A DNA stretch of 64,000 bases. Source: Lysobacter helvus. Lineage in GTDB: Bacteria; Pseudomonadota; Gammaproteobacteria; Xanthomonadales; Xanthomonadaceae. The notes below the pieces were generated by a model, which saw only the letters and a program-made list of their open reading frames with translations, searched no databases and was not told where the DNA came from. The DNA lies in the NCBI RefSeq assembly GCF_018406645.1, contig NZ_AP024546.1, positions 992,001-1,056,000 on the forward strand, read 5' to 3'. The translations under genes were made by a program, and so were the position numbers. Below are positions 1 through 64,000 of this stretch, in pieces (the stretch's first letter is position 1; each line of letters opens with the position of its first letter).

Positions 1-176
1 TTCGCCGCGTCGTCGTCGAAATGTTGCGCGACGCACTTCGACCCGGGCTCGGGTGCCGTGGAGAGCGAAACGGTGCCGTCGCGCGTGCAGCGGTAGACGG
101 TGCGGGCGTGGGCGGCCCCCGTGATGACCACGAGAGGCAGCAACAGCCACGCAAGGATGAGCCGGGGGGTTCGCAT
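1..176 (-). CDS. secreted protein, N-terminal fragment (possible DUF4124-type or transglycosylase leader)
   Basis: Only the first 58 codons lie in the window; the gene runs off the left edge. The ATG is at 174-176. The visible part is a signal peptide (Arg near the start, a Leu/Val-rich core, a cleavage site after Ala-His-Ala) followed by a short stretch with two cysteines resembling the small DUF4124-like segment that begins some Xanthomonadaceae lytic transglycosylases (motif TVYRCTRDG then SKC). That match is from memory and short, so the function is open. It is divergent from the lipoprotein gene that follows. Confidence 0.6.
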   Translation of the reverse strand, partial: MRTPRLILAWLLLPLVVITGAAHARTVYRCTRDGTVSLSTAPEPGSKCVAQHFDDDAA

Positions 177-243
177 CGGCGCGGAGCCTAGCGCAGTTGC
201 CGGCATGGCGCTGCCTTCACGGCGCTCCGGGCAGAACACGTGC

Positions 244-771
244 ATGCGACGACATCCGATGAACTTCCTGGCGATCTGTGCGTTCGGCCTGCTGCTCGCC
301 GCGTGCGCGACCAAGCCGCGCGAGACCGCGAAGACCGAACCCGACACCGAGATCGTCATGCCGCCGCCCGCCGTGACGCGCGGCGAATTCCTGATCGAGG
401 CCGACAAGAACGACACCTGGAACGCCGTCGGGCAGATCGCGGTGCGCACGCCCGGCGTGGAATACGCGGGGCGCTCGCAGATGATGGACATCTACTCGGT
501 GCGCTATCGCGGCGAGGACTTCATGCTGCAGACGAAGGCGATGCTGCTGTCCGACACGATCAGGAAGACGACGACGCGCGTCACCGCCACCACGCAGGAC
601 GGCAAGCCGATCGACAGCGACGCGGCCGCCGACCTGCTGGCGCGCATCCAGCAAGCGCTGCCGGCGGAAGTGGAGCGCGTCCATGCGCAGCTGCTCGCCG
701 ATGCGAAGGCCAAGGCCGCGAAGGGCAAGAAGTCGAAGGGCAAGGCGAAGAAGAAGTCGAAGAAGACGTAA
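244..771 (+). CDS. lipoprotein with lysine-rich C-terminal tail
   Basis: A 175-residue predicted outer-envelope lipoprotein. The lipobox LLAAC puts the lipidated Cys at about residue 21. The mature part has a compact middle of about 110 residues with no motif I recognise. The last 25 or so residues alternate Lys with Ala, Gly and Ser and carry roughly a dozen lysines, like a histone-type tail. The start at 244 keeps an Arg-rich n-region; an ATG at 259 is also possible and neither has a good ribosome site. It is probably monocistronic: the next gene is convergent, ending at 802. Function unknown. The basic tail suggests binding to an anionic polymer such as LPS, teichuronic-type sugar or nucleic acid, which is inference only. 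Confidence 0.75.
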   Translation: MRRHPMNFLAICAFGLLLAACATKPRETAKTEPDTEIVMPPPAVTRGEFLIEADKNDTWNAVGQIAVRTPGVEYAGRSQMMDIYSVRYRGEDFMLQTKAMLLSDTIRKTTTRVTATTQDGKPIDSDAAADLLARIQQALPAEVERVHAQLLADAKAKAAKGKKSKGKAKKKSKKT

Positions 772-801
772 CGTCCTGGCCCTCGGCGGCGTGGCAGGGA
801 A

Positions 802-1845
802 TCAGTGCGTCGACGCGGTGCGCGCACCGGCATCGTCGACGCGATGCAGGAAGCGCAGCAGGCCGGCGAAGTACACCTGCTGGTCGTCGTAGTACGCCAT
901 GTGGCTGCCGTTGGGGCAGTACAGGTATTCGCCCTTCGGCAGGCGCTTGCTCATCATCTCCATGAACTTCGGATCCATGGTGTCGTAGCGCGCACCGATG
1001 ACGAGCGTGGGCACGGGGATCTTCGCGAGGTCGCTGGTGCGATCCCAATTCACGAGCAGGCCGCTCGCGCCGAGTTCGCTCGGGCCCTGCATCGGGACGT
1101 AGACCTTCTTGTTGATGTGGCGCTGGAAGCCGCGCAGCACCGGTTCCGGCCACTCCGCCATCGGGCGGCGCAGGATGTGGTGTTCGTAATGCGGCTGCAG
1201 CAGCGCGTCGAATCGCGGGTTGGCGTAGTCCTTCGCCGCGTCCAGGCGCTTGAGTTCGGCGAGCGCGGCGGGGTCGAGCTCCGGCATCAGCACCTCGCTC
1301 GCGTACTTGTTGTACGCGGGAATGCTGGAGACCATGTTCGAGATCACCAGTCCCTTCAGGTGCTGCGGATACTTCAGCGCGTACTCCATCGCGAGCATGC
1401 CGCCCCACGAGTGGCCCAGCAGGTAGAAGTTGCTTTCGTCCAGGTGCAGGGCCTGGCGCACCTGCTCCACTTCGTCGACGAAGCGATCGATGGTGAGCAG
1501 GCGCGGATCGTCCGGCTGGTCGCTGTAGTACGAGCCGAGCTGGTCGTAGTAGTAGTACTCGACGCCGTCGGAGGGCAGGAAGCTGTCGAACACTTCGAAC
1601 GGCTCGTGCGTCGCACCGGGCCCGCCGTGCAGCAGCAACACCTTGATGCGCGGGTTGTTGCCGACACGCTTGGTCCACACGCGGAAGTCCCCCGCCGGCG
1701 TGTGGATCGGGATCATGCGCACGCCGCCCTGCCAGGCATCGGCGTGGCCGGTGGCGTCGAAGTACTGGTGGAGGGTGGGCGGATCCGCGGCCGAAGCCGT
1801 GGTGGCGAACAGGCCCAGCAACATCGAGAACAGGAACGTGCGCAT
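802..1845 (-). CDS. secreted proline iminopeptidase-like alpha/beta hydrolase (S33 family)
   Basis: A 347-residue alpha/beta hydrolase. A signal peptide covers residues 1-19 (cleavage near ASA). The HGGPG oxyanion motif is at 73-77 and the nucleophile elbow GHSWGG at 144-149 (Ser146). A candidate acid Asp lies in GARYDTMDP and a His in NGSHM near the C-terminus, so the triad looks complete. HGGPG plus GHSWGG is typical of prolyl aminopeptidases, which release N-terminal proline from peptides. The signal peptide implies a periplasmic or secreted enzyme taking peptides or other amides and esters. The start at 1845 is chosen over the frame opening 18 bases upstream because AGGAG lies at the right distance and the signal peptide starts there. 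Exact substrate not determined. Confidence 0.88.
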   Translation of the reverse strand: MRTFLFSMLLGLFATTASAADPPTLHQYFDATGHADAWQGGVRMIPIHTPAGDFRVWTKRVGNNPRIKVLLLHGGPGATHEPFEVFDSFLPSDGVEYYYYDQLGSYYSDQPDDPRLLTIDRFVDEVEQVRQALHLDESNFYLLGHSWGGMLAMEYALKYPQHLKGLVISNMVSSIPAYNKYASEVLMPELDPAALAELKRLDAAKDYANPRFDALLQPHYEHHILRRPMAEWPEPVLRGFQRHINKKVYVPMQGPSELGASGLLVNWDRTSDLAKIPVPTLVIGARYDTMDPKFMEMMSKRLPKGEYLYCPNGSHMAYYDDQQVYFAGLLRFLHRVDDAGARTASTH

Positions 1846-2046
1846 GACGGTCTCCTGCGGCACCGGCGGCCGATGTGGGCGGGAGTGTAGCGCTGGAGCG
1901 GAACGGGCTGCCTGTCAGGCGGATCCGGGGGCCCTGCCGGGGTGAAACCCGCCAGATGCCCGGGGAATCGGCGCGTGTCATCCCGGCGGCGTTTTGGGCC
2001 ACGAACCCGTTGCTAGCGTGCGCGCCCGCCCTCGCCCGCCAAGCCC

Positions 2047-4038
2047 ATGCACCTCTCCCCGATTGCTGCGCGAGTGCCACGCGCGATCGCGATCTGTGTC
2101 GTCGGGATCGCGGTGGCCGGAATGATTGCGACGCAACTGGTCACGGCGACGTCGCTCGGGCTGGTCGGCGTGTATCTCGTGCTGGCCGTCGTCGTGCTTG
2201 CGGTGGCGCTCATCGTGGCGAAGGCGGCGCGCTGGCCGCTCGCATCAACGGTCACGCTTCCCTGGCTGCTGGCGTTCGCGTGGTTCGAAGGATGGCGGGC
2301 GTGTCTTGCGCTCGCCGGTCTCGTGCTTGCGGCGCTGGCGGTGGGAACGCTGTTGCGGATCGGAACGCGCAATGTGGCGCTCGCCGTCGCATGCGGATTG
2401 GTCGTGCTGGGCGCCACCACGGGCTGGGTGCTGACGTTGCCGATCCATCACGCGGGGGTGTGGTGGTCGGTCGTCGCGGTGCTTGTGGCGTGGCGGCATC
2501 GCGCGATGGCACGGATCGCCGTTGTCGCACTGCATCGGTGGCAGGTCGGGATCGCTGCTGCGCCCAGGTCGTCCGTGCTGGCGATCATGGCGGTGGGCCT
2601 TGCATCGACATCGACGTGGCTCCCCAACCTGCAAGCCGACGATCTCGCCTATCACCTGCAACTGCCGGCTGGGCTGCTGCAGGACGCCGTCTTCGATCCG
2701 GACGTGCGACGACAAGTGTGGGCCTACGCGCCCTGGTTGAACGACACGTTGCACGGGATCGTCGCGGTGCTGGGCCGCGCGCTGACGCACGCGCCCTTGA
2801 ACCTGCTGTGGCTGATGCTCGTGGGTGCGATGGCGTGGCGCCTGATGCGCGTGCTCGGGGCAGCGGCGCCGCTCTGCAACTTCGGCGTCGCGGTGGCGTG
2901 CAGCGTGCCGATGGTGCCGGGCGTGGCCACCGGCATGCACACGGAGTTGCCCGCGACCGCGTTGACGCTGGCGCTGTGCAGCGTCGTGTTCGCACCGGCG
3001 CGGGCGAGTACGCCTGCGGCGCTTGCCGTACTCGCCGGCGGGTTGCTTGCGCTCAAAGGCATGCATGCGCTCGCCGCATTGCCCTTGCTCGCGTTGGGCA
3101 CCTGGCGCACACGTGCGCAATGGCGTCGTGGCGTGCCGATGCTGCTGGCGGCGTTCGCGTTGTGTGCGTCCGCGTATGCGCATGCCTTCCGGGCCACGGG
3201 GAATCCCGTGTTCCCGCTGATGAACGGTGTCTTTCGTTCCGATGCCGCGGTGTCCGTCGACTTCCGTGATCCGCGATGGACGCACGACATCGGATGGCAC
3301 ACGCCATGGCAAGCGTTGTTCGAGACGACGCGGTTCCTCGAGAGCGGCGACGGTGCACTGGGCATGTCCGCCTTCGTACTGGCGGGTGGTGCTTGCGCGA
3401 TGGTGTGGCGTCGCGCGTGGATTGCACCGTTGCTGGTCACGGCAATGCTCATCCTGGTTCCGTTCGCGTTGGTGCAGTACGCGCGCTATGTGTTGCCCGG
3501 CATCGTATGTTTGTCGATCCTGGCGCTGGCGGCGTGTGGTCGCGCGCTCGGGTCGCAGCACGCCACCGCGCTCGCCATCGCATGCATCGGGATGCACGTC
3601 CTGTTGTTGCCTGCGGGTAACTGGTTGCTGTCGACAAGCGCCCTCGTGCGCCAGGTCGCGAGCGGTGGCGACGACGCGGCGCTGCTCCGCAAGTTCCTGC
3701 CGCCGCAGGCAGCCCTTGCGCAGATTCCATCGATTGGCGAAGGCATGGTGCTGTCGGCCGACCCGGACGCCCCATACGTTGCGCCGTTCGGCCGACGAGG
3801 CGCCAGCGTCAGTTGGTATGCGCCCGAGTTCCAGGCCGCTGCGCGCGCCGCCGATCGCGATGCGAGCGGTGCGCGGTGGGAACAACTGCTCATCCGGAAC
3901 GACGTCGCATGGGTGCTGGTCGACGACGACAACACCAGCCCCGCGCTCATGATGGCCCTGCGCAATCGCAGGGCCTCGCCATATTTCATCGCGGGACAGT
4001 CCGCTGTTTGGCGGTTGCCGCGCGAGGCGCCTCGATAA
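2047..4038 (+). CDS. polytopic membrane protein, GT-C glycosyltransferase-like
   Basis: A 663-residue protein with at least a dozen hydrophobic segments over residues 10-550 and a soluble C-terminal tail of about 110 residues. An acidic DD pair at the start of a loop (DDLAYHLQLPAGLL, near residue 200) and the motif TGNPVFPLMN (near 390) match what I know of polyprenyl-phosphate-sugar-dependent GT-C membrane glycosyltransferases and their undefined relatives. In that family the acidic loop residues are catalytic or bind metal and the reaction is on the periplasmic face. The acceptor is unknown. The gene stands alone between a convergent hydrolase and convergent DUF1801 genes, so context does not help. 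It is Ala/Val/Leu-rich throughout and has no signal peptide apart from the first membrane segment. Confidence 0.7.
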   Translation: MHLSPIAARVPRAIAICVVGIAVAGMIATQLVTATSLGLVGVYLVLAVVVLAVALIVAKAARWPLASTVTLPWLLAFAWFEGWRACLALAGLVLAALAVGTLLRIGTRNVALAVACGLVVLGATTGWVLTLPIHHAGVWWSVVAVLVAWRHRAMARIAVVALHRWQVGIAAAPRSSVLAIMAVGLASTSTWLPNLQADDLAYHLQLPAGLLQDAVFDPDVRRQVWAYAPWLNDTLHGIVAVLGRALTHAPLNLLWLMLVGAMAWRLMRVLGAAAPLCNFGVAVACSVPMVPGVATGMHTELPATALTLALCSVVFAPARASTPAALAVLAGGLLALKGMHALAALPLLALGTWRTRAQWRRGVPMLLAAFALCASAYAHAFRATGNPVFPLMNGVFRSDAAVSVDFRDPRWTHDIGWHTPWQALFETTRFLESGDGALGMSAFVLAGGACAMVWRRAWIAPLLVTAMLILVPFALVQYARYVLPGIVCLSILALAACGRALGSQHATALAIACIGMHVLLLPAGNWLLSTSALVRQVASGGDDAALLRKFLPPQAALAQIPSIGEGMVLSADPDAPYVAPFGRRGASVSWYAPEFQAAARAADRDASGARWEQLLIRNDVAWVLVDDDNTSPALMMALRNRRASPYFIAGQSAVWRLPREAPR

Positions 4039-4055
4039 CGGTCGACGGTCTCGCT

Positions 4056-4448
4056 TCAGTCCTTGCGCTTGTTGACCGCCACCGCCGCCCGCAGCAACGC
4101 CTTGAACGCCTTCTCGTCGACCTTGTCGCCTTCGCGGAAGTCGATCGCGCGGCGCGTGTTGCCGTCGAGGCTCGAATTGAACAGGCCCGCGGGATCGTCC
4201 ACCGACGCGCCCTTGGCGAACGTCAGCTTCACCTTGTCCTTGTAGGTCTCGCCGGTGCAGAGGATGCCGTCCTTCGACCACACGGGGACGCGCCACTTCC
4301 ATTCCTCGACGACGCCGGGCACCGCTTCGTGGATCAGTGCGCGCAGGCGCGCGAGCATCTTGCCGCGCCAGTCGTTGAGGGAAGCAATCTTCTCGTCGAT
4401 CAGCACCGACGGATCCATCGCGGCTTCTTCGGGGGTCGCTTTCTTCAT
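4056..4448 (-). CDS. DUF1801 domain protein
   Basis: A 130-residue cytoplasmic protein whose central part (Leu-rich helix, then AVPGVVEEWKWRVPVW, then a beta-rich segment with TFAKGA) fits DUF1801, a small fold of unsettled function. The start at 4448 is the first Met of the conserved region, and the longer open frame upstream merges with its neighbour's coding. It lies 26 bp downstream of a second DUF1801 gene on the same strand, so the two are probably a two-gene operon of diverged paralogues. DUF1801 proteins have been called YdhG-like, and a role in iron or ligand binding has been suggested but not proven. No catalytic residue can be assigned. Confidence 0.82.
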   Translation of the reverse strand: MKKATPEEAAMDPSVLIDEKIASLNDWRGKMLARLRALIHEAVPGVVEEWKWRVPVWSKDGILCTGETYKDKVKLTFAKGASVDDPAGLFNSSLDGNTRRAIDFREGDKVDEKAFKALLRAAVAVNKRKD

Positions 4449-4474
4449 CGCGCGTGCTCCTTGCTGTGGGGGCG

Positions 4475-4903
4475 TCAGAGGCGTTGTCCGGGCAGCGTGC
4501 CGGCTTGCCGGATCCAGTCGGCGAGTTGTACTTCGTCGAGCGCTTCGCCTTCGTGGAGGTGCAGGTAACGCGTGCCGGGCGTTTTCGATTCGACGGGCGG
4601 CATCGGGCGCAGCGACGTGCCGCCGAAGAAGGCCACCTTGATGTAGCGCTCGAAGCAGTGGAACGAGAGGCACCAGTCGTCGCGCACCACCGCGCCGTAG
4701 AGCGGCGAGTTGTACTTCACGGCCTTGCGCACGTCGGGCAGCGTGCGGGTGATCAGTGCGTCGAGGCGGCGGCCGATGTCTTGCTTCCAACCGGGCATCG
4801 CGGCGATGTACGCCTGCACGGGAGTGTCCCCGTCGCCTTTCGCGATTTGCGGGTTGCCGCCGGAGAGCAGGACCGGCGATGCGGCGCGCGTCTTCGACGA
4901 CAT
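4475..4903 (-). CDS. DUF1801 domain protein, second paralogue
   Basis: A 142-residue protein with the DUF1801 pattern (a helix with LPDVRKAVKYNSPLYG near residue 60, then CLSFHCFERYIKVAFF). It differs strongly from the adjacent DUF1801 protein at 4056-4448 apart from the fold signature. The N-terminal 25 residues are extended and polar. It is the first gene of the likely pair. The upstream neighbour on the same strand is the 45-residue membrane peptide ending at 4928, 24 bp away, so read-through from the DUF4178 operon is possible. No catalytic residues are evident and the function is unknown. Confidence 0.82.
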   Translation of the reverse strand: MSSKTRAASPVLLSGGNPQIAKGDGDTPVQAYIAAMPGWKQDIGRRLDALITRTLPDVRKAVKYNSPLYGAVVRDDWCLSFHCFERYIKVAFFGGTSLRPMPPVESKTPGTRYLHLHEGEALDEVQLADWIRQAGTLPGQRL

Positions 4904-4927
4904 GGCGACCGGCGCCTCCCGCGCGTC

Positions 4928-5065
4928 CTACTTGTGCCCGCCGCCGGAGGTCCATCCGGAGCGCCCGGCGGAACTGCCCCAGCTGCGATCCTCGTCCTCG
5001 CGTCCTGCGATGAGGACGATGGCCAGGACCACGACGACGTAGATGAAATAGAGGCGTTTGCTCAT
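4928..5065 (-). CDS. 45-residue single-span membrane peptide
   Basis: A short gene below usual ORF cut-offs. It starts ATG at 5065 and stops with TAG at 4928-4930. It encodes a basic start (MSKRLYF), one strongly hydrophobic span of about 15 residues rich in Val, Ile and Leu, then an acidic cluster (GREDEDRS) and a Gly/Ser/Trp tail ending GGGHK. It sits 10 bp after the DUF4178 gene on the same strand, so it is very likely co-transcribed and perhaps coupled. Support is the good frame, the tight spacing and the membrane-peptide composition; there is no homologue I can name. A role as a small partner of the SPFH/DUF4178 complex is inference. Confidence 0.7.
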   Translation of the reverse strand: MSKRLYFIYVVVVLAIVLIAGREDEDRSWGSSAGRSGWTSGGGHK

Positions 5066-5075
5066 TCCTGCGTCC

Positions 5076-6539
5076 TCAAGTCGTGCTCACGTACCAGCCA
5101 ACCACGAGCGGCACCCAGATCAGGGCGAGTCCCAGCAGCATCGCGGGGCCCGAGATCATGTCCGAAAAAATGCAGAGGAACATGGACGCAAAGATCGCAA
5201 TGCTCAGGGGCGAGGTCGCATCATCGACGGAATCGTCGGACGACGCAGCCACCTTGCGCGGCTTCGGTGCGATCGGAACCCCGAACGCCTTGGAGATGGT
5301 GGGGGCGGATGTCGTCGTCGCCAGCGACCAGGTGATTTCCTCCGAGGTCTGCTCGCGCGTCAGCGTCTGGCCCAGGTTCTGGAAGTCGGTGATCCGCGTT
5401 TCGTCGCCGCGGCGCACGCGCCAGTTGAACGCACCGAACACCGCCTTGACGCGCGCGTTGTAGGTGTACTTCTGCGGCCACGTCATGCCGCGGAACTTGC
5501 ACGAGGCGATGCCCACTTCGCTGGGCCACTCGTCGCTGACGGTCACGCGCTGCCAGCCGTCGTCGGTCTCCACCAGCCAGTGGTAGCCGCGCTCGGGATT
5601 GAACAGCAGGTACTCCGTCCACTCCGGTTCCTCGTCATCGTCCGGCACTTCGCAGCGCATGATGCCGATGATCGTGTACTCCACGCCCAGCTGTCCGCGG
5701 GCGCCGAGCGCCAGCGTGGTGTGGATGCGCGCGAGGCGGTGGTTCGCTTCGATGACCTCGGCGCGGTCGCCGGTGCAGTCGACCACCGAACTGCACGACG
5801 GGCACACGACCTGCGTGGCCATCGCGGCGACGATCGTGATCGCGGCTCCGCAGTTGGGGCAATCCAGGGGCAGCACCTGGCCGCGATACCGGCCCGCGCT
5901 GGCGAGGATGGATTCCGGGCTGCGCAGCGTAGTTGGCGTCAGGTCGGTGCGCTCGGACGCGTTGCCGGCATAGATCACCGGCGCGCCATCGGTGTAATCG
6001 AGGGTGGCGAACGCGCGACCGCGGCGGCAATCGGCGGCGCGCGCGTCCCAGCCGTCGGCGGCGTTGACCGGCAACTCGCCTTCGCCGCCCACGCAGCGGC
6101 TCTCGCGCTTGTCGGAGACCAGGTACAACACGCCGTCGATCTTGACCGGCTGGCCGACGTGCAGGTCTTCGAACGCAGGCAACGGGGCCGGGAGCACCGG
6201 CGCATCGAGGCGACGCGTCAACGCGTACTGGTCCGACGCATCGGACAACCACCCGTTGGTGCCGTCATCGAACAGCACGTACCACTCGTTCCAGCCACCC
6301 GCCTCGTATTGCATGCGCAGGCGGCCGATGACGTTGAACCGCTGCGTGCCCTGGTGCCCGCGCGTGCCGATCTGCACCGGCGATCCATCCTCGACCACCG
6401 CGGCCATGCGCCCCACGGTGCGCGCGACGCCGGCATCCTTCGTGATCGTGCTGCGGCACGTGCCGCACACGACCATCACCGCACCCGCGGAGGCGAAGCG
6501 CACCGACGCCCCGCACTGGGGGCACAGGAACTCCTGCAT
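5076..6539 (-). CDS. DUF4178 protein with two zinc ribbons and C-terminal membrane anchor
   Basis: A 487-residue protein. An N-terminal zinc ribbon has CPQC at 6-9 and CGTC near 26-29. It is followed by a DUF4178-type beta-rich module (RFNVIGRLRMQY, WNEWYVLFDDG, then WLSD). A second zinc ribbon (CPNC, CPSC) with a further C comes mid-protein, and a second DUF4178-like module (YTIIGIMRCE, TEYLLFN, YHWLVE) repeats the layout. The last 50 residues form two membrane spans, so the ribbons and DUF4178 modules face the cytoplasm. The start at 6539 is 3 bp after the SPFH gene stop. DUF4178 proteins recur beside SPFH, DUF350 and spermidine-synthase-like genes. Their biochemical role is not established, but binding to the SPFH scaffold or a membrane ligand is a fair guess. 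Confidence 0.88.
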   Translation of the reverse strand: MQEFLCPQCGASVRFASAGAVMVVCGTCRSTITKDAGVARTVGRMAAVVEDGSPVQIGTRGHQGTQRFNVIGRLRMQYEAGGWNEWYVLFDDGTNGWLSDASDQYALTRRLDAPVLPAPLPAFEDLHVGQPVKIDGVLYLVSDKRESRCVGGEGELPVNAADGWDARAADCRRGRAFATLDYTDGAPVIYAGNASERTDLTPTTLRSPESILASAGRYRGQVLPLDCPNCGAAITIVAAMATQVVCPSCSSVVDCTGDRAEVIEANHRLARIHTTLALGARGQLGVEYTIIGIMRCEVPDDDEEPEWTEYLLFNPERGYHWLVETDDGWQRVTVSDEWPSEVGIASCKFRGMTWPQKYTYNARVKAVFGAFNWRVRRGDETRITDFQNLGQTLTREQTSEEITWSLATTTSAPTISKAFGVPIAPKPRKVAASSDDSVDDATSPLSIAIFASMFLCIFSDMISGPAMLLGLALIWVPLVVGWYVSTT

Positions 6540-6542
6540 TCG

Positions 6543-7544
6543 TCAGCCCGCCATGTTGCGCAGGATCTCCGCCTTCGCGGCGTCGTATTCCTGCGCCGTG
6601 ATCAGCTCGAGTTCGAGCATGCGCTTGAGCTGCTGCAGCTTCGCCACCGGATCGGCGGCGGCCGCGGCTTCCGCGGCGGGCTTCGCCGGTTGCGCCAGGC
6701 CCTGCGACATGGCCTGGCCCATGGCGGCGCCGGCGGCCAGGCCCGCGCCCACGCCCGCGATGCCGCCTTCGTTCTGCGCCGCCATCGGGATGGCCGTGGC
6801 GACCTGGTACTTCGTGAACTTGTCGAGGTCGCCCGACATGCCCAGCGCGATGCGCGTGTCGAGCGCCTTCTGCAGGTCTTCCGGGAGCGAGACGCTTTCG
6901 ACCGCGAAGTTCTCCAGCGCGACGCCATAGCGCTGGAAGACCGGCGCGAGGTGTTCCTGCATCTTCTGCGCCATCGCCGCCTGGTTGCCGGCCAGGTCGA
7001 GGAACGGCACGCCGCCGTTGCCCAGCGTGTCGGCCATGGTGGCGACGACGAGGTTGCGCAGTTGTTCTTCGAGGTCGTCGACCGTGTAGACGGCGCGCGT
7101 GCCCGCGATCTCGCGGTAGAAGCGCTCCACGTCGGCGACCTTGTAGCTGTACACGCCGTGCGCGCGCACGCGCACCATGCCGAATTCGCTGTCGCGGATC
7201 GTCACCGGTTGCGCGGTGCCCCAGCGCCGTCCCAGCTGCAGGCGCGTGGAGAAGAAGATCACGTCCGACTTGAACGGCGATTCGAACAGCTTGTCCCAGT
7301 GCTGCAGCGCCGTGAGCACCGGCAGCGTCTTCGTGGTGAGCTTGTACATGCCCGGGCCGAAGACATCGGCGATGCGGCCTTCGTTGACGAACACCGCCAT
7401 CTGCGAATCGCGCACCGTCAGGCTGGCGCCGTACTGGATCTCGAGGTCTTCCATCGGATGGCGCCAGGCGAGGACGCCGCCGCCTTCCTCGACCCATTGC
7501 AGGATGTCGACGAACTGCTTGCGGATGAAGGAACCGATACCCAT
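6543..7544 (-). CDS. SPFH/band-7 family protein with SHOCT-like C-terminus (YdjI type)
   Basis: A 333-residue protein of the 'virion core'/YdjI branch of SPFH proteins. Residues 1-230 carry the SPFH fold (VEEGGGVLAWRHP near the start, then GMYKLTTKTLPVL, GVYSYKV and a helix ending ENFAVESVSLPEDLQKAL). A Gly/Ala-rich linker of about 50 residues follows, then a SHOCT-like helical hairpin in the last 35 residues (LQQLKRMLELELITAQEYDAAK). No membrane span is present. SPFH proteins oligomerise at the membrane as scaffolds, often in stress responses. It lies 43 bp after the DUF350 gene and 3 bp before DUF4178, so the three form one operon. The likely job is a membrane-stress scaffold. Confidence 0.9.
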   Translation of the reverse strand: MGIGSFIRKQFVDILQWVEEGGGVLAWRHPMEDLEIQYGASLTVRDSQMAVFVNEGRIADVFGPGMYKLTTKTLPVLTALQHWDKLFESPFKSDVIFFSTRLQLGRRWGTAQPVTIRDSEFGMVRVRAHGVYSYKVADVERFYREIAGTRAVYTVDDLEEQLRNLVVATMADTLGNGGVPFLDLAGNQAAMAQKMQEHLAPVFQRYGVALENFAVESVSLPEDLQKALDTRIALGMSGDLDKFTKYQVATAIPMAAQNEGGIAGVGAGLAAGAAMGQAMSQGLAQPAKPAAEAAAAADPVAKLQQLKRMLELELITAQEYDAAKAEILRNMAG

Positions 7545-7587
7545 GGCGAAAACCCTCGGCGGGCGAATGGAAAGGAGTTGCGGGCGA

Positions 7588-7983
7588 TCAGGTCAGGCAG
7601 GCGGCGTTGACGATGCCCACGCCCAGCGAGATCGTGCCCATCAGGCCGCCCATGGCGGTATTGCCATCGTGGATGGCCTGGTTCATCTGGCGCATCGCGC
7701 GCGCCACGATGGCGTAGGCGACGACCTGCGCGACCATGGCGCCCAGGGACCACACGATGAACAGGTGCCAGCTTGCGTGCAGTGCAATGCTGAAGGCGAG
7801 CGTGCAGCTGAAGCCGAGCAGCGCACCGCCCAGCGACAGGGCCGCGGCGACGTTGCCTTCGCGGATCAGCATCCATTCGTCGAAGCGCGTGATGCGGGCA
7901 TACAGCAACACGAAGACGGCCAGCATGGCGAGCGCCGACACCAGGTACGCCAGGTACGGCACCACCGCGTTCAAATCAGGCAT
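7588..7983 (-). CDS. DUF350 family membrane protein (YjfL-like)
   Basis: A 131-residue protein with four hydrophobic spans (near 5-28, 43-65, 72-95 and 108-130), the expected DUF350/UPF0719 architecture, including the Arg-rich cytosolic loop RITRFDEW and a Gly-rich second half. It is the first gene of the leftward operon. The ATG at 7983 has a purine-rich stretch upstream (GGGGGAGAGG). Family members are inner-membrane proteins that occur beside spermidine-synthase-like and SPFH genes; E. coli YjfL lies beside a glutathionylspermidine-synthase-like gene. A channel or pore role is plausible but unproven. A TATACT -10-like hexamer at 8013-8018 and a 6-bp hairpin at 7996-8010 precede it. Confidence 0.88.
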   Translation of the reverse strand: MPDLNAVVPYLAYLVSALAMLAVFVLLYARITRFDEWMLIREGNVAAALSLGGALLGFSCTLAFSIALHASWHLFIVWSLGAMVAQVVAYAIVARAMRQMNQAIHDGNTAMGGLMGTISLGVGIVNAACLT

Positions 7984-8119
7984 CCCTGGCCTCTCCCCCG
8001 AAAGTCGGGGCCAGTATATCGAGTTGGCATGGCTGGTTGGCCCGGTGATCGGCACTCGATAAAGTAGCCGCCCGGCCCGGGGACGCGTGCCGAACTCCCC
8101 ACCGGAACCTTGGCCCACG

Positions 8120-9631
8120 ATGCGCGATCGCGCCCTCATCCTCTCCGTCCTGATCGTCGCGTCCTGCGGCCTTGGCTATGAACTGATCAGCAGCGCGCTC
8201 GCCAGCTACCTGCTCGGCGATTCGATCCTGCAGTTCTCGTCGGTGATCGGTTGCTACCTGTTCGCGATGGGCATCGGGTCGTGGGCGTCGCGCTACGTCG
8301 AGGACGACGACGTGCTGGATCGCTTCGTCGACCTGGAAATGCTGATCGGCCTGCTCGGCGGCGCGTCGGCCGCGATCCTCTTCATCATCTTCGCGTGGCT
8401 GTCCACACCGTTCCGCACGTCGCTGTACGTGATGGTCTTCCTGCTCGGCCTGATGGTGGGCATGGAGATCCCGCTGGTGATGCGCATCTTCAACCGGCGC
8501 CGCACCGAGTTCCGCGAACTCGTGAGCCGCGTGCTCGCCTTCGACTACCTCGGCGCGCTGGTGGTGTCGCTGGTGTTTCCGCTGGTGCTGGCGCCCTACC
8601 TCGGGTTGTTGCGCACCGCGTTCCTGTTCGGCCTGTCCAACACGTGCGTGGCGATGTGGACCGCGCTGGCGTTCCGCGACGAACTGACGCAACCGCGCCG
8701 GCAGATGATGCGCGGCGTGCTGGTGCTGGGCCTGCTGTGCACCGGGCTGGCGTTTTCCGGCCGCATGACGCAGTGGGCCGAGCGCGGCATCTACGGCGAC
8801 GAGATCGTGCACGCGCAGTCCACGCCGTTCCAGCGCCTCGTGGTCACGCGCTGGCAGGACGACCTGCGCCTGTACATCAACGGCAACCTGCAGTTTTCCT
8901 CGCGCGACGAGTACCGCTACCACGAGGCGCTGGTGCATCCGGGCTTGCAGGCGTTGCCGGGCGTGCGCCGCGTGCTGGTGCTCGGTGGCGGCGACGGGCT
9001 GGCGGTGCGCGAGATCCTGAAGGTGAAGTCCGTCGAGCACGTGACGCTGGTGGACCTCGATCCTGCGATGACGGGCATGTTCTCCACGTCGCCCGCGCTG
9101 GTCGCGTTGAACCGCGGTTCGCTCAAGAACCCGCGCGTCACCGTGGTGAACAACGATGCCGGCCGGTGGCTGGAAGCCAACCGCGACATGTTCGACTTCA
9201 TCGTCGTCGACTTCCCGGATCCGTCCAACTTCGGCATCGGGCGGTTGTACTCGGTGCCGATGTTCCGGTTGATGGCGCGGCACCTGTCGGCGAATGGCTA
9301 CATGGTCGTGCAGTCCACGTCGCCGTACTTCGCGCCGCGTTCGTTCTGGAGCATCGATGCCACGCTGCGCGAAGCCAACCTGCACACCTGGGCGTACCAC
9401 TGCGACGTGCCGTCGTTCGGCGACTGGGGGTTCATCCTGGCCGGGCATCGTCGCGACTACACAGTGCCGCGCACGCTGTCGGTGCCCACGCGCTACCTGA
9501 CGACGGAGACGATGCGCGAACTGTTCGTCTTCCCCAAGGACATGCAACGCCTGGCCATGCCGCCCAACCGGCTCGACGAACAAACGCTGGTGCGCTACTT
9601 CGACGAGGACTGGCGCCGGGTGATCCGCTGA
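8120..9631 (+). CDS. membrane-anchored spermidine synthase-like aminopropyltransferase (SpeE superfamily)
   Basis: A 503-residue protein with two halves. Residues 1-210 hold about seven membrane spans. Residues 210-503 hold a spermidine-synthase-type Rossmann domain (RVLVLGGGDGLAVREILK, then VTLVDLDPAM, NDAGRWL and IVVDFPDP). In the classical enzyme this domain transfers aminopropyl from decarboxylated AdoMet to putrescine; here the membrane anchor suggests another amine or lipid acceptor. The DFPDP segment replaces the canonical DSSDP, so activity is not certain. The ATG at 8120 is preferred over the frame start at 8087. Its stop overlaps the next start by one base (TGATG), so the FAD enzyme is translationally coupled. 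It diverges from the DUF350/SPFH/DUF4178 operon, which marks it as part of the same module. Confidence 0.88.
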   Translation: MRDRALILSVLIVASCGLGYELISSALASYLLGDSILQFSSVIGCYLFAMGIGSWASRYVEDDDVLDRFVDLEMLIGLLGGASAAILFIIFAWLSTPFRTSLYVMVFLLGLMVGMEIPLVMRIFNRRRTEFRELVSRVLAFDYLGALVVSLVFPLVLAPYLGLLRTAFLFGLSNTCVAMWTALAFRDELTQPRRQMMRGVLVLGLLCTGLAFSGRMTQWAERGIYGDEIVHAQSTPFQRLVVTRWQDDLRLYINGNLQFSSRDEYRYHEALVHPGLQALPGVRRVLVLGGGDGLAVREILKVKSVEHVTLVDLDPAMTGMFSTSPALVALNRGSLKNPRVTVVNNDAGRWLEANRDMFDFIVVDFPDPSNFGIGRLYSVPMFRLMARHLSANGYMVVQSTSPYFAPRSFWSIDATLREANLHTWAYHCDVPSFGDWGFILAGHRRDYTVPRTLSVPTRYLTTETMRELFVFPKDMQRLAMPPNRLDEQTLVRYFDEDWRRVIR

Positions 9632-11277
9632 TGCAGCGGCGCACGTTCCTGATCGGCGCGGGGAACGCGTGCCTGCTCGGGGCGGCGGGATTCACTGCGT
9701 CGCGGTTGCATCGCGCGGTGGAGACCACGCCGGAGATCGCGTATCCGGGCATGCGCGAAGGCCATGCGCTGCGCGACGGCAAGGCATTGCCACCGCCGCG
9801 CGGCGAGCAGCGCGTCGGCGTTGCGATCCTGGGCTCCGGCGTGGCTGGCATGGCCTGCGCGTGGGCGCTGGCGCGCGCAGGACGCCGCGACTTCGTGGTG
9901 TTGCAGGGACCGGAATACGGCGGCAACGCCACCGCGGCCAACCTGGCGGCGCCCGGCGACGACGTGCTGGCGTGTCCATTGGGCGCGCATTACCTGCCGC
10001 TGCCTTCGACCGAATCCACGCACGTCCGCAGCCTGCTGGCCGATGTCGGATTGTTGCTGGACGGCGAACACGACCCTGCGTCGTATTACGACGAAGCCGC
10101 GTTGCTGCATGCCCCGAAGGAACGGCTGCTGCGCGCGGGGCGGTGGGAAAGCGACCTGCTTCCGAGCCAGGGCCTGCCGCCGGAAGCGCTGCAACAGCAA
10201 CGGCGTTTCTTCGCGGAAGTGGCGGCACTGCGCGTGCAGCGTGGGCGCGATGGTCGGCGCCTGTTCGCCATTCCCATCGCGCTTTCGTCCGCGGAAGCGG
10301 AATGGCGCGCGCTGGATCGGGAAACGTTCGCGCACTGGCTGGATCGTCGTGGTTACACCGCGCCCAGCCTGCGCTGGTACCTGGATTACTGTTGCCGCGA
10401 CGACTACGGCGCTTCCACGCACACCGTCTCCGCGTGGGCCGGGCTGCACTACTTCGCCAGCCGCGACGGCAAGGCGGCGAATGCGGCGGGGGATGCGGTC
10501 CTCACCTGGCCCGGTGGGTTGTCGGAACTCATCGCGCGCATGCGCGCGGCGACGACGCGGCGCCTGGGGCACGAACGCTGGTTGCAGCCGGGCTTCGCGG
10601 CGCGCGTTGCGGACCGTGCCGGCGGCGTCGACATCGTGCGAGTGCGCCACGACGGTGGCGCGCTCGCCACCGACACGATCCGCGCGCGCCACGCCGTCAG
10701 CGCGATGCCCTTGCACGTGCTGGCGCGGATCTGGCCCGGGCTCGCGGGCAGCGGCTACGACGCCGCCACGCACGCCAGTCCGCACGCTGCGTGGCTGGTG
10801 TCCAACTTCCTCGTCGACGGCTATGCGCGCGAGCTGCCCGGGGAAGCGCTGGCGTGGGACAACGTCGTTTACGGGGGGCGCGGCCTGGGCTACGTCGTGT
10901 CGACGCACCAGATGCTGCGCGTGGCGCCGACGGCGCGCACGGTGTTGTCGGCGTATCAATCGCTGGATCGGATGTCGCCGCAGCAAGCGCGCGCGTGGCT
11001 GATGCGCGCGACGCCGGAAGCACTGCGCGAGGAAGCCGCAAGCGATCTGTTGCAGGCGTACGGCGACCAGCTATGGCGTCGTACGAAACGGTTGTCGATC
11101 ACGGTGCGCGGGCATGCGATGGCGGTGCCTGCGCCGGGTTACCTGGATAACGCAGGGTTGGCCGCGTTGCGCGCGATGGACGGGCCGGTGCGGATCGCGC
11201 ATGCCGACCTGTCCGGCTATTCGATTTTCGAAGAAGCCGCGTGGTGGGGCGTGCGGGCGGCGGAAGGGCTCGCCTAG
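9631..11277 (+). CDS. Tat-exported FAD-dependent oxidoreductase (flavin amine oxidase-like)
   Basis: A 548-residue flavoenzyme. The N-terminus has a twin-arginine signal (QRRTFLIGAG, residues 2-11) followed by a hydrophobic stretch. A Rossmann motif with GSGVAG is at 68-73, and a second FAD/substrate segment precedes the C-terminus (DLSGYSIFEEAAWWG). The fold resembles flavin-containing amine oxidases and phytoene-desaturase relatives. Exported after folding, it would act in the periplasm. Coupled to a spermidine-synthase-like protein (TGATG overlap), it is a good candidate for a polyamine or amino-group oxidase, but the residues that define that specificity cannot be judged by eye. An NADPH-linked reductase or a desaturase remains possible. 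Confidence 0.85.
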   Translation: MQRRTFLIGAGNACLLGAAGFTASRLHRAVETTPEIAYPGMREGHALRDGKALPPPRGEQRVGVAILGSGVAGMACAWALARAGRRDFVVLQGPEYGGNATAANLAAPGDDVLACPLGAHYLPLPSTESTHVRSLLADVGLLLDGEHDPASYYDEAALLHAPKERLLRAGRWESDLLPSQGLPPEALQQQRRFFAEVAALRVQRGRDGRRLFAIPIALSSAEAEWRALDRETFAHWLDRRGYTAPSLRWYLDYCCRDDYGASTHTVSAWAGLHYFASRDGKAANAAGDAVLTWPGGLSELIARMRAATTRRLGHERWLQPGFAARVADRAGGVDIVRVRHDGGALATDTIRARHAVSAMPLHVLARIWPGLAGSGYDAATHASPHAAWLVSNFLVDGYARELPGEALAWDNVVYGGRGLGYVVSTHQMLRVAPTARTVLSAYQSLDRMSPQQARAWLMRATPEALREEAASDLLQAYGDQLWRRTKRLSITVRGHAMAVPAPGYLDNAGLAALRAMDGPVRIAHADLSGYSIFEEAAWWGVRAAEGLA

Positions 11278-11291
11278 GCGGGCCCATCGCG

Positions 11292-11873
11292 TCAGCGGTG
11301 CGCGTTCCACCAAGCGAGTGCGGCGACGTTGGCAACGACGGTGATCCAGAACACGGCCTGGAACGACGCCTTGCTGCGCTTGTGCCGGAACAGGTCCTGC
11401 GCGACGAGCGCGCCCGGCCAGCCGCCGGTGAGCGCGAGGAAGTGCAGCGTGGATTCCGGCGTGCGCCAGGCATCGCGCTGCGCGCGGGACTTGTCGGCGG
11501 CATAGACGAGCACAGCGACGAGGCTCATGCCGCCGTACACCATCAGCACGGTCGGCGGCATTTTCTGCTGCCAGACGGCGAGTGCGAAGAAGGCCAGCGC
11601 GGCGAGGCCGATCCATTTGCGCGGGAGTCGCGAGGGCGTCGCCTCGGAACGCGCCTTGCTCGGCGCGGCATTCGCGACACGCACGTCGATCGCGTTCAAG
11701 CGCTGGCGATCATCGCGCTGCACCGTGTACGTCACGCGCGTGCCTTCCGCCGGTCGACGACCCCGCGGGAATGCCCGGATATGCACGAAGGCGCGATCCC
11801 CGCCGCCATTCGGTTCGATGAACCCGAAACCCCGCGCGTCCTGCCATTCGACGACCCGTCCTGCCAAGCGCAT
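11292..11873 (-). CDS. cold-shock domain fused to DUF1294 membrane domain
   Basis: A 193-residue protein. Residues 1-65 are a cold-shock (OB-fold) domain with RNP-type motifs (RGFGFIE and DRAFVHIRAF), which binds single-stranded nucleic acid. A polar linker (65-85) is followed by a C-terminal DUF1294 domain with three to four membrane spans, including a Gly-rich segment (TGGWPGALVAQDLFRHK). The fusion is a recognised proteobacterial architecture that tethers an RNA/DNA-binding domain to the inner membrane. The start at 11873 begins exactly at the cold-shock domain. It ends 14 bp from the end of the FAD gene (convergent) and lies 11 bp after a small conserved gene on the same strand, with which it may be co-transcribed. 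Confidence 0.9.
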   Translation of the reverse strand: MRLAGRVVEWQDARGFGFIEPNGGGDRAFVHIRAFPRGRRPAEGTRVTYTVQRDDRQRLNAIDVRVANAAPSKARSEATPSRLPRKWIGLAALAFFALAVWQQKMPPTVLMVYGGMSLVAVLVYAADKSRAQRDAWRTPESTLHFLALTGGWPGALVAQDLFRHKRSKASFQAVFWITVVANVAALAWWNAHR

Positions 11874-11884
11874 GCAGCGTGTCC

Positions 11885-12202
11885 TCAGGCTTCGCCGTCG
11901 TCCGTATTCGCGTCCGCGAACAGCATCGCGAACTCGTCCGCCGTCAGCGTGATGCCGACGTCCTGCGCGAGCGCGCTGTTGCGCTCCCACACCTCGCGGA
12001 TCGCATCGCCGATGCCTTCGCCCCATTGCATCTGCGCCGCGACGATCTCCTGCCAGGTGCCCTGGTGGTCGAGGGATTCGGCGAGCTGCGGCGCCATCTT
12101 TTCGAGCGCCTCGCGCTGCACGGGATCGAGTGCGTCGATGGCATCGAGCGCCAGGCACTCGATGAGGCGAAGGAAGGGGCGGCCGGTGTAGCGGTCTTCC
12201 AT
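11885..12202 (-). CDS. conserved small protein (starts GRPFLRLIEC; family function unknown)
   Basis: A 105-residue cytoplasmic protein, mostly alpha-helical and acidic. The N-terminal motif (TGRPFLRLIECLALDAID), the central helix with LEKMAPQLAE and the ending LTADEFAMLFAD match a small proteobacterial family I know only as conserved hypothetical. The start at 12202 (GGAG nine bases upstream) fits the family. An in-frame ATG at 12319 with AGGGG upstream would add 39 polar residues and is less likely, though it has its own ribosome site. The gene diverges from the RHS operon across a 264-bp gap with a palindrome. No enzyme signature is visible. Confidence 0.78.
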   Translation of the reverse strand: MEDRYTGRPFLRLIECLALDAIDALDPVQREALEKMAPQLAESLDHQGTWQEIVAAQMQWGEGIGDAIREVWERNSALAQDVGITLTADEFAMLFADANTDDGEA

Positions 12203-12341
12203 GGGGCGCGTCTCCGCGGGTGCCGTCGGGGTGGGCGGGAGTTTACGCCGCCAGGACGACACATGGTCGGAAGACGCGACCTCATCCTTCGATCGCAGGA
12301 CCTGCTTCGCGTCGGTCATGCGTATTCCCCTGCCGCGCTGG

Positions 12342-12359
12342 ATTCGAATTCGTTCGAAT
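12342..12359. promoter_or_regulatory. perfect inverted repeat between divergent genes (candidate operator)
   Basis: ATTCGAA and TTCGAAT face each other across a TTCG spacer in the gap between the small conserved gene and the first RHS gene. The 7-bp arms match perfectly and the site is AT-richer than its surroundings. It lies 108 bp before the RHS start, a position suited to a repressor operator or a short RNA stem. No terminator T-run follows it. The regulator is unknown. Confidence 0.45.
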
Positions 12360-12466
12360 TTGGCGATGCTTCCAACTTCCATCTGCGGCCACGTCGTTCC
12401 AGCCTCGAAAAACGCCCACGCGCGACTTGTCGCGCCAGGGCACTTCAAGGGAAGGGAGCACGACGA

Positions 12467-14560
12467 ATGCACAGATCGATGCGGGCAACGCTGCTCGCAA
12501 TGTCCGTGGGATTGGCGGCGCCAGCGGTCGGCGCAATCGAATCCACGGCCGTGGACGAGTACACCAGGCGCCTCAAGGTCCACCAGACGATCCAACCGAT
12601 CGGCGAGGCGCCTTTCGGCGAATCGATCAACCTCTACACGGGCGAGATCAGCTTTGCCAACGAGGACATCGTGCTCGAGGGCCTGGGGCCGACGATCACG
12701 ATCACGCGTCAATACCAGCGTCAGGACACGCACGAGCAGGTGCCGTTCGGCCTGCAGCGCGGCTTCAGCGACTGGGTGCTCGCAATCCCGCACATGGCGA
12801 CGCTGACGCCGGGCAACAGCAAGTTGGGTGGCGTCGTCGGTACGTGGCGCGTCGAAGGCCCCGATGGCCTCCCCACGGACCAGCGCTGCTCGCAGTTCTC
12901 TTCGATATGGTCGCCGCCCGGCGGGCTCGCTCCGAAGTACGGCGAAGTCGAACTCGATACCTGGTGGCACGGCTACCAGCTCGTCGTGCCCGGCGCGGGC
13001 AGGCAGGACGTGCTGCTGCGCAATCCTTCCAACACGCGCAAGCCCGCAACGGGCCTCTATCCAGGCGTGACGGCTGGCAACTGGCAAATCGGTTGCCTGC
13101 CATCCACGCGCAACGGACACGCGGGGGAAGGATTCCTTGTGCTGTCGCCCGATGGCCTGCGGTACCACCTCGACCATCTCGCGTATTCGGCCTACAGCAC
13201 GATGAACGCGATAGTCGACGGATCGGGCGACAAGCCGATCATGTACTACCTCACGCGCAAGCTTGCGCGCATGTATGCGAGCCGCGTGGAGGATCGCTTC
13301 GGCAACGCGATCACCTACCACTACTCGGGCGATCGGCTCACCGATATCACCGCCACCGATGGTCGTCGCGTTGCGATCGACTGGGATGCGACGGAGCCGT
13401 TGGTCACTGCGATCCGCACGATGCCCGGCACAGGGAGCGAACGCACGTGGCGCTACGAATACGCAGGTCAACGCCTCGCGAAAGCGATCCGACCGGATGG
13501 TTCCGCCTGGACATATGCCATGGGCGGCATCGCGCCGGAAATCCTGCCACTGCGCCTCGATGGATGCTTTACGGCAGGCGGCCCACCGCACGTATCGGGC
13601 GCCTCCTCCCCGCCGGGCCATGTGGATGCGTCGGCCACCGTCACCCATCCCTCGGGCCTGGTCGGGCAGTTCCGGGTTGCGTGGCGGTTGCGTGCGCAAA
13701 CGTCCGCGCTGAGCTGGTGCACGGGCCTCGGTGAAGTATTCGAAAACGGCAACCCGTACTTCCTGTCGATGGCGTTGGTCGACAAGACCTTTTCCGGTCC
13801 GGGCGTCTCGCCGATGACGTGGCGTTACAGCTACGAACCCCCCGCCGCGAGCGTCGATCGCTACTGCCCGACGGTGGCCTCGTGCAAGAACACCACGTCC
13901 GTCGACATCACCGATCCGGCCGGGGTGCTCACGCGTTACACCTACAGCACGCGCTTCGACGCGACCGAAGGCGAACTGCTGCGCGTCGACCACGGCCTGG
14001 CGAATGGGGTGGCGCAGCGCACCGAACTTCGCGAATACCACTTGCCCGCTGGCCCGCGCCCGTATCCGTCGCCGAACGGCAACGCCATGACCTCCGGCAA
14101 CAGCTACAAGTCGGAGAACGCGGTGCCCGTGCGTTCGACGGTCGTGCACCAACAGGGGGCGACGTTCACGCGCGAAGTGCTGGCGTTCGATGCGTACCTG
14201 TATCCGACGCAGGTCAGCGAGCGCGCGGCCGAACCCGCGACGCCTCCCCCGCCTCCGCCTCCGCCACCGCCTCCGCCGCCACCGCCGGCGGTGCCCGGAG
14301 TGCCCGTGTTGACCGTCACGCCGGAGTACATGGCCGGTTCGCCGATCACGACGTACTTCAGCCAGTGGTCTGCCATGCCGGGCGCGGCCCGATACGACCT
14401 GCAGGGCAAGAACATCGCCTTGTCCGGTGAGCCCGCCACGCTCTACAGCAGCAGCGGCACCGACTTCGAATACGCACGCCGCGGCACGTGGCAGTTCCAG
14501 GTGCGCGCGTGCAACACCAGTGGCACCTGCAGCGCGTGGTCCGCGCCGGTGACGCCATGA
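12467..14560 (+). CDS. secreted RHS-family N-terminal partner protein with polyproline and Fn3-like end
   Basis: A 697-residue protein with a signal peptide (residues 1-24, cleavage after VGA). Residues 30-130 show the DUF6531-like start of RHS proteins (INLYTGEISFANEDI, then a beta strand with ITITRQYQRQ). Residues 260-560 carry YD/RHS-type repeats (NAITYHYSGDRLTDITATDG, RRVAIDWDA, LTRYTYSTRFD). A run of 15 prolines (593-607; DNA 14243-14287) forms a rigid hinge, then about 90 residues have a fibronectin-type look (AMPGAARYDLQ, then CNTSGTCSAWS). Cysteines suggest disulphides. It lacks the RHS core ending, which the coupled next gene supplies (4-bp ATGA overlap). So it looks like one half of a two-piece secreted RHS shell. 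AGGGAG lies upstream of the start. Confidence 0.85.
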   Translation: MHRSMRATLLAMSVGLAAPAVGAIESTAVDEYTRRLKVHQTIQPIGEAPFGESINLYTGEISFANEDIVLEGLGPTITITRQYQRQDTHEQVPFGLQRGFSDWVLAIPHMATLTPGNSKLGGVVGTWRVEGPDGLPTDQRCSQFSSIWSPPGGLAPKYGEVELDTWWHGYQLVVPGAGRQDVLLRNPSNTRKPATGLYPGVTAGNWQIGCLPSTRNGHAGEGFLVLSPDGLRYHLDHLAYSAYSTMNAIVDGSGDKPIMYYLTRKLARMYASRVEDRFGNAITYHYSGDRLTDITATDGRRVAIDWDATEPLVTAIRTMPGTGSERTWRYEYAGQRLAKAIRPDGSAWTYAMGGIAPEILPLRLDGCFTAGGPPHVSGASSPPGHVDASATVTHPSGLVGQFRVAWRLRAQTSALSWCTGLGEVFENGNPYFLSMALVDKTFSGPGVSPMTWRYSYEPPAASVDRYCPTVASCKNTTSVDITDPAGVLTRYTYSTRFDATEGELLRVDHGLANGVAQRTELREYHLPAGPRPYPSPNGNAMTSGNSYKSENAVPVRSTVVHQQGATFTREVLAFDAYLYPTQVSERAAEPATPPPPPPPPPPPPPPPAVPGVPVLTVTPEYMAGSPITTYFSQWSAMPGAARYDLQGKNIALSGEPATLYSSSGTDFEYARRGTWQFQVRACNTSGTCSAWSAPVTP

Positions 14561-17500
14561 GGAGCAACGCATTGATCAACGTCACCAGCGGGCGCCTGCG
14601 CCTGGCAGTCTTCGGCGCCCTCGCGCTGGCATGCGCACCCGCGGGGGCGCAGTGGGCCACCGTTCGCGAGCGCGTGCAGCAGACCACGTACGAACACAAC
14701 ACCAGTGCGTGGGTGCTGGGCCAGGTCCGCATGCGCAGCACGCACGACCCGGTGACGGGCGGTGTCTTCGGGATTGCGCGCACGGACTACGAGCCGACCA
14801 CCGCGTTGCCCGTGCGCGTGTACAACAACGTGCATCTGCAGGAAACGCGCACCTACAACGCCGATGGCACGCCGTCCACGATTTCCGACGGGCGCGACAG
14901 CGCCGGGTTCGACACCACCACCGCGTATGCCGACTGGAAACGCGGCGTGCCGCAGCGCATCACGTTCGCCGACGGCACCTCGCGCCTCGCGACGGTCGAC
15001 GACGCGGGCCTGATCCGCACGGTCACCGACGAGACCGGCGCGAAGACCTGCTACGACTACGACGCGATGGGCCGCGTCAGCCGGATCACGCATCCCTCGG
15101 AGACACAGCCCGGCACCTGCGACACCAGCGCCTGGCACGCCACCACGGTCACGTTCGCGCCCGCGGGGCAGGCGCTCTTCGGCATCGGCGCCGACCACTG
15201 GATGCGCACGGAAGACACGGGCGGCCATCGGAAGGTCACGCATTACGACGCATTGCTTCGGCCCATCGTGGTCGAAGACATCGACGTCGATGCCATGGCG
15301 GACACGCACCGCTGGACCGCGATGCGTTACGACGCGGCGGGTCGCCAGGTCTTCGCGTCCTACCCGCGCAACCTGTTCCAGACCGGCTGGGTGGATTGGG
15401 ACACCGTGACCGGGGGAACGCGCACGACGTACGACGCGATCGGCCGCGTCACGCGCGTCGAGCAGGACTCGGAACTCGGCGTGCTCGCCACGACGACGGA
15501 GCACCTCGACGGATTCCAGACGCGTGTCACGGCGCCGCGCGGGACGCAGACGCTCACCCGCTACATCGCGTGGGACCAGCCGACCACCGACCTGCCGGGC
15601 CTCATCACGCAAGCCGGCCAGGTCACCGAGATCCGGCGCGATGCCGTCGGCAAACCGATGCGCATCACGCGCCGCGATGCGTCGGGCGCGCTATCGGTCG
15701 ACCGCACCTTCGTTTACGACGGCGAAGGCCGCCTGTGCCGCACGAGCGAACCGGAAACAGGCAATACCGTCACGGGCTACGACGTGATGGGCAACCTCGC
15801 CTGGCAAGCGACCGGGGTGACGCTGCAAGCCAACGATTGCGACCACGTGGTGGCGTACTACCAGGGCCGGACCACGACGCGCGAGTACGACACGCGCGGA
15901 CGCCTGCGCGCGGTGGCGCTCCCCGATGGCCGCGGCAACCAGGCGTGGTCGTACTGGCCCGATGGCCAGCCGCACCGCGTGACCACGTACAACGCGACCG
16001 GCAACGGCGCGCCGGTCGTCAACACGTACGCGCACAGCGCGCGTCGGCTGCTGACGGCAGAGACGCTCGAACACGATGACGGCACCCGCTGGACGCAAAG
16101 TTATGGGTACGACCGCCATGGCCACCTCGCTGCGCTGACCACGCCGAAGGGCACGGCCCTGCAGTACGCGCCGAATGCGTTGGGCCAGCCCACGCAGGTC
16201 CGCGATACCGATGGTGCGACGTATGCGTCCGATCTTGCGTACTACCCCAACGGCACGCTCCGCGCCTTCCGCTACGGCAACGGCATCGTGCACGCGATGA
16301 CGCAGAACGCCCGCCAGTTCCCGGCGCGCGTGACGCACGGCGGCGGCGCGATGGACTACGCCTACACCTACGACGCGCATGCCAACCCGACGCACATCGT
16401 CGACCACGTCCGCGGCAGCACCTTCGACCGCACGTTGGCGTACGACAGCCTGGACCGCCTGACCGAGGCCACGTCCTGCAGCTTCGGTGGCGACTGCAAG
16501 CATCGCTTCGCCTACGACGTCCTGGACAACCTCAAGTCGTGGACGCTCGCAGGCGTCAAGGACTACGCCCACTACCACTACGACCCCGGCACCAACCGCC
16601 TGGCGAACGTGCAGAACAGCGCCGGTGCCAGCGTGGTGGGGCTGGGGTACGACGCGCAAGGCAACCTGACCAACAAGAACGGACAGTTGTACGCGTTCGA
16701 CTACGGAAACCGGCTGCGGTCGGTGCACGGCAAGGAAGCCTACCGATACGACGCGCACGGGCGCCGGACGCAGGCCGATCGCGCGGCGCACGGGCGCAGC
16801 GTGTTCTCCATGTACACGCAGGACGGCCAGCTCGCGCACCAGCGCGATGACATCAGGGGCGAGGATCGCGATTACGTGCACCTGGCCGGCAGCCTGCTGG
16901 CCACGGTGGCGCATCGGCACAGCGATGGCGCTGTGACCACGACGTTCCAGCACACGGACGCGCTGGGCAGCCCGGTGGCGATCAGCGATGCAGCGGGCAA
17001 CGTGATCGAGCGGTTGGCGTATGAGCCGTTCGGTGCGGTGATCGGGAAGCCGGGGCATGACGGCGTCGGGTTTGCCGGCCACGTGATGGATGGCGGAACT
17101 GGGTTGGTGCAGATGCAGCAGCGGTCGCAGGACAAAGAACTCGGTAGGTTCCTAACAGGTGACGAGGCGTCCGTTGACTTCGTCACGGGTTCGAACTTCA
17201 ACCGCTACAGCTACGCGAACAACAACCCATATCGTTTTGCAGATCCGGATGGGCGATTTGCCATCCAAATTGTTGGGGGCATAGCGGGTGCACTGATTGG
17301 AGGAGGTGGCTCCTACCTGAGCGGGAACTCCACAAAAACGGTAATCCGGGACACTTTGATTGGATTCGGTGTCGGCACCCTGTCGACGATTCCGGGAGGA
17401 GGCGCCTTAGCAGTGGGAATTCGAAGTGGGTTGGCTTCTGCGGCAGGCGATGCGTCAAGCCAGGCGCTAGAGAACGGAGTCAAGAACATCGATAGCGCAA

Positions 17501-17763
17501 GGACATTAAAGGCCGGTGTTCTAGGCATGGCCGTGGGTGGCGCCGCAAAGGGAGTGGCTGATCGAATGGTGCCGAACAAGAACATTCCCGGCCTACCCCA
17601 GTCCCATCCGCTCGTCAGAGAAGGTCGTGCCATTGCACAGTCCGGCTCCGAAACAAGAGCCGGCCCGATTCGCAACGCGACGGAAGTCGCGACAGCTGGG
17701 GGCACAGGCGCCGCGGTGACCGGAGCGCAGATTCTTGTGCAGGACAGGAAGGAGCAGAAATGA
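14557..17763 (+). CDS. secreted RHS-repeat protein with core and variable AT-rich C-terminal tip
   Basis: A 1068-residue protein with its own signal peptide (cleavage after AGA, about residue 31). It is followed by some 20 YD-type repeats (YDAMGRVSRITHP, YDAAGRQVFASY, YDAIGRVTRV and so on) that build a beta-cage. An RHS-core ending occurs near 840-900 (HTDALGSPVAISDAAG, ERLAYEPFGAVIG, YSYANNNPYRFADPDGR). After DPDGR (residue 900) the variable tip begins: 168 residues with a glycine-zipper stretch and no toxin fold I can name. The core is unusual in having MQQRSQDKELGRF where RYYDP is normal. The signal peptide argues for periplasmic or extracellular deployment rather than T6SS delivery. The stop overlaps the start of a two-span membrane gene by 4 bp. 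Confidence 0.87.
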   Translation: MRSNALINVTSGRLRLAVFGALALACAPAGAQWATVRERVQQTTYEHNTSAWVLGQVRMRSTHDPVTGGVFGIARTDYEPTTALPVRVYNNVHLQETRTYNADGTPSTISDGRDSAGFDTTTAYADWKRGVPQRITFADGTSRLATVDDAGLIRTVTDETGAKTCYDYDAMGRVSRITHPSETQPGTCDTSAWHATTVTFAPAGQALFGIGADHWMRTEDTGGHRKVTHYDALLRPIVVEDIDVDAMADTHRWTAMRYDAAGRQVFASYPRNLFQTGWVDWDTVTGGTRTTYDAIGRVTRVEQDSELGVLATTTEHLDGFQTRVTAPRGTQTLTRYIAWDQPTTDLPGLITQAGQVTEIRRDAVGKPMRITRRDASGALSVDRTFVYDGEGRLCRTSEPETGNTVTGYDVMGNLAWQATGVTLQANDCDHVVAYYQGRTTTREYDTRGRLRAVALPDGRGNQAWSYWPDGQPHRVTTYNATGNGAPVVNTYAHSARRLLTAETLEHDDGTRWTQSYGYDRHGHLAALTTPKGTALQYAPNALGQPTQVRDTDGATYASDLAYYPNGTLRAFRYGNGIVHAMTQNARQFPARVTHGGGAMDYAYTYDAHANPTHIVDHVRGSTFDRTLAYDSLDRLTEATSCSFGGDCKHRFAYDVLDNLKSWTLAGVKDYAHYHYDPGTNRLANVQNSAGASVVGLGYDAQGNLTNKNGQLYAFDYGNRLRSVHGKEAYRYDAHGRRTQADRAAHGRSVFSMYTQDGQLAHQRDDIRGEDRDYVHLAGSLLATVAHRHSDGAVTTTFQHTDALGSPVAISDAAGNVIERLAYEPFGAVIGKPGHDGVGFAGHVMDGGTGLVQMQQRSQDKELGRFLTGDEASVDFVTGSNFNRYSYANNNPYRFADPDGRFAIQIVGGIAGALIGGGGSYLSGNSTKTVIRDTLIGFGVGTLSTIPGGGALAVGIRSGLASAAGDASSQALENGVKNIDSARTLKAGVLGMAVGGAAKGVADRMVPNKNIPGLPQSHPLVREGRAIAQSGSETRAGPIRNATEVATAGGTGAAVTGAQILVQDRKEQK
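17257..17760 (+). other. variable C-terminal tip of the RHS protein (candidate toxin module)
   Basis: Everything after the DPDGR border encodes 168 residues. The first 100 are small-residue and hydrophobic, with glycine-zipper runs (GGIAGALIGGGGSY, GFGVGTLSTIPGGG, GMAVGGAAKG). The last 68 are polar with a proline pair and a basic end (QDRKEQK). Base composition drops from the GC-rich cage to visibly AT-richer sequence over about 17140-17260, the usual mark of horizontally exchanged RHS tips. I recognise no nuclease, deaminase or ADP-ribosyltransferase motif. A membrane-active (pore-forming) toxin, or a tip that lost its effector domain, both fit. Confidence 0.6.
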
Positions 17764-18065
17764 AGCAATTCATCCAAAGCCTTCAGCGGGAGAATCCCTG
17801 GGAACTCCATGGATTCGTTTTCTCCATTGCTGCCGGAATCTCCTTCGCCAGTCTCAGCTATGCTTTCGTTGCGCTCATGGAATACCCGGACGACGTTCCG
17901 TTGCGCGATGTCCTGGCTCCGGTAGACGCCGTAGTGTTTTTTCTGGCGCTTGCCATGTGCGCCTTCATTTCGTACGTAGGATCGATGCTCGCATCCGTTC
18001 TGGTGTTGCGAATGAAGCGAAGCATTCTTGTAAAGGTGAAGTCCGCAACAAATTGGTTTCCGTGA
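17760..18065 (+). CDS. two-span membrane protein, candidate immunity to the RHS tip
   Basis: A 101-residue protein overlapping the RHS stop by 4 bp (ATGA). It has two hydrophobic spans (about 18-40 and 58-82) with a short acidic loop (MEYPDDVPLRD) and a basic C-terminal tail (RMKRSILVKVK). Base composition is AT-rich like the tip. The immediate translational coupling is the classic position of an RHS immunity gene. Two membrane spans suit protection against a pore-forming or periplasmic toxin. This rests on position and topology; there is no recognised immunity family. The downstream region is gene-poor for 368 bp. Confidence 0.6.
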   Translation: MKQFIQSLQRENPWELHGFVFSIAAGISFASLSYAFVALMEYPDDVPLRDVLAPVDAVVFFLALAMCAFISYVGSMLASVLVLRMKRSILVKVKSATNWFP

Positions 18066-18433
18066 AAACAGCGGCAGCTTCCACGCTCATTCTGGTCAAT
18101 GTCCAGACAATTTCTACGTTCGTGAATGCAGCCCGAGGGCAGACCGATTCCCTTGCGGGTCTACGGCGACGGCGCCGATCTGCATCCGGGCAGCAACCGA
18201 TTCTCAAGCTGCGCCTCGCTCCCTACTCATGAAGTGAGGTGCTTTACGCCGACTGGGCTCGTATTCGATGTGCTTTCGCAACCGTCGAGTGCCATCCCGA
18301 CGGCTTTGTCTTCGATCAATTCGTGAGCCTCGCAGGGACAAGCACCCGCCGCCACTTCTGCGAAATACAACAATGCACTTGGGGACAAGGCTGGCGCCAT
18401 CGTTCCGCCTGATCGCTGCTGATCGGAGTCGCT
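18066..18433 (+). other. 368-bp gap with degenerate coding remnant
   Basis: This stretch holds no convincing gene. It is AT-richer than the chromosome and contains repeat copy A (18231-18329). A 66-codon frame (18126-18326) crosses that repeat but is not conserved in frame with copy B, which differs by 4 bp. The most economical reading is debris of an earlier RHS tip or immunity cassette. A GGAG lies just before the start of the next gene at 18434. Confidence 0.45.
18231..18329. repeat. degenerate repeat, copy A (about 100 bp)
   Basis: Copy A aligns with copy B at 18852-18954. Both begin GAAG(T/C)GAGGTGC and end ACGGCTTTGT(C/T)TTCGAT(C/T)(A/G)ATTCGTGAGCC. Copy A is 4 bp shorter in the middle, so a peptide frame readable through copy B (GWVLDRLANEF, then CPPDGFVFD, then stop) is broken in A. 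The two copies lie on either side of the DUF6572-like gene (18434-18790). Confidence 0.65.
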
Positions 18434-18790
18434 ATGAAAGTGAACGACTACTTCGAATTTGATGACGAGCACCCGATTCCAAACCTGGACGTCGTTGACA
18501 TCAACACAGTCAAGACGAACGGCGGATCCGATCTTTTCGTTATTGTTGCGACGCCACTCGCGGATGATCCTCGATCACTGAAGCGCTTGCTACGCAAGAT
18601 TGAGCGCTATCTGGAGTTTTTGAACTCCGAAGAATTCTTGGCGCAGAGTGGCCCCCCCACAACAGCAAATACCAACATCATTGTGAAACTGCATCCAGAG
18701 TCCAGCAGAGCTGCATTCGAGCTCGTTGAAAGAAGCCGCGAGCGGGTCATCAGCAACAATGCAAACTTGGTGATTGACATGCAGGTTTGA
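18434..18790 (+). CDS. DUF6572-like protein, candidate immunity protein
   Basis: A 118-residue soluble acidic protein. The pattern (a short N-terminus, then DVVDINTVKTNGG, a beta strand with LFVIVATPLADD, a Leu/Lys-rich helix, a strand with NIIVKLHPE and a C-terminal helix) resembles DUF6572, a small family often found in polymorphic toxin immunity regions. The match is by shape and is not proven. GGAG precedes the ATG. The gene is AT-rich, sits between repeat copies A and B and has no toxin partner next to it, so it may be an orphan immunity gene retained after a toxin module was lost. Confidence 0.62.
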   Translation: MKVNDYFEFDDEHPIPNLDVVDINTVKTNGGSDLFVIVATPLADDPRSLKRLLRKIERYLEFLNSEEFLAQSGPPTTANTNIIVKLHPESSRAAFELVERSRERVISNNANLVIDMQV

Positions 18791-18851
18791 GCTGAACGTC
18801 GTGAACCCGGCGCTCCGGTGCGCAAAAGAAAATCGTATGCACACACCGCTC

Positions 18852-18954
18852 GAAGCGAGGTGCGTTGCGCCCTCGGGATGGGTACTCGATCGGCTGGCCA
18901 ACGAATTTGCCCCGTGCCCGCCGGACGGCTTTGTTTTCGATTGATTCGTGAGCC
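18852..18954. repeat. degenerate repeat, copy B (about 100 bp)
   Basis: The longer copy of the pair described at 18231-18329. A frame open from upstream runs through it to TGA at its end, giving peptides such as GWVLDRLANEF and CPPDGFVFD. On the opposite strand it gives HESIENKAV and GKFVGQPIEYPS, which also look like a small gene remnant, so the coding strand is unclear. It may be a fragment of a dispersed element or of an RHS C-terminus. Confidence 0.65.
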
Positions 18955-19010
18955 GAAGAAATAGACTCTGTCGTTGCAGCCCAACAATCTCTCAATTCGT
19001 AAGCCCCGAT

Positions 19011-19379
19011 ATGTCTTTCGGTGAACTAGCTGCACTTATCTCCATCGGCTATGTCTGCGGAGTGTCCGTTATTGGCGGATTCGTCCTGTCTGCGGTGAGC
19101 CAGTTCTACGTGGCAGGCAAACACCGAGTTCGTGAAGTCCTTTGGATCGGGGCCATGATTGTCACCATCTCCACGACTACGTTGGCGCCTGTTTTTGCCA
19201 TGGGAATTCTAGTGTTCGGCGACGATCCGAATGGCCCTGGGTTCTATCCTCGAATGGTTACGTTCGTCGCCGCGCTTCTCGCCGGCTTCGGTTTTGCGTT
19301 CGGAGCCGCGGTTCTCTACAACAAAGCGATTCGCTCATACCAGCCTCAGTCGAAGGTCGCAAAAAGCAACGACCCTTGA
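19011..19379 (+). CDS. three-span membrane protein in the RHS cassette region
   Basis: A 122-residue protein with three hydrophobic spans (about 6-30, 44-70 and 82-105), short loops and a Lys/Ser-rich tail. A GTG-initiated frame opens 63 bp upstream, but the ATG at 19011 begins the first span and is the natural start. The gene is AT-rich compared with flanking chromosome and has no recognised family. Size, topology and place in a run of small genes downstream of an RHS tip make it a second candidate membrane immunity protein. Its relation to the 101-residue protein at 17760 is unclear: both are small membrane proteins but their sequences differ. Confidence 0.6.
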   Translation: MSFGELAALISIGYVCGVSVIGGFVLSAVSQFYVAGKHRVREVLWIGAMIVTISTTTLAPVFAMGILVFGDDPNGPGFYPRMVTFVAALLAGFGFAFGAAVLYNKAIRSYQPQSKVAKSNDP

Positions 19380-19443
19380 GCGTTTTGGCCTATGTGGCGA
19401 GCTCTTTGCAGTGAACTAGGCAACACGCGAGTTGGAATCGAAC

Positions 19444-19911
19444 ATGGAAATGCTGACCTATCCCCACGCTGGAAAAGTTCTTTCGAAACTGCTCGTTGGC
19501 TCGCAGCTTGACTCGATTCGCGTGTACAGCCTGCTGGTTGAGCTCTCATTCTTCCGCCCCGACGAGCCGCCGGCCGGTACTCCCAAGATGATCTGGGTTG
19601 TCGCTTCTGGCGAGATCGAAGTGTCATGTGCAATGCCGGATAGCCCTGTGGATTTCTTCGAACGCAGATCCAGAGCAATCGCAAGTCTCTATAACTGCAT
19701 GGGTCAGTTCGTAGAGGCCGTGCGACCTGAAGAGCACAAGCTCTCTATTTCCGTTGGCGCCGTATCAATCACGCTGTCGCCTGACAACAAGGACGTCGAT
19801 GCTGAGTTCTGGGCGCTCATGGACGACTCTCCAGACGTGACTTCCAATCATGAGTGGCTGATTGCAGGACTGTCTTCGGGCATTACGCTGATCGAGCCCA
19901 GGACACTATGA
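19444..19911 (+). CDS. small soluble protein in the RHS cassette region
   Basis: A 155-residue acidic protein of mixed alpha/beta character. Beta-like segments include SIRVYSLLVELSFF, KMIWVVASGEIEVS and KLSISVGAVSITLS; an Asp-rich stretch (DNKDVDAEFWALMDD) precedes the end. The start is ATG 19444; a TTG 12 bp upstream is less likely. I do not recognise the family. It lies last in the AT-rich run and converges on nrdJb (stop 38 bp away). The pattern is that of many small immunity proteins, but that is inference from place and size. The end of the gene marks the return to normal chromosome. Confidence 0.55.
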   Translation: MEMLTYPHAGKVLSKLLVGSQLDSIRVYSLLVELSFFRPDEPPAGTPKMIWVVASGEIEVSCAMPDSPVDFFERRSRAIASLYNCMGQFVEAVRPEEHKLSISVGAVSITLSPDNKDVDAEFWALMDDSPDVTSNHEWLIAGLSSGITLIEPRTL

Positions 19912-19948
19912 AAGGACACGTCTGCTTTGCGTCACCGATTCCATGGGC

Positions 19949-20728
19949 TTATCCGCACTTGCTATACCCACAATTCAAGCAAGTAGCACACCCATCCATG
20001 ATCACCACGGCTTTCGTCGAGCACTTGTGGCACATCGTCGCGCTAGGCGGAAAACTCGCGCCATCGCCGGTCACTTCGATCACTTCTTCCGTACGCGCAT
20101 CGGCCCCGTTGGCGGCGCCGAAGCTCACGTCACTGTTTTTTTTTGAGCGCTGCTCGTACGCCGCACGCTTCTCTGCAATCAACGCCCGCTGCGCCGGCGA
20201 CATGTCGGGATCGTGGATCAGCCCGATCGACTTCATGTGGTCTTCGACGATCGCGCCCAGCTCGGCCACCAGGCTCGGCATGTACACGCCGCCCGCCTTG
20301 AAGTAACCGCCGCGGGGATCGAACACGGCCTTCATTTCTTCGACCAGGAACGTCACGTCGCCGCCCTTGCGGAACACGGCGGACATGATGCGCGTCAGCG
20401 CGACGATCCACTGGAAGTGCTCCATCGACTTGGAGTTGATGAAGATCTCGAACGGGCGACGCAGTTCGTGCTCGGTGCCGGCGTTGAGCACGATGTCGTT
20501 GAGGGTCACGTACATCGCGTGCTCGACGAGCGGCGACTTGATCTTGTACGTCGAACCGATGAGGACCTCGGGACGCTCGATGCGCTCGTGCATCTGGATG
20601 ACGTCGGCGGTCGGCAGTTCGGCTTCCAGCGTCGCGCGTGCGACGGCTTCGGCTTTCGCTTCGCGTGCCTTGTCTTCCGGAGTGACGACGGCGTAGCCCT
20701 TGATCTTCTTGTCGATTTTGACGGCCAT
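19949..20728 (-). CDS. nrdJb: class II ribonucleotide reductase, NrdJb subunit
   Basis: A 259-residue partner of the class II (adenosylcobalamin-dependent) ribonucleotide reductase, carried on a separate gene as in pseudomonads. The C-terminus has the expected cysteine array: C233/C236, C247/C250, C253 and C258 (ending GYSKCG). The first four can form a zinc ribbon. The last pair matches the redox-active thiols that pass electrons from thioredoxin to the active site. The N-terminal 180 residues supply a structured domain (VDVRKG-like segment FRKGGDVTFLVEEM). Residues 195-215 are a flexible linker encoded by a run of nine A on the coding strand (20136-20144). It is separated from nrdJa by a histone-like gene and a hairpin. 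Confidence 0.88.
   Translation of the reverse strand: MAVKIDKKIKGYAVVTPEDKAREAKAEAVARATLEAELPTADVIQMHERIERPEVLIGSTYKIKSPLVEHAMYVTLNDIVLNAGTEHELRRPFEIFINSKSMEHFQWIVALTRIMSAVFRKGGDVTFLVEEMKAVFDPRGGYFKAGGVYMPSLVAELGAIVEDHMKSIGLIHDPDMSPAQRALIAEKRAAYEQRSKKNSDVSFGAANGADARTEEVIEVTGDGASFPPSATMCHKCSTKAVVIMDGCATCLNCGYSKCG
20136..20144 (-). other. A9 run in nrdJb (possible slippery site)
   Basis: Nine consecutive A on the coding strand encode Ser-Lys-Lys-Asn (UCA AAA AAA AAC), a heptamer of the A AAA AAC type. In a GC-rich gene such a run is unusual. A -1 slip there would end translation four to five codons later at TGA, removing the cysteine-rich end. There is no obvious stimulatory structure. It could equally be a mutational hotspot. 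Confidence 0.4.
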
Positions 20729-20754
20729 GGGAATTCTCTAAGGTGTGTCGAAAT

Positions 20755-20780
20755 CCCCTCCCGCGTTTTCGCGGGAGGGG
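20755..20780 (-). terminator. hairpin between the histone-like gene and nrdJb
   Basis: An 11-bp perfect stem (CCCCTCCCGCG with its complement) closes a TTTT loop. On the minus strand the histone-like gene ends 10 bp before it. The following bases (ATTTCG) give only a short U-run, so it may be an attenuator or partial terminator that lowers nrdJb expression rather than a full stop. Confidence 0.65.
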
Positions 20781-20789
20781 TGGTGTTGC

Positions 20790-21338
20790 TTACTTCGCCG
20801 CCTTGCGGGCGGTCTTGCGGGCGCCGGTCTTGCGCGCCGTGGTCTTGCGACCGGTCTTCTTGGCAGCGCGCTTCACGGCCGTCTTCTTGGCGGCGACCTT
20901 GCGGCCCACCTTCTTGACGGCGCGCTTCACGGCGGTCTTCTTGGCGGCGACCTTGCGGCCGACCTTCTTGACCGTGCGCTTCGTCGCGGCCTTCTTCGCG
21001 GCGACCTTGCGGCCGGCCTTCTTGACCGTGCGCTTGGCGGCAGCCTTCTTGCCGGCGACCTTCTTGGTGGCTTTCTTGCCCGCGCGCTTGGCGGCGGCCT
21101 TCTTGCCGGCCACCTTGCGCTTCAGGGTTGCGGCTTCCTTCTTGGCGGCGGCGGAAGCGGAAGCGAGCTTCTTCTTCGCGGTGCCCACTGCCTTCTTCGC
21201 AGCCTTGGTCGCTTTCTTCGCGGTCTTCTTCGCGCCGGTGACTGCCTTGCCCGCGCGCTTGGCGACGGACTTGGCGGTCTCGACCACGGTGTCGGCGGCG
21301 TTGGAGAGGGTCGCGGTGACCCCGTTGCCATTGCTCAT
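20790..21338 (-). CDS. histone H1-like lysine-rich DNA-binding protein
   Basis: A 182-residue protein composed almost wholly of Lys, Ala, Arg, Val and Thr. After about 25 ordinary residues the chain is an H1-type tail with KKA and KR repeats. From residue 102 to 165 there are three and a half copies of an 18-residue unit (KRTVKKVGRKVAAKKTAV type). Such proteins (AlgP, HctB or H1-like) bind DNA non-specifically and can act as nucleoid regulators. GAGGAA precedes the ATG at 21338, and a good promoter (21376-21403) lies just upstream. Position between nrdJa and nrdJb is unusual; the 61-bp gap to nrdJb contains a hairpin. Repeat number can change by slippage, so length may vary between strains. 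Confidence 0.85.
   Translation of the reverse strand: MSNGNGVTATLSNAADTVVETAKSVAKRAGKAVTGAKKTAKKATKAAKKAVGTAKKKLASASAAAKKEAATLKRKVAGKKAAAKRAGKKATKKVAGKKAAAKRTVKKAGRKVAAKKAATKRTVKKVGRKVAAKKTAVKRAVKKVGRKVAAKKTAVKRAAKKTGRKTTARKTGARKTARKAAK
20844..21035 (-). repeat. tandem 54-bp repeats inside the histone-like gene
   Basis: Three and a half copies of a 54-bp unit encode the 18-residue repeat (residues 102-165). Copies differ at a few bases. The repeats are coding, so this is not a CRISPR or satellite array. Unequal recombination or slippage could add or remove 18-residue units. Confidence 0.75.
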
Positions 21339-21375
21339 TTTGATTCCTCGTTGGGATGGCCTGTGGAACAACGCG

Positions 21376-21403
21376 ATCCTATACCCGTCACGTGCGTGAA
21401 CAA
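21376..21403 (-). promoter_or_regulatory. predicted sigma70 promoter of the histone-like gene
   Basis: On the minus strand, TTGTTC (21398-21403), a 16-bp spacer and TAGGAT (21376-21381) sit 37 bp before the histone-like start. The site lies right after the nrdJa stop, so the histone gene (and possibly nrdJb) can be transcribed independently of nrdJa. Read from sequence only. Confidence 0.55.
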
Positions 21404-21419
21404 GTAGTCGAGACGAGTT

Positions 21420-23570
21420 TCAGAACTTCCCGTAGTAACCCTCTTTGAGCGCGTCGAACAGGTTGGCGGCGGAGTGCATCTCGCCGTCGTACTCGATCTG
21501 CTCGTTGCCCTTGACCTCCAGCACCGTGCCGTCTTCCAGCTCGAAGCGGTAGGTCGTGTTCTCCAGGTCCGCCTCTTTCACCAGCACGCCCTGGAAGGCG
21601 GCGGGGTTGAAGCGGAACGTGGTGCAGCCCTTCAAGCCCTGCTCGTGGGCGTAGCGGTAGATGTCCTTGAAGTCCTCGTACGGGTAGTCCGTGGGGACGT
21701 TCGCGGTCTTGGAAATCGAGGAGTCCACCCACTTCTGGGCGGCGGCCTGGACGTCCACGTGTTCCTTCGGCGAGATGTCGTCGGCGGAGATGAAGTAGTC
21801 CGGCAGGCGGCCCTCGGCGTCTTCGGCGAAGGGCATGGCCTTCTGGTTCACCAGCTCGCGGTAGGCCAGCAGCTCGTACGAGAAGACGTCCACCTTCTCC
21901 TTGGTCTTCTTGCCTTCGCGGATCACGTTGCGGCTGTAGTGGTGCGCGAACGAGGGCTCGATGCCGTTGGAGGCGTTGTTGGCCAGCGACAGCGAGATGG
22001 TGCCGGTGGGCGCGATCGAGGAGTGGTGGGTGAAGCGCGCGCCGACTTCGGCCAGCTCTTCCACCAGTTCCGGGGCGACCTCGGCCACGCGCTGCATGTA
22101 GCGCGAGTACTTGGCGTGCAGCATCTTGCCTTCGATTTCCTGGCCGATCTTCCAGCCGTCCTTCACCATCTCCGGGCGCTTGCGCAGCATCTCGGCGGTG
22201 ACGGGGAAGCGCTCTTCCATGATCGGGGCGGCGCCCTTTTCCTTGGCGAGCGTCAGGCCCGTTTCCCAGCCGGCCACGGCCATGTCGCGGGCGATGCGCT
22301 CGGTGAACTCGCAGGATTCCTTGCTGCCGTACTTCATGCGCAGCATCGTCACCGTGCTGCCCAGGCCCAGGAAGCCCATGCCGTGGCGGCGCTTGCGCAT
22401 GATCTCGTCGCGCTGCTGCTGCAGCGGCAGGCCGTTCACTTCGACCACGTTGTCGAGCATGCGGGTGAACACGCGCACGACTTCCTTGTATTCCTCCCAG
22501 TCGAAGGAGGCTTCGTCGGTGAACGGCTTGCGGACGAACTTGGTGAGGTTGACCGAGCCCAGCAGGCACGCGCCGTACGGCGGCAGCGGCTGCTCGCCGC
22601 ACGGGTTGGTGGCGCGGATCGTCTCGCACCACCAGTTGTTGTTCATCTCGTTGACGCGGTCGATCAGGATGAAGCCCGGCTCGGCGTAGTCGTAGGTGGA
22701 GACCATGATCATGTCCCACAGGTGCCGCGCGCGGATGTGGCCGTAGATCTTGCAGGCCACCAGGCCGTCTTCGCGCGAGACGTAGTTCTTGTGGGTCGGC
22801 CATTCGCGCCAGACCACTTGTTCCGGGTTATCGAGCTCGACGTCGCCCTGTTCCTTCGCGTTGACCGGGAACACGAGCGGCCAGTCGCTGTCGTCGGCCA
22901 CCGCTTCCATGAAGCCGTCGGTGATCAGCAGCGAGAGGTTGAACTGGCGCAGGCGGCCGTCTTCGCGCTTGGCGCGGATGAAGTCCTTCACGTCCGGGTG
23001 CGAGACGTCGAACGTGCCCATCTGCGCGCCGCGGCGACCGCCGGCGGACGAGACGGTGAAACACATCTTGTCGTAGATATCCATGAAGGACATCGGGCCC
23101 GACGTGTACGCGCCGGCGCCGGCGACGAACGCGCCGCGCGGGCGGAGCGTCGAGAATTCATAGCCGATGCCGCAGCCGGCCTTCAGCGTCAGGCCCGCTT
23201 CGTGGACCTTGTCGAGGATGCCGTCCATCGAGTCTTCGATGGTGCCGGACACGGTGCAGTTGATCGTGGACGTGGCGGGCTTGTGTTCGAGCGCGCCGGC
23301 GTTGGACGTGATGCGGCCAGCCGGGATCGCCCCGCGGCGCAGCGCCCACACGAAACGCTCGTACCAGTACTTCTGCTTCTCGGCGGAGGTCTCGGCATCG
23401 GCCAGGGCGCGGGCCACGCGCTGGTAGGTGCCGTCGATGTCGGCATCGATCGCCGCGCCGGACTTCGTCTTGAGGCGGTACTTCTTGTCCCAGATATCGG
23501 CCGAGGCCGGCTGCATCGGGATCTCTTGTTCTGCGTCCATCTTCACCGCCTCGAGGCGCACCGTGCTCAT
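21420..23570 (-). CDS. nrdJa: class II (adenosylcobalamin-dependent) ribonucleotide reductase, NrdJa subunit
   Basis: A 716-residue catalytic subunit that reduces ribonucleotides to deoxyribonucleotides with a cobalamin-generated radical, needing no oxygen. The motif TNPCGEQPL at 321-329 holds the thiyl Cys324 with Asn322 and Glu326. The reducing cysteines are C105 (STINCTVSGT) and C335 (YGACLLGSVNL). SAGGRRGAQMG near 175-185 and APTGTISL late in the chain bind substrate. The start at 23570 gives the usual length, with GGAG six bases before it; the longer open frame upstream is leader. The redox C-terminus is missing and is provided by NrdJb. The promoter and paired NrdR boxes lie about 200-290 bp upstream. 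Confidence 0.95.
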   Translation of the reverse strand: MSTVRLEAVKMDAEQEIPMQPASADIWDKKYRLKTKSGAAIDADIDGTYQRVARALADAETSAEKQKYWYERFVWALRRGAIPAGRITSNAGALEHKPATSTINCTVSGTIEDSMDGILDKVHEAGLTLKAGCGIGYEFSTLRPRGAFVAGAGAYTSGPMSFMDIYDKMCFTVSSAGGRRGAQMGTFDVSHPDVKDFIRAKREDGRLRQFNLSLLITDGFMEAVADDSDWPLVFPVNAKEQGDVELDNPEQVVWREWPTHKNYVSREDGLVACKIYGHIRARHLWDMIMVSTYDYAEPGFILIDRVNEMNNNWWCETIRATNPCGEQPLPPYGACLLGSVNLTKFVRKPFTDEASFDWEEYKEVVRVFTRMLDNVVEVNGLPLQQQRDEIMRKRRHGMGFLGLGSTVTMLRMKYGSKESCEFTERIARDMAVAGWETGLTLAKEKGAAPIMEERFPVTAEMLRKRPEMVKDGWKIGQEIEGKMLHAKYSRYMQRVAEVAPELVEELAEVGARFTHHSSIAPTGTISLSLANNASNGIEPSFAHHYSRNVIREGKKTKEKVDVFSYELLAYRELVNQKAMPFAEDAEGRLPDYFISADDISPKEHVDVQAAAQKWVDSSISKTANVPTDYPYEDFKDIYRYAHEQGLKGCTTFRFNPAAFQGVLVKEADLENTTYRFELEDGTVLEVKGNEQIEYDGEMHSAANLFDALKEGYYGKF

Positions 23571-23771
23571 GCTGCTCCATCTCCTCGTCGTAGCCGGGTC
23601 GTGCCCGGTTCTTGTCGTTGTTCGGTCGCCATCCGGTTCCACGGAACGAAGCGGGAAACGCCCGGGCGGGCGTGCTTCCTGCTGCCTTCGATTGCCGGAT
23701 TTTCCCCTGCCGGAACCGTGATTGCGGTCCCATCGGCCTCTTCGGTTGCTTCCCGCTGTAAACGGCGTGGA

Positions 23772-23818
23772 ACACAACCTTTGGGGCCTTCCCCATTCAC
23801 CACCACAACATGTTGTGG
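23772..23818 (-). promoter_or_regulatory. paired NrdR boxes controlling nrdJa
   Basis: The first element CCACAACATGTTGTGG (23803-23818) is a perfect palindrome like known NrdR boxes. The second, ACACAACCTTTGGGGC (23772-23787), agrees at about 10 of 16 positions. Start-to-start spacing is 31 bp, three helical turns, the typical NrdR arrangement. They lie just downstream of the predicted start of transcription, so NrdR with dATP would repress nrdJa. The NrdR gene is not in the window. Confidence 0.7.
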
Positions 23819-23831
23819 CGAATGGAAGGCG

Positions 23832-23860
23832 AAACTACGCCCGCCCCGGAGCACTGTCAA
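23832..23860 (-). promoter_or_regulatory. predicted sigma70 promoter of nrdJa
   Basis: On the minus strand a perfect TTGACA (23855-23860), 17-bp spacer and TAGTTT (23832-23837) are followed at the expected distance by the NrdR boxes. The exact -35 and spacing make this the strongest promoter reading in the window. It gives a leader of about 250 bases before nrdJa. Confidence 0.65.
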
Positions 23861-24070
23861 CGGGCTTGCGCGAAGCGGCCGCGCCGTGCCGACGAGGGGC
23901 GAGGGGCTGCAGAAACGGCATTGCGCGAGCGCACAGGACACGAACTTGCGGCCTTTGCGAAAGTCACTGGTTCGCGCGCTCCGGGCCTTGATCCGGTTGC
24001 GCCAAGGCGCGATTTCACATCGCATAGTCACGCCCCTATTTAATTCGCTAACGCCGGGACAACGAACACG

Positions 24071-25510
24071 ATGCGCCCAACGCCCCTGAAAACCCTTGCC
24101 GCCCTTACCCTCGCTGCCGGCTTCGGCGGCTTCGCTGCGTCCGCGCTCCGCGAGGGCCTGGAAGCGCCCGCGAACGCGCAACCGCCCGCGCCCGCCGCGG
24201 CCGTGCCCGCGATGGCGTCGATGCCGCCCGCGGTCGATGGCACGCCGATGCCGTCGCTGGCGCCGATGCTGGAGCACGTCACGCCCGCCGTCGTCAGCGT
24301 GCACACCAAGCAGCGCGTGCGGATCCGCAACCCGTTCGCCGACGATCCGATGTTCCGCCGCCTGTTCCCCAACGTGCCGCAGGAACGCATCAACCAGTCG
24401 CTGGGTTCCGGCGTGATCGTCGATGCCGCCAAGGGCCTGGTGCTGACCAACCACCACGTGATCGAAGGCGCGGACGAGGTGTCGGTGACGTTGTCCGACG
24501 GGCGCACGTTCCCGGCCACGTTCGTCGGTTCCGATCCGGATACCGACGTCGCGTTGATGCGCATCCAGGCGGACAAGCTCGTGGCGTTGCCGCTCGCCAA
24601 TTCCGATCAGCTGCGCGTCGGCGATTTCGTCGTCGCGGTCGGCAATCCCTTCGGTTTCAGCCAGACGGTGACCTCGGGCATCGTGTCCGCGGTGGGCCGC
24701 AGCGGCCTGCCGGGGCTGGGCTTCCAGAACTTCATCCAGACCGATGCGTCGATCAACCCGGGCAATTCCGGCGGCGCGCTGGTCAACCTGCGCGGCGAAC
24801 TGGTCGGCATCAACACGGCCACGTTCAATCCGCAGGGCTCGCGTGCCGGCGACATCGGCCTGGGCTTCGCGATTCCCGCCAACCTCGCGGGCAACGTGAT
24901 GCGCCAGCTGTCGACCACCGGCGAAGTGCGGCGCGGCACGCTGGGCATGGACACGCAGACGGTCGACGAGCAGCTGGCGAAGGGCCTGGGCCTGGATGCG
25001 CCGCGCGGTGCGGTGGTCACGCGCGTCTACGCGGGTTCCGGCGCCGCCGCGGCCGGCCTGCGCGTGGGCGACGTGGTGCTGGCGGCCAACGGCCAGCGCA
25101 TGGACAACCGCGAGGCGCTGCACAACTTCGAAGGCTTGCAGGCGGTCGGCAGCACCGTCGACCTGGACGTGCGCCGCGGCGGCAAGCCGGTCGCCATCAA
25201 GGCCACGCTGCGCGAACAGCCCCGTTCCTACGAGGGCAGCGCCCTCGATCCGCGCCTGGCCGGGGCCACCTTCACCGAACTCCCCGAGCGCTTGCGCCAG
25301 TCTGGGCTGGATGGCGTGCTGGTCAGCGCGGTATCCCGCGGCAGTCGCGCGGCGCAGAATGGCCTGCAGAAGGATGACGTGGTCCTCGCCGCCACCAGCG
25401 GCGAGTTCGGCGACCTGGGCGGGTTCCGCGCGAGTTTCGCGCAGGCCCCGCAACAGCTCGTGTTGCGCATCCTGCGTGGCAACGCGCGCGGCGACCTGCA
25501 GATGCAATGA
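24071..25510 (+). CDS. degQ: periplasmic DegQ/DegP-type serine protease
   Basis: A 479-residue HtrA-family protease. A signal or anchor segment (about 1-28), a trypsin-like domain with catalytic His129 (TNHHVIEG), Asp159 (DTDVALM) and Ser233 (GNSGG), then two PDZ domains (about 275-370 and 390-470). The LA loop with QxxFRRLFP is short, so DegQ is favoured over DegP. It degrades or chaperones misfolded periplasmic proteins. The start at 24071 has a weak ribosome site but begins the signal sequence. It is followed by a separate operon of small membrane proteins. Confidence 0.9.
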   Translation: MRPTPLKTLAALTLAAGFGGFAASALREGLEAPANAQPPAPAAAVPAMASMPPAVDGTPMPSLAPMLEHVTPAVVSVHTKQRVRIRNPFADDPMFRRLFPNVPQERINQSLGSGVIVDAAKGLVLTNHHVIEGADEVSVTLSDGRTFPATFVGSDPDTDVALMRIQADKLVALPLANSDQLRVGDFVVAVGNPFGFSQTVTSGIVSAVGRSGLPGLGFQNFIQTDASINPGNSGGALVNLRGELVGINTATFNPQGSRAGDIGLGFAIPANLAGNVMRQLSTTGEVRRGTLGMDTQTVDEQLAKGLGLDAPRGAVVTRVYAGSGAAAAGLRVGDVVLAANGQRMDNREALHNFEGLQAVGSTVDLDVRRGGKPVAIKATLREQPRSYEGSALDPRLAGATFTELPERLRQSGLDGVLVSAVSRGSRAAQNGLQKDDVVLAATSGEFGDLGGFRASFAQAPQQLVLRILRGNARGDLQMQ

Positions 25511-25555
25511 CGATCGAAAGATCCCCCGAACGTTCCACCAGCAAGGAGAAACGCG

Positions 25556-25933
25556 ATGTCCCCCGATAACAATGGTCGTGCCACCGACGCGATGAAGCAG
25601 GACCTCAGCGAAGCGGGCTCGCACTTCAAGGGTGCCGCCGTCGCCGCGGGCGATGCGCTGAAGGGTGCTGCTTCCGCCGCCGGCGACGAAATGCGCTTGG
25701 GCAAGGCACAGATGAAGGCCGAACTCGCCGACGGCACGCTCGCCGGCATTTCCGCCGCCGAAAACCTCGGTTCGGCCAGCCGCGAACAGATGGACGTGCT
25801 GATGGACAAGGGCCGCGACCTGGTCGACAGCGCCGCCGAACTGATCCGCGAGCGTCCGCTGGCGTCGTTCGGCGTCGCCTTCGCGGCGGGCTGGCTGATC
25901 GCCAAGCTCGGTCGCGGCAGCAGCGACAAGTAA
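25556..25933 (+). CDS. DUF883-family protein (YqjD/ElaB-like)
   Basis: A 125-residue protein of the DUF883 family. Residues 1-90 are amphipathic helix (repeated Ala/Lys/Glu), then a C-terminal hydrophobic span of about 18 residues (SFGVAFAAGWLIAKL) ends in a short basic and polar tail. In E. coli such proteins bind ribosomes and anchor them at the membrane in stationary phase. AAGGAG lies before the ATG at 25556. It is the first gene of a four-gene unit with the next three reading frames. Confidence 0.85.
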   Translation: MSPDNNGRATDAMKQDLSEAGSHFKGAAVAAGDALKGAASAAGDEMRLGKAQMKAELADGTLAGISAAENLGSASREQMDVLMDKGRDLVDSAAELIRERPLASFGVAFAAGWLIAKLGRGSSDK

Positions 25934-25948
25934 GTCGCTGCCCTCCGC

Positions 25949-26509
25949 ATGAACGCCGGCGACGAGGGGAACGCAGGCGATCCGGGCGCGCGCGACGAGC
26001 GCGACGCGCCCGGGCTCGCGGATGCATTGCGCGAACTCGGCGCCACGGGCAAGGCCACCTGGTCCGCCGGCCGCGAAGCGGCCACCGCATTCCGCATCCT
26101 CGTCTCGGCCGACATCTCGCTGGCGCGCAGCGCCTTCGGGCGCACGCTCGCGTTCACCGGCGTCGCCATCGCGTTCGGTGCGTCGGCGTGGTTGCTCTTG
26201 ATGGCGGCGGCGATCGCGGGCCTGAGCCTCGGGCTCGGCTGGCCGTGGTGGTTGTCGCTCGTGCTCACCGCGGCATTGAGCCTGGTGATCACCATCCTCT
26301 GCGGCTGGCTGGCGATGCACTACTTCGAACACACGCGCCTGCAGGCCACGCGTCGCCAGTTGGCGCGCATCGGCATCGGCGAACTGTCCGGCCTGATGCC
26401 CGATGCCGGTTCCGGCAAGACAGCGAAGGAAGGCGCGGAGCAAGTCACCGCCGCCACCGACGAAAACGGCGTCAAGAAAGGGCTCGGCGTCGACGTCACG
26501 CCGCCATGA
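25949..26509 (+). CDS. holin-X/YqjE-type membrane protein
   Basis: A 186-residue protein of the 'phage holin family' (actinobacterial Holin-X, YqjE) type. A polar N-terminus of about 40 residues, a helix, then two hydrophobic spans (around 70-95 and 97-125) with a short Trp-rich turn (GWPWWL), a basic stretch (HTRLQATRRQLARIG) and a polar tail. These proteins recur beside DUF883 genes in proteobacteria. There is no phage context here, so the holin label is a family name only. It lies 15 bp after the DUF883 gene. Confidence 0.8.
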   Translation: MNAGDEGNAGDPGARDERDAPGLADALRELGATGKATWSAGREAATAFRILVSADISLARSAFGRTLAFTGVAIAFGASAWLLLMAAAIAGLSLGLGWPWWLSLVLTAALSLVITILCGWLAMHYFEHTRLQATRRQLARIGIGELSGLMPDAGSGKTAKEGAEQVTAATDENGVKKGLGVDVTPP

Positions 26510-26555
26510 ACGCAGGCATGCGATTCCGTTGTCTCCTCCAACTGCAGAGCACCCC

Positions 26556-26936
26556 GTGGGCTTCGAAGCACTGATCGAGAAAGTCCACCAGGCCGAGTCG
26601 GCGCTGGAAGCGCGCGAGCGCGCGGCCGCGGCCGACTGGCGCCAATTGAAGTCGTCGTGGCGCTCCAGCTGGACGCCGGGGCGCATCGTGATCGCGGGCC
26701 TGGTGTCCGGCTTCGTCGTGGGCAAGGTGGAACCGGTCAAGAAGGTCGCGAGCGGCGGCGGGTTGCTCAACCTGCTGTCCGCCGCCGCGGGGTTGTTCGC
26801 AGGCGGCAGTGCACAAGTGGCCGCGGGCGAAGCCGCGCACGCGGCGAACACCGCCGAACAGACCGCCTCCGCCGTGGATCCGAACAGCGCCGCCGCCGTC
26901 GCACAGGCGGCCAACGCGCCGCGGGCGGGCGCATGA
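26556..26936 (+). CDS. small membrane protein of the DUF883 operon
   Basis: A 126-residue protein read from GTG at 26556 (GAG nine bases upstream); no in-frame ATG fits better. An N-terminal helix (FEALIEKVHQAESALEARER) is followed by a hydrophobic, Gly-rich region (about 45-90) and an Ala-rich end. The stop overlaps the start of the AI-2E gene (ATGA), so translation is coupled. No family name is certain; it resembles the third protein of YqjD-YqjE-YqjK-type operons in role and place. Confidence 0.65.
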   Translation: MGFEALIEKVHQAESALEARERAAAADWRQLKSSWRSSWTPGRIVIAGLVSGFVVGKVEPVKKVASGGGLLNLLSAAAGLFAGGSAQVAAGEAAHAANTAEQTASAVDPNSAAAVAQAANAPRAGA

Positions 26937-28021
26937 GCTACGTCTTCGAAACGGACGGCGAACCGCAACCGCCCGCGCGACCGCGATCCTCCAACGCGGC
27001 GATCGTGCTGGCCTCGCTCGCGGTCGCGTTCACGCTGTACCTGGCGCAGGACATCCTGCTGCCCGTGCTGCTGGCGATGTTCTTCGCGCTGGTGGGCAAT
27101 CCGATCCTGCGGCTGCTGCGCCGCCTCTACGTGCCGCGCTTCATCGGCGCGCTGCTGATCATCGGCCTGGGCATCTTCGGCACCTACACGCTCGCGCGCG
27201 AACTGGTGCAACCCGGCGCCGAATGGATCCGCGAAGTCCCGCGCCAGATGCGCGACCTCGCCCCCAAGCTGCGTTCGCTCACCAAGCCGGTGACCGAAGC
27301 GAACAAGGCCGCCGAAAGCATGGCGCGCGCCGCCGGCGGCGAAACGACGGGCGGCAAGGTGCAGGTGGTCAAGACGGCGGTCGACGATCCCTACAAGGCG
27401 CTGATGTCGACGCCGCGGATCATCGCCTCGGTGCTGGCGGTGGTGCTGCTGACGTTCTTCTTCATGGTGTACGGCGGCGACCTGCAGAAGAACGCGATCG
27501 CGCTGCTGCCCGGGCGACAGCAGAAGAAGCTGACGGTGGAGATCCTCCACGCCATCGAAGCCGAGATCTCGCGCTACGTCCTCACGATCAGCATCATCAA
27601 CATCCTGGTGGGCCTGATCTACGCGGGCCTGCTGTACTTCTTCCTCGACGTGCCGCTGGACGAGGCGATGCTGTGGGGCACGATGGCCGCGCTGCTCAAC
27701 TTCGCGCCCTACGTCGGCCCGCTGATCGGCATCGTGGTGATGCTGCTGATGGGCTTCGTGACCTTCGACACGCCGCTGGAATCGCTGGTGCCGGCCGCGA
27801 TGTACCTGGGCCTGCACACGCTCGAGGGGCAGATCATCACCCCCATCGTGCTGGGCCGGCGCATGGCGCTCTCGCCGCTGGTGCTGATCCTGTCGCTGAT
27901 GGTGTTCGGCTGGCTGTGGGGGATCATCGGCCTGCTGCTCGCGGTGCCGCTGCTGGTGTGCGTCAAGCTGGTGCTCGCGCGCATCGACGGCATGGACGGG
28001 TGGGCCAAGCTGCTGGAGTGA
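26933..28021 (+). CDS. AI-2E family transporter (PerM-like permease)
   Basis: A 362-residue membrane protein with eight hydrophobic spans in the AI-2E/PerM arrangement: two at 20-85, a cytosolic or periplasmic helical region of about 95 residues, then a six-span block with LNFAPYVGPLIG near 260 and TLEGQIITPIVLGRRM near 315. These motifs are diagnostic. The family exports diverse small molecules or balances ions; substrate unknown. The start at 26933 is coupled to the preceding gene by an ATGA overlap. Confidence 0.9.
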   Translation: MSYVFETDGEPQPPARPRSSNAAIVLASLAVAFTLYLAQDILLPVLLAMFFALVGNPILRLLRRLYVPRFIGALLIIGLGIFGTYTLARELVQPGAEWIREVPRQMRDLAPKLRSLTKPVTEANKAAESMARAAGGETTGGKVQVVKTAVDDPYKALMSTPRIIASVLAVVLLTFFFMVYGGDLQKNAIALLPGRQQKKLTVEILHAIEAEISRYVLTISIINILVGLIYAGLLYFFLDVPLDEAMLWGTMAALLNFAPYVGPLIGIVVMLLMGFVTFDTPLESLVPAAMYLGLHTLEGQIITPIVLGRRMALSPLVLILSLMVFGWLWGIIGLLLAVPLLVCVKLVLARIDGMDGWAKLLE

Positions 28022-28071
28022 CGGCGGCCGGGGTGGTTCGACGGGTCCGGCGTCCGGCTTAGAATGCGGCG

Positions 28072-28794
28072 GTGAACCCACAAGTCCGCGCCATCACCCT
28101 CGACCTCGACGACACGCTCTGGCCCTTCGCGCCGATCGGGGCGCGCGTGGAAGTGGTGCAGCACGCCTGGCTCGCCGAACACTGCCCGCGGACCGCGGCG
28201 CGCTTCCCGCTGGCGGAAATGCGCGTGCTGCGCGAGGCGATCAACGCCGAACACCCGCACCTCGCGCACGACTTCAGCACGCTGCGCCGGCTCACGCTGG
28301 CGCGCGCGATGGAGTTGGCCGGCGACGATCCGGCGCTCGCCGAACCCGCGTTCCAAGCCTTCTATGCCGAGCGCAACCGCGTGGAGTGCTACCCCGACGC
28401 GATCGGCGCGCTGCAACGCATCGCCGCGCGCCTGCCGGTCGCGGCGATCACCAACGGCAACGCGGACCTGGCGCGCATCGGATTGCGCGAACACTTCGCC
28501 TTCCAGCTCGGCGCGAGCGAACACGGTGCGGCGAAACCCGATCCCGGCATCTTCCGCGCCGCGTGCGAACGCCTGGGCGAAGCACCGCACCACGTGCTGC
28601 ACGTCGGCGACGACATCGAACTCGACGTCCTCGGCGCGCACCGCGCGGGACTGCGCACGTGCTGGATCCACCGCGACGACCTGCATCCCGATCCCGTCTG
28701 GCCGCATGCGCACGTGCGCCCGGACCTCGCTTTCCCGACCCTCGACGCGCTGGCCGACTGGCTGGACGCTCATCTCCAGGACGACGTCGCATGA
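28072..28794 (+). CDS. HAD-superfamily hydrolase (YigB-like phosphatase)
   Basis: A 240-residue cytoplasmic HAD phosphatase starting with GTG. Motif I is LDLDDTLWPF (nucleophile Asp11, Asp13), motif II ITNGN (Thr/Ser), motif III Lys in AAKPDPGIF, and motif IV HVGDDIELD. The cap domain lies between motif I and II. YigB-type enzymes dephosphorylate flavin precursors or sugar phosphates; substrate here unknown. The stop overlaps the following aminopeptidase start (ATGA). Confidence 0.88.
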   Translation: MNPQVRAITLDLDDTLWPFAPIGARVEVVQHAWLAEHCPRTAARFPLAEMRVLREAINAEHPHLAHDFSTLRRLTLARAMELAGDDPALAEPAFQAFYAERNRVECYPDAIGALQRIAARLPVAAITNGNADLARIGLREHFAFQLGASEHGAAKPDPGIFRAACERLGEAPHHVLHVGDDIELDVLGAHRAGLRTCWIHRDDLHPDPVWPHAHVRPDLAFPTLDALADWLDAHLQDDVA

Positions 28795-30203
28795 CTGCAC
28801 GGACTGCATTGCCCGCCCGCCCGATGCCCGCCCGCTCCCTGCCCGCAGGTTTCACCGCGCCGGCCGACACGAGCCTGCCGTTGTTCTGCGTCGAGCGCGC
28901 CGGCTTCGACGACTGGCGGCGCCTGCAACTGCCCGCGCTCGGCGGCTGGATCGATGCGCAGACCTTCAGCGCGACCTCCGGCAGCGTGTTGCTGCTGCCG
29001 GGCGAACACGGCATCGCCGGCGCGGTACTCGGGATCGGCGATCGCCTCGATCCGTATTCCTACGCACATGCGCCGTTCGCCTTGCCGCCGGGCGACTGGC
29101 ACCTGGCGACCGACCTCGACGACGACGCGCGCCGCGCGCTGCAACTCGGCTGGGGCCTGGGCGCGTACAAGTTCGCGCGCTACAAGGCGCCGATGCGCGC
29201 CCCGGCGCGCCTGGCGATGGACGGGCTGGACGACGAAACCCTCGACACCCTCGCCGCCTGCGTGCGCGTGCGCGACCTGGTCAACACGCCCACCGAAGAC
29301 ATGGGCCCCGACCAGCTGGAACAGGCGTGCTGCGAACTCGCCGAGCGCTTCGGCGCGAAGATCGAAGTCATCAGCGGCGATGACCTGCTCAAGCACAACT
29401 TCCCCGCCATCCACGCCGTCGGCCGCGCGTCGTATCGCGCGCCACGGTTGATTTCGCTGCAGTGGGGCGACGACGCCGCGCCGCACCTGGCGATCGTCGG
29501 CAAGGGCGTGTGCTTCGACACCGGTGGCCTGGACATCAAAGCCGCCGACGGCATGCGCAACATGAAGAAGGACATGGGTGGCGCGGCGCACGCGATCGCG
29601 CTGGCCGAACTGGTGATGGCGCGCAAGCTGCCGGTGCGCATGACGCTGCTGGTGCCCGCCGTGGAAAACGCAATCGGCCCGATGTCCTACCGCCCCGGCG
29701 ACGTACTGACGACGCGCCTGGGCGTGTCGGTGGAAATCGACAACACCGACGCCGAAGGTCGCGTCGTGTTGTGCGATGCGCTGGCGTTCGCGGCGGAAAG
29801 CAAGCCGGCGTTGCTGATGGACTTCGCCACGTTGACGGGCGCCGCGCGCATCGCGCTGGGCCCCGACCTGCCGGCGCTGTATTCGAACGACGAAAGCGTG
29901 GCCGGCGCATGGATCGCCGCCTCCGCCGCGCAGCGCGACCCGGTGTGGCGCATGCCGTTGTGGCGGCCGTACCTGCGTTACCTGATCAGCGGGATCGCGG
30001 ACATCGCCAACGGTGGGCCGTCGCGCATGGCGGGCAGCATCACGGCCGCGTTGTACCTGGAGCGCTTCGTGCCCGAATCGCAGCCCTGGGCGCATCTCGA
30101 CGTGTATTCGTGGAATGACACGGATCGCGCGGGGAAGCCGGCGGGTGGCGAAGCGCAGGGCTTGCGGGCGGCGTGGGCGATGTTGAAGGCGCGGTTCGGC
30201 TGA
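28791..30203 (+). CDS. leucyl aminopeptidase (M17 family)
   Basis: A 470-residue two-metal aminopeptidase. The C-terminal catalytic half carries the metal and active-site motifs (GKGVCFDTGGLDIK, MRNMKKDMGGAA and NTDAEGRVVL). The N-terminal macrodomain-like half (about 1-160) is less conserved. It removes N-terminal residues from peptides, mainly Leu, and works as a hexamer. The start is 28791, coupled to the HAD gene by ATGA. Apart from turnover, some homologues bind DNA as regulators (PepA type), but this shorter form lacks an obvious reason to expect that. Confidence 0.9.
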   Translation: MTARTALPARPMPARSLPAGFTAPADTSLPLFCVERAGFDDWRRLQLPALGGWIDAQTFSATSGSVLLLPGEHGIAGAVLGIGDRLDPYSYAHAPFALPPGDWHLATDLDDDARRALQLGWGLGAYKFARYKAPMRAPARLAMDGLDDETLDTLAACVRVRDLVNTPTEDMGPDQLEQACCELAERFGAKIEVISGDDLLKHNFPAIHAVGRASYRAPRLISLQWGDDAAPHLAIVGKGVCFDTGGLDIKAADGMRNMKKDMGGAAHAIALAELVMARKLPVRMTLLVPAVENAIGPMSYRPGDVLTTRLGVSVEIDNTDAEGRVVLCDALAFAAESKPALLMDFATLTGAARIALGPDLPALYSNDESVAGAWIAASAAQRDPVWRMPLWRPYLRYLISGIADIANGGPSRMAGSITAALYLERFVPESQPWAHLDVYSWNDTDRAGKPAGGEAQGLRAAWAMLKARFG

Positions 30204-30207
30204 GGCG

Positions 30208-30810
30208 TTACAACCAGCCCTTCTGCCGCGCAAGGCGATACGCCTCGATGCGGTTGCCAACGCCAAGCTTCCCGATCGCCTCCGACAGGTAATTGCGCAC
30301 GGTGCCGCTCGACAGGTTCAACCGCGTCGCGATCTCCGATGCGGACAAACCTTCGCCCGCCAGGCGCAGCGTCTGCCGCTCGCGATCGTTGAGCGGATCG
30401 GCTTCCGACCATGCATCCACCGCGAGCTGCGGATCGATCGCGCGTCCGCCGCGATGCACCTTGCGCAAAGCTTCGGCGAGATCTTCCGCCGGTGCGTCTT
30501 TCAGCAGGTAACCCGACACTCCCGCGTCCAGCGCACGACGCAGAAAGCCCGCGCGCCCGAACGTCGTGACGATGACGACCTTGATCGGCAAGCCCTGCCG
30601 CTGGATGCGCTGCGCGAGTTCGAGGCCGGACAAGCCGGGCATCTCGATATCCGTCACCAGCACGTCCGGCTTCAACCGCTGCAGGTCGCGCCACGCGGCT
30701 TCGCCATCCGCCGCCGCGCCCAGCACTTCGATGTCCGATTCCAGTCCCAGCAACGCGGACAATGCGCCCCGCACCAGCGCCTGGTCCTCGGCGAGCAGGA
30801 TGCGGATCAT
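30208..30810 (-). CDS. NarL/DesR-type response regulator
   Basis: A 200-residue regulator with a receiver domain (phospho-acceptor Asp54; acidic pair ED at 8-9; Lys in LLKDAP near 104) and a C-terminal LuxR-type HTH (about 137-200; LNDRERQTLRLAGEGLSASE and TVRNYLSEAIGKLG). The start at 30810 overlaps the kinase stop by 4 bp, so the pair is coupled. The gene is last in the operon ATPase-permease-kinase-regulator. It probably controls the linked ABC transporter, as DesR/LiaR-type regulators do; targets are inferred. Confidence 0.92.
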   Translation of the reverse strand: MIRILLAEDQALVRGALSALLGLESDIEVLGAAADGEAAWRDLQRLKPDVLVTDIEMPGLSGLELAQRIQRQGLPIKVVIVTTFGRAGFLRRALDAGVSGYLLKDAPAEDLAEALRKVHRGGRAIDPQLAVDAWSEADPLNDRERQTLRLAGEGLSASEIATRLNLSSGTVRNYLSEAIGKLGVGNRIEAYRLARQKGWL

Positions 30811-31970
30811 GCGAGCGCCACGCGCACGAGCAGGCGCGTGCCGCCGCCGCGCGGCGAATCGATGCTGAGCGTGCCGCCGAGCGCGCGGACGCGATCGCGC
30901 ATGCCGGCCAGCCCGTTGCCATCGGTGGCGACGCCGCCGCGGCCGTCGTCTTCCACGCATAGCTGCACGCTGCGCGCGTCCTGCTCGAAGCCGATGTGCG
31001 CGCGGCCCGCGTTGGCGTGGCGCGCGATGTTGGTCGTGGCTTCGCGCAGGATCAGCGCGAGGCCGCGCTCGACTTCCGGCGACAGGCCCTGCGGCGGCGC
31101 ACCGTATTCCAGGTGCACCTGCGAGGACTCGAGCATCAATCGCGCGGAGGCGAGTTCCGCGGCCAGGTCTGCGTTGCGGATGCCGGTGACCGCGCTGCGC
31201 ACTTCGGCCAGGGCGTGGCGCGCCACGCGCTCGGCTTCCTCCAGTTCGCGCTTCGAGGCGCCGGGGTCGCGATCGGACAACTTGCGCGCCAGCTCCAGCT
31301 TCAGCGTGATCAGCGACAGCGTGTGGCCGAGCAGGTCGTGCAGGTCGCGGCCGATGCGTTCGCGTTCCGCCGTCGCGGCCAGGCGCCGCACTTCGTCGTG
31401 CGACAACTTGAGCGCGTCGTCCTTCTCGTTGTTGGTGCGTTCGACGTTGACGATCACGCCGATGATCAGCGTCATCACCGGCACCCACACCATCGCCTGC
31501 CACGGATAGCCGACGGCCACGGCGACGATGAGGAAGGCGGCGTTCAAGCCGGCGATCTGCACCAGGTAACGCACCAGCGAAATGCGCTTGCTGGTGCGCA
31601 GCATCACGCACCCGAACACGAAGTAGCTGATGCCCGAGGGATACCAGGGCATCAGCACCAGGCACAGCGCCGCCATGCCGAGCGCGTAGCGATAGGCGAT
31701 GCGCCGGGACGACAGCATCACCTTCGCGTACAGCGCGAGGAACACCGGGTACGACAGCCCCGTGAACAGCGCCCACTTCCACGAGTACTGCCCGCCGAAC
31801 AACGGCGTGATGAACACCCACATCGACCACAGCAGGTGCACGCCTTCGGACCACGGCGACACGCCGCGGCGGATGCAGTCGGCCACCGCGGAATCGGGCG
31901 CCGGCGCAAAACCGAAGCGCGCCAGCAGGCGCGCGACGGCAGGTGGGAACGGGGACGAGGCAGCGTGCAT
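30807..31970 (-). CDS. DesK-type sensor histidine kinase
   Basis: A 387-residue kinase. The N-terminal half has five or so membrane spans (about 45-175), then a dimerisation helix with His211 (RERIGRDLHDLLGHTLSLI, a HisKA_3 signature) and an ATPase domain with N-box (LILREATTNIARHANA), G-box (GNGLAGMRDR) and a terminal GGGT motif. With the following regulator it forms a membrane-stress or lipid-sensing two-component system. It lies 24 bp after the ABC permease gene on the same strand. Confidence 0.92.
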   Translation of the reverse strand: MHAASSPFPPAVARLLARFGFAPAPDSAVADCIRRGVSPWSEGVHLLWSMWVFITPLFGGQYSWKWALFTGLSYPVFLALYAKVMLSSRRIAYRYALGMAALCLVLMPWYPSGISYFVFGCVMLRTSKRISLVRYLVQIAGLNAAFLIVAVAVGYPWQAMVWVPVMTLIIGVIVNVERTNNEKDDALKLSHDEVRRLAATAERERIGRDLHDLLGHTLSLITLKLELARKLSDRDPGASKRELEEAERVARHALAEVRSAVTGIRNADLAAELASARLMLESSQVHLEYGAPPQGLSPEVERGLALILREATTNIARHANAGRAHIGFEQDARSVQLCVEDDGRGGVATDGNGLAGMRDRVRALGGTLSIDSPRGGGTRLLVRVALA

Positions 31971-31994
31971 GCGCAGGATGCTAGCGCGAAGCCT

Positions 31995-32795
31995 TCAACC
32001 GTTGCGACGCAGGCGACGCGCCGCCAGCGCCAGCAGGCCCACGGTGAACGCCGCGAGGAGCAAGGCGTGCGGCAGCGGGTTCACCTGCGCCAGGTCCACC
32101 GCATCCAGCGCGAGCAGGTTGAGGTGGAACGCGGGGAGCACCGGCGCGAACGCCTGCACCGCATGCGGCAGCCCCGACAGCGGGAACCACAGGCCCGACA
32201 GGAACGCCATCGGCAGGTACACCAGGTTGATGATCGCGGGGGCGCCCTGGCCTTTCACCAGCGTGCCGAGCAACAGGCCCAGCGCGCAGAACGGCAGCAC
32301 GCCGGGCAGCTGCACCAGGTACAGGTGCGCGATCTGCGTGGCGGTGAGCGGCAGGTGCGCGACGAACGTGGCGATCAGCACCAGCAACGTCACGACCACG
32401 GCGGCCATCACCACCGCCATCGACATCTTGCCGACCAGGTACGCGGCCGGCGGCATCGGCAACGCGCGCTTCAACGTGAGCAGGCCGTTCTCGCGTTCGG
32501 CCGCCAGCGACACGCCGAAGCCGAACAAACCCGGCGCCATCACGCCGAACGTCGAATACGCGGCGAGGAGATAACGCGCGGCCTCGGCGGAATTGGAACG
32601 CGCCAGGAACACGCCGAACATCAAATAGAAGATCGTCGGGAACATCAGCGTCGGCAGCACGAAGCCCGGGTTGCGGAGGTAGCGCAGGCATTCGCTGCGC
32701 ATTTCCTGCAGGTAGGCGCCGATCACGCGCGCACGCGGCATGGCGCTGGCGGCGGGGCGTTCGGACAGGATCGACAGGTCGGGCACGGTGTTCAT
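31995..32795 (-). CDS. ABC-2 type transporter permease
   Basis: A 266-residue permease with six spans and a cytosolic N-terminus, fitting the ABC-2 family. Useful markers are RNPGFVLPTLMFPTIFYLMFG near 41-60, a periplasmic polar segment, and a second half with LPGVLPFCALGLLLG and PLSGLPHAVQAFAP. The start at 32795 overlaps the ATPase stop by one base (TGATG). Exported substrate unknown; antimicrobials or lipids are typical for DesKR-linked exporters. Confidence 0.88.
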   Translation of the reverse strand: MNTVPDLSILSERPAASAMPRARVIGAYLQEMRSECLRYLRNPGFVLPTLMFPTIFYLMFGVFLARSNSAEAARYLLAAYSTFGVMAPGLFGFGVSLAAERENGLLTLKRALPMPPAAYLVGKMSMAVVMAAVVVTLLVLIATFVAHLPLTATQIAHLYLVQLPGVLPFCALGLLLGTLVKGQGAPAIINLVYLPMAFLSGLWFPLSGLPHAVQAFAPVLPAFHLNLLALDAVDLAQVNPLPHALLLAAFTVGLLALAARRLRRNG

Positions 32796-33715
32796 CAGGC
32801 GGCCTCGCGCAGGGAGGCGACGGCGTCGTCGCGGGTGAGTTCGGTGAAGGCCTCGGCCAGGCCGGCGGCGCGCACTTCGAGCGCGGACAGCGTGTCGTCG
32901 AGCGCCAGCAGGCGGCGCACCACGGCCTCGGCGTGTTCGGTGGCGATGCACAGGCGATCGCCTTCCAGCGTGGCTTCGACGACGCCCGGCCAATCGGCCA
33001 CGTCGGTCGGCGACAGCGTCGTGTTGCACCGCACGCGCTTCATCGACACGCGCGCACGCAACGCATCGACGCTGCCTTCGCTGATGATGCGGCCGCGCGC
33101 CATCACGCACACGCGGTCGGCCAGCGCTTCGGCTTCCTCGAGGTAATGCGTGGTGAGCACCACGCCGTTGCCTTCGGCGACGAGGTGGCGGATGGCGGCC
33201 CACAAGGTCTGGCGCGCCTGGATGTCCATGCCGACGGTGGGTTCGTCGAGGAACAGCAGCTTCGGCCGGCCGCACAGCGCGAGCGCGAACTGCACGCGCC
33301 GCTGCTGGCCGCCGGACAACTTGCCGTACGGACGCTTGAGCAGGTCGGCCACGCCGGCCAGGTCCGCGCTTTCCTGCACGGTGCGCGGCGACGGGTAATA
33401 GCTGGCGGTGAGGCGAATCAGCTCGCCGACGCGCAACGTCGCCGGCAACTGCGCGTCCTGCAGCATCACGCCGATGTTGCGGCGCGCGGCGATGTCCTGC
33501 GGATCGCGGCCGAACAGTTCGACCGTGCCCGCATCGGCGCGCAGCAGCCCGAGCAGCAGGCCGATCGCGGTCGTCTTGCCCGCGCCGTTGGGCCCGAGCA
33601 GCGCCAGCAGTTCGCCGCCGCGCAGCGCGAGGTCCACGCCGTCGAGGGCCTTGATCTTCCCGTAGGACTTGCTGGCGTGGTGCAGGCGCGCCAGGACGGC
33701 GTCGGCGGTGCGCAT
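32795..33715 (-). CDS. ABC transporter ATPase (drug/lipid exporter type)
   Basis: A 306-residue ATPase: Walker A GPNGAGKTT near 42-50, Q-loop in VMLQDAQ, signature LSGGQQRR near 135, Walker B LLFLDEP and H-loop TTHYLEEAE. A C-terminal extension of about 90 residues is common in ABC-2 ATPases. It is the first gene of the operon ATPase-permease-kinase-regulator. The start at 33715 (MRTADAV) is chosen over the open frame that reaches 33853, which runs into operator-like DNA. Confidence 0.9.
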   Translation of the reverse strand: MRTADAVLARLHHASKSYGKIKALDGVDLALRGGELLALLGPNGAGKTTAIGLLLGLLRADAGTVELFGRDPQDIAARRNIGVMLQDAQLPATLRVGELIRLTASYYPSPRTVQESADLAGVADLLKRPYGKLSGGQQRRVQFALALCGRPKLLFLDEPTVGMDIQARQTLWAAIRHLVAEGNGVVLTTHYLEEAEALADRVCVMARGRIISEGSVDALRARVSMKRVRCNTTLSPTDVADWPGVVEATLEGDRLCIATEHAEAVVRRLLALDDTLSALEVRAAGLAEAFTELTRDDAVASLREAA

Positions 33716-33776
33716 CGCGATGCTCCGGTATTGGATGGTGGAAGCATCGTCCCGCCACGGGGCCAATGGCGGCAGT

Positions 33777-33883
33777 CGCGTGTCACACGCCAAGCAGGTG
33801 ACAGACGTCAGGTGACGCGAGGGGTGGCCGGCCGTAGCCTGCGATCCCGTCAATGGCGCGTGTCACCGGCCACGGTCACACTA
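33777..33883. promoter_or_regulatory. cluster of TGTCAC/GTGACA half-sites between divergent ABC operons
   Basis: In the 198-bp divergent gap the hexamer TGTCAC or its complement occurs at 33781-33786, 33798-33803 and 33861-33866, with partial forms at 33812-33816 and near 33875. The decamer CGCGTGTCAC occurs twice, 80 bp apart (33777 and 33857). A TGAC-4-GTCA inverted repeat lies at 33799-33810. Such a cluster suits a dimeric regulator controlling both operons. The linked response regulator is one candidate; this is inference. Confidence 0.5.
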
Positions 33884-33913
33884 AGCCCCTTCCCCACGTC
33901 AAGGCTCCCTGCA

Positions 33914-35170
33914 ATGCCCGCATCCGCCGACCTCCTCAAGGAACTGCGCATCGACCGAAGCGCACCGCCGCCTGCGCCGCCGTCGCGCAAGCGCTGGGCG
34001 TTGCTGGCCGTGTTCGGCGGCGCGATCGCGGCGATCGTGGGCGCGTGGGCCGCGATGGGCCACGGCGGCGCGACCGAAGTGGAGACCGCGCAGGTCACCG
34101 CGATCGGCGGCAGCGGCGGCGGCAATGCCACGGCGGTGCTCGATGCCACCGGCTATGTCGTCGCGCGCCGCATGGCCACCGTGTCGGCGAAGATCACCGG
34201 CAAGGTGCGCGAAGTGCTGATCGAAGAAGGCCAGCACGTCGAAGCCGGCCAGGTGATGGCCACGCTCGATCCGATCGACGCCGATGCGCAACGCGCGCTC
34301 GCGGCGTCGCAAGTGGCGATGGCGCAAAGCCAGGTCGGCAGCATCGATGCGCAGCTGCGCGAAGCCGAAGCGAACGTCGTGCGCCTGAATGGCTTGATCA
34401 AGCAGCAGCTCGTCTCGCGCGCCGCCTACGACCAGGCCGTCGCCGAACGCGATTCGTTGCGCGCGCAGCGCAACACCACGCAACGCCAGGCCGCGGTCGC
34501 CGGCAACCAGCTGCGCATCGCCGACCAGAACATCGACAACACCGTGGTGCGCGCGCCGTTCGCCGGCGTGGTGATCGCCAAGGCCGCGCAGCCGGGCGAG
34601 ATGGTCTCGCCGCTGTCGGCCGGTGGCGGCTTCACGCGCACGGGCATCGGCACCGTGGTCGACATGGATTCGCTGGAAGTCGAAGTGGAAGTCGGCGAAG
34701 CCTTCATCGGCCGCGTGAAGCCGAAGATGCCGGTCGAGTCCACGCTCAACGCGTATCCCGACTGGAAGATCCCCGGCGAAGTCATCGCGATCATCCCCGC
34801 CGCCGACCGCGGCAAGGCGACGGTGAAAGTGCGCGTGGGCATGAACGTGCGCGACCCGCGCATCGTGCCGGACATGGGCGTGCGCGTGAGCTTCCTGGAA
34901 GCGGCACGCCCGGCCACCGCGCAGAAGACCAACCCCGGCGTGCTCGCGCCGGCAGGCGCGATCGTGCAGCGCGACGGCAAGGACGTGGCGTTCGTGGTCG
35001 ATGGCGAGAAGGCGCAGCTGCGCGCGGTGAAGGTCGGCCGCACGCTCGGCGACGATCGCGAAGTCACCGAAGGCCTGAGCGGCGGCGACACCGTCGTGGT
35101 GTCCCCGCCCGAATCGCTGGCCGACGGCGCGCGCGTCAAGCCGAAGGCCGCCGAAGCCGAATCGCAGTAA
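33914..35170 (+). CDS. HlyD/MacA-type periplasmic adaptor protein
   Basis: A 418-residue membrane-fusion protein. A cytosolic N-terminus (about 25), one span (28-48), a lipoyl-like half (YVVARRMATVSAKITGKVREVLIEEGQHVEAGQ), a coiled-coil hairpin (about 130-220), the second lipoyl half (TVVRAPFAGVVIAKAAQPGEM) and beta-barrel/membrane-proximal domains. It bridges inner-membrane permease and outer-membrane channel in tripartite efflux. The next three genes encode a LolD-type ATPase and two permeases. The start at 33914 has a usable spacing but a weak ribosome site. Confidence 0.9.
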   Translation: MPASADLLKELRIDRSAPPPAPPSRKRWALLAVFGGAIAAIVGAWAAMGHGGATEVETAQVTAIGGSGGGNATAVLDATGYVVARRMATVSAKITGKVREVLIEEGQHVEAGQVMATLDPIDADAQRALAASQVAMAQSQVGSIDAQLREAEANVVRLNGLIKQQLVSRAAYDQAVAERDSLRAQRNTTQRQAAVAGNQLRIADQNIDNTVVRAPFAGVVIAKAAQPGEMVSPLSAGGGFTRTGIGTVVDMDSLEVEVEVGEAFIGRVKPKMPVESTLNAYPDWKIPGEVIAIIPAADRGKATVKVRVGMNVRDPRIVPDMGVRVSFLEAARPATAQKTNPGVLAPAGAIVQRDGKDVAFVVDGEKAQLRAVKVGRTLGDDREVTEGLSGGDTVVVSPPESLADGARVKPKAAEAESQ

Positions 35171-35213
35171 CGCATTCCACCCTTCCCGAACCCCCGCACC
35201 CCCGGAGCCAGGC

Positions 35214-35912
<699 letters not shown>

Positions 35913-35931
35913 GCCAGGCCCGGAGCCCGCG

Positions 35932-37095
35932 ATGAAATATTTCCACTTGATCTGGGCGGCGCTGTTCCGCAGCAGGACGCGGACCTTCCTCACGCTGTTC
36001 TCGGTGATGACCGCCTTCTTCCTGTTCGGCATGCTCGACTCGGTGCGCGTCGCCTTCAATTCCGGCGGCAGCGTCACCGGCGCCAATCGCATGATCGCCT
36101 CGTCGCGCCTGTCGCTGACGCAGATGCTGCCGTACTCGCTCGACCCGCAGATCCGCGCGATCCCGGGCGTGAAGAAGTCCTCGTACGCCGCGTGGTTCGG
36201 CGGCATCTACAAGGATCCGAAGAACTTCTTCCCCAACTTCTCCGTCGGCCCCGGTTACCTCGACGTGTATCCGGAATTCATCCTGCCGGCCGACCAGCGC
36301 AAGGCGTGGGAAGCCGATCGCACCGGCGCGATCGTCGGCGAGACGCTGGCGAAGCGGCACGGCTGGAAAGTCGGCGACGTGATCCCGTTGCAGGCCACGA
36401 TCTTCCCGACCAAGGGCAGTAACGACTGGTCGTTCAAGCTCGACGGCATCTTCAAGGTCAAGGACGAGAAGCAGAAGGCCGGCCAGGAAAGCGTGCTGCT
36501 CTTCCACTGGAACTACTTCGACGAGGCCAACGACTACGTCAAGGGCCGCGTGGGCTGGTACATCCTGCAGCTCGACGACGCCAGCCACGCAGACCGCGTG
36601 TCCAAGGCCGTCGATGCGTTGTCGGCCAACTCCGACCACGAGACCAAGACACAGACCGAACAGGCGTTCAACCAAGCCTTCATCAAGCAGATCGGCGACA
36701 TCGGGTTGATCGTCACCGCGATCATGGGTGCGGTGTTCTTCACCCTGTTGCTGCTGACCGGCAACACGATGGCGCAGGCGGTGCGCGAACGCATTCCGGA
36801 ACTGGCGGTGCTCAAGACCATCGGTTTCAGCAATCGGAGCGTGCTGATGCTGGTGCTCGGCGAGTCGGTGTTGCTGGTGGCGATCGGTGCGGTGCTGGGC
36901 CTGGCGCTCGCGCCGCTGGCGATGATCGCCACGACGAAGGGCAGCGGCGGCTTCATCCAGTTGCCGTCGAGCCTGCCGCCGGAAAGCTGGGTCACCGGCC
37001 TGTTGCTGATGCTGGCCTTCGGCGTGCTCGCCGGCCTGCTGCCCGCATTGCGTGCGATGCGCCTGAACATCGTCGATGCCCTCGCGGGCCGCTGA
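35932..37095 (+). CDS. FtsX/MacB-type ABC permease (first)
   Basis: A 387-residue permease of the mechanotransmission type: span 1 near 17-38, a large periplasmic domain (about 40-250), then three spans (about 260-285, 305-335, 350-375) with ERIPELAVLKTIGFS, the canonical cytosolic motif. This pattern (4 spans) matches MacB/FtsX. It lies 19 bp after the ATPase gene. Together with the next gene it gives a heterodimeric permease. Confidence 0.9.
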   Translation: MKYFHLIWAALFRSRTRTFLTLFSVMTAFFLFGMLDSVRVAFNSGGSVTGANRMIASSRLSLTQMLPYSLDPQIRAIPGVKKSSYAAWFGGIYKDPKNFFPNFSVGPGYLDVYPEFILPADQRKAWEADRTGAIVGETLAKRHGWKVGDVIPLQATIFPTKGSNDWSFKLDGIFKVKDEKQKAGQESVLLFHWNYFDEANDYVKGRVGWYILQLDDASHADRVSKAVDALSANSDHETKTQTEQAFNQAFIKQIGDIGLIVTAIMGAVFFTLLLLTGNTMAQAVRERIPELAVLKTIGFSNRSVLMLVLGESVLLVAIGAVLGLALAPLAMIATTKGSGGFIQLPSSLPPESWVTGLLLMLAFGVLAGLLPALRAMRLNIVDALAGR

Positions 37096-37105
37096 GGAGA
37101 CTCCT

Positions 37106-38422
37106 ATGTCGAAGTCGAAACGTTTCTTCTCCGGCCTGCTCACGATCGTGGCCCTGGTCGCCGCGCTCGTCGTGTGGTCGATGCTGCCGTGGTTCGGCGT
37201 GCTCGCGATCGCGGTCGCGGTCGCCGCGTGGCTCGCCTTCACGCGTAGCGGTGCGATCGCACTCGCCGCCACGCGCATCGGCATCGCGGGCTTGCCGCAA
37301 CGCTGGGGTGCGTCGTCGGTGATCGTGATCGGCATCGCCGGCGTGGTCGGCGTGCTGGTGGCGATGCTCGCGATGGGCGAAGGCTTCAAGGCCACGCTGT
37401 CCAACACCGGCGGCACCGACACCGCGATCATCCTGCGCGGCGGTTCGCAAGCCGAGACCAACTCGGTGATCACGCGCGACCAGGTGCCGCTGATTTCCGG
37501 CCTGCCGGGCATCGCGCGCGGCGCCGACGGTCAGCCGGTTTCGTCGCCGGAGCTCTCGCAGGTGGTCAACCTGCAGAGCAAGGCCGACGGCACCGACACC
37601 AACGTGCAGTTCCGCGGCGTGGGTCCTGCGGCATGGGCGTTGCGTCCGAAGCTGAAGATCGTGGAAGGCCGCAAGTTCGGCCCGGGCCTGCGCGAGATGG
37701 TGGTCGGTCGCGGTGCGCAGAAGCAGTTCGCCAACCTCGACGTCGGCAAGCAGGTCAAGCTGGCCAACCAGGTGTGGACGGTGGTGGGCGCGTTCGAGTC
37801 GGGCGATTCGAACGAGTCGGAACTGTGGGCGGACGTCGACGTGCTCGGCCCCGCGTACCAGCGCCAGGCCTTCCAGTCAGTGACCGTGAAGCTGGATGGC
37901 AAGAACGGCTTCAAGCAGTTGTCCGCCGGCCTCGCCGCGGATCCGCGCCTGAAGCTCGACGCGATGACCACGCACGATTACTACGCCAAGCAGTCGGAAG
38001 GCCTGACGAAGTTCCTCTCCGTCCTCGGCATCGTGATCGGTTCGATCATGGCGGTGGGCGCGATCTTCGGTGCGCTCAACTCGATGTACGCCGCCGTCGC
38101 GGGTCGCTCGCGCGAAATCGCGACGATGCGTGCGCTGGGCTTCCGCGGCGTGCCGGTCGTCACCGCGGTGATGCTGGAAACGATGCTGCTCGCGCTGGTC
38201 GGCGGCATCATCGGCGCGCTGATCGCGTGGGTCGTGTTCAACGGCCACACCGTGTCGACGCTGGGCAACAACTTCAGCCAGGTGGTGTTCCAGTTCCGCG
38301 TCTCGCCGCAGTTGCTGTGGACGGGACTGAAGTGGGCGCTGGGCATCGGGTTGGTCGGTGGGTTGTTCCCGGCGTTGCGGGCGGCGCGACTCCCGGTGAC
38401 GGAGGCCTTGCGCGCCGGTTGA
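37106..38422 (+). CDS. FtsX/MacB-type ABC permease (second)
   Basis: A 438-residue partner permease. Two N-terminal spans (about 8-50 and 77-95), a periplasmic domain, three C-terminal spans with the motif GRSREIATMRALGFR near 345, which matches ERIPELAVLKTIGF in the other permease. The start at 37106 has GAGGAG upstream; 10 bp separate it from the first permease. It is the last gene of the operon and is followed by a strong terminator. Confidence 0.9.
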   Translation: MSKSKRFFSGLLTIVALVAALVVWSMLPWFGVLAIAVAVAAWLAFTRSGAIALAATRIGIAGLPQRWGASSVIVIGIAGVVGVLVAMLAMGEGFKATLSNTGGTDTAIILRGGSQAETNSVITRDQVPLISGLPGIARGADGQPVSSPELSQVVNLQSKADGTDTNVQFRGVGPAAWALRPKLKIVEGRKFGPGLREMVVGRGAQKQFANLDVGKQVKLANQVWTVVGAFESGDSNESELWADVDVLGPAYQRQAFQSVTVKLDGKNGFKQLSAGLAADPRLKLDAMTTHDYYAKQSEGLTKFLSVLGIVIGSIMAVGAIFGALNSMYAAVAGRSREIATMRALGFRGVPVVTAVMLETMLLALVGGIIGALIAWVVFNGHTVSTLGNNFSQVVFQFRVSPQLLWTGLKWALGIGLVGGLFPALRAARLPVTEALRAG

Positions 38423-38442
38423 TCGCAAACCGTGTCGAAGAG

Positions 38443-38471
38443 CGGGCGGCCTCGGCCGCCCGTTTTCTTTT
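38443..38471 (+). terminator. rho-independent terminator after the HlyD-ABC operon
   Basis: A perfect 9-bp GC-rich stem (CGGGCGGCC facing its complement) is followed by TTTTCTTTT. It ends the plus-strand operon that starts at 33914, 21 bp after the last stop codon. The T-run is the longest such signal in the window. Confidence 0.85.
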
Positions 38472-38522
38472 GCGGTGCGGATTGCCGGTACGATCCGCGA
38501 CGGGATCGGGGAGCGTTGACGA

Positions 38523-39449
38523 ATGCAGGATTGGGGCGGGGTGCTGGTCGTTGTGTGCGCGCTGGGCGCGGTGTTCGCGATTTTCCGCTTGCAGCGCAGG
38601 GCGAAGGCAAGCGCCGCAATCCGGAACGCGGCATCGATCGCCGCGCTGGCGAATGCGCAGCGTTTCGAGGCGCGCAGCCGTCGCTGGGTCAACGTCGTGG
38701 CGCTGCTGGTGCTCGGCATTGCGCTCGTCATGCTGGGATGGGGCGCGTACGTGATGACGCGCACCGGGACATGGATCGGCGCCGTCGTCGTCATGTCGAC
38801 GGGCATCGCGCTGCTGGCGTGGATGCTCGCGAGCATCCCGCGCATCGTGCGCAACGAACCGATGTTGTCGATGGACGCGCGCGGGCTGTATTGCGTCAAC
38901 CTGGGCCGCATTCCGTGGACGGAGATCCTGGCGATCGCGTGGACCGTGCGCCAAGTGAAGAACGGCGAGCTCAACCAGCTGGAACTGCTGCTGCGCAAGC
39001 CGGCACGCTACCTGGACGGCGCGCCCTGGCGCGTGCGCCTGCTGAAACGCCGCTGGCGCACGCAGCAGCCCCGCTACGGCGAATTCAATCTCTCGATGGA
39101 CTCGCTCGACAAGGCGCCCGCGGTCATCCACGCCGCGGTGCTGCATTTCCGCGAACAGGTGCAGCCGCCGCTGGCCATGCTATGGCGCGCGGGCATGGAT
39201 GACCGGCAGGTCGATGTGATGCTGGAATTCGCACAGCGCCAGGCCGACATCGAGCAGGCCCTGCGCTCGAGCGATCCTGCGCAGGTGCGCGATGCGATGG
39301 CGCGCGTCGCCGTGCTGGAGCGCGAGGGCGATGCCGCACTGGAAGAAGCCGCCGTCCATGCGAAGCGAACGCAACGCAAGACCTGGCTATGGAATGCATT
39401 CGTGTTCGCGCTGGTGCTCGTGGCGCTGGTGATCAAGGTCACGCACTGA
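38523..39449 (+). CDS. membrane protein of unknown function
   Basis: A 308-residue protein. One span at 5-22, two spans at about 55-75 and 82-105, a soluble domain of about 170 residues with a beta-rich start (MDARGLYCVNLGRIPWTEILAIAWT), a helical region (QADIEQALRSSDPAQVRDAM) and one C-terminal span. The segment after the spans has a pleckstrin-like look, as in some small bacterial membrane proteins, but no name is justified. It stands alone after the terminator. Confidence 0.7.
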   Translation: MQDWGGVLVVVCALGAVFAIFRLQRRAKASAAIRNAASIAALANAQRFEARSRRWVNVVALLVLGIALVMLGWGAYVMTRTGTWIGAVVVMSTGIALLAWMLASIPRIVRNEPMLSMDARGLYCVNLGRIPWTEILAIAWTVRQVKNGELNQLELLLRKPARYLDGAPWRVRLLKRRWRTQQPRYGEFNLSMDSLDKAPAVIHAAVLHFREQVQPPLAMLWRAGMDDRQVDVMLEFAQRQADIEQALRSSDPAQVRDAMARVAVLEREGDAALEEAAVHAKRTQRKTWLWNAFVFALVLVALVIKVTH

Positions 39450-39452
39450 TCA

Positions 39453-39704
39453 TCAGGCGCTTGCCGCCGCGCATCCATCCGGCTTGCGCACCCGCTCCGT
39501 CGACGCCGGATACTTCACCAGCAGATGCGCCGCGCGCCTGGGCCGCGGCGCGAACGTCCCGCCGCAGTTCGGGCACCGGCCCTTGAGCACGCCGGTGGCG
39601 CAGTCGGCGCAGAACGTGCATTCGAACGAACAGATCAGCGCGTCGTGCGCGTCGGGCGGCAGGTCCTTGTCGCAGCATTCGCAGTTCGGGCGCATCTGCA
39701 GCAT
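39453..39704 (-). CDS. DUF1272 zinc-binding protein
   Basis: An 83-residue protein with the DUF1272 cysteine pattern: CECCDKDLPP near the start, CSFECTFCADC in the middle and CPNCGG near 45, which can bind two zinc ions. A basic tail (RPRRAAHLL) follows. The start is 39704; a second ATG at 39695 is possible. It lies 11 bp after the RarD-type gene and is the last gene in that unit. The role of DUF1272 is not known. Confidence 0.85.
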   Translation of the reverse strand: MLQMRPNCECCDKDLPPDAHDALICSFECTFCADCATGVLKGRCPNCGGTFAPRPRRAAHLLVKYPASTERVRKPDGCAAASA

Positions 39705-39715
39705 TCGCGGAATCC

Positions 39716-40657
39716 TTAGCGGGTGGCGGGCGCCGCCGCAATGGTGGGCGCGCTGGTGCGGCGCGAGCGCAGCACGCCATCGATGGCGAAGATCGCCAGC
39801 GCGATCCAGATGAAGGCGAACCCGATCGCGCGGTCGCGGTCGAAGGCTTCGTGGAAGACGAACACGCCGATCAGGAACTGCATCGTCGGCGCGACGTACT
39901 GCAGCAGGCCGACGACCGACAACGGCACGCGCCGCACGGCGTACGCGAAGCCCACCAGCGGCAGCGCGGTAAGCGCACCGCTGACGATCAGCAGCACGCT
40001 GGTCCACGCGCCGTAACCGCCGGCGGATTGCGCCACGAAGAAGCCGCCCTGCCCGTGCCATTGGCTCCAGCCGAGCAACACGATGGCCGGCAGCAGCAGG
40101 TACGCGCCTTCGACGCCGAGGCCCGGGATCGATTCGACCGACGCGAGCTTGCGGATCAGGCCATACAGCGCGAACGACGCGGCGAGCGCGAGCGCGATCC
40201 ACGGCAACTGGCCGAAGCGCAACGTCAGCCACGCAACACCGACGGTGGCGATCGCGACCGACACCCACTGCGCACGGCCGAGGCGCTCGCGCAGCAGCAC
40301 GACGCCCAGCAACACGTTGAGCAGCGGATTGATGAAGTACCCGAGGCTCGATTCGACGACGTGCCCCGCGTTGACGGCCCAGATGTACAGGCCCCAGTTG
40401 AACCCGATCAGCAGGCCGCTCAGCCCGAGCATCCACCACACGCGCGGTTTCGCGAGCGCGGCGCGCAGCCAGCCGCGGCCCTGCGTCCAGGTGAGGTAGG
40501 CGCCGACGATCACCGCGCTCCACGCAATCCGGTGCAGCACGATCTGCAGCGACGGCACGTCCTTCAGCATGTGCCACCACAGCGGCATCACGCCCCACAG
40601 CAGGAAGGAACCGACGGCGATCAGCAGGCCGCGGCGGTCGAGGCCGGGGTTGGTCAT
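39716..40657 (-). CDS. RarD/EamA-type transporter
   Basis: A 313-residue permease with ten spans in two EamA halves, RarD-type (starts GLLIAVGSFLLWGVMPLWWHML, and NWGLYIWAVNAGHVVESSLGYFIN-type motif mid-half). Members export amino acids or metabolites (chloramphenicol sensitivity for RarD is historical). Its start overlaps the YedA-like gene stop by 4 bp, so the two EamA proteins and the DinB-like gene form an operon. Substrate unknown. Confidence 0.88.
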   Translation of the reverse strand: MTNPGLDRRGLLIAVGSFLLWGVMPLWWHMLKDVPSLQIVLHRIAWSAVIVGAYLTWTQGRGWLRAALAKPRVWWMLGLSGLLIGFNWGLYIWAVNAGHVVESSLGYFINPLLNVLLGVVLLRERLGRAQWVSVAIATVGVAWLTLRFGQLPWIALALAASFALYGLIRKLASVESIPGLGVEGAYLLLPAIVLLGWSQWHGQGGFFVAQSAGGYGAWTSVLLIVSGALTALPLVGFAYAVRRVPLSVVGLLQYVAPTMQFLIGVFVFHEAFDRDRAIGFAFIWIALAIFAIDGVLRSRRTSAPTIAAAPATR

Positions 40658-41601
40658 GCGACGGGCTCTTCGGCGGGGGCGTCGACGTTGGTCTCGCGCG
40701 CGGGTTTCGCGGGCGTCGCGCTGCGCGCCTTCGCCAGCGTGATCAACACCACGCCGACCAGGATCACCGCCATCGCGCCGAGGTCGTGCTGGGTGAACAC
40801 TTCGCCGCCGATCAGCGCGCCGATCAGCACCGCGAGCGGCGGGTTGACGTACGCATAGCTGGTGGCGAGCGCGGGCCGCACGTGGTGCAGCAGCCAGATG
40901 TAGGCGGTGAAGCCGAAGATCGAACCGGCGACGACGAGGTACAGCATCGCGGCGGTCGCGCTCGCACTCGGCATCGTGGTGATGCGTTCGCCGTGCAGCA
41001 GCGCGGCGAGCACGAGCCACAAGGTGCCGGCGAGCATCTGGCCCGCGGCGGCCATGAAGGGTTCCGGCAGGTCCTGGTCGCGGCTCCAGATCGAACCCCA
41101 CGCCCAGGCGAGCGGCGCGATGATCAGGCAGACCAGGCCGAGCGGCGAACCGGAGAGTTCTCCGCCGATGCCGAGCCAGATCACGCCGAGGAAACCGATC
41201 ACCAGCCCCGCCCATTCCATGCGCGTGGGATGGCGGCCGCGCAGCATCGCGAACACGCCGGCGAACAACGGCATCGACGCGACCGCGATCGCGGCGAGGC
41301 CGGAGCCGACCTGCGTCTCCGCCAGGTTCACCATCGCGTTGGACAGCACGACCATGAAGATCGAGAGCTTCGCGAGCACGATCCATTGCTTGCGCGTCGG
41401 CGGCGGCGTGCCGCGGAAGCGCAGCACGGCGTACATCAGCGAACCGGCCAGCGCCATGCGGATCGCGGCGAGCAGGAACGGGGGATAGCCCTGCAGCGCG
41501 AAGCGGATGGCGAGGTACGTCGATCCCCACAACACGTACACCGCGGCGAGCGCGAGGCCGATGGCGAGGGCGGACGCGGGCTTGATGGGGGACGCGCTCA
41601 T
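40654..41601 (-). CDS. EamA-family transporter (YedA-like)
   Basis: A 315-residue permease with ten spans in two EamA repeats (YVLWGSTYLAIRFALQGYPP at the start; second half with AGSIFGFTAYIWLLHHVRP). This start motif is the YedA signature. It ends with a polar, Pro/Ala-rich tail. It is coupled on both sides by ATGA overlaps, to the DinB-like gene upstream and RarD-like gene downstream. Likely an amino-acid or metabolite exporter regulated by the neighbouring Lrp-type regulator. Confidence 0.9.
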   Translation of the reverse strand: MSASPIKPASALAIGLALAAVYVLWGSTYLAIRFALQGYPPFLLAAIRMALAGSLMYAVLRFRGTPPPTRKQWIVLAKLSIFMVVLSNAMVNLAETQVGSGLAAIAVASMPLFAGVFAMLRGRHPTRMEWAGLVIGFLGVIWLGIGGELSGSPLGLVCLIIAPLAWAWGSIWSRDQDLPEPFMAAAGQMLAGTLWLVLAALLHGERITTMPSASATAAMLYLVVAGSIFGFTAYIWLLHHVRPALATSYAYVNPPLAVLIGALIGGEVFTQHDLGAMAVILVGVVLITLAKARSATPAKPARETNVDAPAEEPVA

Positions 41602-42089
41602 CGGGTCGGGCTCTCGATCTGGCCGGCGAGCCATTGCAGGCCCGCGAGGTGTTGCTGGTCGTGGCTGCACAGGAAGTGCATCAATCCGCGCAGCGTGGTG
41701 GGGCCGTAGCCGTCGAAGTGCGCGGGGCGCGCGAAGTCGGCGGGCGACAAGGCGGTGAGCAGCGCGATCGTTTCCGCGCGCGCCTGGGCGAAGTCGGCCA
41801 GCGCCTGCGCCGCCGTGCCGCGTTGGCCACGCGCATCGGCGAGCGCGTAGCTGTCGATGTCGGCGAGCAGCGGCGTGGCTTCCTGCAACGTGCGACGGAA
41901 GCGCACGTGGTAACCCTCGCGCTCGATGTCGTGCACGTGCCACAGCTGCGCGAGCGGGCCGAAGCGTTCGCTCGGGCAGCCTTCCCAGGACGCCGGGACG
42001 AAATCGGCGCGGGATTCGGGGATGACGGCGTAGTGCGCGCGCAATTCCTGCGGGAAGCGCACGAGGGCCGCGAGGGTGGGGTCCTGCAT
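41598..42089 (-). CDS. DinB-like metal-dependent protein
   Basis: A 163-residue helical protein of the DinB/YfiT superfamily. Candidate metal ligands are His51 in QLWHVHDIEREGYH and the late pair in CSHDQQHLAG. Such proteins often transfer or conjugate small thiols; reaction here unknown. It is first in the operon and diverges from the Lrp/AsnC gene, so it probably shares the operators between them. Confidence 0.75.
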   Translation of the reverse strand: MQDPTLAALVRFPQELRAHYAVIPESRADFVPASWEGCPSERFGPLAQLWHVHDIEREGYHVRFRRTLQEATPLLADIDSYALADARGQRGTAAQALADFAQARAETIALLTALSPADFARPAHFDGYGPTTLRGLMHFLCSHDQQHLAGLQWLAGQIESPTR

Positions 42090-42130
42090 GGGCGACAGCC
42101 TAGCGAGACGTCCAGCATTGCGTTTGAAAA

Positions 42131-42158
42131 TTCGTGCGCATTGGCGCAAGAATCTTGC
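42131..42158. promoter_or_regulatory. palindromic operators between the DinB-EamA operon and the AsnC-type regulator
   Basis: Two overlapping inverted repeats lie in the 87-bp divergent gap. TTCGTGCGC and GCGCAAGAA (42131-42139 and 42144-42152) pair at 8 of 9 positions. GCAAGAATCTTGC (42146-42158) is a perfect odd palindrome. The arrangement suits an Lrp/AsnC dimer that controls its own gene and the exporter operon. Binding is not shown. Confidence 0.6.
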
Positions 42159-42176
42159 ACACGCCAAGGAGGCGCC

Positions 42177-42671
42177 ATGTCTGCCCCCCTCGCCCTCGAC
42201 GAGTTCGACCACCGGCTGCTGGAACTGCTGCAACGCGACGCTGACGCCACGCTGTCCGCGCTCGGCGACGCGGTGGGCCTGTCCGCCAGCGCGGTGCAGC
42301 GGCGCATCAAGCGGTATCGCGAATCCGGATTGATGCGGCAGGTGGCCGTGCTGAATCCCGCGATGCTCGGCAACGTGACGCTGGCGGCGGTGCTGGTGGC
42401 GCTGGAACGCGAATCCGCGCGGCACCATGCCGCCTTCTACGCGCGCATGCGCAGCGCGCCGGAAGTGCAGCAGTGCTACGTGCTGGCGGGCGAGTGGGAT
42501 TACCTGGTGATCCTGGCCACCACCGGCTTGCCGCACACGCGCGAAGTGGCGGAGCGGCTGTTCGGCAGCGACGAAACGCTGAAGCGCTACGAGACGCGCA
42601 TGGTGTTCGAACCGATCAAGCTGGGATTGCACCTGCCGACCCGCCCGCCCGCGGCACGCCGCAAGAAGTGA
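42177..42671 (+). CDS. Lrp/AsnC family transcriptional regulator
   Basis: A 164-residue regulator: N-terminal winged HTH (about 8-55; FDHRLLELLQRDADATLSAL, then GLSASAVQRRIKRYRESG) and C-terminal RAM ligand domain (about 65-150; VYCYVLAGEWDYLVI-type strand and a Gly-rich loop). It probably senses an amino acid and controls the divergent EamA transporters. AAGGAGG lies nine bases before the ATG. Ligand unknown. Confidence 0.92.
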   Translation: MSAPLALDEFDHRLLELLQRDADATLSALGDAVGLSASAVQRRIKRYRESGLMRQVAVLNPAMLGNVTLAAVLVALERESARHHAAFYARMRSAPEVQQCYVLAGEWDYLVILATTGLPHTREVAERLFGSDETLKRYETRMVFEPIKLGLHLPTRPPAARRKK

Positions 42672-42687
42672 CCGTACCGCGCAGTCG

Positions 42688-43557
42688 CTACGCAGCACGC
42701 TCGCGCTGCAGCAGCGCCTGCTTGAGCGGCAAGCCCCAGCGATACCCGCCGAGGGAGCCGTCGCCGCGCACCACGCGATGGCACGGCACGACGATGGCGA
42801 TGCGGTTGGTGGCGCAGGCGCGCGCGATCGCACGCGCGCCGCGCGGCTGGCCCAGCGCGTCGGCGAGCGCGGCGTAGCTGCGGGTTTCGCCGCGCGGGAT
42901 CTTCATCAGCGCATCCCACACTTTCTTCTGGAACGCGGTGCCGAGCAGGTCGACATCGACGTTGGCGCGCTTGCCCGCCAGCACTTCGGCCACGGCGCGC
43001 ACGCGCGGTGCGAGGAATTCGTCGCGGCCCGCGTCCACGCGCTCCAGCTGCGCGCGCGGGAATTCCGCCTGCAACGTCGCTTCCAGCGCCGTGCCGTCCG
43101 CGCCGAGTTCCACCATGCAGATGCCGCGCTCGGTGGTGGCGACCAGCGCCTGGCCGAGCGCCGTGTCGACGAGGCTCCAGCGGATGCGTTCGCCCGCGCC
43201 GCCCGCGCGATAGCGGGCCGGCGTCATGCCGAGGCGCGCGGCCCCGCCTTCGTACACGCGCGACGGCGAACCGTAGCCCGCGTCGTACAGGGCACCGCTG
43301 ACGTCGTCGCCGCCGCGCAACGCGGCCTTGAGCGTGCCGAGCTTGCGCTGTGCCAGGTATTGCGCGGGGCTGATGCCGAAGCGCGCGGTGAACGTGCGCT
43401 GCAGGTGCGAGGCGCTCAGGCCCACTGCTTCGGCGAGGGACTCGAGCGAATGCTCGCCGTCGTCGAGCAGGTGGCGCACGTGCTCCAGCTTCACCGCGAT
43501 CTCGGTGGTGGCGGAAGCGGCGGTGGGGGCGGCGTCGTTGGCGATGTGCTTGTCCAT
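42688..43557 (-). CDS. AraC-OGT fusion (Ada-type methyltransferase without the phosphotriester domain)
   Basis: A 289-residue protein. An AraC-type DNA-binding domain (about 25-118; SLESLAEAVGLSASHLQRTF and MTPARYRAGG) is joined to an O6-alkylguanine-DNA alkyltransferase domain (about 125-289) with the acceptor Cys259 in VVPCHRV. It lacks the N-terminal zinc domain whose methylated Cys switches Ada on, so its own sensing must differ. It repairs O6-methylguanine by taking the methyl group once. A terminator-like hairpin lies just upstream, ending the prc gene. Confidence 0.9.
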   Translation of the reverse strand: MDKHIANDAAPTAASATTEIAVKLEHVRHLLDDGEHSLESLAEAVGLSASHLQRTFTARFGISPAQYLAQRKLGTLKAALRGGDDVSGALYDAGYGSPSRVYEGGAARLGMTPARYRAGGAGERIRWSLVDTALGQALVATTERGICMVELGADGTALEATLQAEFPRAQLERVDAGRDEFLAPRVRAVAEVLAGKRANVDVDLLGTAFQKKVWDALMKIPRGETRSYAALADALGQPRGARAIARACATNRIAIVVPCHRVVRGDGSLGGYRWGLPLKQALLQRERAA

Positions 43558-43564
43558 GTCGGAA

Positions 43565-43591
43565 ACGATAACGGGCGCCCTTGGGCGCCCG
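43565..43591 (-). terminator. terminator-like hairpin after prc
   Basis: CGGGCGCCC and its complement form a 9-bp stem around a 2-base loop (AA). On the minus strand the next bases are TTATCGTTT. It lies 31 bp beyond the prc stop and 8 bp before the AraC-OGT start, so it should separate the two genes. The T-run is broken by CG, hence moderate confidence. Confidence 0.6.
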
Positions 43592-43622
43592 CTATCCGAT
43601 TCTTGCCCGGGGCCGTGTCGGG

Positions 43623-45812
43623 TTACTCCGACCAGTGGCCCTGTTCGCGCGCCGCCGGCAGCACCTGCTGCGACAGCTTGCGATCGCCGTTGAGCAGGGT
43701 GAGGGCATCGGCGAGGATCGCGGCGGATTCGCGCAGCAGCGGATCCGGACGCTTCTCTTCCAGCTTCTCGCGCTTGGCGTCTTCGGCGATGTTGCGCTCG
43801 CTGGCCTGGAGGCCGTCGTCGCTGGGATCGGCGGCGAACGGATCCAGCGGCAGCCCCAGCGCCTTGCGCTCGGCCTGGCGCGACTTGCGCTTGGCTTCGA
43901 ACGTATCGCGCTCGGTACGGCGGGCGGCTTCGTTGAGCGAGACGGACTTCTTCGCGTTCTCCTCGCGGAACTGCGCGACGTCCTCCGACCACCACTGGAA
44001 CTCCTTGTCCTTCGCCACGCGCGCGGCGTGCATCGCATCCAGGCGCGGCAGCAGCGGTGCGAAATTGCCGTACTGCGTGTGCTGCACGGCGGCGATGCGC
44101 GTCCACGGCAAGGCGTTGTCGTAGGTGCTTTCGCCGAATTCGCTCGCGTCGACGGTCACCGGGAACCGGATGTCCGGGACGACGCCCTTGTGCTGCGTGC
44201 TGCCACCACTGACGCGGAAGAACTGGGCGATGGTGAGCTTGATCTGGCCGAAATCGCTGCCTTCCTTCTCCGGCCAGCGGTCCAGGTCCATCAGGTTCTG
44301 CACGGTGCCCTTGCCGAAGGTGGTCTCGCCGATGACGAGGCCGCGGCCGTAGTCCTGGATCGCGCCGGCGAAGATTTCCGACGCCGAGGCCGAACCACGG
44401 TTGATCAGCACCGCGAGCGGGCCGTCCCACGCAACGCCGGACTGTTCGTCGTCTTCCACCTGCACGCGGCCGCCGGATTCGCGCACCTGCACGACCGGGC
44501 CCTTGTCGATGAACAAGCCGGTGAGTTCGACGGCTTCGGTCAGCGAACCACCGCCGTTGTTGCGCAGGTCGAGCACGACGCCATCGACCTTCTGCACCTT
44601 CAGCTGCGCGAGCAGGCGACCGACGTCGCGCGTGGCCGACGCGTAATCGGTGGCGTTGCGGCGACGGCCTTCGAAGTCCTGGTAGAACGCCGGCAGTTTG
44701 ATGACGCCGATCTTGCGCGGCGCCGCACCGCCGGTGCCCGGCACGGTGATCGTCTGCGCCTTGGCGGCCTGTTCTTCCAGGCGGATCTTGTCGCGCACCA
44801 GCACCAGGCGCGTGGGCTTGGCGTCGGCGGGCGATTCGGCGGGGACCATGTCGAGGCGCACGGGGGTGTTCTTGGCGCCGCGGATCTGGTCGACGACATC
44901 ATCGATGCGCCAGCCCACCACGTCCTTCATTTCGCCCGACGTGCCCTGCCCGACCGCGACGATGCGATCGCCCGGCTTGAGCTTGCCGCTTCGCGCGGCC
45001 GGACCACCGGGCACGATCTCGCGGATCACCACGACTTCGTCCTGCTTCTGCAGCACCGCGCCGATGCCTTCCAGCGACAGCGACATCTGCATGTTGAAGT
45101 TTTCCGCGGTGCGCGGATCGAAGTAATCGGTGTGCGGATCGATCGAGCCTGCGTACGCGTTGAGGAACGTCTGGAAGACATCCTCGCCGTTGAGGTCGGT
45201 GACCGAACCCAGCATGTTGGCGTAACGCTTGTCGAGCGTCTTGCGGATCTCGTCCGGCGACTTGCCGGCGAGCTTCAGGCGCAGCCAGTCGTTGCGCACC
45301 GACTGCTTCCACATCGTGTCGAGCGCGGCCGCGTCGGCCCACGGCGCGTCCTTGCGGTCGTAGTCGTAGCGATCGTTGCCGGCGAAGTTGAAATCGCCGG
45401 TCTTCAGCTGCGCGCGCGCGGCGGCGACGCGTTCGGTCACGCGCTGCTTGTACACGGCGAACATGGCGTACGGCGCCTGCAGGTCGCCCGCCTTGATGGC
45501 GTCGTCGAGCTTCGTCGTGTACGGCTGGAACTTGGCGATGTCCTGCGCGGTGTAGAACAACTTGCCCGGGTCGAGCGATTCCAGGTAGCGCCGGAAGATT
45601 TCCTGCGACAACGCATCGTCCAGCGCGCGCGGGCGATAGGCGTAGCGGCTGTCGGACAGGATGCCGTACACGACCTTGGCGGTCGTGGACTGGCTCGCGG
45701 TGGCACCGGCCGGCAAAGCGCTGGTGTCGTGGTCGGCGCGCGCCAGCAGCGCGATCGGCGCCGTGAGTGCGAAGGCGAGGGTCAGGACAGGCAGGGTGGA
45801 GCTGAGCTTCAT
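43623..45812 (-). CDS. prc: tail-specific periplasmic protease Prc
   Basis: A 729-residue carboxy-terminal processing protease. Signal peptide (1-27, cleavage after ARA), a helical N-terminal part, a PDZ domain (about 245-330; GIGAVLQKQDEVVVIREIVPG), the S41 catalytic domain with Ser in RGSASASE and Lys in FGKGTVQ, and a long C-terminal helical part. It degrades periplasmic proteins with exposed hydrophobic tails and processes PBP3; in this setting it also trims cell-wall enzymes. The start at 45812 gives the usual length; a longer frame to 45902 lacks a signal. Confidence 0.93.
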   Translation of the reverse strand: MKLSSTLPVLTLAFALTAPIALLARADHDTSALPAGATASQSTTAKVVYGILSDSRYAYRPRALDDALSQEIFRRYLESLDPGKLFYTAQDIAKFQPYTTKLDDAIKAGDLQAPYAMFAVYKQRVTERVAAARAQLKTGDFNFAGNDRYDYDRKDAPWADAAALDTMWKQSVRNDWLRLKLAGKSPDEIRKTLDKRYANMLGSVTDLNGEDVFQTFLNAYAGSIDPHTDYFDPRTAENFNMQMSLSLEGIGAVLQKQDEVVVIREIVPGGPAARSGKLKPGDRIVAVGQGTSGEMKDVVGWRIDDVVDQIRGAKNTPVRLDMVPAESPADAKPTRLVLVRDKIRLEEQAAKAQTITVPGTGGAAPRKIGVIKLPAFYQDFEGRRRNATDYASATRDVGRLLAQLKVQKVDGVVLDLRNNGGGSLTEAVELTGLFIDKGPVVQVRESGGRVQVEDDEQSGVAWDGPLAVLINRGSASASEIFAGAIQDYGRGLVIGETTFGKGTVQNLMDLDRWPEKEGSDFGQIKLTIAQFFRVSGGSTQHKGVVPDIRFPVTVDASEFGESTYDNALPWTRIAAVQHTQYGNFAPLLPRLDAMHAARVAKDKEFQWWSEDVAQFREENAKKSVSLNEAARRTERDTFEAKRKSRQAERKALGLPLDPFAADPSDDGLQASERNIAEDAKREKLEEKRPDPLLRESAAILADALTLLNGDRKLSQQVLPAAREQGHWSE

Positions 45813-45944
45813 GGGCGCTTCCGGGCCCGGTGGGGCGGGCCGAATGAGGGGCATTGCGGAGATGGGGACGACGACGGTGCGGGACCAGACTGCGACCGCC
45901 ATCGACGCCCCGACAGTGCCGAAAGTTTCTCCGGGACGCCAGCG

Positions 45945-45999
45945 TTTATATGCGGGGATTCGGGGACGGGGATTCGGGATTCGTTAAATCCCGCATCCC
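45945..45999. repeat. hairpin and GGATTCGG-type repeat between prc and lipA
   Basis: GGGATTCGGG occurs twice in succession (near 45955 and 45970), and GGGATTCGGGATT (45969-45981) pairs at 12 of 13 positions with AATCCCGCATCCC (45987-45999) across CGTTA. The site also contains TTTATA (45945-45950), a possible -10 on the opposite strand. It looks like a small REP-type or transcription-end element after lipA. Confidence 0.5.
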
Positions 46000-46001
46000 G
46001 T

Positions 46002-47000
46002 TCAGGCGGCCACGAAGCCCGCGTCGGCCGCTTGGCGATCGGCGTGGTACGACGACCGTACCAGCGGGCCCGACGCGACGTGCGTGAAGCCCAGCGACAT
46101 GCCGTAGTCCTCGAACGCCTTGAACTCATCGGGCGTCCAGTAACGCAGCACCGGGTGGTGGTGCGCGCTCGGCTGCAGGTACTGGCCGATGGTCACCATG
46201 TCGACGTCGTGCGCGCGCAGGTCGCGCAGCGTGCCCTGCACCTGCTCCAGGGTTTCGCCCAGGCCCAGCATGATCCCGGACTTGGTGGCGACTTCCGGGT
46301 GCTGTGCCTTGAACTTCTTCAGCAGCGTGAGCGACCAGGCGTAATCCGCACCCGGCCTCACGTTCGGATACAGGTCCGGGACGGTTTCCACGTTGTGGTT
46401 GAAGACGTCCGGCGGGTTGGTGGCCAGGATGTCCAGCGCGCGTTCCATGCGGCCCTTGCCGCGGAAGTCGGGCGTGAGGATTTCGATCTTCGTGCGCGGG
46501 CTGTGCGTGCGGACTTCGTTGATGCAGTCGACGAAGTGCTGGGCGCCGCCGTCGCGCAGGTCGTCGCGATCGACCGAGGTGATCACGACGTACTTCAGGC
46601 CCATGTCGGCGATGGTGGTCGCCAGGTGGATCGGTTCGCTCGGATCCGGCGGCTTCGGGCGGCCGTGGGCCACGTCGCAGAACGAGCAGCGGCGCGTGCA
46701 CACGTCGCCGAGGATCATGAACGTCGCGGTGCCGTGTCCGAAGCACTCGTGGATGTTCGGGCAGCTGGCTTCCTCGCACACGGTGACCAGGCGGTTTTCG
46801 CGCAGCTTGGCCTTGAGGTTGGCCACCGAATTCCCGGACGGGATGCGCACGCGGATCCACGAGGGCTTGCGCAGCACGGGCGCGTCGGCGAACTGCACCG
46901 GCGAGCGGCCGATCTTGTCGCCCGCGACTTGCTTTGCGCCCGGCGTGAGCGACGGCGCGTCGGCGATGACGGTCAGCGGGATGGACTTGGTGTCGCTCAT
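46002..47000 (-). CDS. lipA: lipoyl synthase
   Basis: A 332-residue radical-SAM enzyme that inserts two sulphurs into octanoyl groups on the lipoyl domain. The auxiliary cluster cysteines lie in [12 protein letters not shown] (near 75-86) and the radical-SAM cluster in CTRRCSFC (near 101-108); the C-terminal Ser-rich motif [10 protein letters not shown] supplies the last ligand. It needs AdoMet and a sacrificial cluster. It overlaps lipB by 4 bp (ATGA). Confidence 0.97.
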
Positions 47001-47668
47001 GCGAAGGGCTCGGGGGCGGCCGGCGAAGGATGCAGGCCGAATTGTACGGCGAGGTGTTCCAGCAGCCGCGTTTTCACCGCGTCCAGGCTGGAAGGACCGC
47101 CCAGGTCCGCCATCGAGGTCACCTGCAGGCCGGCGTAGCCGCAGGGATTGATGCGGTGGAAGGGTTTCAGGTCCATCGCGATGTTGAAGGCCAGGCCGTG
47201 GAAGGTGCAGCCGCGGCGCACGCGGATGCCGAGCGCGGCGACCTTGGCGTCGTTGACGTAGACGCCCGGGGCGCCGTCGCGGCGCACGGCGTGGATGTTC
47301 CAGTCGCCGAGCGTGTCGATGATGGCCTGCTCGATGCGGTGCACGTATTCGCGCACGCCCACTTTCAGGCGCTTCAGGTCGAGCAGCGGGTAGGCCACGA
47401 TCTGGCCGGGGCCGTGGTAGGTGACCTGGCCGCCGCGGTCGACGTGGAGGACCGGGATGTCGCCCGGCATCAGCACGTGTTCGGGCTTGCCGGCCTGGCC
47501 GAGGGTGAAGACGGGATCGTGTTCGACGAGCCAGATTTCATCCGGCGTGTCGTCGGTGCGCGCATCGGTGAAGGCCTGCATGGCGCGCCAGACCGGTTCG
47601 TACGCGCGGCGGCCGAGGTCGCGGACCAGCGCCTCGCGCAACTCGGGCGGCGCGACTACAGCGTCCAC
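46997..47668 (-). CDS. lipB: octanoyl-transferase LipB
   Basis: A 223-residue enzyme that moves octanoate from acyl carrier protein to lipoyl domains. Catalytic Cys176 lies in INPCGYAG and Lys142 in [16 protein letters not shown]; the [16 protein letters not shown] motif binds the acyl chain. The start is GTG at 47668, overlapping ybeD by 13 bp. No ATG gives the family N-terminus. It precedes lipA in the operon. Confidence 0.93.
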
Positions 47669-47934
47669 TTCACTTCGGGATGGGTGCGCAGGGCCGCGTG
47701 CGCGGCGTCGTACTGCGCGCGGTTTTCCGCGCGGAAGGCGATGCGCACCGACACGTACTTGCCGTTGGAGGAATGCTTCCAGCTGACCGACTCGTGCACG
47801 ACGTCGATGCCGGCGTCGATCAGCAGTTTCGGCAATTCGGCCTGCAGGTCCTTGTCGGCCGCGCCCATCGCCGAAAGCTCGAAGGTGCCGGGGAACTGGA
47901 AGCCGTGCTCGGGATTGTCGGAGTTGATGTCCAT
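47656..47934 (-). CDS. ybeD: YbeD-family protein (DUF493)
   Basis: A 92-residue ferredoxin-like ACT-type protein: [19 protein letters not shown] at the start and [18 protein letters not shown] in the middle. YbeD is nearly always beside lipB and may regulate lipoate synthesis or bind a ligand; mechanism not known. Ends inside the lipB start, so the three genes ybeD-lipB-lipA are translationally linked. Confidence 0.92.
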
Positions 47935-48071
47935 GGCCCGGCGATTATGGGTCCGGGGCCGGGCGAACCCAACCCTGCGCGCGCCAGCCCCGGCGCGTTT
48001 AATTATTTCGCGGGCGTGGCGCCCTTCACGCCCCTATGATCGGCCGCTTCCTGCGGGCTCCCCCTCGTGCG

Positions 48072-48482
48072 ATGCACACCCCGAACCCCAATGCGCCGGC
48101 CGCCCGCTTCCGATTCGGCGCCTGCGTCCTCGATCCCGCGCGCCGCGAACTGCTGTGCGACGACGTGCACCGGCCCTTGCCCGCACGGGTGTTCACGTGC
48201 CTGCTCCACCTGATCGCCCATCGCGATCGCGCGGTGGGCCGCGACGAACTCGTCCGCGCGGTGTTCGGCCGCCCCGACGTCTCCGATGCACAACTGGCGC
48301 AGGTGGTCCTGCGTGCGCGGCGCGCGCTCGGCGACAACGGGCAGGCGCAGCGCGTCATTCGCACGGTGCCGAGCTACGGATTCCGCTGGGCCGCCGACGT
48401 GGTGGAGGAAGTGCGCGTCGCGCGCACGCTGGCGACACCGCACGGATGGGAAATCGCGGGCGCCTGGGAAGAACCGCGATAA
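48072..48482 (+). CDS. orphan winged-helix DNA-binding protein (OmpR/CadC type)
   Basis: A 136-residue protein that is almost only a DNA-binding domain of the OmpR/PhoB class (FRFGACVLDPARREL, then the recognition region QLAQVVLRARRALGD and RVIRTVPSYGFRW). In CadC-like proteins this domain is followed by a membrane span and a sensor or TPR part; here the chain stops after about 25 more residues. The start at 48072 is the more natural; ATG 48036 adds 12 residues. No receiver or sensor is present. Promoter: an AT-rich patch at 48000. Function unknown. Confidence 0.7.
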   Translation: MHTPNPNAPAARFRFGACVLDPARRELLCDDVHRPLPARVFTCLLHLIAHRDRAVGRDELVRAVFGRPDVSDAQLAQVVLRARRALGDNGQAQRVIRTVPSYGFRWAADVVEEVRVARTLATPHGWEIAGAWEEPR

Positions 48483-48484
48483 CG

Positions 48485-48501
48485 CAATCGTCAAACGATT
48501 G
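48485..48501. promoter_or_regulatory. perfect inverted repeat after the winged-helix gene
   Basis: CAATCGT and ACGATTG face each other across CAA, beginning 3 bp after the stop codon. No T-run follows, so a terminator is unlikely; an operator for the adjacent winged-helix protein or a short RNA stem are the options. A second, imperfect GC-rich stem-loop at about 48612-48646 lies after dacC. Confidence 0.4.
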
Positions 48502-48659
48502 GAATGGCGCAGGCGCGATGCCGTGCCACTGTCCCGCCGCGCGCATCGGTCGCGGCGGTTGCGTCCACCCGGCTGCGCAGGATGCGTGGCCGGGCGGGCG
48601 TGGCACGCCTGGCGGGATCCTCGTACCCCCGAGTCCCGCCGGGCGTTGCCTTTAGCGCC

Positions 48660-49871
48660 TCAGCTGTTCCACCACATCATCAGCTCATCCCACATGCGCT
48701 TGAAGAAGCCACCTTCTTCCACCGCATTGAGCGCCACCAGCGGACGCTGCGCGATCACCTTGCCGTCCAGCATCACCTTCACGGTGCCGATCTTCTGGCC
48801 CTTCGCGATCGGGGCGACGAGCGTCTTCGGGAGTTCCATGCTCGGCTTGAGCTGGGCGTACTTACCGCGCGGCGTGCTCACGAGCATCGGTTCGGCCAGG
48901 CCCAGCTGCACTTCGTCGGCGGCGCCCTTCCACACCTTCTGCTTCGAAATCGCCTTGCTGCCTTCGTACAGGCGGTGCGTTTCGTAGAAGCGGAAACCCC
49001 AGTTGAGCAGCGCCTGCGAATCCACCGCGCGCTGGTTCTCGCTGGTGTCGCCCATGACGACGGAAATCAGGCGCTGGTCGCCGCGCTTGGCCGAGGCCAT
49101 CAGGCAGTAGCCGGCGCCGCTGTGGTGGCCGGTCTTGATGCCGTCGACCGACGGGTCGCGCCACAGCAGCAGGTTGCGGTTCTGCTGCGTGATCGGGCCG
49201 ACCGTGTATTCCTTGATCTTGTTGTACGCGTACGACTCGGGATAGTCGCGGATCATCGCGCGGCCGAGCAGCGCGAGGTCGTGCGCGGTGGTGTAGTGCT
49301 CCGGCGCGGACAGGCCGTGCGGATTCACCCAGTGCGAGTTCTTCAGGCCGATGCGCTTGCCGTAGGCATTCATCAGCGAGGCGAAGGCGTCTTCGCTGCC
49401 GGCGACGTGTTCGGCGAGCGCGATCGCCGCGTCGTTGCCGGACTGGATCACCATGCCCTTTTCCATCTCGACCAGCGGCGCGGTCTTGTTCACTTCGAAG
49501 CCGCTGTAGCTGCCTTCGGTGCCGGCGCCGCCTTCGCGCCACGCGTGCTCGCTCATCATCACCGGGTCGTTGGCCTTGACCTTGCCCGACTTCATTTCCG
49601 CGGCGACGACGTAGCTGGTCATCACCTTGGTGATGCTGGCCGGTTCGACGCGATCGTCGTAATGCTCGCCCGCCAGCACCTGGCCGGTGGCGTAATCCAT
49701 CAGCACCCAGGCTTTCGCGCTCACGGCCGGCGGCGGCGGCACGGGCAGCGCATCGCTCAGCGCGGCGGGTGCGGCGGGCTTGGCCGGCGCGGGTGTCTGC
49801 GCGATCGCGATCCCGAGCGTGGTGGTGGCAAGGGCGGCGAGCGCGAGGGCGGCGACGGGACGAAGGTTCAT
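48660..49871 (-). CDS. dacC: D-alanyl-D-alanine carboxypeptidase (PBP5/6 type)
   Basis: A 403-residue penicillin-binding protein with signal peptide (1-24, cleavage after AIA). Active-site SITK (near 79-82), SGN motif and KTG in GIKTGHHSGAG define the PBP5/6 family, which cuts the last D-Ala from muropeptides. The C-terminal PBP5 beta domain and an amphipathic anchor (FFKRMWDELMMWW) are present. It follows rlpA with a 125-bp gap, so it may have its own promoter. Confidence 0.95.
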   Translation of the reverse strand: MNLRPVAALALAALATTTLGIAIAQTPAPAKPAAPAALSDALPVPPPPAVSAKAWVLMDYATGQVLAGEHYDDRVEPASITKVMTSYVVAAEMKSGKVKANDPVMMSEHAWREGGAGTEGSYSGFEVNKTAPLVEMEKGMVIQSGNDAAIALAEHVAGSEDAFASLMNAYGKRIGLKNSHWVNPHGLSAPEHYTTAHDLALLGRAMIRDYPESYAYNKIKEYTVGPITQQNRNLLLWRDPSVDGIKTGHHSGAGYCLMASAKRGDQRLISVVMGDTSENQRAVDSQALLNWGFRFYETHRLYEGSKAISKQKVWKGAADEVQLGLAEPMLVSTPRGKYAQLKPSMELPKTLVAPIAKGQKIGTVKVMLDGKVIAQRPLVALNAVEEGGFFKRMWDELMMWWNS

Positions 49872-49996
49872 CGGTACGGCAACTCCGGGGGACAGGCCCG
49901 GGCGCGAGGGCGCGGCGCGGGCAGAAAAAGGGACGCAGGGTTTGAAGCGACGACGAATTCTAGTGGCGACCGGCCCGAAAGCCTCGAAAGATTTCG

Positions 49997-51277
49997 TTAG
50001 TCGCGCACGATGTTGGGACGGCCGAAGCCCAGACCGGCGACGGTGGCGCTGAGTTCCGACACGCGATCGGACGCGACCGGGCCCACGCGCAGGCGCCAGA
50101 CCGGCTTGCCCGAGGCGACGGCATCCATCAGGCGCGCACCGCGGATGCCGGCGCCTTCGAGCATCGCCAGCGCGCGTTCGGCGTTGCCGCGGGCCGCGAA
50201 GCTGGCGACCTGGAGGACGACGGCGTCGCCGCCGGCCGATGGCGTGGCAGGCGCGGCGGCGGGTTTCGACGGCGCGCGTTCGACTACGCGCGGCGCGTCC
50301 TGGCGAACGGGGGCCGGGGCGTCGCGTGCAGCATCGGGCTCGCCCGACTTGCCCGTGGCCACGCGCACGCGGCGCGCTTTCATCCAGGCATCGAACTCGT
50401 CGGCGGTCATCGCCTTCCCGTCCTGCTTCATGTCGAAGCGCCACGGGCCGGGCGGCGCGGGCTGGACTTCCTTTGCGGCGGGTTTGCGTTCGCCGGCTTC
50501 GGCGCTGGCGATCGGCAAGGCGGCGACGACGCGATCGAGCGCGCTCGGCGGTGCGGGCACCGGCGGCGCGACGACGGCAGGCGCGACAACCGCAGGCGCT
50601 GCGGCCATGCGCATGTCGGGGCCGCGATCGTCGACGGTGAGCGCACGCACTTCCACGCGCGCGGTGCCGGCGCGATGCACGCCCAGCTTCACCGCGGCGG
50701 CGTAACTCAGGTCGATGACGCGCCCGTCGTGGAACGGCCCGCGATCGTTGACGCGCACGATCACCGACTTCCCGTTCGCGAGATTGGTCACGCGCGCGAA
50801 CGACGGCAGCGGCAACGTCTTGTGCGCCGCGCTGAACGCGTACATGTCGTACACCTCGAGCGACGACGTGCGGCGGCCATGGAACTTGTTGCCGTAAAAC
50901 GACGCCAGGCCGGTCTCGACGTAACCCGACGGATCGTCGAGCACGTGGTAGTGCTTGCCGAGCACGTCGTAATCGCGGTTGCCGTAACGCGAACGCGGTT
51001 CGGCGCGGACTTCGGGTTCGGGGATCTGGTCGACGTCGGGGATTTCATCCGGCGCGCTGTCGGCGATCTCCGGCGCGTACAAGCCGCCGGCGGTGTAGTT
51101 GCCGCGCTTCGACAGGTCTTCCTGCGCGGGCGCATACGGCGAACGGCGCGTCGCGGGTTTCGCATCGCCGTGGGATGCACGCGTGGCGACCGGCGTCGGC
51201 GGCGGGGCCGACGCTTTGGGCGGCGCACTGCTGCAGGCGGCAAGGAAGAGGGCCAGCGCCGGCAGCATGCGTTTCAT
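49997..51277 (-). CDS. rlpA: septal-ring lytic transglycosylase RlpA with SPOR domain
   Basis: A 426-residue outer-membrane lipoprotein (lipobox LAAC at 12-15). The RlpA double-psi barrel lies at about 115-215 (ETGLASFYGNKFHGRRTSS and VRVNDRGPFHDGRVIDLS) with the catalytic-type Asp residue in NDRGPF. A long Pro/Ala-rich linker leads to a SPOR domain (about 348-420), which binds denuded septal peptidoglycan. It cuts naked glycan strands. The start overlaps mltB by 4 bp. Confidence 0.93.
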   Translation of the reverse strand: MKRMLPALALFLAACSSAPPKASAPPPTPVATRASHGDAKPATRRSPYAPAQEDLSKRGNYTAGGLYAPEIADSAPDEIPDVDQIPEPEVRAEPRSRYGNRDYDVLGKHYHVLDDPSGYVETGLASFYGNKFHGRRTSSLEVYDMYAFSAAHKTLPLPSFARVTNLANGKSVIVRVNDRGPFHDGRVIDLSYAAAVKLGVHRAGTARVEVRALTVDDRGPDMRMAAAPAVVAPAVVAPPVPAPPSALDRVVAALPIASAEAGERKPAAKEVQPAPPGPWRFDMKQDGKAMTADEFDAWMKARRVRVATGKSGEPDAARDAPAPVRQDAPRVVERAPSKPAAAPATPSAGGDAVVLQVASFAARGNAERALAMLEGAGIRGARLMDAVASGKPVWRLRVGPVASDRVSELSATVAGLGFGRPNIVRD

Positions 51278-52500
51278 GGCGGGGTTGCTCCGGCAGGCGT
51301 GGCGACGGGCGCGGCGGGGGTGGCGGGAGACATCGGCATGGTCATCGGCGTCGGCACCGTCGCCTGCGCGGTGGCCTGCGCCACCTGCGCATCGCGGCCC
51401 GCGATCGATTCGGCGAGCTGGTACACCGCGGTCGCGTACAGGCGCGACGTGTTGTATTTCGTGATCGCGCGGAAGTTGTTGAACACCATCCAGTATTCGG
51501 TGCCGCCTGCGCCATCCAGGCGCAAGATCTGCGCAGGCGTGTCCGCCGCCACGGTAATCGCGGGGCGATAGCCCTTCGGCGCGAACGACACGACGGGCTG
51601 GAACGCATCGAGCGACTCGGCGTTGTAGTCGGTGAACGCCACATCGCGCAGCGTCGGCGCCATCACCGGGCCGCCGCGCACCCAACCTCCCTTCTGCACG
51701 AAGTAGTTGGCCACCGATTCCACGACGTCATCGATGTTGTTGAACAGGTCGCGCTTGCCATCGCCATCGCCGTCGACGGCGAACTGGCGATAGCTGGACG
51801 GCATGAACTGGCCCCACCCCATCGCGCCGGCATAGCTGCCGCGCAGGGTGGCGACATCCATGCCGGTTTCCTTGCCGAGCGCGAACAGCTGGCCGAGTTC
51901 GTCGCGGAAGAACGCTTCGCGCGTGTCCTCGCGCGCGGCCTTCGCCGGATCGCCGGTGCGCGGATAGTTGAACGCGAGCGTGTAGAGCGCATCGATGACC
52001 GGATAGCTGCCCTTGTTGCCGCCGTAGCTGGTTTCCACGCCGATGATCGCGGTGACGATCTCGCGCGGCACGCCGAAGCGCGCTTCGCTGCGTGCGAGCG
52101 CATCGGCGTTGGCGGCGATGAACGCCTTGCCGCCGTCGATGCGCGCCTGGGTGATGAAGATCGGGCGGTAATCGCGCCAGGGTTTCGCTTCGGCCGGGCG
52201 CGACATCGCGGCGATCACGCCGTCGCGGATGGTGGCCTTCGCGAGCGTGGCTTCGATGTACGCCGGATCGATGCCGTACTTCGCCGCGGTGTCGCGCACG
52301 AACTGCGCGCGCGCGACGCTGATGTCGCGCAGTTGCGGCGGGATCGGTGCGGCCGGCGTCGAAGGGACGGTCGTTGCGGGAGCGGGCCGCGTGGTCGCGG
52401 GCGTCGCAACGGGGGAAGCTGTGGGCGGTGCCTGCGTTGCGCAGGCGGCGAGCGCCAGCGGAAGCAGGACGACGGCCCGTGTGGGTGCGCGTTTCGTCAT
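51274..52500 (-). CDS. mltB: lytic murein transglycosylase B
   Basis: A 408-residue lipoprotein (LALAAC at 15-20) with a Pro/Ala-rich N-terminal linker, then the MltB domain. Catalytic Glu lies in GVETSYGGNKG (near 160), supported by AGAMGWGQFMPSSYRQFAVD and DIDDVVESVANYF. It cleaves the glycan backbone, forming 1,6-anhydro ends. The C-terminal 30 residues are Pro/Ala/Thr-rich and look like an extra tail. It follows rodA after 55 bp. Confidence 0.94.
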   Translation of the reverse strand: MTKRAPTRAVVLLPLALAACATQAPPTASPVATPATTRPAPATTVPSTPAAPIPPQLRDISVARAQFVRDTAAKYGIDPAYIEATLAKATIRDGVIAAMSRPAEAKPWRDYRPIFITQARIDGGKAFIAANADALARSEARFGVPREIVTAIIGVETSYGGNKGSYPVIDALYTLAFNYPRTGDPAKAAREDTREAFFRDELGQLFALGKETGMDVATLRGSYAGAMGWGQFMPSSYRQFAVDGDGDGKRDLFNNIDDVVESVANYFVQKGGWVRGGPVMAPTLRDVAFTDYNAESLDAFQPVVSFAPKGYRPAITVAADTPAQILRLDGAGGTEYWMVFNNFRAITKYNTSRLYATAVYQLAESIAGRDAQVAQATAQATVPTPMTMPMSPATPAAPVATPAGATPP

Positions 52501-52555
52501 CTGGCCGGAATGTACTGCTTTTAGTTGCTCGCGCAAACCCTTGATTGCGCGTGGT

Positions 52556-53668
52556 TCATCCGCCGTGCCGCGGGCGATGCGCGCCGACGGCCATCACCAG
52601 GCCCAGGCCCGCGAGCAGCGAGACCGCCGAGGTGCCGCCATAACTCAGGAGCGGCATCGGCACGCCCACCACCGGGAGCATCCCCGAGATCATCCCGCCG
52701 TTGACGATCACGTACACGAAGAACGCCAGCCCCAGCGAGCCGGCGAGCAGGCGCGCGTAACCATCGCGGGCTTCGGCCGCGATCCACAGGCACCGGCCGA
52801 TCACGAACAGGTACAGCGCCAGCACCGTGGCCACGCCGATCCAGCCGAACTCTTCGCTCAGCACCGCGAAGATGAAATCCGTGGTGTGCTCGGGCAGGTA
52901 ATCCAGGTGCGACTGGCTGCCCTGCCCCCAGCCCTTGCCGGTCATGCCGCCGGCGCCGATGGCGATCTTCGACTGGATGATGTTCCAGCCCGCGCCGAGC
53001 GGATCGGATTCGGGATTGAGGAAGGTGAGGATGCGGTCCTTCTGGTACGGCCGCAGCATGAAGAGCCACGCGACCGGCGCCACCGCCGACACGCCCGCCA
53101 CCGCCGCGCCGAACCACCACCACGACAGCCCCGCGAGGAACAGCGCGAACACGCCGCTCGAGGCGACGAGCATGCCGGTGCCGAAGTCCGGCTGCAGCAG
53201 GATCAGCCCGAACGGCACCGCGATCAGCACGCCGGAGGCGACGACGACGCGGAAGTTCGGCGGCAGCGGTTCGCGCTGCAGGAACCACGCCAGCATCATC
53301 GGCAAACTCAGCTTGATCACTTCCGAGGGCTGGAAATAGAAGAAGCCCAGGTTGATCCAGTGGTTGCCGTGCTTGCCCTGCCCGATCGCGAGCACCAGCA
53401 GCAGCGGCAGCAGCGACACGCCGTAGACGAGCGGCGACCAGTGCCGCAGGCGCGTCGGCGGGATGCGCGACAGTCCCCACATCGCGACCAGGCCCACGGC
53501 GAAGCGCGCGCCCTGCGCCATCACCAGGTGCGGGGTTTCCGCGCCGGCGCTGTACAACACGGCCAGGCCGATGCCCATCAGCGCGAGCAACGCGCCGAGC
53601 AGCGGCAAGTCCACAGTGCGCAACATGCGCACCAGCAGGTCGAACAGCCAGCGCAGCAACGCGTTCAA
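52556..53668 (-). CDS. rodA: elongasome glycan polymerase RodA
   Basis: A 370-residue SEDS glycosyltransferase with ten spans. Family motifs are visible (GAGGMTGKGWGQGSQSHLDYLP and TDFIFAVLSEEFGW; Asp in HLDYLPEHTTD is the expected catalytic acid). It polymerises lipid II with PBP2. I start it at TTG 53668, overlapping the mrdA stop (TTGA), which gives the usual length; ATG 53626 would lose 14 residues. Confidence 0.93.
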   Translation of the reverse strand: MNALLRWLFDLLVRMLRTVDLPLLGALLALMGIGLAVLYSAGAETPHLVMAQGARFAVGLVAMWGLSRIPPTRLRHWSPLVYGVSLLPLLLVLAIGQGKHGNHWINLGFFYFQPSEVIKLSLPMMLAWFLQREPLPPNFRVVVASGVLIAVPFGLILLQPDFGTGMLVASSGVFALFLAGLSWWWFGAAVAGVSAVAPVAWLFMLRPYQKDRILTFLNPESDPLGAGWNIIQSKIAIGAGGMTGKGWGQGSQSHLDYLPEHTTDFIFAVLSEEFGWIGVATVLALYLFVIGRCLWIAAEARDGYARLLAGSLGLAFFVYVIVNGGMISGMLPVVGVPMPLLSYGGTSAVSLLAGLGLVMAVGAHRPRHGG

Positions 53669-55620
53669 TGCGTGACTCCGGGCGTGGCCGCGGCGACGGC
53701 GGGCGGCGCGCCTTCGGGGGCGGGTTCGACGTCGGGTTGTGCGTTCGGATCCTGCGGACCGGTCGGCATCGGCACGCCTTCGGGCATCGTGCCGAGCAGC
53801 CACGCGTCGAAGATCTTGCGTGCGATCGGGCCCGCGGTGCTCGCACCGAAGCCACCGTGTTCGACCATCACCGCGACCGCGATCGTCGGGTTGTCCGCGG
53901 GCGCGTAGCCGACGAACAAGGCCTGGTGGCGTAGCGAAAGCGGCAGGTGGTGCGGGTCGACGCTGACGTTGCCGCGGCGGCTGGTGTTCTGCGCGGTGCC
54001 CGTCTTGCCGGCCATCAGGTACGGCGCGCCGCGCACGAGGCTGTAGCCCGTGCCGCCCGGCTGCATCGTGCCCATCATGCCTTCCTGCACCGCGCGCAGG
54101 TGCGCGGGGTTGTCGGTGATGCGGAACGGCGCGGGCTGCGGCAACGGCGCCCACGGCGTGTCGTAGCCGTCGCGGCGCGAAGCGACCAGATGCGGGCGCA
54201 ACAGGTTGCCGCCGTTGGCGATGGCCGCGACGCCGCGCGCGAGCTGCAGCGTGGTGGCGACCCAATACCCCTGGCCGATGCCCGAGATGACGGTTTCGCC
54301 CGGATACCAGCCGTCCTTCGAACGCTTGGCCTTCCATTCCGGCGACGGCACCACGCCCGAGGTTTCGCCCGCCAGGTCGATGCCCGTCGGCGCGCCGAAC
54401 CCGTACTTGCGCATGTACTGGTCGAAGCGGGTGATGCCCATCTCGTAGGCGAGCTTGTAGTAGTAGAAGTTCACCGACGCGGCGATGGACTTGCGTAGAT
54501 CGGTCCAGCCCGCGCCGCCGTGTGCGTCGCGATAGCCGCGCTTCTGGCCGGGGATGTGGAATTCGCCGGTCGAGAACACCTTGTCTTCGGGCGTGCGCAG
54601 GCCGCTGTCGAGGCCGGCGAGCGCGATCAGCGGCTTCACCGTCGAGCCCGGCGGGCCGCCGCCCAGCACGTTGCGGTTGAACAGCGGCCGCGACATGTCG
54701 CCCATCAGCGACGCGTAATCCTTGTGCGAGATGCCGTTGACGAACAGGTTGGGGTCGTACGACGGCAGGCTCACCATCGCGAGGATTTCGCCGGTGCGCG
54801 GATCGATTGCAACGGCGGAGCCGTCGTTCTCGCCGAAGGCGGCGACCATCGCGCGTTGCAGGTCGAGGTCGATCGAGAGTTTCAGGTCCGCGCCGGGCGT
54901 GGCGGGCACGGAGCCGAGGCGGCGCAGCGCGCGGCCTTCCACGTTGGTCTCGATCTTTTCGTAGCCGACCTTGCCGCGCAGCGCGTCTTCGTAATAGCGC
55001 TCCAGGCCCGTCTTGCCGGTGTGCGTGAGCGCGGCGTCCACCTCGCCCATCTTCGCCAGGTCCGCTTCGTCGATGCGGCCGACGTAGCCGATCACGTGCG
55101 CGAGCAACGGACCGTAGGGGTAGCGGCGGTTGAGGTAGGGGACGAGTTCGACGCCGGGGAAGCGCCAGCGATCCACCGCGAAGCGCGCGGCTTCTTCTTC
55201 GCCGACGCGCAGCTTGAGCGTGACGGCGCGGAACCCGCGCGCGGCGCGACGCTGTTGTTCGAAGCGTTCGAGGTCTTCCTGCGAGAGCGCGACGACGTGC
55301 GAGAGCGCGGCGATCGTCTGCTTGATGTCGCCGGCCTGGTCGGGCACGACGTCGAGGCGGTACGCGGGCACGTTGTCGGCGAGCACGCGGCCCTTGCGAT
55401 CCAGGATCAGCCCGCGGCCCGGCACCACCGGACGCGGCTTGATGCGGTTGGCTTCCGAGCGCGTGGCGTATTCGGCGTGCTCGACCACCTGCAGGCGGAA
55501 GTACCAGCTCGCCAGGCCGCCGAGCGCGCCGAGCACGGCGAGGAAGGCGATGATCGCGCGTCGCCGGAACTGCTGCCCTTCGGCAGCCGCATTCTTCAGA
55601 TGGCGGCGGCGCGGACCCAT
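53665..55620 (-). CDS. mrdA: penicillin-binding protein 2 (elongasome transpeptidase)
   Basis: A 651-residue monofunctional class B PBP. One N-terminal span (about 20-42), a pedestal domain, and the transpeptidase domain with Ser in PPGSTVKP (SxxK), SVN in KSIAASVNFYYYK and KTG in MAGKTGTAQNT. The long C-terminal tail (about 40 residues) is Pro/Ala/Glu-rich. Pairs with RodA and MreC. The start at 55620 lies 4 bp after the mreD stop. Confidence 0.95.
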   Translation of the reverse strand: MGPRRRHLKNAAAEGQQFRRRAIIAFLAVLGALGGLASWYFRLQVVEHAEYATRSEANRIKPRPVVPGRGLILDRKGRVLADNVPAYRLDVVPDQAGDIKQTIAALSHVVALSQEDLERFEQQRRAARGFRAVTLKLRVGEEEAARFAVDRWRFPGVELVPYLNRRYPYGPLLAHVIGYVGRIDEADLAKMGEVDAALTHTGKTGLERYYEDALRGKVGYEKIETNVEGRALRRLGSVPATPGADLKLSIDLDLQRAMVAAFGENDGSAVAIDPRTGEILAMVSLPSYDPNLFVNGISHKDYASLMGDMSRPLFNRNVLGGGPPGSTVKPLIALAGLDSGLRTPEDKVFSTGEFHIPGQKRGYRDAHGGAGWTDLRKSIAASVNFYYYKLAYEMGITRFDQYMRKYGFGAPTGIDLAGETSGVVPSPEWKAKRSKDGWYPGETVISGIGQGYWVATTLQLARGVAAIANGGNLLRPHLVASRRDGYDTPWAPLPQPAPFRITDNPAHLRAVQEGMMGTMQPGGTGYSLVRGAPYLMAGKTGTAQNTSRRGNVSVDPHHLPLSLRHQALFVGYAPADNPTIAVAVMVEHGGFGASTAGPIARKIFDAWLLGTMPEGVPMPTGPQDPNAQPDVEPAPEGAPPAVAAATPGVTH

Positions 55621-55624
55621 GGCG

Positions 55625-56110
55625 TCAACGATGGCGCCACGTGCGCAACCGCAACGTGTCGAAGAGCAGGAACATCGGCGCCCACAGCAACATGCCGATC
55701 ACGGGCGACACCCACGCAAGCAGCGGGAAGGCAGGTTCGCCGAGCGCCACGTGCACGGCGCTGGCGACGATGCGATCGTTGAACAGCAACGCGCCGATCG
55801 CAAGCGCCTGTTGCGACATCGGGAAGAAGCGCAGGCGTGCGCGGAAGCGCTGCAGGATGAAGGCGAGGATCGTCAGGCGCAGGGCCTGTTCGCCGAACAG
55901 GCCGCCGACGACGAGGTCGGCCAGCAGGCCCATCGAGAACGCGAAGCCCAGGCCGACTTTGTCGGGTTCTTCGAGCACCCAGTACGCCACCGCCAGGCCG
56001 AGGAAATACGGGCGCAGTGGCGCGAGGCTCGCGGGCATCGGCAACAGCGCGAGCACCAGTGCGACCAGCAGGCTGACGGGCAACACCCACGCGGCGCGTT
56101 CGCGGCTCAT
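55625..56110 (-). CDS. mreD: rod-shape protein MreD
   Basis: A 161-residue inner-membrane protein with five spans, the standard MreD layout (LLVALVLALLPMPASLAPLRPYF start; GFAFSMGLLADLVVGGLFG mid). It bridges MreC and the PBP2/RodA complex. The start overlaps mreC by 4 bp (ATGA). Confidence 0.93.
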   Translation of the reverse strand: MSRERAAWVLPVSLLVALVLALLPMPASLAPLRPYFLGLAVAYWVLEEPDKVGLGFAFSMGLLADLVVGGLFGEQALRLTILAFILQRFRARLRFFPMSQQALAIGALLFNDRIVASAVHVALGEPAFPLLAWVSPVIGMLLWAPMFLLFDTLRLRTWRHR

Positions 56111-57132
56111 GGGCGCGGGGCCTCGATGCGGGGCGCGCGCGCCGTGGTGGTGGCGGCGGCCGGCGGCGTCGCAGCGGTCGTCGCGGCGGCTGTTTTCACC
56201 GCAGGGGTCGTGCGCACGCTGGCGGGCGGCGCGACGCTGACCGACGGGGCGAGCGCGGACGTCGTGTCCGGCGCGGGCCCGATCACCGGCCGTTGCGGTG
56301 CGCTGCGCAGCAGCAGCACGTCGCGGCCGCGATCGAATTGCGCGGCGGGCTTCACGTCGCCGACCAGGAACGCGCGGCTTTCGTCGGGCCGCAGCGCGGA
56401 GATCGTGCCCACCGGGAAGCCGGCGGGGAAGCGTTCGCCAAGACCCGAGGTGACGACGACATCGCCCACTTTCACGTCGCTCGACAACGGGATGCTCGCG
56501 AGCGTGAGGCGATCGGTGCGACCCGTGCCGTACGCCACGAGGCGCACGCCGTTGCGCAGCACGGCAACGGGGAGCGCGTGGTCGGGATCGGTGAGCAGCA
56601 GCGCGGTGGCGTGCATCGCGTTGACGGAAATGATCTGGCCGACGACACCGCCCGCATCGATGACGACCTGGCCGACGCGCACGCCGTCGCCAGCGCCGGC
56701 ATCGAGCACCAAGCGCTGGCGCGTGGGATCGAGGTCGATGTCGAGGACGGGGGCGAGCTGCACGTCGAGGCCGCCGCGTTCGACGGCGCCGAGCAGGCCG
56801 CGCATGCGTTCGTTATCCGCCGTGGCGGCCTGCAGGCGCGCGATGCGCGCGCCGCTCACGAGGAGGGCGTTGCGCAAGCGGCGGTTCTCGGCGATCAGCG
56901 AGCTGCGGGTGCCGGCGTCGTCGCTGATGGAATCCACGACCTTGCCCGGCCAGCCCGCGACCGCCCACAGCGGCTGCACGAACACCTGGGCCTGCTCACG
57001 CCCGCGCGTGAGCCAGCCGCCGCGGTGGTCGAGCACGATCAGCACGCACGCGAGCCCGAGGTACGCCAGCAACTTGAGCGTGCCGGCAATGTCGCCCGGT
57101 CGGGCGGCGGCAGGTCCGGCGTAGGCGGGCAC
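56107..57132 (-). CDS. mreC: rod-shape protein MreC
   Basis: A 341-residue protein: one N-terminal span (about 18-38), a coiled-coil (about 70-105), beta domain with GQVIDAGGVVGQI and TDPDHALPV, and a Pro/Ala/Thr-rich tail of about 55 residues. It activates PBP2. The start is GTG at 57132, 30 bp after the mreB stop at 57163; a GTG start fits as no ATG occurs nearby. Confidence 0.92.
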   Translation of the reverse strand: MPAYAGPAAARPGDIAGTLKLLAYLGLACVLIVLDHRGGWLTRGREQAQVFVQPLWAVAGWPGKVVDSISDDAGTRSSLIAENRRLRNALLVSGARIARLQAATADNERMRGLLGAVERGGLDVQLAPVLDIDLDPTRQRLVLDAGAGDGVRVGQVVIDAGGVVGQIISVNAMHATALLLTDPDHALPVAVLRNGVRLVAYGTGRTDRLTLASIPLSSDVKVGDVVVTSGLGERFPAGFPVGTISALRPDESRAFLVGDVKPAAQFDRGRDVLLLRSAPQRPVIGPAPDTTSALAPSVSVAPPASVRTTPAVKTAAATTAATPPAAATTTARAPRIEAPRP

Positions 57133-57162
57133 GGTGCGGGGCTCGCGGCTGGGTGGTCTTTC

Positions 57163-58263
<1,101 letters not shown>

Positions 58264-58265
58264 CT

Positions 58266-58294
58266 AGCCTAGACTCAACAACGGGGTCGAGCAA
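58266..58294 (-). promoter_or_regulatory. predicted sigma70 promoter of mreB
   Basis: On the minus strand TTGCTC (58289-58294), a 17-bp spacer and TAGGCT (58266-58271) lie 57 bp before the mreB start, giving a leader of about 50 bases. The pair is in the 213-bp gap shared with the divergent kinase. Sequence-based call only. Confidence 0.55.
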
Positions 58295-58422
58295 GCACGC
58301 TCGTCGCGTTTTCCCCCGGGAAATTCGGGCAAAACACGAGGATCGCTGGCTTGGGGCCCCGCCGGTCGCTACCCTGTGCGGCCGCGGGCCCCCGGCCCGG
58401 ACCACACCCGAGGCTGTTCCCG

Positions 58423-59358
58423 ATGTCTGCGTTGATCTGCGGTTCCTTGGCCTACGACACCATCATGGTGTTCCCCGACCAGTTCAAGAACCACATCCTC
58501 CCGGACAAGGTGCACATCCTGAATGTGTCGTTCCTGGTGCCGCGCATGCGCCGCGAGTTCGGCGGCTGCGCGGGCAACATCGCCTACAACCTCAAGCTGC
58601 TGGGCGGCGATCCGATCCCGATGGCCACCGTGGGCCAGGACTTCGGGCCGTACAAGGACTGGTTCACCGAGCAGGGCATCCGCCTGGACCAGGTCAAGGT
58701 GATCGAGGAGCTGTTCACGCCGCAGGCGTTCATCACGACCGACCTGGACAACAACCAGATCACCGCCTTCCATCCCGGCGCGATGATGCGGTCGTACGAG
58801 AACCACGTGAAGGACGTCAAGGGCGTCACGTTCGGCATCGTCAGCCCCGACGGGCGCGAAGGGATGATGCAGAACGCGAAGGAATTCGCCGAAGCCGGCA
58901 TTCCCTTCATCTTCGATCCGGGCCAGGCCATGCCGCTGTTCAACGGGCAGGAGCTGCGCGACTTCATCGAGCTGGCCGACTACGTCACCGTGAACGACTA
59001 CGAGTCCAACCTGCTGCAGGAGCGCACGGGCTGGAGCGAGAAGGACATCGTCTCGCGCGTGAAGGCCTACATCTGCACGCGCGGCCCGCAGGGCGCGCAG
59101 ATCCACACGCCGGGCAAGGTCTACGACGTCGCGCCGGCGCACGAGCGCCGCGTCACCGATCCGACGGGCTGCGGCGATGCGTTCCGCGCCGGCCTGATCT
59201 TCGGCATCGAGAAGGGCGGCTACGACTGGATGACGATCGGGCGCATCGGCAACCTGATGGGCGCGCTGAAGGTCGAGCATCCGGGCACGCAGAACCAGCG
59301 CTTCGACCACGAAGAGTTCACCGAACAGTTCAAGCAGCAGTTCGGCTACGCGTTGTAA
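58423..59358 (+). CDS. PfkB-family carbohydrate/adenosine kinase
   Basis: A 311-residue ribokinase-like kinase: sugar-binding start (GGCAGNIAYNLKLLGG), and the catalytic motif DPTGCGDAFRAG near the C-terminus with Asp as base and GCGD anion hole. It uses ATP to phosphorylate a sugar or nucleoside; annotated relatives are called adenosine kinase. Substrate not resolved. The start is the ATG at 58423. Confidence 0.9.
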   Translation: MSALICGSLAYDTIMVFPDQFKNHILPDKVHILNVSFLVPRMRREFGGCAGNIAYNLKLLGGDPIPMATVGQDFGPYKDWFTEQGIRLDQVKVIEELFTPQAFITTDLDNNQITAFHPGAMMRSYENHVKDVKGVTFGIVSPDGREGMMQNAKEFAEAGIPFIFDPGQAMPLFNGQELRDFIELADYVTVNDYESNLLQERTGWSEKDIVSRVKAYICTRGPQGAQIHTPGKVYDVAPAHERRVTDPTGCGDAFRAGLIFGIEKGGYDWMTIGRIGNLMGALKVEHPGTQNQRFDHEEFTEQFKQQFGYAL

Positions 59359-59364
59359 TACGCG

Positions 59365-59631
59365 ATGAGCGAAAAGATCGGACTGTCGCGCTGGTGGCTG
59401 ACGCCGATCGTGCTCTTCCTCGCATGCAACATGGTGTCGCGCTTTTGCGCGCCTGCAGGTCGCCGGTATTGTTCGCCGCACGAGACCTGGTCATGGCTGG
59501 TGTTCGACGGCGGCTGGTGGAAATGCGGGCTGGTGGGCGCCGCATTGGCGGCGCTCACGGTCTTCGGCGACGACGCGCCCCCGCCCGCCCCGAAGGGCGA
59601 CGTCGATTCACATGACGTGCGCGAGCCATAG
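59365..59631 (+). CDS. small two-span membrane protein
   Basis: An 88-residue protein with a first span (about 10-28) and a second (about 52-68), two pairs of cysteines in the loop and a polar, Pro/Asp tail. It lies 6 bp after the kinase. The stop overlaps the YbaK gene end by 24 bp, tail to tail. No family known. Confidence 0.65.
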   Translation: MSEKIGLSRWWLTPIVLFLACNMVSRFCAPAGRRYCSPHETWSWLVFDGGWWKCGLVGAALAALTVFGDDAPPPAPKGDVDSHDVREP

Positions 59632-60075
59632 CAGCTCGGGCTTCGCGAGGCGTTCGAATTCCGCGTACGGCATGCGCACCGCATCGGTGTGCGTGCCGGC
59701 GTTGAACGCGATGTCCGGTTGCCCCGCCAGGCGCGAATCCACGTACACCGGCATGCCGTAGAGATGGCCGAAGGGCGGCATCGCACCGGTCTCGCAGTCG
59801 GGGAAGGCGTCCTTGAAGTCGGTTTCTTCGGCGAGTTCGACGACCGGGCCGCCGAGCGCGCGCGACAGGCGCACCAGGTCGATGCGATACGCGGCCGGCA
59901 TCACCATCATCGCGAGCGCGCCATCGACCTTCAGCATCACGGTCTTGGCGAACAGCTGCCGGCTCAGGTGCGTGGCGTGCGCGGTTTCGTCCGCGGTGAC
60001 GGTGCGGCTGTGCGTCAGCGTCGTGTAGGGCGTGTGTTCCTGGTCCAGGAAGTTATGCAGGCGCGGTGACAGCAT
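59608..60075 (-). CDS. YbaK/EbsC-type aminoacyl-tRNA deacylase
   Basis: A 155-residue protein of the YbaK/ProX editing superfamily. The Lys in LFAKTVMLKVDG and a GAMPPFGHLYGMPVYVD motif match trans-editing deacylases that clear mischarged tRNA (Ala- or Cys-tRNA(Pro)). It overlaps the small membrane gene at its 3' end. Confidence 0.88.
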   Translation of the reverse strand: MLSPRLHNFLDQEHTPYTTLTHSRTVTADETAHATHLSRQLFAKTVMLKVDGALAMMVMPAAYRIDLVRLSRALGGPVVELAEETDFKDAFPDCETGAMPPFGHLYGMPVYVDSRLAGQPDIAFNAGTHTDAVRMPYAEFERLAKPELLWLAHVM

Positions 60076-60222
60076 GGTCGCCTCCGCTCGGCGCCGGCCT
60101 CCGTCCCGTGGGGCGTGACGTCGCGGGTGGACTGCGCGCGCGTCCTGCGTCGCGCCGTGGGGTGACGCGACTGTACGCCCGGGGCGCTCAGATGGCGTGA
60201 GCGTTCGTCGGCAACCCGCGCG

Positions 60223-60948
60223 TTACCACTTCGGCATCTTCGTGGCGTCCACGCCCCCGGTCACGAACACCGCGGTGCGCGTGCCGCCGGCCTTCACGGG
60301 GAATTCGATGGTCAGGTTCTTCGCCGTTTTCGCCAGGCGCCACAGGGCGCCTTCGTTCTTGATGAACATGGCGATGGCCTCGTCGGTCTTCGGACGATCG
60401 CCCGTGAACGTCTTCGGCGCCTCGTCGTCGACGCGCACCTTCACCTTGCACCCGGCGTAGCAATTGAAGTCGCCCGCTTCGAGCACGAGGTAGGCGCTGC
60501 GGCCCCACTCGGGATGGTCACGGAAGATCAGGCGCACGGGGTGCTTGCCCTTGCCGTCGGTGTCGACTTCATCCTTCGAATACAACGCGGCCGACACCTG
60601 GTTGCCGCCCTTCGCCGGTTGCGTCTGGTAGGCCCACAACGCGGCCATGCGACGTTGCTCGTCCTGCGCGGCGATCCGCGTCTTCGCTTCCAGCAACTTG
60701 TCGTGGATGCGCTTGGCGGCGGCCGATTGCGGATGGTCGAGTTCGAGGATGTCGCCGTAACCGCGCGCGGCCTTCCAGTCTTCCTTCGCGAAGGCTTCGT
60801 CGAATTGCTTCGCCTGCGCTTCGGCGGCCTGTTCGGCCTGCGCCTGTTGCGCGGCGGCGGCTTGCGCGGCGGCCTGCGGATCCTCTTTCGGGCCACACGC
60901 GGCGAGCAGGGCGATGGCGATGAACAACGGGAGCGTGCGAGCAGTCAT
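60223..60948 (-). CDS. hypothetical lipoprotein
   Basis: A 241-residue lipoprotein (LLAAC at 14-18). A Gln/Ala-rich region (20-60) is followed by a helix with IHDKLLEAKTRIAAQDEQRR and a beta-rich C-terminal half (CYAGCKVKVRVDDE; MFIKNEGALWRLAKTAKN). It has a few cysteines that could form one disulphide. The start overlaps the hydrolase stop (ATGA), so the pair is coupled. Function unknown. Confidence 0.72.
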   Translation of the reverse strand: MTARTLPLFIAIALLAACGPKEDPQAAAQAAAAQQAQAEQAAEAQAKQFDEAFAKEDWKAARGYGDILELDHPQSAAAKRIHDKLLEAKTRIAAQDEQRRMAALWAYQTQPAKGGNQVSAALYSKDEVDTDGKGKHPVRLIFRDHPEWGRSAYLVLEAGDFNCYAGCKVKVRVDDEAPKTFTGDRPKTDEAIAMFIKNEGALWRLAKTAKNLTIEFPVKAGGTRTAVFVTGGVDATKMPKW

Positions 60949-61916
60949 CGTGGGCGACCTTCTGCAATGAGCGATTGAATGGCGGCCGCGACGGCGTCGG
61001 GCCGTTCCACCAGCGACATGTGTCCGCAGCCGTCGAGCATGACGCGCCGCGCCTGCGGGATGCGCGCAGCGTACAGCGCGAGCGCGCTGGGATCGATCAC
61101 CTGGTCCTGCCGGCACCACAGCAGCAACGCGGGCTGGCGGATGCGCGCGGCTTCGTCGCCGGGGAGGAAGCGTTCGGGGCCGCGGCCGATGTGATCGAGC
61201 ACCGATTGTTCGAACGCCGCGTCGTGCGTGCGGCGCGCGATGTACGCGGTGTCGGCGGGCCACGGGATGCCGGGCTGCTTGGCTTCGTCGTGGAAGAGGA
61301 TGTGCAGGTAACCGTCGAGGCTCTTGCGATCGTGCACGCCGAACGGGTTGTGGCCAGCGAGGACTTGTTCGCCGAAGCGGTTGTCCTTGAAGCGCACGCC
61401 GGAGGCGTCGAGCAGCGCGACGCGCGAGACGCGTTCGGGATGACCGGCCGCGACGAGCGCGACGATGCCGCCGCCCATCGAATGGCCGACGAGCACGACG
61501 GGCTTGTCGGACGACACGGCATGAATGAACGCGGCGAGGCGCTCGCTTTGCGCGAGGTAACCGTAGTTTTCGCGCGGGAGGCGTTCGCTTTCGCCCCAGC
61601 CGGGGAGATCGGGAATCACCAGGCGATAGCGACTATCGAGCGCGCGTGCCAGCGGGTAGAAGTTTTCCTTGCTGCCGGTGAAGCCATGGACGAGGACGAG
61701 CGTGGGCGCATTCGCATCGCTGCCGGCGCGTTCGGCGTACACCCAGCGATGGCCGGCGACGGTGCGCGTTTGCTTCGTCAATCCCGCGGCGTGCAACTGG
61801 CGCGCGAATTCCCCACGCACCAGCACGTCGGTGTCGTACGCAATCCACGCAACGACCACAAGCAATGCGGCCGCCACGAGGGCGGCCGCGATTGCGAGCT
61901 TGTTGCGCAAGCGCAT
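60945..61916 (-). CDS. alpha/beta hydrolase, membrane-anchored
   Basis: A 323-residue hydrolase with an N-terminal span (about 7-27), HGFTGSKENF oxyanion region, GHSMGGG nucleophile elbow, and Asp and His in CRQDQVIDPS and CGHMSLVERPD. The triad is complete. Possibly a lipase or esterase acting at the periplasmic side. It shares an operon with the downstream lipoprotein. Confidence 0.85.
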   Translation of the reverse strand: MRLRNKLAIAAALVAAALLVVVAWIAYDTDVLVRGEFARQLHAAGLTKQTRTVAGHRWVYAERAGSDANAPTLVLVHGFTGSKENFYPLARALDSRYRLVIPDLPGWGESERLPRENYGYLAQSERLAAFIHAVSSDKPVVLVGHSMGGGIVALVAAGHPERVSRVALLDASGVRFKDNRFGEQVLAGHNPFGVHDRKSLDGYLHILFHDEAKQPGIPWPADTAYIARRTHDAAFEQSVLDHIGRGPERFLPGDEAARIRQPALLLWCRQDQVIDPSALALYAARIPQARRVMLDGCGHMSLVERPDAVAAAIQSLIAEGRPR

Positions 61917-61920
61917 TGGC

Positions 61921-63897
61921 TTACTGCTTCGGTGCTTCCTGCGGCGCGGCCTTCGCCGCGTCGATCACGCCCTGCACCGAACCCGTGGTGATCGGGTGGT
62001 AGCCCGGCTTCGCCTTCGCGAACACCGCTTCGGCGAGCTTCAGGCCTTCCGGCGTTTTCACCAGCGCGTTGTACGTCGGCATGATCAGCTTGCGACGGCC
62101 GATCTTCTCCAGGAACGCGGCGATCGCATCGTTGGCCTGCGTGTAACCGCTGCGCACGGCGAGCGGATACCAGCGCTGCGCGATCTCGGCGTTCGGCGTG
62201 CCGGTGAACTTGTACGCGGCGTCGAGTTCGGCGAGCTGCTTGGTGTTGAGCGTCTCCGGCATGCCTTCGATGAAGTGCACCCATTCCTGCGTGGTCCACT
62301 TCGCGGTGGCGTCCTTCGCCGGCAGCGTGCCGTCTTCCAGCCACGCCTTGCGCGAGGCATCGACCGCATCGAAGCGCGGCGAGGCCACCTGCGGCGCCGT
62401 CGTCGGCACGCCCGGCTGGTACAGCCACGCATCGAACTCGTCCTGCGTCACCTTGCCCGGGTACTTGTCGAGCAGGTTGGCCTTGGCGTACTCGCGGAAC
62501 TGCTCCGACGAAATCGACTGGAACGCGAAGTGGTCGAAGTAGCCGCGCAGGAACGCATCGAAATCCTTGCGGCCGATGCGGTCTTCCAGGAACTGCATGA
62601 ACCACGCGCCCTTCGTGTAGACCGTGGAGCTGAGGTTGTCGTCGGGATCGTGCAGCGTGCCGGGCTTCACCGCGAGCTGCTGCAACGCCTTGTTCGAATC
62701 GTTGAACTCGCCCTTCAGCTCGTTGCGCGCGATGACGCGCTCCATGTCGGCGCGTTCCTTGCCGTACAGCGCTTCGACGATGCGGTTCTCGACGTAGCTG
62801 GTGACGCCTTCGTTCAACCACGCGTCCTTCGCTGTGGAGAACGTCACCAGGTTGCCCGACCAGCTGTGCGCCAGTTCATGCGCGACCAGCGAGACGAGCG
62901 ACTTGTCGCCGACGATCACGGTGGGCGTGGCGAAGGTGAGGCGCGGGTTTTCCATGCCGCCGTACGGGAACGAGGGCGGCAGCACGAGGATGTCGTAGCG
63001 GCCCCAGCGGTACGGGCCGTACAGGCCTTCGGCGGTGGAGATCATCTTGCCGGTGTCGTCGAATTCCTTCGCCGCCGACTTCACCACCGACGGCTCGGCC
63101 CACACGCCGGCGTTGCCGGTGATCGGCTGGAACACCAGGTCGCCCGCCGCGATCGCAAGCAGGTACGACGGGATCTTCTGCGGCATCTTGAAGGTGTAGT
63201 CGCCGTCGCGCGCGGCCTTCGGATCGTTGTCCGCGCTCATCAGCACCATCGCGTTCTTCGGCGCGGTGACGTGCGCCGAATACGTGAAGCGCACCATCGG
63301 CGTGTCCTGCAGCGGCACCCACGAACGCGCGTGGATCTGCTGCGACTGGCTGAACATGAAGGGCTGCTGCTTGCCCGCCGTCATCGACGGCTCGAGCCAC
63401 TGCAGGCCCGAGGCGTTCGGCGACGTCGTGTACGTGATGCGGACCTGCTTCGGGCGGTTCGGCGTTTCGATCGTCAGCTTGCTGCCGAGGGTCTTGTCGG
63501 CTTCGGCGAGCGCGAACTGCAGCGGCGCCCACTGGCCGTCGGCGCCCTGCCCTTCGATCTTGGCGATCGTGAGGTCGCGCGTGTCGAGGACGAGCTGCGT
63601 GGCGGCCGGATCGATCCAGTCTAGGGTGTATGTCGAGGTGCCGGACAGCGTCTTCTTGTCGAAGTCGACCGCCAGGTCCAGCGCGAGGTCGGTGGTGCGC
63701 ACCTTGTCCGGCTGCGCGTAGGAGTGTTCGTCGTTCACGGCGGCGACCTGCGCGGGGGCTTGGGTGGTGGCGGCGGAAGCGGCGGTGGCCGAAGCGGCCG
63801 GGGCGGCCGGCGTTTCGGTGCGCTTGCAGGCGCCCAGGGCCAGCGTGGTGGCGAGGGCCAGGGCGGTCATGGTCAGCACGGCATTCGGGTGGCGCAT
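61921..63897 (-). CDS. M1-family metallopeptidase lipoprotein
   Basis: A 658-residue gluzincin aminopeptidase with a lipobox (LGAC at 21-24). Zinc ligands are His340 and His344 in HELAHSW plus Glu363 in LNEG; GGMEN at 313-317 binds the peptide N-terminus. The leukotriene-A4-hydrolase-like C-terminal helical domain follows. It removes N-terminal residues from peptides in the periplasm or at the surface. It lies 4 bp upstream of the hydrolase gene on the same strand, so the M1, hydrolase and lipoprotein genes may be one operon. Confidence 0.93.
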   Translation of the reverse strand: MRHPNAVLTMTALALATTLALGACKRTETPAAPAASATAASAATTQAPAQVAAVNDEHSYAQPDKVRTTDLALDLAVDFDKKTLSGTSTYTLDWIDPAATQLVLDTRDLTIAKIEGQGADGQWAPLQFALAEADKTLGSKLTIETPNRPKQVRITYTTSPNASGLQWLEPSMTAGKQQPFMFSQSQQIHARSWVPLQDTPMVRFTYSAHVTAPKNAMVLMSADNDPKAARDGDYTFKMPQKIPSYLLAIAAGDLVFQPITGNAGVWAEPSVVKSAAKEFDDTGKMISTAEGLYGPYRWGRYDILVLPPSFPYGGMENPRLTFATPTVIVGDKSLVSLVAHELAHSWSGNLVTFSTAKDAWLNEGVTSYVENRIVEALYGKERADMERVIARNELKGEFNDSNKALQQLAVKPGTLHDPDDNLSSTVYTKGAWFMQFLEDRIGRKDFDAFLRGYFDHFAFQSISSEQFREYAKANLLDKYPGKVTQDEFDAWLYQPGVPTTAPQVASPRFDAVDASRKAWLEDGTLPAKDATAKWTTQEWVHFIEGMPETLNTKQLAELDAAYKFTGTPNAEIAQRWYPLAVRSGYTQANDAIAAFLEKIGRRKLIMPTYNALVKTPEGLKLAEAVFAKAKPGYHPITTGSVQGVIDAAKAAPQEAPKQ

Positions 63898-64000
63898 GGG
63901 CAGGGGATCCTCGGAACCGGGTGTGGGACGAAAGGGGGCCGAGTGTAATCGGCGGCGCGCGAGGCCGGCGCGTGCGGTCCGTCCCTGAACCGACCCCCTT

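What the first reader, a model, noticed from the sequence alone, without database searches (positions are those of the whole stretch)
17760..19911. Run of four small AT-rich genes after the RHS tip
Downstream are a two-span protein (coupled by ATGA), a DUF6572-like protein, a three-span membrane protein and a soluble acidic protein, all AT-richer than the chromosome. They look like a bank of immunity genes, or orphans left from previous tips, and would protect against rival toxins as well as the local one.
Basis: partly seen in the sequence, partly recalled or inferred. Interest (0 to 1): 0.7.

Follow-up and report, generated by a model that had tools for sequence, protein, structure and literature searches.

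The report
Orphan immunity genes behind RHS toxin
Behind one secreted bacterial toxin gene lie its own antidote gene and three spare antidote genes whose matching toxins appear to be gone, one of them leaving only a 30-codon stump, which looks like a record of past weapon swaps kept as protection against rivals.

Summary
Each has at least one relative directly behind an RHS toxin tip in another genome. g1 follows a homologue of the local tip (G004), so tip plus g1 is the resident pair. g2 (DUF6572-like) relatives follow one tip type in three family genomes and one MAG. g4 relatives follow another tip type in six family genomes (broken copies in two) and on four Leptospira plasmids. g3 rests on one genome. 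The strongest new fact: 30 codons before g2 (18330-18422) are the C-terminal stump of the g2-type toxin. It is the only match to that toxin in the 3.27-Mb genome (E<=0.1), whereas two of four congeners keep the whole tip domain. So g2 is an orphan; g4 probably, g3 possibly. A ~100-nt repeat lies in the gaps behind g1 and g2; its first copy ends within a codon of where the stump begins. Toxin fossils before g4 relatives in two other genomes show that the process recurs. This matches known sequential displacement (Vibrio T6SS arrays, Serratia Rhs), here at a split RHS locus with signal-like N-termini in a genome without a detectable T6SS sheath gene. Protection is inferred, not tested.

The parts
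12467..14560 (+). RHS part 1 (697 aa, signal-like N-terminus by eye, DUF6531); coupled by ATGA to part 2
   Evidence: Pfam DUF6531 24.8 bits (cut-off 24.1)
14557..17763 (+). RHS part 2 carrying the resident tip; signal-like N-terminus by eye
   Evidence: Pfam RHS_repeat 80.4 bits, NCBIfam Rhs_assc_core 4.3e-16
17227..17763 (+). End of the RHS core and resident tip (Gly-rich, no known toxin domain found)
   Evidence: 57% identical to G004:C21:30108-30629, which is followed by a g1 relative
17760..18065 (+). g1: two-span membrane protein, immunity gene of the resident tip
   Evidence: ATGA coupling; relative directly behind the homologous tip in G004, E 2.2e-12
18231..18329 (+). R1: first copy of a ~100-nt repeat, in the gap behind g1; ends within a codon of the start of the toxin stump
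   Evidence: alignment score 82 against a maximum of 34 in 200 shuffles
18330..18422 (+). C-terminal stump (30 codons and stop) of the g2-type toxin tip
   Evidence: tblastn against the three gaps only: E 4e-8, 1e-7 and 4e-4 with tips of L139, L140, L138; tip profile iE 2.9e-5; the only match in the own genome, E 0.0012, 18327-18419; letters
18434..18790 (+). g2: DUF6572-like orphan immunity gene
18852..18954 (+). R2: second copy of the repeat, in the gap behind g2
   Evidence: no third copy stands out in the own genome
19011..19379 (+). g3: three-span membrane protein, possible orphan immunity gene (GTG at 18948 is an alternative start)
   Evidence: relative 50 nt behind a full RHS gene in G329; alignment A3
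19444..19911 (+). g4: acidic soluble protein, orphan immunity gene
   Evidence: relatives behind one tip type in 6 family genomes (2 of them with broken tips) and on 4 Leptospira plasmids

Best explanation
This is the 3' end of a polymorphic RHS toxin locus. The resident tip and g1 form the current toxin-immunity pair; g2, g3 and g4 are immunity genes left from older tip-immunity modules whose toxins were displaced. Shown by sequence: each gene has a relative directly behind an RHS tip elsewhere, and a toxin stump precedes g2. Inferred: (1) incoming modules joined by homology in the RHS core and by illegitimate breakpoints on the right, cutting off the old toxin but sparing its immunity gene; (2) each immunity protein binds its toxin, or, for the membrane proteins g1 and g3, acts at the membrane against Gly-rich tips; (3) the orphans are kept because kin or neighbours still carry those toxins, as two congeners carry the g2-type tip. 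Whether the array formed here or arrived ready-made with the island is open.
For: g1: its one confident relative outside the own genome (335 genomes with the own) lies directly behind a homologue of the resident tip. g2: of 8 loci in 6 other genomes at E<1e-5, 4 loci in 3 genomes (G001 twice as a tandem, G002, G123) have the g2-type tip upstream; a MAG locus adds a fourth genome (L170). By eye, no shared further small gene follows g2 in those four, so g2 is the immunity candidate there. The stump; sole match in the own genome, with the whole tip domain in 2 of 4 congeners. g4: 3 of 5 confident and 3 of 10 weak hits have the g4-type tip or its pieces immediately upstream; so do 4 of 4 Leptospira plasmid stretches read, of 6 records matched. 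Recurrence: L151 keeps only about the last 42 codons of the g4-type toxin, and L155 has it in three frame-broken pieces, both with an open g4 relative. g3: relative behind RHS in G329. Control: of 42 weak-hit loci that were laid (for g3 only the best 13 weak hits), 39 show no RHS core or tip 1, 2 or 4 within 1.5 kb; the 3 that do are g4 relatives with the matching tip.
Against: g3 rests on one RHS-linked relative of 6 confident hits; 4 of the other 5 have no RHS core match in 13 kb and one lies at a contig end. Of the 8 g2 loci, 4 have no tip nearby, and 3 of the 6 loci have none in reach. Of the 5 confident g4 loci, 2 have no tip within 1.5 kb. The g2-type tips in G001 and G002 sit on short ORFs (248 and 235 aa), so it is not shown that those congeners deliver them. 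No convincing toxin stump was found before g3 or g4. In Streptococcus suis the DUF6572 domain is an export adaptor that does not neutralise the toxin (PMC12558993, passages). No promoter-like or terminator-like site was found in 17700-20000, where shuffles gave means of 1.1 and 2.2, so expression of g2-g4 is unproved.
Confidence: 0.85

Rival explanations
1. The array did not build up at this site. It arrived ready-made, together with the whole RHS island, from a donor in which the displacements had happened. The genes would still be orphan immunity genes, but not a record of this lineage's own weapon swaps.
For: In 4 of 4 congeners the right flank is conserved up to 19946-19953 (84-88% identity), but no RHS core or tip 1, 2 or 4 match lies in the 16-kb stretches beside it and other genes stand there. 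So the RHS region looks like an insertion of this lineage. The left flank was matched in only 2 of the 4.
Against: The two copies of R, the G+C drop confined to tip and array and the stump fit stepwise stacking, though stacking could have happened in the donor.
Confidence: 0.45
2. g2, and perhaps others, are adaptor or chaperone genes for toxin export rather than immunity genes.
For: DUF6572 as the C-terminal part of S. suis type VII immunity proteins binds the EssC ATPase and is dispensable for neutralisation (PMC12558993, passages).
Against: g2 consists of the DUF6572-like domain alone (residues 15-115 of 118); by eye no other shared small gene follows it behind four tips, so no other immunity candidate is apparent there; it is kept without its toxin, which an adaptor would not need.
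Confidence: 0.1
3. The four genes are unrelated AT-rich foreign genes that collected beside the RHS gene by chance.
For: Low G+C; 4 of 8 g2 loci and 5 of 6 g3 loci show no RHS neighbour.
Against: All four have a relative directly behind an RHS tip, and 9 of 20 confident loci have an RHS core or tip upstream against 3 of 42 weak-hit loci, those 3 being g4 relatives with the matching tip; a toxin stump precedes g2.
Confidence: 0.03

Closest known systems
Orphan immunity gene arrays of Vibrio cholerae T6SS clusters (Kirchberger 2017, PMC5361080; abstract, passages and section 13 seen)
   Same: One active effector-immunity pair followed by several immunity genes of displaced effectors; the model includes a shifted-back 3' end of an old effector.
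   Different: T6SS effectors there; here a split RHS with signal-like N-termini in a genome without a detectable T6SS sheath gene, unrelated small families, and a repeat at the junction.
Serratia marcescens Rhs1 locus with orphan immunity genes (PMC10539506; passages seen)
   Same: Genes behind an Rhs toxin-immunity pair are orphan immunity genes; one was shown to protect against another strain's Rhs tip.
   Different: T6SS-delivered Rhs, tested at the bench; no toxin stump in the passages seen.
Stenotrophomonas rhizophila T6SS effector loci (PMC13340143; passages seen)
   Same: Same bacterial family; a paar5-tde5 locus with its immunity gene and four additional immunity copies, and the same displacement idea in its discussion.
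   Different: Additional copies of one immunity family behind a PAAR-fused DNase; here unrelated immunity families behind an RHS tip.
rhs C-terminal displacement in Enterobacteriaceae (Jackson 2009, PMC2935791; passages seen)
   Same: Old tips are pushed downstream by new tips.
   Different: There the dissociated tips keep core fragments; here core and toxin are gone, except 30 codons.
DUF6572 / EIC-CR domain of type VII immunity proteins in Streptococcus suis (PMC12558993; passages seen)
   Same: Same domain family name, next to polymorphic toxins.
   Different: There a C-terminal adaptor domain; here the whole 118-aa protein, below the Pfam cut-off, behind RHS tips.

Membership tests
Orphan immunity gene array by effector displacement | Effector-immunity pair at the 5' end of the array | tested here: met
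   Resident tip and g1 occur together in G004 as well; activity itself untested
Orphan immunity gene array by effector displacement | Each further gene resembles a gene directly behind a different effector elsewhere | tested here: met
   g2: 4 genomes; g4: 6 family genomes (2 with broken tips) and 4 Leptospira plasmids; g3: 1 genome only
Orphan immunity gene array by effector displacement | Matching effectors absent from the genome | tested here: inconclusive
   g2-type: only the stump in G000, with positives in G001 and G002. g4-type: none in 5 genomes, but no positive control in that search. g3-type: own genome not searched
Orphan immunity gene array by effector displacement | Remnant of a displaced effector before its immunity gene | tested here: met
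   Before g2; none convincing before g3 and g4
Orphan immunity gene array by effector displacement | Orphans protect against the matching toxins | not testable with these tools
   Needs bench tests
T6SS-associated Rhs | T6SS sheath gene in the genome | tested here: not met
   No VipB (PF05943) match at E<=0.001 in G000; the same search matched 1 of 14 control genomes, Escherichia coli
DUF6572 (PF20212), gene g2 | Score above the gathering cut-off | tested here: not met
   24.5 bits against 27, E 3.4e-5
Recombinase-associated AID arrays of Bacteroidales (recalled; passages name mobile arrays in Bacteroidales) | Recombinase gene in the array | not tested
   None apparent by eye among the ORFs; no profile search was made for one

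The most novel reading that the evidence does not exclude
The ~100-nt repeat R is the conserved 3' boundary of RHS tip-immunity modules in some donor lineage and a preferred breakpoint: R1 ends within a codon of where homology to the old toxin begins, and copies lie in the gaps behind g1 and g2. Modules would then stack in an integron-like order, newest first, without an integrase, keeping each old immunity gene.
Probability: 0.1. Interest if true: 0.65.

Novelty: new member of a known kind. Interest (0 to 1): 0.48.

Why it matters
It gives a readable case of weapon turnover: a resident toxin pair, spare antidotes, and a stump that names one lost weapon, whose tip domain two congeners still carry. 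It also points to toxin-immunity families without a Pfam or NCBIfam match above cut-off in the members scanned here (g1, g3, g4, and the toxin parts of the g2-type and g4-type tips). The g4 type spans Xanthomonadaceae and Leptospira plasmids. It makes 'do orphan immunity genes protect against kin?' directly testable outside T6SS.

Tried and rejected
R as a structured RNA: folding z-scores -1.52 and +0.66 for stretches spanning R1 and R2, and no Rfam match in 17700-20000 up to E 1. R as a wider repeat: no third copy stands out in the own genome (next E 0.165); 13 of the other 79 genomes have short matches to the gap-2 query at E<=0.05 (best 0.004, 21-46 nt, some inside R), which I take as chance. 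Toxin stumps before g3 and g4: none convincing. Known toxin domain in the linked tips: none above cut-off in Pfam or NCBIfam, a sub-threshold Ntox10 hit in L150 lying in its N-terminal part, and no PDB relative of the g2-type tip, g2 or g4 (ubiquitin hits at E 0.36 and above taken as chance). By eye the g2-type tip shows an RPD...EV pattern that recalls PD-(D/E)xK nucleases from memory; no call supports it. Plasmid searches with g2, g3, the g2-type tip and the tip-g1 DNA found nothing. The automatic 'upstream' tally printed ignored minus-strand loci; the counts in this report were taken from the coordinates listed there.
Full report
Observation. The window lies at 992001-1056000 of a 3.27-Mb single-contig genome. 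Two other genomes can be named because a contig of the same length is named: G001 (same genus) is Lysobacter lactosilyticus A6 and G123 (same family) is Luteimonas endophytica. The window is thus from a Lysobacter relative, family Xanthomonadaceae by inference. The locus holds RHS part 1 (12467-14560) and part 2 (14557-17763), coupled by ATGA, both with signal-like N-termini by eye, then g1 by ATGA, g2, g3 and g4. G+C falls from 0.68 in the core to 0.50-0.55 in the four genes.

Guilt by position. Each gene was searched in 335 family genomes, the own included, and 20 stretches of 6-17 kb were fetched. Six-frame profile searches and inspection of the upstream frames gave these results. g1: G004 has a 57% identical tip with a g1 relative (36%) directly behind it. 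g2: relatives whose homology starts 12-21 nt behind one tip type, stop codon counted, in G001 (with a second tandem copy), G002 and G123. A named-genome scan added a Gammaproteobacteria MAG, L170, with the same tip and gene; of its 6 loci, L169 and L171 are G001 and G123 again, and L172-L174 had no such tip in reach. g3: one relative 50 nt behind a full RHS gene in G329. g4: relatives directly behind one tip type in G076 and G268, behind remains of it in G158 and G130, and in two weaker hits, G093 and G149. Four Leptospira plasmids, of 6 matched, have the same tip type directly upstream of a g4 relative, one annotated as an RHS protein 11 nt upstream.

Control. Among 42 weak-hit loci laid (for g3 only the best 13 of its weak hits), 39 show no RHS core or tip 1, 2 or 4 within 1.5 kb; the other 3 are g4 relatives with the matching tip. 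Among the 20 confident loci (E<1e-5), 9 have a core or a tip upstream: g1 1 of 1, g2 4 of 8 (the tandem copy counted), g3 1 of 6, g4 3 of 5 (counted from its listed coordinates). The association is specific but far from universal, and g3 is the weakest.

The toxin stump. The gap before g2 ends with 30 codons (18330-18419, stop 18420-18422) that align with the last ~32 residues of the g2-type tips: tblastn against the three gaps only gives E 4e-8 (L139), 1e-7 (L140) and 4e-4 (L138); a tip profile gives iE 2.9e-5 among window 11001-21000 and 25 loci; and with L170 DNA identity is 32 of 38 nt. The frame is stopped directly upstream and has no ATG, GTG or TTG. The stump ends 15 nt before the g2 start by the measure that gives 12-21 nt for the intact pairs. 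Searched with the tip alignment in five genomes, the stump is the only match in the own genome (E 0.0012, 18327-18419), while G001 and G002 have the whole tip domain at E 8.6e-64 and 1.7e-50, on ORFs of 248 and 235 aa, and G003 and G004 have none. g2 keeps a coding pattern: against L170 it differs at 28, 17 and 70 first, second and third positions over 106 codons, though much of that divergence may predate the loss of the toxin.

The repeat. R1 (18231-18329) and R2 (18852-18954) align with score 82 against a maximum of 34 in 200 shuffles. They lie in the gaps behind g1 and g2, and R1 ends within a codon of where toxin homology starts, as far as local alignments resolve it. No third copy stands out in the own genome, nor a clear copy in 79 other genomes.

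Recurrence. In G158 (L151) about the last 42 codons of the g4-type toxin remain before an open g4 relative; in G130 (L155) the toxin is in three pieces in different frames before an open g4 relative. With the window's g2, loss of the toxin with retention of the immunity gene is thus seen three times in this small sample.

Setting. In four of four congeners the right flank is conserved up to 19946-19953, but the 16-kb stretches beside it hold no RHS core or tip 1, 2 or 4 match and other genes stand there. The left flank was matched in two of the four. So the RHS region looks like an island of this lineage. No T6SS sheath gene was found in the genome. How this RHS protein reaches other cells is unknown.

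Comparison with print. Kirchberger 2017 describes the same logic for Vibrio T6SS, Jackson 2009 tip displacement in rhs, and the Serratia work shows that an orphan Rhs immunity protein protects. In the same family, a Stenotrophomonas rhizophila T6SS locus has four additional immunity copies. DUF6572 occurs in two papers of the library, both on streptococcal type VII systems. Searches for RHS with orphans and immunity in Lysobacter or Xanthomonadaceae listed 3 and 1 papers; passages of three of these describe T6SS loci and no RHS orphan immunity array of this kind, and the fourth (PMC5130282) was seen only as a listing. This covers only the held library.

Judgement. Real, and explained by a known kind of process, with an unusually legible fossil. 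Function is inferred from position and homology.

Noticed in passing
18231-18329 and 18852-18954: Duplicated ~100-nt sequence in the gaps behind g1 and g2, with no clear copy found elsewhere; its origin is unexplained.
   Followed up: partly
L151:7268-7393 and L155:7432-7729: Two further toxin fossils directly before open g4 relatives in other genomes.
   Followed up: partly
L175-L178: Leptospira plasmids carry the g4-type RHS tip and immunity gene, linking two phyla.
   Followed up: partly
L138:8354-9097 and L139:7177-7881: The g2-type toxins of two congeners sit on short ORFs that by eye carry a signal-like start, a short end of the RHS core and the tip, a miniature RHS design.
   Followed up: no
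12467-17763: RHS protein split in two ATGA-coupled genes, each with a signal-like N-terminus, in a genome without a detectable T6SS sheath gene.
   Followed up: no
20790-21371 (-): Lysine- and alanine-rich, histone-H1-like repeat protein beside the locus; also present in congeners.
   Followed up: no
14243-14287: Run of 15 prolines in RHS part 1, before an end with a sub-threshold ChitinaseA_N hit.
   Followed up: no
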